36,597 nucleotides of DNA from Candidatus Bathyarchaeota archaeon (GTDB taxonomy: Archaea > Thermoproteota > Bathyarchaeia > Bathyarchaeales > Bathycorpusculaceae): NCBI GenBank assembly GCA_003601605.1, contig PIXZ01000012.1, forward strand, positions 1-36,597, written 5' to 3'. The notes beneath the pieces are model-generated. The model did no database searches and had not been told where the DNA came from. It was given only the letters and a program-made list of their open reading frames with translations. Positions 1 to 36,597 of the stretch are shown here, in pieces. The position numbers and the translations under genes were made by a program. How positions within the stretch are numbered: the stretch's first letter is position 1; each line of letters begins with the position of its first letter.

Positions 1-189
1 TGTTAAGCATATTTCAAACCCTTCTTTGGTCACTAGTTTATAGACTGGTTTCACACCCGTTGGAAAGAATCCTTCAGAAGATGACTCCCACCTTTCACCG
101 TCAACAATCGCTATGAATTTTTTCTCCACCAGATCTGCAACTTTTCTAGGTCCGTTTTCAGTCATGATCCACGTGTAAGATGGGATGCA
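1..189 (-). other. N-terminal part of an intein inserted after ...EATNP in the RNR
   Basis: Sequence departs from the expected RNR NPCGE... motif right after NP: CIPSYTWIMTENGPRKVADLVEKKFIAIVDGERWESSSEGFFPTGVKPVYKLVTKEGFEICLT, a typical intein block A (Cys1, T-NG-xKVxDL) leading toward block B at the edge. Confidence 0.88.
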
Positions 190-1311
190 AGGGTTGGTTG
201 CTTCTATTTTGCCGATTTCGGGTGTAGGATTATGTCTGTTAATTTCGTCTATGAAAACTACTCCGGGGTCTCCGCTTTGCCAAGCAGATTTTGCCATTAA
301 ACTCCAGATTTCTTCAGCTTTTATTCGCCTGACTTTTTCATTGTTTCGAGGGTTAACTAGCCAGTATTCACCCTTTTCTTCTAAGGTTTTTAGGAAATCG
401 TCTGTGACAGCCACGGAGATGTTGAAGTTGGAGAGAAATCCATGTTTTTGTTTTGAAGTTATAAATTCGATGATGTCTGGATGGTCTACTTTTAAAATTC
501 CCATCATGGCGCCTCGGCGTTTGCCGCCAGCTTTTATGACTTCGGTTGCTGTGTCGAAAACGCGCATGAAGCTTACTGGTCCGGAGGCTACGCCTTTTGT
601 GGATTTTACTATGTCTCCTTTTGGTCTTAGCTTTGAGAAGTCGAAGCCTACTCCGCCTCCGCTTTTCTCTATTAAAGCCATGTTCTTTACTGCTGTGAAA
701 ATGCTTTCGAGAGAGTCTTCAACTGGCAAAACAAAACATGCCGATAGTTGTCCAAGTTGTGTTCCAGCGTTGAAAAGTGTTGGCGAGTTGGGGATGAATT
801 CTAGTTTTGCCATCATTTCGTAAAAGATTTTTTCGCTCTCTTCGGGGTTTTCGCCGTATTTTGCATCTGCCCTTGATATGGCTTTGGCAACTCTCATAAA
901 CATTTGAGAAGGCGTTTCTATTATCTTCTCGGTTTCATCTTTCAGCAAATATCTTCTGCTTAGAACTTCTAGGGCGTTAACCGTTAACTTTGGTTCTGGG
1001 ATTCCGAGTTTTTCCCTTAATCTTCTTATTTCATTTTTCTTTTCCCTATAGGCTTGGTATTCTTTTGCAACTTTTTCGTATCCTCTTCTTTTCAAAACTT
1101 GGATAACTAGGTCTTGAGCGTCTTCCACCGAGGGAATTTTCTCTTTAAATTTTTCTTCTAGAAGTTTAACAACCTCTTCTGTTATCGTTTTGGCTTTTTC
1201 TCCGTTGCCAAGTTCAACAGCGATGAAAGCCTTGTGGATAGCGTCATGTATTCTGCTGGCGTCAAAATCTACTATTCTTCCGTCTCTCTTTCTTATTTTC
1301 GTTATCGGCAT
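1..1311 (-). CDS. nrdJ: Adenosylcobalamin-dependent (class II) ribonucleoside-diphosphate reductase, N-terminal extein plus start of intein; truncated by window edge
   Basis: Manual - strand translation: MPITKIRKRDGRIVDFDASRIHDAIHKAF (ATP-cone), NSPTLFNAGTQLGQLSACFVLPVEDS, SGGGVGFDFSKLRPKGD, then IEATNP|CIPSYTWIMTENGPRKVADL. Open for 437 codons to position 1. Not in the ORF track because it runs off the window. Confidence 0.95.
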   Translation of the reverse strand, partial: MPITKIRKRDGRIVDFDASRIHDAIHKAFIAVELGNGEKAKTITEEVVKLLEEKFKEKIPSVEDAQDLVIQVLKRRGYEKVAKEYQAYREKKNEIRRLREKLGIPEPKLTVNALEVLSRRYLLKDETEKIIETPSQMFMRVAKAISRADAKYGENPEESEKIFYEMMAKLEFIPNSPTLFNAGTQLGQLSACFVLPVEDSLESIFTAVKNMALIEKSGGGVGFDFSKLRPKGDIVKSTKGVASGPVSFMRVFDTATEVIKAGGKRRGAMMGILKVDHPDIIEFITSKQKHGFLSNFNISVAVTDDFLKTLEEKGEYWLVNPRNNEKVRRIKAEEIWSLMAKSAWQSGDPGVVFIDEINRHNPTPEIGKIEATNPCIPSYTWIMTENGPRKVADLVEKKFIAIVDGERWESSSEGFFPTGVKPVYKLVTKEGFEICLT

Positions 1312-1367
1312 AATCTACCATTTCAAAATTGCTGAAATCGGATATAAACGTGTTTGGTAAGTCTCGG

Positions 1368-1532
1368 CTACTCTTTTTTGACAAACTGGTCTTTAGAGGC
1401 ACCGCAAACGGGGCAAACCCAATCATCTGGCAACTTTTCAAAAGTGGTTCCGGGTTCTACGCCATGTTCTGGGTCTCCTACTTCTGGGTTGTATATGTAG
1501 CCGCAAACTGTGCATTCCCACTTTTCCAACAA
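1368..1532 (-). CDS. Rubredoxin
   Basis: - strand translation (TTG start at 1529 or 1532): [54 protein letters not shown]. Two CxxC(G) rubredoxin knuckles; upstream GGTGA. Missed by ORF track. Confidence 0.95.
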
Positions 1533-1603
1533 CTATCACCTTTTAAGATAATTTTTTATAGGTTCAACGTTATTTAACACTATACGTTTGAACGGTGTTT
1601 GAA

Positions 1604-1882
1604 ATGATGTCTCAGTTGCCTATATTTTTAGAGAAAGTTGGCAAAAAAGCCTTGGACATGGAAATACTGCGTGCGTCAATGATAGCAGAGTTGGACGCCA
1701 TAAATCTTTACGAACAGTTTGCTGCCGCTACAAACAACAAGTTGTTGAAAAAAGTTTTGCTTGATATTGCCAAAGAAGAGAAAACTCATGTTGGAGAGTT
1801 TCAAGCTTTATTGTTGGAAATGGACAAGGAACAAGTCAGAGAACTGAGGAAGGGTAAAAAAGAAGTAGAGGAGCTAAAATAG
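1604..1882 (+). CDS. Ferritin-like protein resembling the N-terminal Flp cargo domain of Pyrococcus encapsulin, stand-alone
   Basis: MEILRASMIAELDAINLYEQFAAATNNKLLKKVLLDIAKEEKTHVGEFQALLLEMDKEQVRELRKGKKEVEELK: E...ExxH-type carboxylate spacing; recalled close similarity to the PfV N-terminal domain. Upstream GTG (1595) also possible. Confidence 0.85.
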   Translation: MMSQLPIFLEKVGKKALDMEILRASMIAELDAINLYEQFAAATNNKLLKKVLLDIAKEEKTHVGEFQALLLEMDKEQVRELRKGKKEVEELK

Positions 1883-1999
1883 TAAACTCTCCTTTTCCCA
1901 CATTTTTTAACACCAAGATTACACGGGCGCAACACTCAATAAAATAGTGAATAGTTTTCGAGGCGAAAATTCTGGAAGAAACAAAACTATAGAAGGAAG

Positions 2000-2149
2000 C
2001 TACCTTGTCACCTTTATCTCTATAACTTTCCAATCCTCCTTTACTCCTCGAAGAGCAGAGACTGCTCCTGCGATGATTCCACTTAAAATTTTGGTGGCAA
2101 ACTTGTTCAAACCTATTTCTTCTCCGTCCACTGACAATTTAACATCCAA
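2000..2149 (-). CDS. Small conserved-looking archaeal protein of unknown function (49 aa)
   Basis: - strand: (M)DVKLSVDGEEIGLNKFATKILSGIIAGAVSALRGVKEDWKVIEIKVTR*, TTG start preceded by GAGGTGAT. Not in ORF track. Confidence 0.6.
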   Translation of the reverse strand: MDVKLSVDGEEIGLNKFATKILSGIIAGAVSALRGVKEDWKVIEIKVTR

Positions 2150-2232
2150 CCAAATCACCTCAAACTAACAAATAATTTAGGTATATAGTAAAAGTTTTCC
2201 ACAAATTAAAACGATGTTAACAGCGCTAGCCC

Positions 2233-2823
2233 TTAATGTTCTCTCCATCTGTTCACAAAATAAGTTAAAATGATAAGGCAGGCAATTGCGGCTACTACGC
2301 TTAAAAAGCTTGCAACAACCATGTTATCTGTTTCCAAAATAAACGCTACTGATATGGCTGCAAGAAAAACACCGAAATAAAGGCTTGCGTTGCTCCTTAA
2401 AAACTGAGCGAACTCTCCACGAAGAAGTTTTTGATATTTGTTTATTAAAATTGCTATGGAAACTAAAGCTAGAAAAACTATTACAAGAGTGTAGGAGAAA
2501 TCAGCCCAATAAGCATGAGCGCTAAGAGTAAGTAAAATTCCAACTTCGTCTCCAATCAGTCCGCCGCCAGCGCCAAAAAGTATGGCCGCCAAACGGTCTA
2601 TTCTTTCACTTTGGTAGCTTATGCCTATCCAGCCGCCTATAACAATTAAAGCTAGACCATACCAAAAATGGTGGATATGATAATCGCCAGTGATCAAAAC
2701 AGTTGTAGGGTTTATGGTTGTGAAAGTTCTGGCTATCAAGAAGGAAGCTACAAAAGAGATAAGTGCCAACAAGGAAAGGTTCGGTTTCTCTTTAATTTTT
2801 TCTTTTCCAGTCATTTTCTTCAT
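2233..2823 (-). CDS. Multi-pass integral membrane protein, unknown function
   Basis: ORF 2233..2898 with likely start at MKKMTGKEK; several hydrophobic helices, HIHHFWYGLALIVIGGW motif. Confidence 0.75.
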   Translation of the reverse strand: MKKMTGKEKIKEKPNLSLLALISFVASFLIARTFTTINPTTVLITGDYHIHHFWYGLALIVIGGWIGISYQSERIDRLAAILFGAGGGLIGDEVGILLTLSAHAYWADFSYTLVIVFLALVSIAILINKYQKLLRGEFAQFLRSNASLYFGVFLAAISVAFILETDNMVVASFLSVVAAIACLIILTYFVNRWREH

Positions 2824-3022
2824 TTTGATAACTTTGCATTTGCACAAATTAAGATTTGTTATGTCGTCTAAAACTTCTAACCTAAGCAGAAGCCACATCC
2901 CAAAAAGCCTTAAACTTTTTAACTTTTCTAATGGTGTTGATGTTTATAGGCACTTTTTTGAGCCTTAGAGCAATTGAGAAAATCTTCATAAATATTAATT
3001 AACAATAACAAAATTATTGTGG

Positions 3023-3262
3023 ATGATAAAAATGATAAGTAAAAAACAATTTTACCGTTTATCCCTTTTTTGGTCTATACTTATGGGATGTTTAGCTTTT
3101 GAATGGTTAATTTTTATCTTTATAGGTATGGCAGTGGATTTTGCAGAATTTGGCTATTATCATGGTGGGTTAATAATTTTAATAACAGCTATTATTCCCC
3201 ACATTGTTATTTGGATTTTAGGGATGATTGTTTTATTAATTCTTTACCTAGTAGAAATATGA
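3023..3262 (+). CDS. Small membrane protein (two predicted TM helices)
   Basis: ORF 3017..3262; ATG at 3023; strongly hydrophobic. Confidence 0.5.
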   Translation: MIKMISKKQFYRLSLFWSILMGCLAFEWLIFIFIGMAVDFAEFGYYHGGLIILITAIIPHIVIWILGMIVLLILYLVEI

Positions 3263-3558
3263 AGGCTATAACGCCTATTATTATAACATAGCTTACGGGG
3301 TTATCATATCACACTTCAGTTATCGTTTCAATTTCTGGAATGTCAGCATATAAAACTAATGCAGTAGTTTCAACATTAGTATCACTAAAAGCTTTATCAT
3401 TCAAAAACGCAACAACAAAAACTAGAGGAGGAATTACTGAAAACTATAGGGGGGCTATCCACTTTAACAAAGAAAACAGCGTAAAAAAGGTCTTTGTTGG
3501 CGAACTAGACATAGATTACTTTGAACGGTCTGCTTGGCAGTATGCAGTTTTGTCCTAG
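3259..3558 (+). pseudogene. Possible decayed pilin/secreted protein: MKAITPIIIT* then in-frame open continuation
   Basis: ATG at 3259 gives MKAITPIIIT, a class III (type IV pilin-like) signal start, then TAG; the same frame continues through ORF 3340..3558 (…MSAYKTNAVVSTLVSLKALSFKNATTKTRGG…FVGELDIDYFERSAWQYAVLS). Confidence 0.35.
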
Positions 3559-3597
3559 AAGCCAGATTCCAAACTTCAGATATAGGTGCAATGTAGG

Positions 3598-3670
3598 AGC
3601 CGGGGGTGGGAATTGAACCCACATATAGCAGCTCTGCAGGCTGCCGCCTGAACCGTTCGGCCACCCCGGC
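3598..3670 (-). tRNA. tRNA-Cys (anticodon GCA)
   Basis: - strand GCCGGGG TG GCCGAACGGTTCAGGC G GCAGC CTGCAGA GCTGC TATAT GTGGG TTCAATT CCCAC CCCCGGC T: full cloverleaf, anticodon GCA, discriminator U73. Confidence 0.96.
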
Positions 3671-3717
3671 GCATTTTCAACAAGAATTCTAGAGTCAACT
3701 CTATAATAAATATTCTT

Positions 3718-4764
3718 TTAGGCTATTCCAAGTTTTTCGCAGATTTCCCTGTAAATTTTCAATGCTTTTTCCTCGTTATCAACATTTTTTATCAGCATTC
3801 TTCCGCTGTTGAAAAGGGTTATATCACAATTTTTATAGTCGAATATTATTGCTAGCTGGGATTTTATTCGAATTTTGAAATGCTGTTTGGCTTTATCATA
3901 AATTTCGTTTAGGCTTATTTTTAATGGTTTTTCAGGGTTTACGTTCACTGTGCCGTGGCCGCATAGCCAAACAAGTTTTCCGCGTTTTTCCTCCAGAGCC
4001 ATTGTACCTTGGCATGCTGGACAGTTTTCTCGTTTATAAATGTCGATTGTTGTGAAACACATGTCGCTAAAATCACAAATCATAAGCTTGTCCTTTAAAA
4101 CAGAACCCATTCCCGTTAAGACTTTTATTGTTTCCATGGCTTGCATTGTCCCAATAATTCCGGGAGTAGCTCCTAAAACTCCTCTAACGTCACAGCTCAT
4201 CAAGCTGCTGTCTTCGATGTTTGGAAAGACGCATTCTAGGCATGGAGTTTCTGGCGGGGCGAAAACTGAAAGGTTTCCTTCAATCCCTATGGCTGCCCCA
4301 AAAATGTAGGGTATTCTAAGCTTTGCACAGGCTCTGTTAACCAGATAGCGTGTACGCATGTTATCCAAGCCGTCAACAACACAGTCCACTCCGGAAAGAA
4401 GCTTTTCCACGTTGCTTGCATTCAAATTTTCCGGGAAAGCCTCAACCTTGACTAGAGGATTAACTTTTCTAAGCCTCTTCGCTGAAACTTCAACTTTGGG
4501 ATAGCGCAAATCTTCTAGGGTGTAAAGAACTTGTCTATGCAAGTTATGCAGTTCTACTGTGTCCTGGTCTATCAGTCGTAAATGTCCAACTCCCGCGAGA
4601 GCCAAATAAAGAGCGGACGCTGTGCCTAACCCGCCAAGTCCCACAATGGCGACTTTAGCTTTTCCTAGTTTTCTTTGTCCTTCATTGCCAAGCTCTTTCA
4701 TGACTATTTGGCGGCTGTAAAATTCTTCCATTGAAGGCTTTTCGCGAGTTTTCGCCATTTTCAC
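3718..4764 (-). CDS. ThiF/MoeB/HesA family adenylyltransferase (E1-like)
   Basis: AIVGLGGLGTASALYLALAGVGHLRLIDQDTVELHNLHRQ; zinc pairs CLEC and CPAC; candidate catalytic Cys in LMSCDVRGVLGATPG. Confidence 0.93.
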   Translation of the reverse strand: MKMAKTREKPSMEEFYSRQIVMKELGNEGQRKLGKAKVAIVGLGGLGTASALYLALAGVGHLRLIDQDTVELHNLHRQVLYTLEDLRYPKVEVSAKRLRKVNPLVKVEAFPENLNASNVEKLLSGVDCVVDGLDNMRTRYLVNRACAKLRIPYIFGAAIGIEGNLSVFAPPETPCLECVFPNIEDSSLMSCDVRGVLGATPGIIGTMQAMETIKVLTGMGSVLKDKLMICDFSDMCFTTIDIYKRENCPACQGTMALEEKRGKLVWLCGHGTVNVNPEKPLKISLNEIYDKAKQHFKIRIKSQLAIIFDYKNCDITLFNSGRMLIKNVDNEEKALKIYREICEKLGIA

Positions 4765-4787
4765 TTTCTCCTTTGTAAATATTGCCC

Positions 4788-6482
4788 TTATTCAGTTTTA
4801 TATCTGCCTTTTTTCAAAAACTGCCTTTCATAAATTTCCCGAACTCTTTGGATTGTATCTGCATCCTCTGGGGTTTTGTCATCGCGTATACGGTTTATTC
4901 GGGCAAAACGCAAAGCCATTCCACATTTGTATTTTGGGCTTTTTTGAATCTCATTGTATGCTACTTCTACAACAATCTTTGGAACAACTAAAACTCTTCT
5001 ACCTTCTTCTTTCACGGCTAACTCTTTAAGCTGCCTTGTCATTTCAACCATTTCGGCATCGGTTAAACCCTTAAAAGTTTTACCAACAATCAAAAATTCG
5101 CCTTTTTCAGCGTCTCGTGCTGCCAAGTAATAGTCTGAAAGCCAAGCGTGTCTCCGTCCATAACCATACTCTGCCGCGACAATAACAAGGTCCAAAGGTT
5201 CAAGCACGGGCTTGATTTTTAACCAGCGTTTTCCACGGATTCCAGGAGTATAAACACTTTCAGGTTTTTTAGCCATTAATCCTTCATGCCCATCGTCTAA
5301 AGCTTGTTTTAAAAACTTTTCAGCATCTTTACGGTTTTTGGTTATTATTTGTTCTGTTAAAGGTATGTCTCCAGAATTTTCGGCTAATATTTTTCTACGT
5401 TCTATGTAGGGAAGCGAAATCAAACTTTTTCCGTTAAGGTATAAAATGTCAAAAAGGTAAAGCCTTACTGGAATTTTTTCAGCTGCATCTTCTATTTTGT
5501 GAACTCTTTTGAACCTTCGCATTAAATGTTGAAAAGGAACAGGATTGCCTAAACTGTCAACAGCTATCACTTCGCCTTCAAGTATAGCCTCCTTTGCGTT
5601 AACATTTTTTCTGACAATTTCCACAATTTCTGGCAAACTTTTAGTTACGTCTGTTAGACGGCGGCTAAAAATTTTCACTTCATTATCAAGTTTGTGAATC
5701 TGAACCCTAGCCCCGTCCAACTTATATTCAAACGCGGTTTTTCCACCGTGCTCCTTTAACGCTTCAGCAACGTTGCTTGCCATTTGAGCCAGCATAAGCT
5801 TGACAGGTCTGAAAACCTTAAACTCCGCCGCCGATAAGCCTTCCAAACCTTTCTTTCTGGCTATTTCTGCAACCTCGCATATATCTCCCACAACCATGCT
5901 TGCCTTTTGCATAACATCTAATGGAACTTGATAAGCCTTCGAAACCGCTTGTTCCATTAAGCCTTCTGAAAAACCAGTTCTCATTTCTCCTATGAAAATT
6001 TTAACAAGATATTTGGCTTCCAAGGGTGAAGCCATGCTTAAAAGAACTTCGATTTGGCGTTCCTTCTTTTCCCTTGAGCCTTGTCCAGCTGCTTCTGCTA
6101 TGGCTTCGAAACTACGTTTTACCTCTTTTATTGTTAACTCTCTTTCTAAAAGTGTTGCTTGCTTTTTGACCTTGCTTTTCTCGAAAACGGTTTTTGTGGC
6201 TGAACCTATGTCGCCTGTTTTGCCAAAGATGCTCATAAAAACTTTCCATTCAACTTCTGTTATGCGTTTTATTATTTCGCTTAATGTCGCCCAGCTAACT
6301 TCCAGAGTTTTTTGGCTGTATGTGGGGAGGGGTCTTCCAAGAATCATAGAAACGGCAGGCTTAACCTCGTCTGGTTCTAACCGTTTTAGAAAGTCGGCTA
6401 CTAGCTGTATCATAAGTAGTCTTTTAGTTGTTTTTTCTAGCTTCTCGCATAGTTCAGCTAGAGCTTTGAAGGAGGTTGGCAT
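4788..6482 (-). CDS. lig: ATP-dependent DNA ligase
   Basis: Nucleotidyl-transfer motif I EYKLDGARVQIHK, FDILYLNGKSL, EGLMAKK, KIKP; 564 aa archaeal LigI type. Confidence 0.97.
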   Translation of the reverse strand: MPTSFKALAELCEKLEKTTKRLLMIQLVADFLKRLEPDEVKPAVSMILGRPLPTYSQKTLEVSWATLSEIIKRITEVEWKVFMSIFGKTGDIGSATKTVFEKSKVKKQATLLERELTIKEVKRSFEAIAEAAGQGSREKKERQIEVLLSMASPLEAKYLVKIFIGEMRTGFSEGLMEQAVSKAYQVPLDVMQKASMVVGDICEVAEIARKKGLEGLSAAEFKVFRPVKLMLAQMASNVAEALKEHGGKTAFEYKLDGARVQIHKLDNEVKIFSRRLTDVTKSLPEIVEIVRKNVNAKEAILEGEVIAVDSLGNPVPFQHLMRRFKRVHKIEDAAEKIPVRLYLFDILYLNGKSLISLPYIERRKILAENSGDIPLTEQIITKNRKDAEKFLKQALDDGHEGLMAKKPESVYTPGIRGKRWLKIKPVLEPLDLVIVAAEYGYGRRHAWLSDYYLAARDAEKGEFLIVGKTFKGLTDAEMVEMTRQLKELAVKEEGRRVLVVPKIVVEVAYNEIQKSPKYKCGMALRFARINRIRDDKTPEDADTIQRVREIYERQFLKKGRYKTE

Positions 6483-6579
6483 TTCGTTGACCTTAATAAA
6501 ACAAGTTTCAAGTTTAATTGGTGTCCTAACAAAGAGATAAAACTTGCCTTTGCTAAAATAAAGGAGGAATCTTGCGGTT

Positions 6580-6960
6580 TTAGAAGGATGCTTCCAGTTT
6601 TTTCTTAACTTCTTTTATTTTCTTTTCAAGTTCCTGAACTTTTTCTTGGTTTTCTAGAGCTTTGTAACAGTCTCTTGCATATTCTAGGGCGCTTACTCCA
6701 AACCTGTCAAAGCCTTTTTTGAAAGAGAGTTCTGCAGATTTGAGAAAATATTCAAGGGCAGTTTCGTAATCTTTAAGCATGTAAGAGCATTCGCCAGCCT
6801 TATAAAGCATGGAAGTAGCATCAAAGAAGTTGTTGGCTTTGCGATAAAGCTCCGAAGCCTGCAAAAACTTTTCTAGCGCTTCCTCATACTTGCCAGTCTC
6901 GTAAAGCGTGTTGGCATCCTTGTGCAACTTTACCGGGTCTTCCTTCACTTTCTCACTCAT
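6580..6960 (-). CDS. TPR-repeat protein
   Basis: YETGKYEEALEKFLQASELYRKANNFFDA...LKDYETALEYFLKSAELSFKKG: tandem TPR helices. Confidence 0.8.
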   Translation of the reverse strand: MSEKVKEDPVKLHKDANTLYETGKYEEALEKFLQASELYRKANNFFDATSMLYKAGECSYMLKDYETALEYFLKSAELSFKKGFDRFGVSALEYARDCYKALENQEKVQELEKKIKEVKKKLEASF

Positions 6961-7090
6961 AAAGGCAACTCCAACTTTCTTATTATCATTTTAATACTCT
7001 AATTTAGACCTTTCCCTATCTTATCAGCAAACTATAAACATTAAAACAATTTATCAAAGAATATAGTAATCTAGTGTGGAGAAAACTATT

Positions 7091-7813
7091 ATGAAAATCT
7101 GTGATGCTCACGTTCATTTAGGCGAGTCTGGACCGTGGCAGCCTTATATAAACCCGACAATTTACGTTGAAGAACTTATTCAGCTTTTCAACAAATACAA
7201 TGTTGAAAGAGCCGTTGTCTTTCCAAATCCAAACGTAGGCGACAAATATCCTGAAATGAACAACTATATTGCAGAATGTGTAAAAAAACATCCTAAACGC
7301 CTTGTTGGATTCGGGCGTTTAGACCCCCGAAGGGAAGACGCTACAAAAGAGCTGGACCGTATAAAAAACAGTTTAGGCTTGAAAGGACTTAAATTGCACC
7401 CAATGGTTGAATGTTTTAGACCAGACCATCCATTTTTCAACAGTTTCTTCGAAAAAGCTGATCAGCTGAAAATTCCAATACTGTTCCATTCAGGGAACGG
7501 CTTTTCCTCGCCAGGATTAATTATAAAAATCGCAAAAAAACATCCTAATCTTCCCATTATCATAGGGCACTTAAGAGAATCTGCTATTGCAGCATTAAAA
7601 GAATGTGAAAATGTTTATGTGGAAACTTCTGGCACTCTACCAGACTATATCGAACTTTCTGTAGACGTAGACGAAAATAGGGTATTATTCGGTTCAGATG
7701 TGCCATACTACCGTTATCCTACACAAATAGCCATTGTTGAAGCCGCAGAAATTTCCCCTAAAGCCAAAAGGAAAGTTTTTTCTGAAAACTTCCAAAAACT
7801 GTTTAAAGGATAA
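7091..7813 (+). CDS. Amidohydrolase family (amidohydrolase-2 type) metal-dependent hydrolase
   Basis: MKICDAHVHLGESG (HxH), LKLHPM, IIGHLR, VLFGSDVPY motifs. Confidence 0.88.
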   Translation: MKICDAHVHLGESGPWQPYINPTIYVEELIQLFNKYNVERAVVFPNPNVGDKYPEMNNYIAECVKKHPKRLVGFGRLDPRREDATKELDRIKNSLGLKGLKLHPMVECFRPDHPFFNSFFEKADQLKIPILFHSGNGFSSPGLIIKIAKKHPNLPIIIGHLRESAIAALKECENVYVETSGTLPDYIELSVDVDENRVLFGSDVPYYRYPTQIAIVEAAEISPKAKRKVFSENFQKLFKG

Positions 7814-7835
7814 CACGTTTTCATGGAGCAAAACT

Positions 7836-9239
7836 ATGACTTTAGAATGCATTGATTGCGGCTCAAAATTCTCTTTAGCAACCATCTTGAAAGGCAGATG
7901 CGAAAAATGCGGTGGGCTACTAGAATATAAAATTGTTCTACCAAAACATGGCAGAGTCAAATTTTCTGGACAAAGGGGTTTTTGGCGTTATAAACCTTTA
8001 CTTCCCCAGGTAAAAAATAAGGTTAGTTTAGGAGAGGGTGGGACACCTCTTCATAAAGCGGAAAGGCTTGCCAAAGATTTAGGACTGCGAAAGTTGTTTT
8101 TGAAGGATGAGACTCGTAACCCTACCAACTCTTTTCGAGACCGTGCAGCAGCACTTATGACGTCTCATGCTTTGGACTTGAAATATGACACGCTGGTATG
8201 CGCTACTAACGGAAATCTTGGGGCTTCTCTTTCTGCTTACTGTGCAAAGGCTGGCTTAAACTGCCACATAATTGTCCCAAAACTCGTGGATGTCGGCAAA
8301 TTGGCTCAAATGCTTGTTTACGACGCTGTTATTGAAGAGTATGGGAATATTGTAGACGAAGCCATAGTTAAAGCTGAAGCTTTGGCAAAAGAAATGAACT
8401 GGTATCAAGCAACCGCAGAGCTGAATCCCTTAGTTATTGAAGCACAAAAAACCATTTCATACGAGATTTTCGAGCAACTAGGTGTTCCAGACTGGTTTAT
8501 AGCTTCTATGGGAAGCGGAGGAACCATCTACTCTGTATGGAAAGGGTTCAAAGAACTTAAACAGTTGGGAATAGCAGATTCTTTGCCAAAAATGGTGGGC
8601 GTTCAACCAGAAGGAAGCGCGTCCATAATTAAAACAATTCTAGAAGATCGTTCCAAAATTGCTGAAGTTTCAAAACCTTCCACCCATGCTCTGGCAGTGC
8701 TGGTTTCTAAGCCGTTGCAAGGAAAACTGGCAATAAAAGCAATAAAAGAGTCGAATGGAATGGCTTTAACAGTTTCTGACGCGGAAATTTTCGCTGCAGA
8801 ACTCCAAATAGCCAAACTTGAAGGAATGTTTGCAGAACCAGCCAGCTCAGCCACCATAGCCGCTTTAAAAAAGCTTGTTGAAACAGAAAAGATTCGCAGC
8901 GAAGACAGCGTTGTTTGCCTTATAACTGGAAGCGGCTTAAAGGCTACAGACGTTCTCCAGTCTCTAACCAAAAAGCAAAAAACAGCGGGATTCGGGCTGG
9001 AACTGAGCACTAAAGAGAAAATACTGCGGGTTTTAAACAAAAAAGACACTTATGGCTATGATTTGTGGAAAAGACTTGGAAAAACAATGACACGGGGTGC
9101 CATTTACCAGCATTTAAACGAGCTCTCAAAAAGGGGACTAATAGTGAGCTATAAAAAAGATAGGAAAAAGTTTTTCAAGATTACACAGCGCGGAAAAAGA
9201 GTTTTACGAGCCATAGATGATTTGAAACTTCTACTTTAG
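7836..9239 (+). CDS. thrC: Threonine synthase-like PLP enzyme with N-terminal zinc ribbon and C-terminal winged-helix (PadR-like) domain
   Basis: MTLECIDCGSKFSLATILKGRCEKCGG; SLGEGGTPLHKAERL; NPTNSFRDRAA; VCATNGNLGASLSAY; C-term EKILRVLNKKDTYGYDLWKRLGKTMTRGAIYQHLNELSKRGLIVSYKKDRKKFFKITQRGKRVL. Confidence 0.92.
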   Translation: MTLECIDCGSKFSLATILKGRCEKCGGLLEYKIVLPKHGRVKFSGQRGFWRYKPLLPQVKNKVSLGEGGTPLHKAERLAKDLGLRKLFLKDETRNPTNSFRDRAAALMTSHALDLKYDTLVCATNGNLGASLSAYCAKAGLNCHIIVPKLVDVGKLAQMLVYDAVIEEYGNIVDEAIVKAEALAKEMNWYQATAELNPLVIEAQKTISYEIFEQLGVPDWFIASMGSGGTIYSVWKGFKELKQLGIADSLPKMVGVQPEGSASIIKTILEDRSKIAEVSKPSTHALAVLVSKPLQGKLAIKAIKESNGMALTVSDAEIFAAELQIAKLEGMFAEPASSATIAALKKLVETEKIRSEDSVVCLITGSGLKATDVLQSLTKKQKTAGFGLELSTKEKILRVLNKKDTYGYDLWKRLGKTMTRGAIYQHLNELSKRGLIVSYKKDRKKFFKITQRGKRVLRAIDDLKLLL

Positions 9240-9256
9240 CTAGAAAAACTAATATA

Positions 9257-9274
9257 GTATAGTTACAACTATAC
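9257..9274. promoter_or_regulatory. Candidate operator: 18-bp inverted repeat GTATAGTT-AC-AACTATAC
   Basis: Perfect 8-bp arms with 2-nt spacer, ending 6 bp upstream of the GTG start at 9280. Confidence 0.45.
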
Positions 9275-9279
9275 CAATC

Positions 9280-10032
9280 GTGGTAAAGGTGAACGAGAAA
9301 TCACCCGTCTATTTAACAGTAACAGCCATATTTACCGCCCTAGTTTGCGTCGTAACAATAATGTTTTCCGTATATGTTCCTGCAACAGAAGGATTCTTCA
9401 ACATCGGCGAATCCATGGTTTTCCTGTCCGCTTTACTCTTCGGTCCTTATGTTGGAGCCTTCGCTGGAGGCGTGGGTTCCATGCTTGCCGACATACTGTT
9501 AGGTTACTCTCATTACGCGCCAGCTACACTTGTCATCAAGGCATGTGAAGGCTTTCTTGTTGGGACGCTTAAAAAGAAAAATCCAAAACTTATTTCCGAA
9601 TCACACTGGAAATTTTTCACATTAATTTTAGGCATTATCGTCGGTTTACTACTTGGCGGAATAGGCACCACATATTACAGTGGCGATGTAACAATAACCT
9701 TAGGCGCACAAACATTTCAGTTGTATATCCCCTTAGAGTTTTGGATTCTTCTAGGAGTTGCAGTAGCCATATCTATATCAGCTTTCGGTTTTCTGGCAGA
9801 CCCAGAATTCGGATGGATGGTCTTTTCCGTGATTAGCGGAGGATGCATAATGGTTTTGGGATATTTCCTCTATCAAATGTTCCTACTCTACCCTCTCTTC
9901 AAAATAGAAGCAGTAGCTGTGGCTGAAGTTCCAATAAATATTGGACAAATGATAATAGGAGCAATAGTAGCCTTACCAATAACAAAAATAGTATGGCGTA
10001 TGCTTCCATATTTAAAAGAAAGCAAAAATTAA
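9280..10032 (+). CDS. ECF transporter S component-like membrane protein
   Basis: VYLTVTAIFTALVCVVTIMFSVYVPATEGFFNIGESMVFLSALLFGPYVGAFAGGVGSMLADILLGYSHYAPATLVIKACEGFLVG: S-component hallmark pattern. Confidence 0.85.
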   Translation: MVKVNEKSPVYLTVTAIFTALVCVVTIMFSVYVPATEGFFNIGESMVFLSALLFGPYVGAFAGGVGSMLADILLGYSHYAPATLVIKACEGFLVGTLKKKNPKLISESHWKFFTLILGIIVGLLLGGIGTTYYSGDVTITLGAQTFQLYIPLEFWILLGVAVAISISAFGFLADPEFGWMVFSVISGGCIMVLGYFLYQMFLLYPLFKIEAVAVAEVPINIGQMIIGAIVALPITKIVWRMLPYLKESKN

Positions 10033-10067
10033 ACAATACAAAAGTATAACAAACGGAGGAAAAGACT

Positions 10068-11099
10068 CTGGCATTTCCTTTTGGAAAAATTCCACCCAGC
10101 ATCTTAGAGAACATAATATTCAAAAATTTAGGTTTCAAACGTAAAGAAGTTGTTTTAGGCCCTTCCTTAGGGTTTGACGGAGCAGTTATCAACATAGGAG
10201 ACAAATCCCTAATCACATCAATGGACCCTATAACTGGAGCAGTAGAGCACATAGGATGGCTAGCCGTACACATCAACGCTAATGACATAGCCACTTTCGG
10301 CGTAGAACCCGCATTCTTTCTCTCATGTATCCTACTTCCAAAAAAGGTAAACAAGAAAATAGTTAAAAAAATAAGCGTCCAGATGGATAAAGCCGCAAAA
10401 GAGTTAAAAATCGCCATTATTGGAGGACACTGCGAAGTTACACCCGGATTAAGCGCCCCTTTGGTTATAGGCTGTGCCATTGGCATAACGGAAAAAGGAA
10501 AATATGTAACGGCTGGAGGAGCTAAACCGGGAGATAAGCTGATTTTAACTAAAACTGTTGGAATTGAAGGGACAGCGATTCTTGCCATGGAAAAAGAGAA
10601 ACTGCTTAAAGAAAAACTTGACCCAAAAATTGTTGATAACGCCAAGAATTTTTATGAGAAAATAAGCGTCGTCAAAGAAGCAGTTATCGCTTTTAACACA
10701 GGCAGCGTCAACGCCATGCATGACCCAACGGAAGGCGGCTTAGCTGGTGGAATACATGAGATGGCTGATGCTTCAAATTTAGGTGTAAAAGTTTATGAGG
10801 AAAAGATTCCAGTGGCTAAAGAAACCTTGGAGATTTGCAATTTTTTTGAAATTGACCCTTTACAACTTATAAGTTCAGGGGCATTGCTTATAGCTTCTCA
10901 ACAAGGTTCAACAGAGAAAATTCTTCAAAAGTTAAGAAAACATGGAATTAAGGCGCGTATCATCGGCGAATTTCTAGACTCTCCAAGTAAACGAGTGTTA
11001 ATTCGTAAAGATGGAAAAGAAATAAATCTTGTTCGCCCAGAAAGTGACCATCTGTGGAAAGCCTTAACAAAAATTAACGATAATAGTTTCACCTACTAG
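10068..11099 (+). CDS. AIR synthase-related / HypE-like protein (not HypE itself), apparent CTG start
   Basis: Reading frame extends upstream of the ORF-track ATG (10221): (M)AFPFGKIPPSILENIIFKNLGFKRKEVVLGPSLGFDGAVINIGDKSLITSMDPITG. GGAGGA at 10055-10060, CTG at 10068, in-frame TAA at 10047. Lacks C-terminal PRxC. Confidence 0.85.
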   Translation: MAFPFGKIPPSILENIIFKNLGFKRKEVVLGPSLGFDGAVINIGDKSLITSMDPITGAVEHIGWLAVHINANDIATFGVEPAFFLSCILLPKKVNKKIVKKISVQMDKAAKELKIAIIGGHCEVTPGLSAPLVIGCAIGITEKGKYVTAGGAKPGDKLILTKTVGIEGTAILAMEKEKLLKEKLDPKIVDNAKNFYEKISVVKEAVIAFNTGSVNAMHDPTEGGLAGGIHEMADASNLGVKVYEEKIPVAKETLEICNFFEIDPLQLISSGALLIASQQGSTEKILQKLRKHGIKARIIGEFLDSPSKRVLIRKDGKEINLVRPESDHLWKALTKINDNSFTY

Positions 11100-11110
11100 A
11101 CGGGAGAACA

Positions 11111-12079
11111 ATGCTTTCAAAACTGCAACTTGGAAAAGTCTTTGTAACTGGAGGAGCAGGTTTTATAGGAAGCCACCTAGTAGACGCTTTGTGTGAAAGT
11201 CACGAAGTTGTTGTTTTAGACAATTTAAGCTCTGGAAAACTTGAAAACATAAAGAAATGGTTAACTAGTTCAAACTTTACCTTTATTAGAGATGACTTGC
11301 TAAAATCCGAAAAAATCAATGAGTATTTAAATGATTGTGAAACTGTTTTTCACTTCGCAGCTAATCCCGAAGTGAGAGTAGGCTCCACAAACCCTATGGT
11401 ACATTATGAACAAAACGTGGCTGCCACCTTTAACCTACTTGAAGCCGTACGGCAGGTTGGCAATGTGAAAAAACTGATATTCACTTCTTCTTCCACGGTT
11501 TACGGAGAACCAGAAAAGATTCCAACACCAGAAGACTATGCCCCTCTTAAGCCGATTTCAGTTTACGGAGCATCCAAACTTGCCTGTGAAGCTCTAATAA
11601 CAAGTTACGCTTACACTTACGGCTTTGATGCATTCATATATAGGTTAGCTAACATTGTCGGTTCTAGAATGCAACACGGCGTGATATACGATTTTATAAA
11701 TAAACTTAAGAAAAATCCCGAAAAACTGGAGATTCTTGGAGACGGAAGTCAAACCAAATCCTATTTAGACGTTGAAGATTGCATAAAAGCCATGTTCACT
11801 GGTCTACAAACCAACGCGAATAGGGTGGAAATCTACAATGTAGGCTCAGAAGACCAGGCTAATGTAAAGCAGATAGCAGACATTGTTTGTGAAGAAATGG
11901 GACTTAAAAATGTGGGATATGTTTTTACCGGCGGTGTTGATGGTGGGCGAGGCTGGAAAGGCGACGTTAAAACCATGTTATTGGATATCGGAAAACTTAA
12001 AAAACTTGGATGGAAACCAGCTTTGAATAGTTATCAAGCCATTAGAAAAGCTGCAAAAACATTACTGCACAATAAATAA
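11111..12079 (+). CDS. NAD-dependent epimerase/dehydratase (UDP-glucose 4-epimerase-like)
   Basis: KVFVTGGAGFIGSHLVDAL; FTSSSTVYGEP; SVYGASKLACE (YxxxK). Confidence 0.93.
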   Translation: MLSKLQLGKVFVTGGAGFIGSHLVDALCESHEVVVLDNLSSGKLENIKKWLTSSNFTFIRDDLLKSEKINEYLNDCETVFHFAANPEVRVGSTNPMVHYEQNVAATFNLLEAVRQVGNVKKLIFTSSSTVYGEPEKIPTPEDYAPLKPISVYGASKLACEALITSYAYTYGFDAFIYRLANIVGSRMQHGVIYDFINKLKKNPEKLEILGDGSQTKSYLDVEDCIKAMFTGLQTNANRVEIYNVGSEDQANVKQIADIVCEEMGLKNVGYVFTGGVDGGRGWKGDVKTMLLDIGKLKKLGWKPALNSYQAIRKAAKTLLHNK

Positions 12080-12096
12080 TTCCAGAGGAAAACTGC

Positions 12097-13122
12097 TTGG
12101 AAAAAGACAATAAATCGCAACCTAAAGTTTCTGTAATTATACCGGTTAAAAACGGAGCGGCTCATATCAAAGATGTTTTAGATTCTCTAATGCAGGTAGG
12201 TTATGAAAAAGACAAGTTAGAGATAATAGTTGTTGATGGGAACTCTACAGATGGCACCAAAGAAATCGTTGCTCAATATCCAGTTAAACTTTTGACAGAA
12301 GAGAGACCGGGATTAAATGCTGCGAGAAATACAGGCTTAAAGCACAGTACGGGAGAAATTATTGCCTTTACAGATTATGACTGCGTAGTTCCGAAAGACT
12401 GGATAGATAAAATTGTTAAAAACTTTCAAAAACCAGAAGTAGGCTGTATAGGGGGAAACATAATAGGTTATCACAATGATTTTTTGTCTCAATACGCTGA
12501 TAAAAGCGTCATGCCCGTAATGCGCATATTCAAGAAAAGGAAAATTTTGAACACGGTGAAACCTCCATGGCATTATCCTGCAGGCTGCAACATGGCGTTT
12601 AAACGGGAAGCTATTAAAAAGGCTGGGATGTTTGATGAAAAAATAAGATACGGCTTTGACGAAGATGAGCTGGTTGAAAGAGTTTGTAAGGCAGGATATA
12701 ACATGGTTTTGGACCCAGAGGTTGTGATTAAGCATAAACATCGCCCCACACTTACAAGTCTTTTGAAACAGACATTCAATTATGGACGCGGAATGGGCCA
12801 CATGCTTAGAATTAAGGGGTTAAAAAGTCTGTTTTCCAAATGGGCTTTATATTGCGTTTTAGTTTTTCTATTTTGGGTTATAACGATTTTTGCGTTTTTA
12901 GCACTTTCTTTTCTTACAAGCACCGTTATTTATAAAGGGATATTGCTCTTTTTAATTCTCTTTCCACTTGGGGCATTAGTCATCTTCTATGCATACGAGT
13001 CAGCAGTAAATAAAAAAGTGAAATACAAAAGTGCATTAATTTACCCATTCCTAGATATAGCTAGGGTGTTCATTTACGTGTTTGGAATAATTTATCAAGT
13101 TTTAAAAATTGAGAATCTGTGA
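12097..13122 (+). CDS. Glycosyltransferase family 2, C-terminal TM helices
   Basis: VSVIIPVKNGAAHIKDVLDSL; IIVVDGNSTDGT; DYDCVVPKDWI; TTG start. Confidence 0.93.
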   Translation: MEKDNKSQPKVSVIIPVKNGAAHIKDVLDSLMQVGYEKDKLEIIVVDGNSTDGTKEIVAQYPVKLLTEERPGLNAARNTGLKHSTGEIIAFTDYDCVVPKDWIDKIVKNFQKPEVGCIGGNIIGYHNDFLSQYADKSVMPVMRIFKKRKILNTVKPPWHYPAGCNMAFKREAIKKAGMFDEKIRYGFDEDELVERVCKAGYNMVLDPEVVIKHKHRPTLTSLLKQTFNYGRGMGHMLRIKGLKSLFSKWALYCVLVFLFWVITIFAFLALSFLTSTVIYKGILLFLILFPLGALVIFYAYESAVNKKVKYKSALIYPFLDIARVFIYVFGIIYQVLKIENL

Positions 13123-13132
13123 GGAAATTTAG

Positions 13133-14152
13133 TTACAAAATCGTATCTTTCAGCAGAACTTCTCTCATAAGCCTATGGGTTTCCAACAAATGTTTATACC
13201 ATTCCACAGTCTTTGTTTTTAAAGAATCAGTCACTATACCCTTTTCCAGCGCTTCATAAACTTCCCTTGCCCCCTCTTTAGGCGTATAAGAAGGAACAAA
13301 CCCCAAAAAGCTCCTTATTTTGTCAAAGTTCACTCTATACGATCTTTTGTCTGGGCTTCCGTACCATTCGATTTCAAACGGTAAGGAAAGTGCTTCTTTA
13401 AGTAATTCTGCCAAGGGAAAAATTTGAATATTCTGTTCGTTGGAACCTACGTTGAAAATTTGCTTGTTTACTTTATCTTCTGGGCTTTCGAGAACTGTTA
13501 TGAAAGCTTTGGAAGTGTCTTTCACATGGACAAAAGGGCGCCATTGCTTTCCATCTCTCATTACGGGAATTTTTTTATTTTTGTAAACTCCGAGAACCAT
13601 TCCGTTAATCGCTAAGTCAAACCGCATTCTTGGAGATAATCCGTATACTGTGGCTTGTCTTAACACGGTTACGGTAAATTTCTCGTCTGCTAAAAGTAAA
13701 ACATCCTTTTCCGCCAACACGTTGCTTTTCGCATAGGTTGTAAGAGGGTTTGTTGGCGAATTTTCGTCTAAAATTTCTTCTTGAAAGCCGTAAACACTGC
13801 AGGTAGAGGCAAGAACATATCTTCTAACCCCATACTCTTTGCTTAGTTTGGCAACCCTAACCCTTCCAAGATAGTTTATGTCATAAGTTTTTGATGGGTT
13901 AAGCTCGCCGCTTGGATCATTAGACAAAGAAGCTAGGTCAACCACAGCATCCACATCTTTTAAAATAATCGGGTCAAACCATCTGATGTCGTCTTTAACC
14001 CATTTAAAATTAGGATTTGAAAACACCTCGTTTAATGATTCTTTTCCGAAGAAGAATCGGTCTAGACAAACTACTTTGTATCCTCTTTCTAAAAGCATTC
14101 TTGTCATCACAGAACCTATGTAACCCGCTCCTCCAGTTACTAGAATTTTCAT
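13133..14152 (-). CDS. NAD-dependent epimerase/dehydratase (SDR)
   Basis: MKILVTGGAGYIGSVMTRML; STCSVYGF; TTYAKSNVLAE. Confidence 0.92.
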   Translation of the reverse strand: MKILVTGGAGYIGSVMTRMLLERGYKVVCLDRFFFGKESLNEVFSNPNFKWVKDDIRWFDPIILKDVDAVVDLASLSNDPSGELNPSKTYDINYLGRVRVAKLSKEYGVRRYVLASTCSVYGFQEEILDENSPTNPLTTYAKSNVLAEKDVLLLADEKFTVTVLRQATVYGLSPRMRFDLAINGMVLGVYKNKKIPVMRDGKQWRPFVHVKDTSKAFITVLESPEDKVNKQIFNVGSNEQNIQIFPLAELLKEALSLPFEIEWYGSPDKRSYRVNFDKIRSFLGFVPSYTPKEGAREVYEALEKGIVTDSLKTKTVEWYKHLLETHRLMREVLLKDTIL

Positions 14153-14343
14153 GTTCCACAAACACCACACTAAACTTTAGTTTTTGAGAACAATTATCTT
14201 TCATTACAATTACAAATTTCTTTCTATTATTCAGCTCAATTTACTTGGGTTTTAATTATAACTTAAAATAGTTTGTTAGAAAATTATATAGGATTGCCTA
14301 GAAGTGAAGTCATCTAAAAGCTGTGCTTAAAAGGAGAAGATAT

Positions 14344-15075
14344 ATGGTGAAAGGTATCCTATTAGCCGGAGGTTACGGGACTCGTCTCAGACCTTTAACA
14401 TATATCACTAACAAGCATTTATTACCTGTTTACGATAAACCTTTAATTGAATATGGTTTAGAAGCTCTTTATCTTGCTGGGATAAAGGAAATTTGTGTGG
14501 TTCTGGGTGGGGCTAAACCAGAGGATGTGATAAAATATTTAGGGAACGGCTACAAGTACGGCGTAAACCTTTCTTATAAATGGCAAGGAGAACCAAAAGG
14601 CATAGCCCACGGAATCTTATGTGCCAGAGACTTTGTCAAAGAAGACGCTTTTGTAGTTCACCTAGCTGACAACATTTTTCCCAACGGGATATCAGATTTT
14701 GTAAAAGGTTTCGAAGAATCAGAATACGACGCTCGAATATACTTGGCAAAAGTGGAACACCCAGAACGTTATGGCGTTGCAGAAATAAAAGACGGCAGTC
14801 TCGTTGGCTTGGAAGAAAAACCCAAAAAACCCAAAAGCAACCTTATAATCACAGGAATCTACTGTCTCAAACCTTCAGCGTTTGAAGTCATTGAACAATT
14901 AAAACCTTCTTGGAGAGGAGAACTGGAAATTACAGAAGCCTTACATAACATGGTAATTTCCCAAAATTACAAAGTCGAGTATCGAATATTAGAAGGCCCA
15001 TGGTTTGACTGCGGCACATTCGACAATATTTTAGATGCGGGCTTATTCTTTAAGGAGAGAATGAGAGGGAGATAA
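14344..15075 (+). CDS. Sugar nucleotidyltransferase (glucose-1-phosphate thymidylyltransferase-like)
   Basis: MVKGILLAGGYGTRLRPLTYITNKHLLPVYDKPLIEY; GPWFDCGTFDNILDA. Confidence 0.92.
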   Translation: MVKGILLAGGYGTRLRPLTYITNKHLLPVYDKPLIEYGLEALYLAGIKEICVVLGGAKPEDVIKYLGNGYKYGVNLSYKWQGEPKGIAHGILCARDFVKEDAFVVHLADNIFPNGISDFVKGFEESEYDARIYLAKVEHPERYGVAEIKDGSLVGLEEKPKKPKSNLIITGIYCLKPSAFEVIEQLKPSWRGELEITEALHNMVISQNYKVEYRILEGPWFDCGTFDNILDAGLFFKERMRGR

Positions 15076-16364
15076 TGTCGGAGAGAGACTACAAGGAACT
15101 TTTTCAAATATTGGAAAATATATTCAAAGAGAAAAAGGAAGAATTTGTTCCCGGCAAAACCACCATACACTACGCATTAGCAGTGTATGACCATCAAGAA
15201 ATCTTTGCTGCACTGAAATCTTTGCTGTCTGGATGGTTTGGGATAGGAAGATATGCCAGCGAATTTGAAAAGCAGTTTTCAAACTTTCTAGGAACAAAAT
15301 ACTGCGTGTTAACAAATAGTGGCTCTTCAGCCAATTTACTTGCAGTAGAATCTCTCCAGCTTCCTAAGGGGGTAGAAGCCATTACGCCAGCAACAACTTT
15401 CCCAACAACTATAAATCCGCTGATTCAAAAGGGCATTAAACCAGTTTTAATGGACATTAACCCCTCCACATACAACGTTAATGCTTCCGAGCTGGAAGAA
15501 GCTTATTCGGAGAAGGTTAAACTCATCGTGCTTCCTCACACTTTGGGCAACCCGAACGAAATGGATTCCGTAATGGATTTTGCGGAAGAACACGACCTAT
15601 ATGTTATTGAAGATTCGTGTGATGCCTTAGGTTCAAAATACGATGGAAAATATGTTTCTACATTTGGAGACATAGGAACTTTCAGTTTTTACCCAGCTCA
15701 CCACATGACGATGGGTGAAGGAGGCGCCATAGTAACGAACAATGAAGAAATCTCTCTAACCGTAAGGTCTTTCAGAGATTGGGGAAGAGCCTGTGTATGT
15801 CCCATATGCAAAATTGCCCTAGACCCGAACGCCTATTGTCCGCTAAGATTTTCCCAAACCCCACTGCCAGATTACGACAGGCGATTCACATACATTAACA
15901 TAGGATACAACCTAAAACCTCTCGACCTTCAAGCAGCCATGGGCTTAGAACAGCTTAAAAAACTCCCGTTTTTCATCAGAAAAAGAAAGGAAAACTTTGA
16001 AAAATTGTATAGAGAACTATCCGCATTCGAAGACTACTTTATTCTACCCAAATCGTTACCTAAAGCCGAACCCTGCTGGTTTGCTTTTCCGCTAACTGTT
16101 AGAGAAAATGCTCCCTTCAAAAGAAGGGATATCGTGGACTTCCTTGAGAAACGTAAAATTGCCACAAGACCCCTCTTCGCTGGAAACATTTTACGACAAC
16201 CAGCCTACCAAAACGTCGACTTTCGAGTAGTCGGAAAGTTAGAAAACAGCGATAGGGTTATGACTTCATCCTTCTTTGTTGGGGTTCATCCAGCACTTAC
16301 AGAAGATATGATTACTTATATGGTGAATACTTTTGAAGAGTTTGTGAGGAAATTTAAGGAATAA
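15075..16364 (+). CDS. DegT/DnrJ/EryC1/StrS family, RfbH-type 4-dehydro-6-deoxyhexose 3-dehydratase
   Basis: PAHHMTMGEGGAIVTN (His replacing the PLP Lys), C-x57-C-x-C iron-sulfur spacing (EDSCDA...RACVCPICKIALDPNAYC), INIGYNLKPLDLQAAMGLEQL. Confidence 0.88.
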   Translation: MSERDYKELFQILENIFKEKKEEFVPGKTTIHYALAVYDHQEIFAALKSLLSGWFGIGRYASEFEKQFSNFLGTKYCVLTNSGSSANLLAVESLQLPKGVEAITPATTFPTTINPLIQKGIKPVLMDINPSTYNVNASELEEAYSEKVKLIVLPHTLGNPNEMDSVMDFAEEHDLYVIEDSCDALGSKYDGKYVSTFGDIGTFSFYPAHHMTMGEGGAIVTNNEEISLTVRSFRDWGRACVCPICKIALDPNAYCPLRFSQTPLPDYDRRFTYINIGYNLKPLDLQAAMGLEQLKKLPFFIRKRKENFEKLYRELSAFEDYFILPKSLPKAEPCWFAFPLTVRENAPFKRRDIVDFLEKRKIATRPLFAGNILRQPAYQNVDFRVVGKLENSDRVMTSSFFVGVHPALTEDMITYMVNTFEEFVRKFKE

Positions 16365-16395
16365 ACTATTGAACTGCTTAGGGAGAGTGTTTACA

Positions 16396-17349
16396 TTGAA
16401 AATCTTGGTTATAGGCGGTATGGGGTTTGTTGGCAGCCACCTCTCTGAAGAATTCGTCAATACAGGTCATTCCGTTGTTATAGCGTCCAGAAGTAAAAAG
16501 AAAATACGAAATATTGCTAACATTATCGACCATGTTAAAATCGAATATGGCGATATTACCAATTACAAATGGCTTGAAACCATAATTTTAAAGCATAAAC
16601 CAGATGTGATTTTTCATCTTGCAGGGCAGCTTACCCATTATGAAGCTTTTGAAAATCCCCTTTACGATGTAGACGTGAACTCTAAAACAACCCTAGTGAT
16701 TTTGGAAACTCTTAGGAAGATGGAAAAACCTTGCCGCTTAATCTTAGGTAGCACTTTCTGGGTTGTTGGAAAACCAAAAACTTTACCCATAAACGAGGAA
16801 ACTCCATGTAACCCTTTAAACTTATACGCTGCGGATAGACTTGCCAGTGAACACTATTGCAGAATTTACAACCGTGTATATGGTTTAGACGCTCTCGTGA
16901 TGCGGCTTACAAACACTTTTGGACCAAGAGAACAATATAATAACCCGAGAAAAGCCGCCTTAAACTATCTGCTCTATAAGGGGTTTAAAGGAGAAACGGT
17001 GCCAATCTACGATGAGGGAAAATTTTTCAGAGATTACATATACATTTCTGATATAGTTTCTGCTGCAAAGGCGATTATGGAAAAAGGGAAAAGCGGAGAA
17101 ATCTATTTTGTTGGAACAAACACACCTACATGGTTTTACGACATTGGAAAATGGATTGAAGAGCTGACTCCGGGAAAAGTGGTTTACGTTGAATCGCCGG
17201 AATATCATAAAAAAATTGATGTGGGAAACATAGTTGTTGACAATACTAAGCTTAAAAAGTTAGGTTGGAATTGGAAAGTCCCTGTTAAAGAAGGGCTTAA
17301 GAAAACGTTAGAATATTATCAGCGTTTGGAGAAAAGTGAGCCGATTTAA
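16396..17349 (+). CDS. NAD-dependent epimerase/dehydratase
   Basis: LKILVIGGMGFVGSHLSEEF; LGSTFWVVG; NLYAADRLASEHY; upstream GGGAGAG. Confidence 0.9.
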   Translation: MKILVIGGMGFVGSHLSEEFVNTGHSVVIASRSKKKIRNIANIIDHVKIEYGDITNYKWLETIILKHKPDVIFHLAGQLTHYEAFENPLYDVDVNSKTTLVILETLRKMEKPCRLILGSTFWVVGKPKTLPINEETPCNPLNLYAADRLASEHYCRIYNRVYGLDALVMRLTNTFGPREQYNNPRKAALNYLLYKGFKGETVPIYDEGKFFRDYIYISDIVSAAKAIMEKGKSGEIYFVGTNTPTWFYDIGKWIEELTPGKVVYVESPEYHKKIDVGNIVVDNTKLKKLGWNWKVPVKEGLKKTLEYYQRLEKSEPI

Positions 17350-18166
17350 ATTTTGTAGTATAGAGGTTTGATGTTTGCAAGTTTTGTATAAGACTCTCTC
17401 GGACGTGCTAATGAACCAATTTTCTCTCTAACTCTTTGCCAAGCAAGATATTTAGAAAAAAGTCTTGACAATGGCTCATTATGAGAATGATAAACATTAA
17501 ATTTTGGCTCAACAACTATTTCATATCCCCTTGCCAACATTTCCAACGACCAGTCATAATCTTCTCCACCAAATTTTCTGGCGTAAGGAATCTTTTTAGG
17601 TAACAACTCATCGAAAGGATATTCCTTCCACAGCGACTTTCTGAAAATACAGTTCACGGTTGAAAAATAATTATCCTTAACATAAGCTCCGCTTTTTTCG
17701 TAAAGTTTGCACCATGAATTATAGGCTATTTTTTCCCAAAGGCTTCCATTCTTGTGAGGAACAAAGTATCCTGCAACACCAGCCACTCTTGGGTTCCGAA
17801 AATGAGCAACTCCACTTTCGAGCCATTCCTCAGAAAAAGGTAAAGAATGCCCATTGGTTATACAAACAAGCTCTCCACAAGCAACAGCAACTCCAATATT
17901 TGCAGAATAGGGATATGAAAATTCCTCATCCACTATGGGAACAAGCTTAAAAACGGTCTGATTTTGGAAAATCTTTTTTTTAGTATGCAACAAAAATTTT
18001 CTCATTTCACCTAATTTTTCCATTTTTCCTTAGAAGAAAAATTGTCCACAATTACAAATTCAACAGGCTGCAATGTCTGCTTAGCTATTCTTTTCAATAA
18101 CTCTTCTAAAAGAAATTCAATATCTCTTGTTCGAATAACAACTGAAACTTCAGATTTTCCAGTCAT
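17346..18166 (-). pseudogene. Glycosyltransferase family 2 split by an apparent -1 frameshift at 18023-18027
   Basis: N-part (18166 downward): MTGKSEVSVVIRTRDIEFLLEELLKRIAKQTLQPVEFVIVDNFSSKEKWKN*; C-part ORF 17346..18023: MEKLGEMRKF...DEEFSYPYSANIGVAVACGELVCITNGHSLPFSEEWLESG. One extra A joins them (SSKEKMEKLGEM). Confidence 0.85.
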
Positions 18167-18203
18167 CCACACCCAGCAGTTAATTTTAAATGGTCTAATA
18201 CCT

Positions 18204-18229
18204 TCTGTAAATTTTAAAATTTACGGAAT
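18204..18229. repeat. 26-bp near-perfect palindrome TTCTGTAAATTTTAAAATTTACGGAA
   Basis: Core GTAAATTTTAAAATTTAC (18208-18225) is a perfect palindrome; only one pair mismatched in the 26 bp; lies between divergent genes. Confidence 0.6.
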
Positions 18230-18291
18230 TTAAGCTTATTATTATCGTGATTTTTGGGTAAAAAATTTAAACCAGACAAGAGAATAACCCA

Positions 18292-19374
18292 GTGGTCACG
18301 ACTTTGATTACCTTTGAAAAAGCTGCTAGAATTGCTTTGTTCTCTCTAATGCCCAATAGACCCTACCATGCGCAATGGATGATTACAAGAAAATGCAACT
18401 ATCGTTGCAAAGGATGTAATGTCTGGCAGGAACAAGATACTAAAGAATTGTCAACAGAAGAGATTAAGAAAGGTTTAGATATTCTTCGCGATTTAGGTGT
18501 TATTGAAATTGTTTTTTCTGGCGGAAACCCCCTTTTAAGAGAAGACATTGATGAAATTTTGGAATATGCCTCAAGATTTTTTGTAACAACAGTTTATGAC
18601 AATGGCAGCATGGCTGCCAAAAAAATTGATGCTTTACGCAACGTAGATTTTGTGGCAATTTCTCTTGACAGTTTAGACCCGGCAAAACAGGATTATATTA
18701 AAGGTGTTAAAGGTGCTTGGCATAACGCGATGGAAGCTATAGAAACACTTCATAAAAACGGTATACGAGTTGGCGTGTCACCGACAATATCGCAACTTAA
18801 CCTTTACGAAATTTTAGATCTTACTCGATACTTCTTAAGGAAGGAAATTCCTGTTTGGTATTGTTTATACTCTTATGATTGTGCTCCAGGTCAAAACCAA
18901 CTTTTTAAGATAGGAAAGAAAAATGATGAATTCACTATAACCGATTATGAAGCTATGGTGAATCTTTGCGACTCGCTGATTGCGTTGAAAAAGAAAAATA
19001 ACAACATTCTTATCACCTCTCAGATATTAAACGCTGTCAAAAACCTTTACTTGACAGGAGAAAGAACTTGGAAGTGTAAGGCGCTCAAAAGCTTCTTTAT
19101 TATAGATCATAGGGGCAGAGTTGCTGGATGTCACGTGCAAGATCCGGTGGCTTCCATCTTTGATTTACCTAAAATGTGGGATTCTCCGAAATTTAAGGAA
19201 TTGCGTAAAAAGTACAGGGAATGCAATCGATGCACTTATCTTTGCTATATTTTTTACTCTTTGCATGGAAGTGTTAAAGGAAACTTTCAAATTGCGGAAG
19301 AAAATTGGAGAAGCGCAAAACTGTTCTTAAAGGGAGATAGTGTTAAGTTTCCAGGTTTGGTAAAAACGCGATAA
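18292..19374 (+). CDS. Radical SAM protein (SPASM-like C-terminus)
   Basis: MITRKCNYRCKGCNVW (CxxxCxxC), FSGGNPLLREDI, C-term CKALKSFFIIDHRGRVAGCHVQ...CNRCTYLC; GTG start. Confidence 0.92.
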   Translation: MVTTLITFEKAARIALFSLMPNRPYHAQWMITRKCNYRCKGCNVWQEQDTKELSTEEIKKGLDILRDLGVIEIVFSGGNPLLREDIDEILEYASRFFVTTVYDNGSMAAKKIDALRNVDFVAISLDSLDPAKQDYIKGVKGAWHNAMEAIETLHKNGIRVGVSPTISQLNLYEILDLTRYFLRKEIPVWYCLYSYDCAPGQNQLFKIGKKNDEFTITDYEAMVNLCDSLIALKKKNNNILITSQILNAVKNLYLTGERTWKCKALKSFFIIDHRGRVAGCHVQDPVASIFDLPKMWDSPKFKELRKKYRECNRCTYLCYIFYSLHGSVKGNFQIAEENWRSAKLFLKGDSVKFPGLVKTR

Positions 19375-19615
19375 TGTCTGCAACTCTCTTAATTATGGTT
19401 TGATCGGGTTTTGATATTTCTTTTTCAAGGTTCGCGAGAAAGGTTGCTTCAAATGGTTTGAAGCGTTGAGACGGAATGATGTTCTCTTCCATTATTTTTC
19501 TTGGTCCTGCGTCTTTTGGTTTTTTTAGTTCGAGTAATGCTGGTAGAAGCATGATTAGTATGAGGGTTGAAGCTCCGAAAAAAAGCAACAAGACCGTTGT
19601 CGGATTCGGAATCAT
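19343..19615 (-). CDS. Small single-TM membrane protein
   Basis: MIPNPTTVLLLFFGASTLILIMLLPALLELKKPKDAGPRK...; ATGA overlap with upstream GT2 stop. Confidence 0.65.
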   Translation of the reverse strand: MIPNPTTVLLLFFGASTLILIMLLPALLELKKPKDAGPRKIMEENIIPSQRFKPFEATFLANLEKEISKPDQTIIKRVADIIAFLPNLET

Positions 19616-20922
19616 ACATTATCTTTTGATATTTTGCTAATGTTCGTAATATAACAGTTTCCATTTCCAGAATGATTTGTTTTTTCCCAATGATTACTGT
19701 TTTTTCTCGCGATTTTGGATAGGGTTAAGTCTACCAAAGCCTTGGTGCATATGAAGGTGTTTATAAGAAAAGTGAAAATTAACAACGGTATGAGCCATTG
19801 CGCTCTAGTTCTACCATCCAAGTAAGCTCCTATCCCTATTTCGAAAAAGGGTGCAAAATTTCCAACAGAACTGTAAAGCATTATTGGCAAGATGTTCAAA
19901 AAATTGTGTGACCATTGTGGCTGTTCTATTGAAAAGAGTGAAATGATCAGAATCCATGAAAGAAGCACAAGTATAGGCATAAAATAAACATTCAGCAATA
20001 ACAGTCCATCGGCTTTTTCTCTTAATGTTAAATTTTTGCTTTTTAGAACTTTCAGCCAGTGTTTGAAGAAAGTTTGCATATGGCCTTTAGCCCATCTGTA
20101 TCTTTGCTTCCAATAGTCACGCCAGTTTTCCACAGCTTCTTCGTAGCATTCTGCATCTTCAACATAGCGAACCTTATAACCTGCAAGGTAAACTTGAAAA
20201 GTTAAGTCTGTGTCTTCCGCTAAGATGAATTCATCCCATCCTCCCAGAGATTCCAGAAGACTACGTCTGAAGCCTCCAACCGTGCCGCCGAACTGGGGAA
20301 TAAGTCCAAGATAATCGCGGGCTTTTTGGTCAACGCGGTATCCGCCGATTCTTTCTAGAGCCACAAAACGTGTTACAATGTTCTGTGGTTCGTTTAAAAC
20401 GGTTACTCTCCCTTGAACTGCTCCAACTTTTGGGTCTATAAATTCTCTTGTCAATTTTTCTACAATATCTCTTTGGGGATAATAATCAGCGTCAAAGCAA
20501 AGTATTATCTCACCTGTGGCGTGTTTCAGCCCTGCATTCAAGGCTGCTGCTTTTCCTCTTCCACCTTCTTTTTTGTTTCTATGTAAAACTTTAATGTGGT
20601 TGAAGTTTTTCGCATATTTTTCAGTTATTTCCCCTGTGCTATCCGTGGAGGCGTCATCTATAACAATTATTTGTGTTTTGTCTTCGGGATATGTTAGTTC
20701 CGTCAATCTGTCTAATAATCTGCCTATAACGTTTTCTTCATTATGTGCTGGGACTAGTATTGAAACTGTGGGCTTGAAGTTTAAGGCTGCTGCTTTTTCA
20801 TTTTTTCCGTGTTTTCGGGTATTTTTTAGAACAGTAAGCGTGAAAATGTAATGTCTAATAAGGTAAGCAATCATTAAGCCTGTTAAAAGTAGGAGGAGTA
20901 GATTTAAGATTTCAACTATCAA
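19612..20922 (-). CDS. Processive-type glycosyltransferase family 2 (poly-GlcNAc/cellulose/hyaluronan synthase-like)
   Basis: VSILVPAHNEENVIGRLLDRL; VIDDASTDST; CFDADYYPQ; LAEDTDLTF; KQRYRWAKG (QxxRW); flanking TM helices. Confidence 0.92.
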   Translation of the reverse strand: MIVEILNLLLLLLTGLMIAYLIRHYIFTLTVLKNTRKHGKNEKAAALNFKPTVSILVPAHNEENVIGRLLDRLTELTYPEDKTQIIVIDDASTDSTGEITEKYAKNFNHIKVLHRNKKEGGRGKAAALNAGLKHATGEIILCFDADYYPQRDIVEKLTREFIDPKVGAVQGRVTVLNEPQNIVTRFVALERIGGYRVDQKARDYLGLIPQFGGTVGGFRRSLLESLGGWDEFILAEDTDLTFQVYLAGYKVRYVEDAECYEEAVENWRDYWKQRYRWAKGHMQTFFKHWLKVLKSKNLTLREKADGLLLLNVYFMPILVLLSWILIISLFSIEQPQWSHNFLNILPIMLYSSVGNFAPFFEIGIGAYLDGRTRAQWLIPLLIFTFLINTFICTKALVDLTLSKIARKNSNHWEKTNHSGNGNCYITNISKISKDNV

Positions 20923-21310
20923 TTTCGCTTACTCCTCTCTCCGAACTAGCTAATATTGTCAAGCTTAATGACCAGAACGAAACAATCCATAAAAAATTCA
21001 ATATAGGATTTAAAATAGACCATAAAATGTTGAAAAAATTTTCGAGATAATATGCTGCTGTAATGGCAAATAGAGAGAAAATCGTGTTCCATATAAGACC
21101 GGTAAAGTTGCCTATTAGTAGCATAAGCAGTTTTTTCTTTAATGTCCCATTTAATGGAAAAGTTAAAGCGACAAATAGAAAGTTAAATATTACAAGCATG
21201 ACCGCTGTTTCTCCAAAGAAGTTATTTTGAGATATGAAAATGTATGAAGCAATGGTTCCAGCGAGAATTCCGATGATTAAATGGTCAATTCTAATAGACT
21301 GTTTGCCCAT
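20912..21310 (-). CDS. Small multi-pass membrane protein
   Basis: Hydrophobic 132-aa ORF overlapping the GT2 start. Confidence 0.65.
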   Translation of the reverse strand: MGKQSIRIDHLIIGILAGTIASYIFISQNNFFGETAVMLVIFNFLFVALTFPLNGTLKKKLLMLLIGNFTGLIWNTIFSLFAITAAYYLENFFNILWSILNPILNFLWIVSFWSLSLTILASSERGVSEIDS

Positions 21311-21416
21311 CCGCGCCTACATCCCTTTAGCTTATAGATTATACTTATAGAAAAACAATCTAGAAGATTACTCTATCAATGTTTTTAAAATTTGCGCAAA
21401 AACCAGTTAATTTGTA

Positions 21417-22007
21417 CTAACAATCTTCAGAGCAGAATACAACATTGTCTATAACTTTGCATAAAATTTCGAAGACCTCTTTTGCTTCTAGGTTTTCAGT
21501 ATCCAAAATCAAATGGAAGGGAGTAAAATCTTCTCCTAACTTAAAACCATAAAGTTTATGATAAATAGATCGCGTTTCTTTCTCTTTTGTTCTTAAAGCT
21601 TTTAATGCCTCATCAATGCCGATGTTATCTCTTTTTGCTACTCTTTCAGCTCTTTTTTCTATTGAAGCTTCTAACCATATTTTAAAACCTTTTTTAAGAA
21701 GCCAAGGCATGGTCCAACTATCCAAAATAACGTTTCCTTCTTTCGCCACCTTCAAGAGTTCTTCATCAACCTTTTTGTCAAATTTTAGATTTGCCTTTCG
21801 TTTCTCTAGAAAGCTTATTCCTTCGCTACTTTCCCACCATCCATGTTCCCGTGGTTTATGTCCTTCTTTTATTGCAAGTGCCTTTAATGCGTCTCCGCCT
21901 GAGTAATATTTTAACCTGTATTTTTTTGCAAGTTTTTTTGCAACAGTACTTTTTCCACTTCCAGCCATTCCACAAATGCATATTACTGGACGCTTATTTT
22001 TCGGCAT
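21417..22007 (-). CDS. cmk: Cytidylate kinase (archaeal type)
   Basis: VICICGMAGSGKSTVAKKLAKKYRLKYYSGGDALKALA; located after eL34 as in many archaeal clusters. Confidence 0.92.
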   Translation of the reverse strand: MPKNKRPVICICGMAGSGKSTVAKKLAKKYRLKYYSGGDALKALAIKEGHKPREHGWWESSEGISFLEKRKANLKFDKKVDEELLKVAKEGNVILDSWTMPWLLKKGFKIWLEASIEKRAERVAKRDNIGIDEALKALRTKEKETRSIYHKLYGFKLGEDFTPFHLILDTENLEAKEVFEILCKVIDNVVFCSEDC

Positions 22008-22022
22008 TTGTTTTCCTCAAAA

Positions 22023-22295
22023 TTAAGCTAAAGCTCTTGCTGCTTGTTTTATTGCGTCTTTTAAACATTTTGGGCATATTTTTCCGCCGTATAAGCGCCA
22101 TATTCTCTTTTTAGTGTAGTTAAGTTTACGCGTTTCCGTTGCGTCTAAACGTGGTATTCCAGATAAGGGTTTTTTGCATAAAAAGCAAAGAGCTGTAGAA
22201 GTTTTCTCTTTTTTGTAGTGGGTTTTTGTTTTTCCGCCGGGAACCGTGGTTTTTATTTGTTTTTTGCTTCTTGTGCGTAGATGTGGCTGGGGCAT
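22023..22295 (-). CDS. rpl34e: Ribosomal protein eL34
   Basis: MPQPHLRTRSKKQIKTTVPGGKTKTHYKKEKTSTALCFLCKKPLSGIPRL...CPKCLKDAIK; start corrected from ORF 22457. Confidence 0.93.
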   Translation of the reverse strand: MPQPHLRTRSKKQIKTTVPGGKTKTHYKKEKTSTALCFLCKKPLSGIPRLDATETRKLNYTKKRIWRLYGGKICPKCLKDAIKQAARALA

Positions 22296-22306
22296 TTTTT
22301 CACTTC

Positions 22307-22783
22307 CTACTCTATTGGCATCATGCCTAACAAACGTGAGGCCAATATTCCAAATAGAGAGGACACAATAAAATACCAGTAGAAAATGGTGATGCCTCCG
22401 ATTCCTGGGATGTATGCGACGGGGTTTGCCCCATAAAGAGGTAATAATACGAGCCACCAGACGAGAAGGTAAAGGAATGGAATGGCGAACATGATTAGTT
22501 GGGGTTTAGCCATTTTTTTCTGCATGTTCATAATTTGGGGTTCTTTTTTCTTAATTTTTTCCATAAGTTTTTTATCCTTAGTGCGCAGAGCTTGTCTTGT
22601 TAGGGATTGATATTCAGCAATTTCCTTCTGCATAATTCTATATTGTTTCCAACCTACAAGACGGTTTATCAAGAAACGGTTTATAGAGGAGTTGGCGAAG
22701 GAAATGAGTGCACATATAATCATTATAGCTACTGTTGCTCCCGGGGCTTGAGGCATTAACAACCATTCAAGGGGGTTCACCAT
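22307..22783 (-). CDS. EMC3/TMCO1 (DUF106, YidC-like) membrane protein
   Basis: FANSSINRFLINRLVGWKQYRIMQKEIAEYQSLTRQALRTKDKKLMEKIKKKEPQIMNMQKKMAKPQL. Confidence 0.9.
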   Translation of the reverse strand: MVNPLEWLLMPQAPGATVAIMIICALISFANSSINRFLINRLVGWKQYRIMQKEIAEYQSLTRQALRTKDKKLMEKIKKKEPQIMNMQKKMAKPQLIMFAIPFLYLLVWWLVLLPLYGANPVAYIPGIGGITIFYWYFIVSSLFGILASRLLGMMPIE

Positions 22784-22849
22784 TCTCTTCCTCCAATTAT
22801 TCCGACTAGTTTCTCTTTTACAACATTGATATTAATAACTATTTTTGCG

Positions 22850-24250
22850 CTATTCTCCAAACAGTTTTCGGAACGCTGGATACATTTCCGCTGCTCTTTC
22901 CCGCATTAATATCTCGTAATACTGGTAAAGTATTCCAACAGAAAGCAGAATACCAGTTCCAGAGCCAAAAACCCCGAAAAAGTCTGAGACTCCAGCAATA
23001 AGCCCTACAATAATTCCGCCCAACACCGTTACTGCTGGAATGTAACGTTTAAGCACAGACTCTATGGCTCTGCCAGACCTTCTGTATCCTGGAATCTGCA
23101 TACCAGCATCCACAAGCTGTTTAGCCACTGTGGAAGGCCCTAAACCGCCTACTTCTAGCCATGTGAGCGAAAATATTACGCAGAAGACTAGGAGTATGGC
23201 GAGATAGCCGAAGGCTTTCAATGGTTCTGCTATAACATTTGTTATTCCTTGCGGCGAAGTCACATAATAGACCAATCCGCCTATAGGTTGAAGTCTTCCT
23301 CCCTCACCAACTTCATATTGTCCTAGGAGGTTAAGCCAAAAGTTTGTGTTATTTTGGTTATACATGTTCCAGAAGAGTTGTGAGAAAAAGTATATATTGG
23401 CAAAAAGGGCTGAAGCAAAAATCACTGGAAGGTTTGAAACATACAAAAGTTTTATTGGGTAGCGGCTGCGGAAACCTCTGTAGCCAGCGTAGGATAAAGG
23501 CAGTTCAACTCTTACACCTTCCATGTAAATTATTATTAGAAAAGCGGCAATCGTGGCTATAAATCCCGTAAAAGATGGGTAGGCACCGCCTCCAATTATC
23601 CACCATGTTATAGACTCTGCACCAGACATTACGTAGGATAATGCTCCGACAAATAAGCCGCTGGCTGGAGAAAAGCATTGCCAGAAAACGTTTTGGGCCA
23701 CTCCAGCCATGATAAATAAGCTTATGCCGCTGCCAAAACCCCAACCTTTCTGAACAAGCTCGTCTAAAAGTAAAACAACCATTCCAGCCGCTAATAGTTG
23801 TAGAAAAACAGTTATGGCTTGCGGTCCGGGAAGAGAACCATACATACCGCCTATTATATAGGCTGATGCTTGTACCCCTGTTAACACTATAGATAGCACT
23901 TTGCTGGCTGTTGTGAACAAGCCTCTGTCTTCAGGGTTTGACATGTCGCATTCTATCATTGCGGAACCAACCAAAAGTTGTAAAATTAGTCCAGCTGTTA
24001 CTATTGGGCCTATTCCAAGCTCCATGAGGGTTCCTCTGTTAGAGGCGAAGATTACTCTTAAAGCTGTTAGTTCTGGTGCTTGTTGAGGGCTAATGCCATA
24101 AAGCGGGACTTCCGACATTACTAGATAAACGATGAGTACCATGGCCGTCCAGAACAGTTTCTCGTTGAATCGCACTTTACGTTCTGGAGCCTTAATTTCT
24201 GGGATGATCCTTGCAATTGGTTTGAATAGGCTTAAAAATCTGCCCGCCAT
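22850..24250 (-). CDS. secY: Preprotein translocase subunit SecY
   Basis: EVPLYGI, GSAMIECDMSNPEDRGLFT, GWGFGSGISLFI, RFRSRYPIKLLYVSNLPVI-type and MQIPGYRRS motifs. Confidence 0.98.
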   Translation of the reverse strand: MAGRFLSLFKPIARIIPEIKAPERKVRFNEKLFWTAMVLIVYLVMSEVPLYGISPQQAPELTALRVIFASNRGTLMELGIGPIVTAGLILQLLVGSAMIECDMSNPEDRGLFTTASKVLSIVLTGVQASAYIIGGMYGSLPGPQAITVFLQLLAAGMVVLLLDELVQKGWGFGSGISLFIMAGVAQNVFWQCFSPASGLFVGALSYVMSGAESITWWIIGGGAYPSFTGFIATIAAFLIIIYMEGVRVELPLSYAGYRGFRSRYPIKLLYVSNLPVIFASALFANIYFFSQLFWNMYNQNNTNFWLNLLGQYEVGEGGRLQPIGGLVYYVTSPQGITNVIAEPLKAFGYLAILLVFCVIFSLTWLEVGGLGPSTVAKQLVDAGMQIPGYRRSGRAIESVLKRYIPAVTVLGGIIVGLIAGVSDFFGVFGSGTGILLSVGILYQYYEILMRERAAEMYPAFRKLFGE

Positions 24251-24258
24251 GGTTTAAG

Positions 24259-24702
24259 CTACTCTCCGCTTTCTTGTGGGGTTTCCGCTAAGATTTCTCC
24301 GCCAGCCTCTTTTATTTTTTCAGCCGCTAACTTTGAGTAGGACGACACTTTTACAATTATTGGTTTTGTAATTTTGCCTGTTCCAAGAAGTTTTGTGTAG
24401 CCGAGACTTCCTAGGTCTACGAAAAGTTTTGCTTTTTCCTTTTTAGTGGCAATTTTTTCGGCTATTTCATCTAGTTCTCCCAAGTTTACAATGTTTTCTT
24501 TTCGATGAAGGCTTTTAGGCGAAGTGAATCCTTTTTTCCCAAAATAGTCTGGTTCATATCTTATAACGTAAGACCATCCGTGCTTATGTCGTCCAGCCTT
24601 GCGATATCCTTTAGAGCCTGACTTTCTATGCTGCCCTACTCTACCGTAGCCTTGGGTTCTTGAACCGCGTTTCTTTCTGATTTTTCTGAGTTTGTGCGGC
24701 AT
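24259..24702 (-). CDS. rpl15: Ribosomal protein uL15
   Basis: MPHKLRKIRKKRGSRTQGYGRVGQHRKSGSKGYRKAGRHKHGW. Confidence 0.96.
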   Translation of the reverse strand: MPHKLRKIRKKRGSRTQGYGRVGQHRKSGSKGYRKAGRHKHGWSYVIRYEPDYFGKKGFTSPKSLHRKENIVNLGELDEIAEKIATKKEKAKLFVDLGSLGYTKLLGTGKITKPIIVKVSSYSKLAAEKIKEAGGEILAETPQESGE

Positions 24703-24705
24703 TCC

Positions 24706-25164
24706 CTAACCAGCCAGTTCGTCTATAGCTTTTTCTTTTTCTTCCTTTTTTAACCGTATCTCTAAGACACCATTCTTATATCTTGTACGTAAACTTTCTG
24801 GAATCACTCTTTTCGGAAGATTTAAACTTTTATAATATTTGCGCTCTGGAGCCTCAGCAGACAATAGTAGTCTTTGGTTTTTCACCTTAACCCTTAAGTT
24901 TTCCCTTTTGAACCCAGCGAAATCTGCAACAACTATAATGTCGTCTTTCTCTTCTAGGATATCAATTAAAGGCTGAGGCTCTTTCCAGCCCACCTTCTTA
25001 TCTAATCTAAAAACTCTGTATTTTAACGGGTATGTTTGCTTTTTAAATTTTGAACTTTTAATGTGCCACATTGGAAAATTTTTCTTATTCCTGCATCTGT
25101 TGAAGTTTCTTATGGCATGGAACCAGTTTGAATTTTTCTTATTTCTTCGCCACTTCGCGCTCAA
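24706..25164 (-). CDS. Hsp20/alpha-crystallin-like protein with basic N-terminal extension
   Basis: PLIDILEEKDDIIVVADFAGFKRENLRVKVKNQRLLLSAEAPERKYYKSLNLPKRVIPESLRTRYKNGVLEIRLKK. Start uncertain. Confidence 0.8.
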   Translation of the reverse strand: MSAKWRRNKKNSNWFHAIRNFNRCRNKKNFPMWHIKSSKFKKQTYPLKYRVFRLDKKVGWKEPQPLIDILEEKDDIIVVADFAGFKRENLRVKVKNQRLLLSAEAPERKYYKSLNLPKRVIPESLRTRYKNGVLEIRLKKEEKEKAIDELAG

Positions 25165-25244
25165 TCTCGCCTTCTCCTAGGTACTATGGCATTTCAAAAG
25201 TGGCTATAAAATGTATCGCAAAAGAAAATAGCAAAAGCAGCAGC

Positions 25245-25733
25245 CTAAACCATTCGTTTTATTAGCTCGTTAATTTTTTCTCCGCGATAGCCTAATTCGC
25301 CGCCCATCCTATAGCTCTTTTTTATTTTTCCCTTAAAGCCTTTGCTAGGCGGGTGTAGTTTGAAAACCGGCTGGATATTGGGCAGTTTCCAATATTCGGT
25401 TTGACATTTAAAAACTGCCAGTGCAAGTTCTTCAAGCGACTTGTAGCCGATTTTCTGTGCATACTCGTCTGTAAGTTTCTTGCCGCCCGCCAGTCTTCCC
25501 CTTTCCTTTATAAGCAGTTTCACGGCCTCTTCTGAGGCTTCTCCCCATGTTATGAAGTTTTGCGCAGTTTTTAACATTCCCAAAAAGGATGGACGGTTAT
25601 CAATTAACACAGCATAATTGTTTCTTTTTAGGTTAAGCATCTGCAAAGTTTCTCTAACTTCTCTTGGGGCACTTATTACTCCACGAATCCTTACAGCTAC
25701 AATGCACTTTCGCTCGTTACTCTTTCTAGCCAT
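25245..25733 (-). CDS. rpl30: Ribosomal protein uL30
   Basis: IVAVRIRGVISAPREVRETLQMLNLKRNNYAVLIDNRPSFLGML. Confidence 0.96.
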   Translation of the reverse strand: MARKSNERKCIVAVRIRGVISAPREVRETLQMLNLKRNNYAVLIDNRPSFLGMLKTAQNFITWGEASEEAVKLLIKERGRLAGGKKLTDEYAQKIGYKSLEELALAVFKCQTEYWKLPNIQPVFKLHPPSKGFKGKIKKSYRMGGELGYRGEKINELIKRMV

Positions 25734-26369
25734 TTATCTTCCCCAATCCATCGGAGTTATAAGACTATAAGTGTTCTTCAACGCGTCAAAAACAGCGTAA
25801 GCAAAAGAAGGCACAGTTCTTGTGGAACCGTAACTTCTCGTCCAGCAATCCTTTATGCCCGCAAGATTAAGGATAACTTTTGCAACTTCACTTGCTACAA
25901 GACCTAAGCCCCTTGGTCCAGGAACAATAACTATTCTCACGCCACCGCATTTTCCTTCAGTCAAGAATGGGACAGAATGGGGTCTTCCGCAACCACATTC
26001 CCAGCTTCCACATCCACGTCTCACAGGAACAAGGTTCAAACGGGCGTCGGCAGCTGCCTTTTCTATGGCGGTTCTAACTTGGCTTGCTTTTCCAGAGCCT
26101 AACCCTATATATCCGTCTCTGTTTCCAACAGCAACTATCGCCTTAAACCTTGATTTTTCACCAGCGTCTGTTTGTTTCTGAACCAGATTAATGTTTATGA
26201 CTTCTTCTTGAATATCTGGAAGTAAAGCGTCAACGATTTGCGGCTCTTTTATCCGTATACCACCCGTAAAAACCTCTTCAATAGAAGTGATTCTTCCTTC
26301 CAGAATCATTTTTCCAAGACGGGTTCGTGGAACCCATTGTTCTAAACTTTGAGAAGTTCTCCGCGGCAT
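25734..26369 (-). CDS. rps5: Ribosomal protein uS5
   Basis: WVPRTRLGKMILEGRITSIEE...AIVAVGNRDGYIGLGSGKASQVRTAIEKA. Confidence 0.97.
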   Translation of the reverse strand: MPRRTSQSLEQWVPRTRLGKMILEGRITSIEEVFTGGIRIKEPQIVDALLPDIQEEVININLVQKQTDAGEKSRFKAIVAVGNRDGYIGLGSGKASQVRTAIEKAAADARLNLVPVRRGCGSWECGCGRPHSVPFLTEGKCGGVRIVIVPGPRGLGLVASEVAKVILNLAGIKDCWTRSYGSTRTVPSFAYAVFDALKNTYSLITPMDWGR

Positions 26370-26980
26370 TACTTTTTCTTACCTCCAGCCTTAAACGCAG
26401 TCAACATTTTCTTCTTAACTTCTGCAAAATGTTTTGGCAGATTTTCAGGAGGAAGTTTATGCACTATATAGTTAGAAAACCTTGACTGGTAAACTTCAGG
26501 ATTTGAAGAGGCCAAGATTTTCGCGTATTCTGCTATGTGTTCGCCGCTTATCCGTTTCTCATCTGGGATTCTTTCTTCACTATGAGGTATATTCATTCCA
26601 GAATCTAGCGCTCCTTTTAAAACAGCAAAAACTCTTGCCCCTTTAGAAGGTGAATGCAATCCTATATCTAGAATAGCTTCTTTTATCCCTTTAACCTTGG
26701 CCTTTAATCCGCACAGAAGTCCAGTAAGATAAGCTGCAGGAATGTTTCCTCTTGGAACTTTCCAACCATGTTCCCTTGCAAGTTCTCTGCTATGAGCCGA
26801 AACGAGAACTTCGTCTCCTTCAGGTTTGGCTACGACAATCTGGGCAATTATATTTTTTAAACTGCCCCGCACAACCAGTCTAGGCTTTTTAGAAAGTATT
26901 AACGCTTTTCTTGCTTTGTAATCTGTTTTTCCTTCTCTTCTCCGTCTGAACGGAACACGGTAACGGGCGCCCTTTGCCAT
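26369..26980 (-). CDS. rpl18: Ribosomal protein uL18
   Basis: [44 protein letters not shown]; start corrected from 26995. Confidence 0.96.
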
Positions 26981-27435
26981 CAGCGTTTCCTCCAAAGCTC
27001 ATGAGCCTTTAAGTAGCGTTCAAGGTCTCCAACAGATTCGAATCTTCCGCTGCTGGCCATTTTGTACAGCTTGCGATAAGTGGTTTCAGTAATTGTCCTA
27101 CTGGCCTTTAGTTCACGGAGCTTCTTTCTTAAAGCCCGAATTTTTTTCATCCAAGCTTCTTTTTTGGGGAGTCTTGCTCCTCGAGAACCGCTTCTGCTGC
27201 CGTGTCCACGTCTCTTTCCCTTCCTTTTCTTTTCCTTTAAAACTCTGGCTCGAGCTCGGCTTACTCCCTTCTCTGGCAATGGTTTAATAACGCCTTCGTG
27301 TATGAGTTTCCGAATTTCCTCTCGTGTTATGGCTGCTTCTACATCATCTATTCTTTCTGGATTTATCCAAACCCTGTTTTGTCCCACTTTCAATATTTGG
27401 GCTGCAAGACGTCGTTGACTTTTGAGACCGGTCAT
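26980..27435 (-). CDS. rpl19e: Ribosomal protein eL19
   Basis: [42 protein letters not shown]. Confidence 0.97.
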
Positions 27436-27998
27436 TCTTTTTCAGCCTCTTTCTTTGTTTTTGCTTTTCTTTTTTGTCTACGTTTGCGTTTCGGCTTCGG
27501 CTTTTTCTTTTCTTCCTTTTCCTCGGCTTCCTCTTTCTTTTCGAGTTCTTCCTTTTTTTCTTCCTCTTCTACAAGCCTCTTCTCTTCTTCAATTGCTTCC
27601 TTGGCTTCTTTCAAATTCAAAATCTTTATCTTCTTTTTTCTCGCTTCAACAAGAATTCTCGCCCGCTTCCTTTTACCCACAGTATGTGCAATTCGTATGG
27701 CCTGAGTTTTCGGGTTGACTCCTCTAAGTTCACTTAAACTGTGCACGAGAACTTCTTCATAACCTGAAGGGTGAAGTCCCCTAGCAACCTTCGGGCCTCT
27801 ATAACCTACACTTACGGTGGCTGGCCATCCCTTGATCTTTCTCCGCATTTTGTTGTCTATTCCACGGGGCCTGCGCCAGTTCTCTTTAAGACGTTTATAT
27901 CTCCAGCTTTCTTGTCTTACAAAATCTGGTTTTTTCGCTTTCACTCGTTTTCTAAGCTTCAGTGCTTTTTCCTTAGTCACAGCGTTTTGTTCCGTCAC
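27432..27998 (-). CDS. rpl32e: Ribosomal protein eL32 with long K/E-rich C-terminal tail
   Basis: FVRQESWRYKRLKENWRRPRGIDNKMRRKIKGWPATVSVGYRGPKVARGLHPSG...; tail [52 protein letters not shown]. Confidence 0.95.
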   Translation of the reverse strand: MTEQNAVTKEKALKLRKRVKAKKPDFVRQESWRYKRLKENWRRPRGIDNKMRRKIKGWPATVSVGYRGPKVARGLHPSGYEEVLVHSLSELRGVNPKTQAIRIAHTVGKRKRARILVEARKKKIKILNLKEAKEAIEEEKRLVEEEEKKEELEKKEEAEEKEEKKKPKPKRKRRQKRKAKTKKEAEKE

Positions 27999-28543
27999 TC
28001 TTCCATTCCCTCGCTTCTTTCGTATACGTAAATGCCGTCTAAGAAGACGCGGGGGTCTTTGTTTTTCACTTTTGTGGCTTGTTCTATGTTTGCTGCTGTT
28101 TGGCTTACGTCTTCCAAATTTATTCCTTGAATGATTATGTCTTCGCTTTGAACTTTGATTTTGACGTCTCCTATTATTTTGGCTTTTCTCGGGTTTCGTT
28201 CTCCCGTAAAGTTTTCGATTAAAACTTCTTTGTCTTTAACTTTTACTGAGATTGGAAAGTGAGAAAAGACTATTTTAAGCTTGTATGTGAATCCTTTTCT
28301 GACTCCTGTAATCATGTTTTGAATGTGGGAGTAAATTGTGCCTACAAGGGCTGCTTCTTTCTTGCGGGGCCATTCCGCCCATACCCGTATTGTTTTATCG
28401 TTTAGTTCAAGTTTTATTGGGGCGTAGGAAAAGTCGCGGGTTAAGGTTCCCTTGACGCCTTTAACTGTTACTTTCTTTCCTTCTAGAGTTACCTCTACGT
28501 CTTCGGGAATCTGAAGGGTTTTTGAGACTTCTACAGCCCGCAT
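27995..28543 (-). CDS. rpl6: Ribosomal protein uL6
   Basis: IPEDVEVTLEGKKVTVKGVKGTLTRDFSY...IQNMITGVRKGFTYKLKIVFSHFPISV. Confidence 0.97.
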   Translation of the reverse strand: MRAVEVSKTLQIPEDVEVTLEGKKVTVKGVKGTLTRDFSYAPIKLELNDKTIRVWAEWPRKKEAALVGTIYSHIQNMITGVRKGFTYKLKIVFSHFPISVKVKDKEVLIENFTGERNPRKAKIIGDVKIKVQSEDIIIQGINLEDVSQTAANIEQATKVKNKDPRVFLDGIYVYERSEGMEE

Positions 28544-28556
28544 TTGAAATCATCCT

Positions 28557-28961
28557 CTAGTAAACGAAGGCTAATAGTCTTCCTCCCACACGTTTTTCCT
28601 TTGCATCTCTATGTGATTGCACTCCGTTTGGTGTTGAAATTATTAATATTCCTACCTCTCTTGATGGGAGAAATTTTTTCTCCCATTCTTCAATTTTTTC
28701 AAATTTAACGGAAAAATGCGGTTTTATCGCTCCACACTTGTTTATTCTTCCCAAAAGTTGAACCTTAAACTTTCCAGAACGTCCATCATCTATAAACTCA
28801 AACTCTCCAATGTAGCCGTTTAACTGCATTATCCTCAGAACTTTTCCTAAAAGTTTGGAGGCTGGGCTAATCACGCATTCGCGCTTGTTTCGCATCTCGT
28901 TGTTCATGATTGTTGTTAAACCATTAGCTATGGTATCCATCAGCGCTTCCTCGTTACTCAT
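28557..28961 (-). CDS. rps8: Ribosomal protein uS8
   Basis: [55 protein letters not shown]; start corrected. Confidence 0.96.
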
Positions 28962-29118
28962 ATTTTTTAAACCCAAGTTTTTTGGCTACTTCCCTAAAAC
29001 AATGTCTACATAAATATAAATTGTAACGTCGAATAACTGGCCCATACGACCCGCATCTACTGCATGGTCTCGCTCCTTTTCCATATTTTCTTTCTTTCTT
29101 AGGTTTCTGTTTACCCAT
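28954..29118 (-). CDS. rps14: Ribosomal protein uS14 (zinc form)
   Basis: [54 protein letters not shown] (CxxC...CxxC); start corrected. Confidence 0.96.
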
Positions 29119-29134
29119 ATGCGCATCTCCTCCT

Positions 29135-29674
29135 CTATACGACTTCAACTCCTAAAGCTTCCTTAACGAAAACCATGGCTTCTTCAGGTGTTAAAAGGTG
29201 TTTGGAGCCGATTTTTGTTTTTTCTATTCTCCGTTTTTTAACACGGTATCCGGGGCGACTTAGAGAAACACAAATGTCCATGCCGAAAATTCCTATTTCC
29301 GGGTCATATCTAACTCCGGGGATTTCTATGTGTTCTTTTATGCCGAAGGAAAAGTTGCCGCGTTCATCGAAGCATTCTTTGGAAATTTTGTTGTCCACTA
29401 CGGGTAAAACTTTCTTTAAAAATTCTATGGCTTTTTGTTTTCTTAAGGTTACCATACAAGCGATGGGTTCTCCCTTTCTGATACCGAAATCCCTTATGGT
29501 TTTCTTAGCTTTTCTTTTACATGGATTCTGCCCTGCCAACTCCTTTAAAACTTTAGCGGCTTTTTCCAGCGGTTCGCCAGATTTTCCGATGCTCATGTTG
29601 ACCACTACTTTTTCGATTCTGGGTTTAAGCATTGGCTGTTGTTCCCAAGCTTTGAGTATTTCTTCTTCAGCCAT
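29135..29674 (-). CDS. rpl5: Ribosomal protein uL5
   Basis: [61 protein letters not shown]. Confidence 0.97.
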
Positions 29675-29675
29675 T

Positions 29676-30434
29676 TTATGACGCCTCAGGTAGGGTTATG
29701 AGCGGTTTGTCTTCGCCTATGGCAAAAACAAAGTTTAAGACCGTTTGGTAAGTGTTGCCTTTCTCGTCCTCGATTTTTACCAAAGTGTGTCTGCGTTTCT
29801 TTCCTTCAGCTTTTTCAATCTCAACGATTTTTCCGTAATTGCCAATGTTTTTTCCGCCAGTAATTATGGCAAAGTTGCCTTCTTTCATTTTAACGTGTTC
29901 TAGAATTTCTCTTTCGGGTAGACTTATTTTTAAAGTGTCAAATGTTTTGTAAACATTCCCTTGAGAAGTTTCCGATTCAGATGTTTTAATAAGTATGTTT
30001 GAACCGTCGTGAAGGTTAAGTTGTATATGCCCATTTTTTACAACAGTCTTATTTTCAATTCTGCAAAGCTTAAATTTCGCCTCTTCCTGGTTGATGGGGT
30101 GCAGAATTAAACCTTTCTTAGATGGTAAAATGCGGAAGCACTTATCAACGTCCGTTATGGAAAGAACATCCATCAAACCTACGGGAAAGTCGTCTTCCCA
30201 CCGAATTTTTCCATCAACGTAAACTTTTCCACTAGAAACTATAGCCTTAGACTCCTTTCTTGTACGTGCAAACTCAAGAATTTCTCGTAAAATTATAGCT
30301 AAAGGCAAACAGTTGTCTAAAGAATGAGGCCCTGGAGATGGCCTAACAGTCCATACAAATTCTTTTCGGTGGATTGGCCATGAACGTGGTGCAGGTTTGC
30401 GCTTTAAACCTGTGGATGCTCCTTTTTTACCCAA
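29676..30434 (-). CDS. rps4e: Ribosomal protein eS4
   Basis: RPSPGPHSLDNCLPLAIILREILEFARTRKESKAIVSSGKVYVDGKIRWEDDFPVGLMDVLSI. Confidence 0.97.
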   Translation of the reverse strand: MGKKGASTGLKRKPAPRSWPIHRKEFVWTVRPSPGPHSLDNCLPLAIILREILEFARTRKESKAIVSSGKVYVDGKIRWEDDFPVGLMDVLSITDVDKCFRILPSKKGLILHPINQEEAKFKLCRIENKTVVKNGHIQLNLHDGSNILIKTSESETSQGNVYKTFDTLKISLPEREILEHVKMKEGNFAIITGGKNIGNYGKIVEIEKAEGKKRRHTLVKIEDEKGNTYQTVLNFVFAIGEDKPLITLPEAS

Positions 30435-30436
30435 AT

Positions 30437-31060
30437 TTAGGTTCCTCCTTTACTCTTAGTTTTTCTTGTAGTTCTCTTTTTTGTCGTGCGTTTTCTTTTC
30501 TTAGGCTTTTTCTCCTTTTCTTTTTCTGTTTCCTTTTTTGCTTTTTTCGCTCTTGGTTTTTTGACTGGAGCTTTCTTTCTTCTTTTAGGCTTTTCTTCTA
30601 CAAGCTTTTCTTCAGCAACTTCTTCTTTTACTTCTAAAACCTTCTTTGGAGTTTTCTCCACGATTTTCTCTCTTTTAAGACGCTCTGACCTCTTTCTTTC
30701 CAAGACTTTTTTACGCCATTTATCGTCCAAATTCAATTTTGTAATCATAACTTTTGATGGGTGTATGGACGCAAATATTGTTGTTCCGTCAACCTTCTCT
30801 CTTGTTAATCCTTCAACATAGATTCTATAATTCTTTCTATCTACTCGCGTTATTTTTCCTTCAAATCCTTTGTGGTCTCCCCTCATTACGCGCACTGTGT
30901 CACCGCTTCTAACTGGAAGACTTCTGACGCCGTGGGATGCTTTCAGTTCTGGCGAGAGGGGTGCAGCCATAAGTTTGTAGCGTATATGGTCTGGGGCTTG
31001 ATACAGCCTTTTCCTCTGTTTTGAAGGTTTGGTTGCAGGTTTTAATGCTTGCATTTTCAC
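30437..31060 (-). CDS. rpl24: Ribosomal protein uL24 with long lysine-rich C-terminal extension
   Basis: VRSLPVRSGDTVRVMRGDHKGFEGKITRVDRKNYRIYVEGLTREKVDGTTIFASIHPSKVMITKLNLDDKWRK; then low-complexity K/E/R tail. Confidence 0.95.
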   Translation of the reverse strand: MKMQALKPATKPSKQRKRLYQAPDHIRYKLMAAPLSPELKASHGVRSLPVRSGDTVRVMRGDHKGFEGKITRVDRKNYRIYVEGLTREKVDGTTIFASIHPSKVMITKLNLDDKWRKKVLERKRSERLKREKIVEKTPKKVLEVKEEVAEEKLVEEKPKRRKKAPVKKPRAKKAKKETEKEKEKKPKKRKRTTKKRTTRKTKSKGGT

Positions 31061-31065
31061 TCATC

Positions 31066-31506
31066 TCATATTATTATGCTGGCGGCACTTGCTATTCTAG
31101 GCCATCTTTCAGCAGCTTCTTTCGCTACTGGCCCGCGGATTTCTGAACCTTTCATTTCACCGTCAGGGGTTATTATCACCGCCGCATTATCTTCGAATTG
31201 AACCCATATGCCTTCGGCTCTCCTGTAGGGTTTTCTTTGCCTCACGATAACTGCTTGGAAGATTTTCTTTCTCATGTCTGGCGACCCGTGCCTAACAGAA
31301 ACTATTATTCTGTCGCCTACAGCAGCGGAGGGATAGCGTCGCAATCCTCCCTTGTAACCCATAACCTGAATTAGCCGTAGTTCTCTGGCTCCGGTGTTGT
31401 CGGCGCATTTTAGAAGAGCACCTGTTGGCAGTCCTCTTGAAATTTTAGGTCCGTGTCCAAGCATCCCTCTAGCGATTAGGGCTCTTTGTTTTGCTCTTGC
31501 CGCCAT
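31066..31506 (-). CDS. rpl14: Ribosomal protein uL14
   Basis: [60 protein letters not shown]; start corrected. Confidence 0.97.
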
Positions 31507-31507
31507 T

Positions 31508-31831
31508 TCACTTTTCCTCCAGTTTTTCAACTACGACGAATGATACTGTTTTGCTTATGGGGCGGCATTCAGCTATTCTTACGCGTTCTCCTTCTTTTGC
31601 GTTTATGCATGGAGGATTGTGGGAAGGTATACGGCTTTGTCTTCTTTCGTATCTCATAAATTTTGGAACATAATATAGGTATTCACGTTTCACTATTACC
31701 GTTTTATCCATTTTTGCACTTACAACAACTCCCTCTAACACGCGGCCTCTTACGGGTAAGTCTCCGTGGAATGGACAGTTTCTGTCTGTGCATGTTTTCT
31801 TTGGTTTCTTAAAAGTTAGAGACATTACCAA
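31508..31831 (-). CDS. rps17: Ribosomal protein uS17
   Basis: [63 protein letters not shown]. Confidence 0.97.
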
Positions 31832-32106
31832 AGCCTCCTAACACGTTTTTTAAGGCGGTCTTCTGGTCTTCCTACGAGAAGTTTACCGTCGATTTCAACG
31901 ATTGTTCCGTCAGGGAATTTGAAGTGAAAAATGGCAGTGTCCTTTACAATTGTTTTTCTTTTCCCTTCATGTTCCAGTATGAAAGTGTTACGAGTTTCAT
32001 CTATTACTTTTCCAGCTATTCCAACATAACCAGAATGGATACTTTTCGCAACTTTTGCTTCTGTTCCTATAAATTCATAGCGAATTATGTTTGGTGTGAC
32101 TTTCAT
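31825..32106 (-). CDS. rnp1: Ribonuclease P protein component 1 (Rpp29/Pop4)
   Basis: IIRYEFIGTEAKVAKSIHSGYVGIAGKVIDETRNTFILEHEGKRKTIVKDTAIFHFKFPDGTIVEIDGKLLVGRPEDRLKKR. Confidence 0.95.
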   Translation of the reverse strand: MKVTPNIIRYEFIGTEAKVAKSIHSGYVGIAGKVIDETRNTFILEHEGKRKTIVKDTAIFHFKFPDGTIVEIDGKLLVGRPEDRLKKRVRRLW

Positions 32107-32342
32107 TTCCTTTTCTTCTCCTTTTGCTTCTGTTTTTCTGGTTTGGTTTTTTGTTCGTTTTCGATTGTAAGTATGCGTGCAATGGTTTTTCGGAGCTGTC
32201 TTATTCTCGCAGGGTTTTCTATGGTGCCGCCTGCTTTAATCATGGTTTTCAGTCTGAGAAGCTCGGTTTTTAGTTCTGCAATTTTTTTGTTTCGTTCTTC
32301 GGAGGACATTTCGCGAATTTCTTTTATTCTAAGTATCGGCAT
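32103..32342 (-). CDS. rpl29: Ribosomal protein uL29
   Basis: MPILRIKEIREMSSEERNKKIAELKTELLRLKTMIKAGGTIENPARIRQLRKTIARILT; start corrected. Confidence 0.95.
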   Translation of the reverse strand: MPILRIKEIREMSSEERNKKIAELKTELLRLKTMIKAGGTIENPARIRQLRKTIARILTIENEQKTKPEKQKQKEKKRK

Positions 32343-32343
32343 T

Positions 32344-33036
32344 TTATTCTGTTTCCTCCTTTTCTTCGCTAGTGGTTTCAACTGTCTCTTCGGTTGTTGC
32401 TTCTGCGACTGCTTTTTCCTCTGTTGTTTCTTCCTGTGGTGGACTTTCCACTATCTGGATTTTGTCTGGAAAAACCGCGTCGGGAGGCATTATCCTAACT
32501 TTCACACCAAATATGCCTGGTTTAAGTTGCACGTGGACTTCAGCCTTCCGCATGTATTTAAGGGCTGGTTCTCCACATTTTGGCAAGTATCCAGCTCGGA
32601 ACTTTTCGTATCTTGCTCTTTCGGTTCGCAGTTTACCGCTTATGATGATTTCTACGCCTAAGGCTCCCGCTTCCATCACCTGATTTAGCGCCCAAAATCC
32701 GGCTCGTCTGAAGTGTATGCCTCTTTGGAGGGCTGAGGCAATGCGGGAAGCGACAACATGAGCGTTTAGTTCTGGGATTTCTATTTCTGAAACTGAAATT
32801 TGAGGGTTTGAGACTCCGAATTTTTCTTCCAAAAGGCTTGCAAGTTCTCTTATGGTTTCTCCGCCGCGTCCTATCACTATTCCTGGACGCATGGCGTATA
32901 TGACTATGTGGGTTCCTAGGGGGGTTTTAGAAATGTTTACTCCGCCATAGCCTGCTCTTTCCAGTTTTTTCTGCAAAAATTCGTCGATTTCTGTTTTTTT
33001 AATAGATTCTGATATAAAGTGTTTAACGACAGCCAT
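32344..33036 (-). CDS. rps3: Ribosomal protein uS3 with E/T-rich C-terminal tail
   Basis: RPGIVIGRGGETIRELASLLEEKFGVSNPQISVSEIEIPELNAHVVASRIASALQRGIHFRRA. Confidence 0.97.
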   Translation of the reverse strand: MAVVKHFISESIKKTEIDEFLQKKLERAGYGGVNISKTPLGTHIVIYAMRPGIVIGRGGETIRELASLLEEKFGVSNPQISVSEIEIPELNAHVVASRIASALQRGIHFRRAGFWALNQVMEAGALGVEIIISGKLRTERARYEKFRAGYLPKCGEPALKYMRKAEVHVQLKPGIFGVKVRIMPPDAVFPDKIQIVESPPQEETTEEKAVAEATTEETVETTSEEKEETE

Positions 33037-33037
33037 T

Positions 33038-33529
33038 TTAGGTTTCCTCTCCTGTTTCTAGGGGCTTTTCTTCTAGGGCTAGTTCAATGTGGGTTAGGGT
33101 TTCGAATTCTGGGGAGCTTCTTCCAAAAGCTCTCGGAGTGTAACGTTTAATTTTCATTCCAGGGTATGCGGCTGCGTGGATAATGCGGAGTCTGTCAGTG
33201 TCTAATCCTTTGTATTCAGCGTTGGCTTCCGCCCCTTCAAGGGCTTTTAGAATTTGTTTTGCTGCTTTCACGGGGTATCTGCCAGCATAAGCCTTTTCCA
33301 GTCCGTGGCGGTGTCCAGCCTTCTTTTTGAATCTTGTGAAGGGTACCGCCCTTTTTTTGGCTATGACTTCGCGGAGATATTTTTTGGCTTGAATAAGCAT
33401 CATGCCCTTAATTGTTTTGCATATTTCACGGGCAGATTTATGGGATACTCTAACCTCTCGTGCGCTTGCCTTGACTGTTTTTTCAGGGTCTAATTCTTCT
33501 TCTGTTATGGAGTATCCCCATTTTGGCAC
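33038..33529 (-). CDS. rpl22: Ribosomal protein uL22
   Basis: ASAREVRVSHKSAREICKTIKGMMLIQAKKYLREVIAKKRAVPFTRFKKKAGHRHGLEKAYAGRYPVKAAKQILKAL; GTG start. Confidence 0.96.
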   Translation of the reverse strand: MPKWGYSITEEELDPEKTVKASAREVRVSHKSAREICKTIKGMMLIQAKKYLREVIAKKRAVPFTRFKKKAGHRHGLEKAYAGRYPVKAAKQILKALEGAEANAEYKGLDTDRLRIIHAAAYPGMKIKRYTPRAFGRSSPEFETLTHIELALEEKPLETGEET

Positions 33530-33570
33530 TTTATAGTCTCTCCAAACTGTGCAATTGAACAGCGTTATGG

Positions 33571-33579
33571 CTATTTATA
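33571..33579 (-). promoter_or_regulatory. Candidate archaeal TATA box of the ribosomal protein operon
   Basis: - strand GGAAAACCATATAAATAG about 42 nt upstream of the uL22 GTG, with a purine-rich BRE-like stretch before it. Confidence 0.5.
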
Positions 33580-33751
33580 TGGTTTTCCATTAAAGAAAAT
33601 GTTTTCTGGGCTATTTTCTAGTCTTTGGTGTAAGAGAGAGTAAAATACGGTGTTGAAGAACTGCAGTAATATTGCTGGAAACTTTGCGGTTTGTTGCGAT
33701 GTATTTATGTTTAACTTTAAGCTGAGTATTCGCGGTTAAGGTGAGTTCAGA

Positions 33752-34816
33752 TTGGTTAAAAATGAGCATATAACAATGTTGCATGGTGCCGGTGGGACGG
33801 TTATGCACGATTTAGTAAAGAATTACATTGTAAAATACTTCGGCGACGCAAGCAACATCGACGTTCCGCTAAAGGCTTTGGACGACGCAGCTGTTATTGG
33901 CGACATAGTGCTGAAAAGTGACTCTCACGCTGTCAAGCCCGTATTCTTTCCAGGCGGAGACATTGGGCGTTTAGCTGTTTCTGGAACAGTTAACGACATC
34001 GCGGTTTTGGGTGCTGAGCCTTATGCTTTGACATGTGGTTTTGTTTTGGAGGAAGGGTTAGCCATAGCTGATTTTGAAAAGATTTTGGCTAGTATGCAAC
34101 AAACATGCAAGGAAGCTGGCGTAAGCATAATTACAGGCGACACTAAAGTTGTGGAGCGAGGCAGTCTCGGCGGTTGTGTGGTAAATGTTTCTGGGGTTGG
34201 CAGAAGAACTGCAGCTTTGGAGAAAAACCTTCAGGTTGTAAGGCAGTTTAGAAACGACTTTAAGGAGCGCTGGATTCTTGACTCAAACCTCAAGGCTGGG
34301 GATAAAATATTAGTTTCTGGAACAATCGGCGACCACGGCTTGGCAGTCTTATCCGCACAAGAAGGTCTAAGCTTCGGAAGCGAAATAATATCGGATGTAA
34401 AACCCTTGAATCATCTAGTTCAACGTTTGCTTGGTGAGGCTGGCGGCATAGTTGCTATGAAAGACCCTACCCGCGGCGGTGTTGCAGACGCCCTTAACGA
34501 GTTTAGCGAAAAATCGAAGGTGGGCATACTGGTGTATGAGAATAAAATTCCAGTAAGGGAAGATGTGCGGGCAGCATGTGAAATGTTGGGTTTAGACCCG
34601 CTGGAAGTGGGCAACGAGGGAAAACTGTTGATAGGTGTTGTTAAAGAGAAGGCTGAAGAGGTGTTAGAGCTTTTAAGAACAACAGAAGAGGGACGCGAAG
34701 CAGAAATTATAGGAGAAGCAACAGCGGAGTTTAGTGGAGTTGCTATGCAGACGGTTGTTGGCGGAAAAAGAATAATCGCTAGACCTGTGGGAGACCCTGT
34801 TCCAAGAATATGCTGA
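33752..34816 (+). CDS. hypE: Hydrogenase maturation protein HypE
   Basis: LHGAGGTVMHDLV, DDAAVIGDIVLKSDSHAV, GRLAVSGTVNDIAVLGAEP, ends GDPVPRIC* (C-terminal Cys needed for cyano-ligand synthesis). TTG start. Confidence 0.96.
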   Translation: MVKNEHITMLHGAGGTVMHDLVKNYIVKYFGDASNIDVPLKALDDAAVIGDIVLKSDSHAVKPVFFPGGDIGRLAVSGTVNDIAVLGAEPYALTCGFVLEEGLAIADFEKILASMQQTCKEAGVSIITGDTKVVERGSLGGCVVNVSGVGRRTAALEKNLQVVRQFRNDFKERWILDSNLKAGDKILVSGTIGDHGLAVLSAQEGLSFGSEIISDVKPLNHLVQRLLGEAGGIVAMKDPTRGGVADALNEFSEKSKVGILVYENKIPVREDVRAACEMLGLDPLEVGNEGKLLIGVVKEKAEEVLELLRTTEEGREAEIIGEATAEFSGVAMQTVVGGKRIIARPVGDPVPRIC

Positions 34817-35032
34817 CTATTTTTTGGAATTTCCCCACAAGTCTGAAACTTTCCCAGCTTTGACAAGTTTCCATTTGCCAAAAAAGTCTTTTTTATAAAA
34901 ATGGTATAAACCGCAACGGGTACACTGCATCACCCGTCTACCTTTAGCCAAGTCTAGCTCAAACAGCTCTAAAGGCGAACCACAATCAATACATTTTTTA
35001 CCACCATATTTTTTGTCAGTCCCTTTACTCAT
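34817..35032 (-). CDS. Small zinc-ribbon protein
   Basis: KKCIDCGSPLELFELDLAKGRRVMQCTRCGLYHFYKKDFFGKWKLVKAGK: CxxC...CxxC. Confidence 0.75.
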   Translation of the reverse strand: MSKGTDKKYGGKKCIDCGSPLELFELDLAKGRRVMQCTRCGLYHFYKKDFFGKWKLVKAGKVSDLWGNSKK

Positions 35033-35122
35033 TCTAATGTACTCCTATACCTAAAGAATACTAGATTATCATGTTTAAAATTTACCTAGCTCTGCTTAAA
35101 ATCAGATAAAAATGAGGGATTG

Positions 35123-35737
35123 TTAAGGTGGCGGTTGCGGCGCAGCTGGTGCTACTTGTTGTTGAGCTTCGGTTTTGATTGAGAAGAAACCTACTGCTAT
35201 TAATATCCATGCAATCCAGATGAGTATGAAGCCGACGGCTATTATGGTTAAGACAGCGCCTATAAGCCATATCAGTCCTGCGGTATCAAATATTTTTTCT
35301 CCAGATTTTATGGCAAGGGTAGACAATGATTTTCTAAAGAATACAGCGGAAATTATCATAAATATGAAAAGCGCAACAAAAGCGATAATAACACTTCCAA
35401 CAACACTCCAAAGATTATTCAAATCCATAAAGTATGCTTGAATGGCCGTCGGATCAGTCCAGTCTAGGCCTGTAAGAAAAACCGTAATAACCATCACGAA
35501 TAGTACTGCTATGAAAACTACTCCGCCAACTATGAACGTGATTACCCCGTAGAGAGCGTTGTTAAAGATTCCTTCTTCTTTGTAGTAATCTGCTAGTCCT
35601 TTCAAAGCTATTAGTGAAAGTATTATGCCAACGAGAGTTAATACAAGCGCATATCCTGTTCCGAAGGAACCTAAAAAGCCAATGACCATTAGTATAGCTC
35701 CTACACCACCTAACGTTTTACTGGATTCTAAAGTCAT
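35123..35737 (-). CDS. DUF996-like multi-TM membrane protein with Pro/Ala/Gln-rich C-terminus
   Basis: SSKTLGGVGAILMVIGFLGSFGTGYALVLTLVGIILSLIALKGLADYYKEEGIFNNALYGVI...EAQQQVAPAAPQPPP. Confidence 0.8.
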   Translation of the reverse strand: MTLESSKTLGGVGAILMVIGFLGSFGTGYALVLTLVGIILSLIALKGLADYYKEEGIFNNALYGVITFIVGGVVFIAVLFVMVITVFLTGLDWTDPTAIQAYFMDLNNLWSVVGSVIIAFVALFIFMIISAVFFRKSLSTLAIKSGEKIFDTAGLIWLIGAVLTIIAVGFILIWIAWILIAVGFFSIKTEAQQQVAPAAPQPPP

Positions 35738-35803
35738 ATGATAAAACCTCTTGAAACAGCGTTTGTTCCTTTTTAAATAAAAGCTTTGCTACAAATTTTT
35801 ACG

Positions 35804-36597
35804 CTATAATCTACTTGCTGTCTTCGCCCATATGCGGCATGTTCCTTCTACGCCGACCATGCATGGGCCAACAGGTTTCTGCGGCGTACAAGCCTTCATG
35901 TAAAGTGGACATTCAGTGGCTTTATTTTTCCAATCATCACCAAGTGGCATTGACAGCCAGGCAGCAAATCTCTTCCCTTTTTGATTTTGACTCCAAATTT
36001 TTCTCGTGCATCATAACTCGCGTAATCTTCTTTCAGTTTAAAAGCTGACGCGGGTAGTCTCCCTAAGCCTCGCCATCCTCCATTCACAACATCAAACGCT
36101 TGACGCATTAGCTCTTGAGCCTTGGTGTTTCCTTCCCAGCTTACAGCCCTAACATACTCGTTTTCTAATAGGGCTTTGCCTTCCCTAATCTGTTTTAGAA
36201 TCATGTAGACTGCGAATAAGACGTCTAAGGGTTCAAATCCTGCTATGACTGTGGGCATGCGGTAGGCTTTCGGGAAAATCTCGTAGGGTTTCGAGCCTAT
36301 AATAGTGCTTACGTGTCCGGGCGCAATAAAAGCGTCGATTTGTAGGTCGCCTATTCCTAGCAGAAGTTCCATGGCGGGTGGAATCAAACGGTGAGAAATG
36401 AGAAAGCTTAGGTTTTCTGGTGGTTTATGTAAGATTTCAGCTGCTGTTGATGGTGCTGTAGTTTCAAAACCTATAGCGAAAAACGCAAATTCCTTATCTG
36501 GCTCTTGCTTAGCCATTTTAACCGCATCGCTGACACTGTAGACAACGCGAACATCGGCTCCTTCAGCTTTAGCATCTAACAAAGAATTTTCCGAACC
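35804..36597 (-). pseudogene. hypD: HypD (hydrogenase maturation) C-terminal part, apparent -1 frameshift at 35925-35929; runs off the window
   Basis: Frame 1: FAFFAIGFETTAPSTAAEIL...IAPGHVSTIIGSKPYEIFP...[16 protein letters not shown] then stop. Other frame resumes: [38 protein letters not shown] (conserved HypD Cys-rich C-terminus). Confidence 0.88.

Follow-up and report, generated by a model that had tools for sequence, protein, structure and literature searches.

A threonine synthase-like protein with a PadR-type winged helix, a predicted regulator of an ECF transporter gene in uncultured archaea

The locus and its fusion protein

We analyzed a stretch of DNA of 36,597 nucleotides (the window) from a Candidatus Bathyarchaeota archaeon (contig PIXZ01000012.1 of assembly GCA_003601605.1), in which a gene encoding a threonine synthase-like protein with a C-terminal winged helix is followed by a gene for the substrate-binding (S) component of an ECF transporter. 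The following features were assigned in the window:

7076-7813, + strand: amidohydrolase gene (Amidohydro_2, PF04909), upstream of the fusion gene and separated from it by 22 bp
7836-9239, + strand: fusion gene, encoding a threonine synthase-like protein of 467 aa that lacks the catalytic lysine and carries a PadR-type winged helix; proposed transcription factor (Pfam, NCBIfam, AlphaFold2, Foldseek)
7836-7910, + strand: N-terminal zinc-ribbon-like stretch with four cysteines (C5, C8, C22, C25), nearly invariant columns that are common to ThrC homologues
8022-8930, + strand: PALP domain (fold-type II PLP enzyme), proposed ligand sensor (Pfam, Foldseek)
8136-8138, + strand: codon of Arg101, in the column of Lys61, the Schiff-base lysine of the Thermus ThrC (alignment)
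9021-9209, + strand: PadR-type winged-helix DNA-binding domain, residues 396-458 (Pfam, PDB matches, AlphaFold2)
9255-9276, no strand assigned: operator-like palindrome TAGTATAGTTACAACTATACCA, the only match in the window and in its own assembly
9280-10032, + strand: S-component gene of an ECF transporter (PF07155; HmpT/PdxU2-related), the predicted target of regulation (Pfam, PDB match, neighbourhood)
10060-11099, + strand: AIRS-family gene (HypE/ThiL-like, below the NCBIfam cut-offs), after the S gene
24259-33529, - strand: long and apparently ordinary cluster of ribosomal-protein genes (reading of translations)

The fusion gene is a single unbroken open reading frame, and both Pfam domains of its product score above their cut-offs: PALP covers residues 63-365 (E 8e-76) and PadR (PF03551) covers residues 396-458 (E 6.5e-12; 45.7 bits against a gathering score of 27). 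These results confirm the proposal, made in a sequence-only reading of the window, of an uninterrupted ThrC-PadR fusion with a winged helix-turn-helix as its tail. Searched alone, the tail again matched PadR (E 7.9e-13), and PadR structures were among the top PDB matches of the winged helix. The AlphaFold2 model, a ligand-free monomer (mean pLDDT 90.1, pTM 0.79), also contains the predicted winged helix; it consists of a full ThrC fold, a helical linker (residues 371-402) whose centre (378-388) is poorly defined, the winged helix and a C-terminal helix. The top PDB matches of the model in Foldseek were threonine synthases (6nmx, TM 0.88 on target). A survey of the spread of the fusion found the same architecture in 121 full-length proteins, which rules out a chance join. 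The comparison set comprised these 121 fusions, from Thermoproteota and Asgard archaea, and 51 full-length tail-less ThrC homologues; the genomes compared are mostly metagenome assemblies.

The PLP-enzyme fold had been described as complete, which holds for the fold itself, as judged by AlphaFold2 and Foldseek, but not for the catalytic lysine. The PLP-lysine motif reads NPTNSFRDRA in the window fusion versus NPTGSFKDRG in a typical enzyme, and Arg101 aligns to the catalytic lysine of the Thermus, Aquifex and Mycobacterium enzymes. The lysine is absent from 106 of the 121 fusions, where it is replaced by Arg (72 proteins) or by Ile, Leu, Thr, Val, Met, Ala, Asn, Ser or Phe (34 proteins), and is kept in 51 of 51 tail-less homologues. 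We looked for a compensating new lysine in the Lys-less fusions and found none gained. The 15 fusions that keep the lysine, 14 from Asgard archaea (Lokiarchaeia; L024, L154, L157, L158, L160-L164, L167-L170, L178) and one from Thermoproteota (L117), have an altered substrate pocket as well, like the other fusions. Thr88, Asn154, Ser155 and Arg160 of Thermus ThrC, which we take to be the contacts to the substrate phosphate, correspond to Leu, Ala, Glu and Val in the window protein; the fusion groups, with or without the lysine, have other residues at these positions, and the tail-less group has the typical ones. Asn87, Thr317 and the glycine loop (Gly187/Gly189), presumably PLP contacts, are mostly retained in the fusions.

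The window's own assembly, which is 80% complete, encodes a second PALP protein with the motif NPTGSFKDRG, which exceeds the cut-off of the NCBIfam threonine synthase model NF005035 (458.6 against 301), and the lysine motif was matched elsewhere in 34 of 40 fusion-bearing genomes. The initial naming of the window protein as a threonine synthase is not supported, in view of the Schiff-base lysine lost from most of the family, the replaced phosphate-binding residues and this separate ThrC; by its sequence, the enzyme domain of the fusion is no working threonine synthase. The fusion protein nevertheless exceeds the cut-off of the thrC model TIGR00260 (212.7 against 167.1). It remains below that of NF004170 (PRK05638), also named threonine synthase (389.6 against 421), in a match that extends over its full length, including the C-terminal winged helix. 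The NF004170 cut-off is exceeded in 12 Thermoproteota genomes, and these members carry Arg at the Schiff-base lysine position.

A quick tree places 36 of the 37 tail-less rows on one side of a branch and all fusions on the opposite side, the exception being a long-branched tail-less copy from the window's own genome that is placed elsewhere. Because the two groups are split at one branch, the fusion may have arisen only once. The fusions from Lokiarchaeia that keep the lysine are nested among Arg-bearing ones with modest support. Together with the Lys-bearing fusion of Thermoproteota, they bear on the question of whether the lysine was retained or regained.

The transporter gene and its palindromes

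The S protein belongs to PF07155 (E 1e-33), and its sole significant PDB match is 4hzu_S, which is HmpT/PdxU2 (E 1.1e-9). When the genes neighbouring the 121 fusion loci were clustered, the ECF S component was the top family; in 86 of the 121 loci it is encoded no more than a few genes away from the fusion, mostly directly downstream, and divergent and convergent layouts also occur. ECF ATPase-like and T-component-like genes, named from reading their sequences, are found near the fusion in 18 and 6 loci, respectively. A gene similar to the amidohydrolase gene upstream of the fusion follows an operator-linked S gene at locus L231, on a contig other than that of the fusion, and the amidohydrolase may belong to the same pathway. 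For the AIRS-family gene of the window, no ATG, GTG or TTG start fits the conserved N-terminus; its frame stays open further upstream, where a CTG at approximately 10071 follows GGAGGAA.

In Bathyarchaeia of the Arg subfamily, the palindrome TAGTATAGTTNNAACTATACTA occupies the gap between the fusion gene and the S gene, and in the window lies within the S-gene promoter; for the window palindrome, zero matches are expected in shuffled sequence. Whole genomes were scanned for TAGTATAGTTNNAACTATACTA with up to two mismatches. It is present in 25 of the 31 fusion-bearing Bathyarchaeia genomes, always upstream of an S gene and at one place per genome, except for two neighbouring sites in genome G245; the remaining 6 of these 31 Arg-type genomes have no site at this threshold. 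The pattern has no match in the 39 fusion-free genomes, a set that includes 16 members of the window's own family. In G365 and G336 the palindrome is located on a contig other than that of the fusion, still directly before an S gene, and in G336 an S-gene fragment adjoins the fusion and has no palindrome.

Two other regulatory arrangements were considered and dropped. The upstream sequences inspected contain no shared palindrome directly before the Bathyarchaeia fusion gene, and an operator at this place was rejected because the shared site was located further downstream, ahead of the S gene. In 8 Bathyarchaeia loci the fusion has a true thrC as its divergent neighbour. This thrC was discarded as the regulated target because, in those of these genomes in which the palindrome occurs (G245, G203 and G050), the palindrome is at the S gene and not in the gap between thrC and the fusion.

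The divergent loci of the non-Arg subfamily contain a different palindrome, TATATARG-N6-CYTATATA, in their intergenic region. In whole-genome scans with up to one mismatch allowed, 18 of 20 genomes contain it, each at a single place apart from one extra site in G421; it is always beside a fusion, and in 17 cases also beside an S gene. In Lokiarchaeal loci with a convergent S gene that has its own promoter, the site precedes the S gene rather than the fusion. Genome G136 harbors both fusion subfamilies (L103, L082), each with its own palindrome type; near its second copy, L209, an S gene was not found. The extra site in G421 (C138:13292-13313, one mismatch to the non-Arg operator) is a possible further regulon member. 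An NF004170-like group (L073-L079, L095; family f19) has palindromes such as TTAAAGTTTAAACTTTAA, a third operator variant, which in some members (L075, L076) are located between the fusion and the S gene.

For both patterns together, a site is found near the S-gene start in 53 of 82 S-gene-bearing loci versus 1 site in 588 kb elsewhere. Since some of the scanned genomes and loci had also served to derive the patterns, a fair test is given by the genomes not used for that purpose, the S genes on contigs other than that of the fusion, and the fusion-free controls. The palindromes, which are AT-rich, show overlap with promoter elements of archaea. Most site centres fall 12-48 bp ahead of the annotated start codon, in the region of archaeal core promoters, and this position suggests repression.

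Proposed regulation and alternative readings

The conserved pairing of fusion, palindrome and S gene makes it very probable that the fusion protein regulates the neighbouring S gene. We consider it somewhat probable that the protein is, more specifically, a transcription factor, presumably a repressor of the S gene, in which a dead PLP-enzyme domain serves as a sensor of vitamin B6 or PLP. We infer that a dimer would bind the palindrome through its winged helices, with PLP, a B6 vitamer or a PLP-amino-acid adduct as the ligand, and would repress the S gene rather than activate it. In the proposed mechanism, a threonine synthase ancestor would have gained a C-terminal PadR-like winged helix, and its catalytic lysine would have been lost. 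The PALP domain, with most PLP-holding residues kept, would have become the sensor of these ligands. The winged helices of the dimer would occupy the palindrome (9255-9276), which shares sequence with the expected S-gene core promoter, and uptake through the S component would probably be repressed when the ligand is plentiful.

The earlier suggestion that the protein regulates transcription by sensing substrate, product or PLP is strongly supported as far as regulation is concerned, as the palindrome tracks the fusion and the transporter target genome-wide, but not for substrate or product, as the predicted target is not thrC. Since the predicted target is the S gene of an ECF vitamin transporter, PLP or a B6 vitamer is more likely to be the signal than phosphohomoserine or threonine. 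The same reading had suggested that the protein could be a trigger enzyme, here taken as an active threonine synthase that also controls transcription through phosphohomoserine or threonine. The TIGR00260 score and the eight loci with a divergent thrC would agree with such a protein, but it is rejected on the catalytic lysine and the substrate-phosphate residues, both of which are gone; with a separate thrC in the same genome and the palindrome of G245, G203 and G050 placed at the S gene, we regard it as highly improbable.

Three prokaryotic importers of B6 vitamers or PLP are listed as the only ones characterised, and PdxU and PdxU2/HmpT (both COG4720, PF07155) are two of them (PMC9997740). 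HmpT was originally taken for a hydroxymethylpyrimidine carrier, and its substrate was identified as pyridoxamine (PMC4860826). The S protein shares the PF07155 family with HmpT/PdxU2 (4HZU) and retains four of its six ligand residues, Glu41 (as Glu/Asp), Tyr120, Asn140 and Gln143, but not His84 and Gln87, which are changed to Lys and Glu in 98% of the archaeal relatives. Because these two residues are consistently changed, the cargo of the S protein may be other than pyridoxamine. It is thus conceivable, if rather unlikely, that the same factor controls the same target in response to the true cargo of the S component, another vitamin or a precursor such as that of thiamine, for which the PALP pocket would have been reshaped. 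The early assignment of HmpT, the two changed residues and the AIRS/ThiL/HypE-like gene, which is present at 25 loci and usually follows the S gene (at the +2 position in 21), are in line with this view, whereas the retention of most PLP contacts in the sensor domain and the B6 carriers of PF07155/COG4720 as nearest known relatives of the S protein argue for a B6-type ligand.

An amino acid as the signal is less probable still. Here the Lys-bearing Lokiarchaeal fusions would act in a MocR-like manner through an external aldimine of PLP and an amino acid, and the Lys-less majority would sense preformed PLP-amino-acid adducts. This would accommodate the 15 Lys-keeping fusions, whose ThrC pocket is altered and whose operator is still at the S gene, and Foldseek matched a Lys-less fold-II enzyme, the K41A O-acetylserine sulfhydrylase 1d6s, that holds PLP-Met; the target, however, is a vitamin-type importer and not a gene of amino-acid metabolism.

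The distribution of the PLP synthase PdxS was also compared. PdxS is encoded in 7 of 45 fusion-bearing versus 14 of 39 fusion-free genomes, and in 0 of the 16 fusion-free genomes of the window's own family. Its rarity fits B6 import but is confounded with lineage, because the fusion-free genomes of that family are without PdxS as well. A missing PdxS was dropped as proof of B6 dependence, since fusion-free Bathyarchaeia also lack it.

Comparison with known systems

For vitamin B6 regulation in Archaea, the family provides concrete candidates for a regulator, its operator and the transporter gene it targets in many uncultured lineages, Asgard archaea among them; if the proposal is true, a fold-type II PLP enzyme has turned into a transcription factor and its linkage lysine has been lost. 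Within the open-licence literature searched, we found no account in which the family is described as a regulator. NF004170 (PRK05638) already captures the fusion architecture, as the model includes the C-terminal winged helix, but under an enzyme name, and the databases appear to mislabel a widespread archaeal regulator family as an enzyme. Such a likely misannotation, in which the members retrieved above the cut-off of a curated 'threonine synthase' model lack the catalytic lysine, can corrupt metabolic reconstructions in genomes where the true thrC is not found.

Like the fusion, the bacterial MocR/GabR/PdxR regulators combine a PLP-enzyme domain as sensor with a winged helix. MocR proteins bind PLP through a lysine and consist of a fold-type I aminotransferase with an N-terminal GntR domain, whereas the fusion family is archaeal, mostly Lys-less (Arg101 in the window), and joins a fold-type II (ThrC) domain to a C-terminal PadR-like one. 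In its working the fusion would be similar to MocR/PdxR, but it stands outside the MocR family, because the PLP fold, the DNA-binding family and its position all differ and the lysine is missing. PdxR controls genes of B6 synthesis and uptake, including pdxU, and MocR has been reported absent from Archaea (PMC5320631). The chances are about even, in our estimate, that these archaeal factors derived from a fold-type II PLP enzyme sense PLP or its adduct without lysine linkage and control B6 import, as a counterpart of PdxR that evolved apart from the fold-type I MocR proteins and occurs in Thermoproteota and Asgard archaea.

Among the vitamin-gene regulators of Archaea, RbkR (vitamin B2) and ThiR (vitamin B1) resemble the fusion in concept and differ from it in enzyme fold and target. 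ThiR has a sensor that is a relative of thiamine phosphate synthase. With an N-terminal HTH domain, RbkR acts both as a gene regulator and as a riboflavin kinase (PMC8305020), and ThiR is a predicted regulator of thiamine transport (PMC10746257). If its ligand is confirmed, the fusion family would be the B6 counterpart of RbkR and ThiR.
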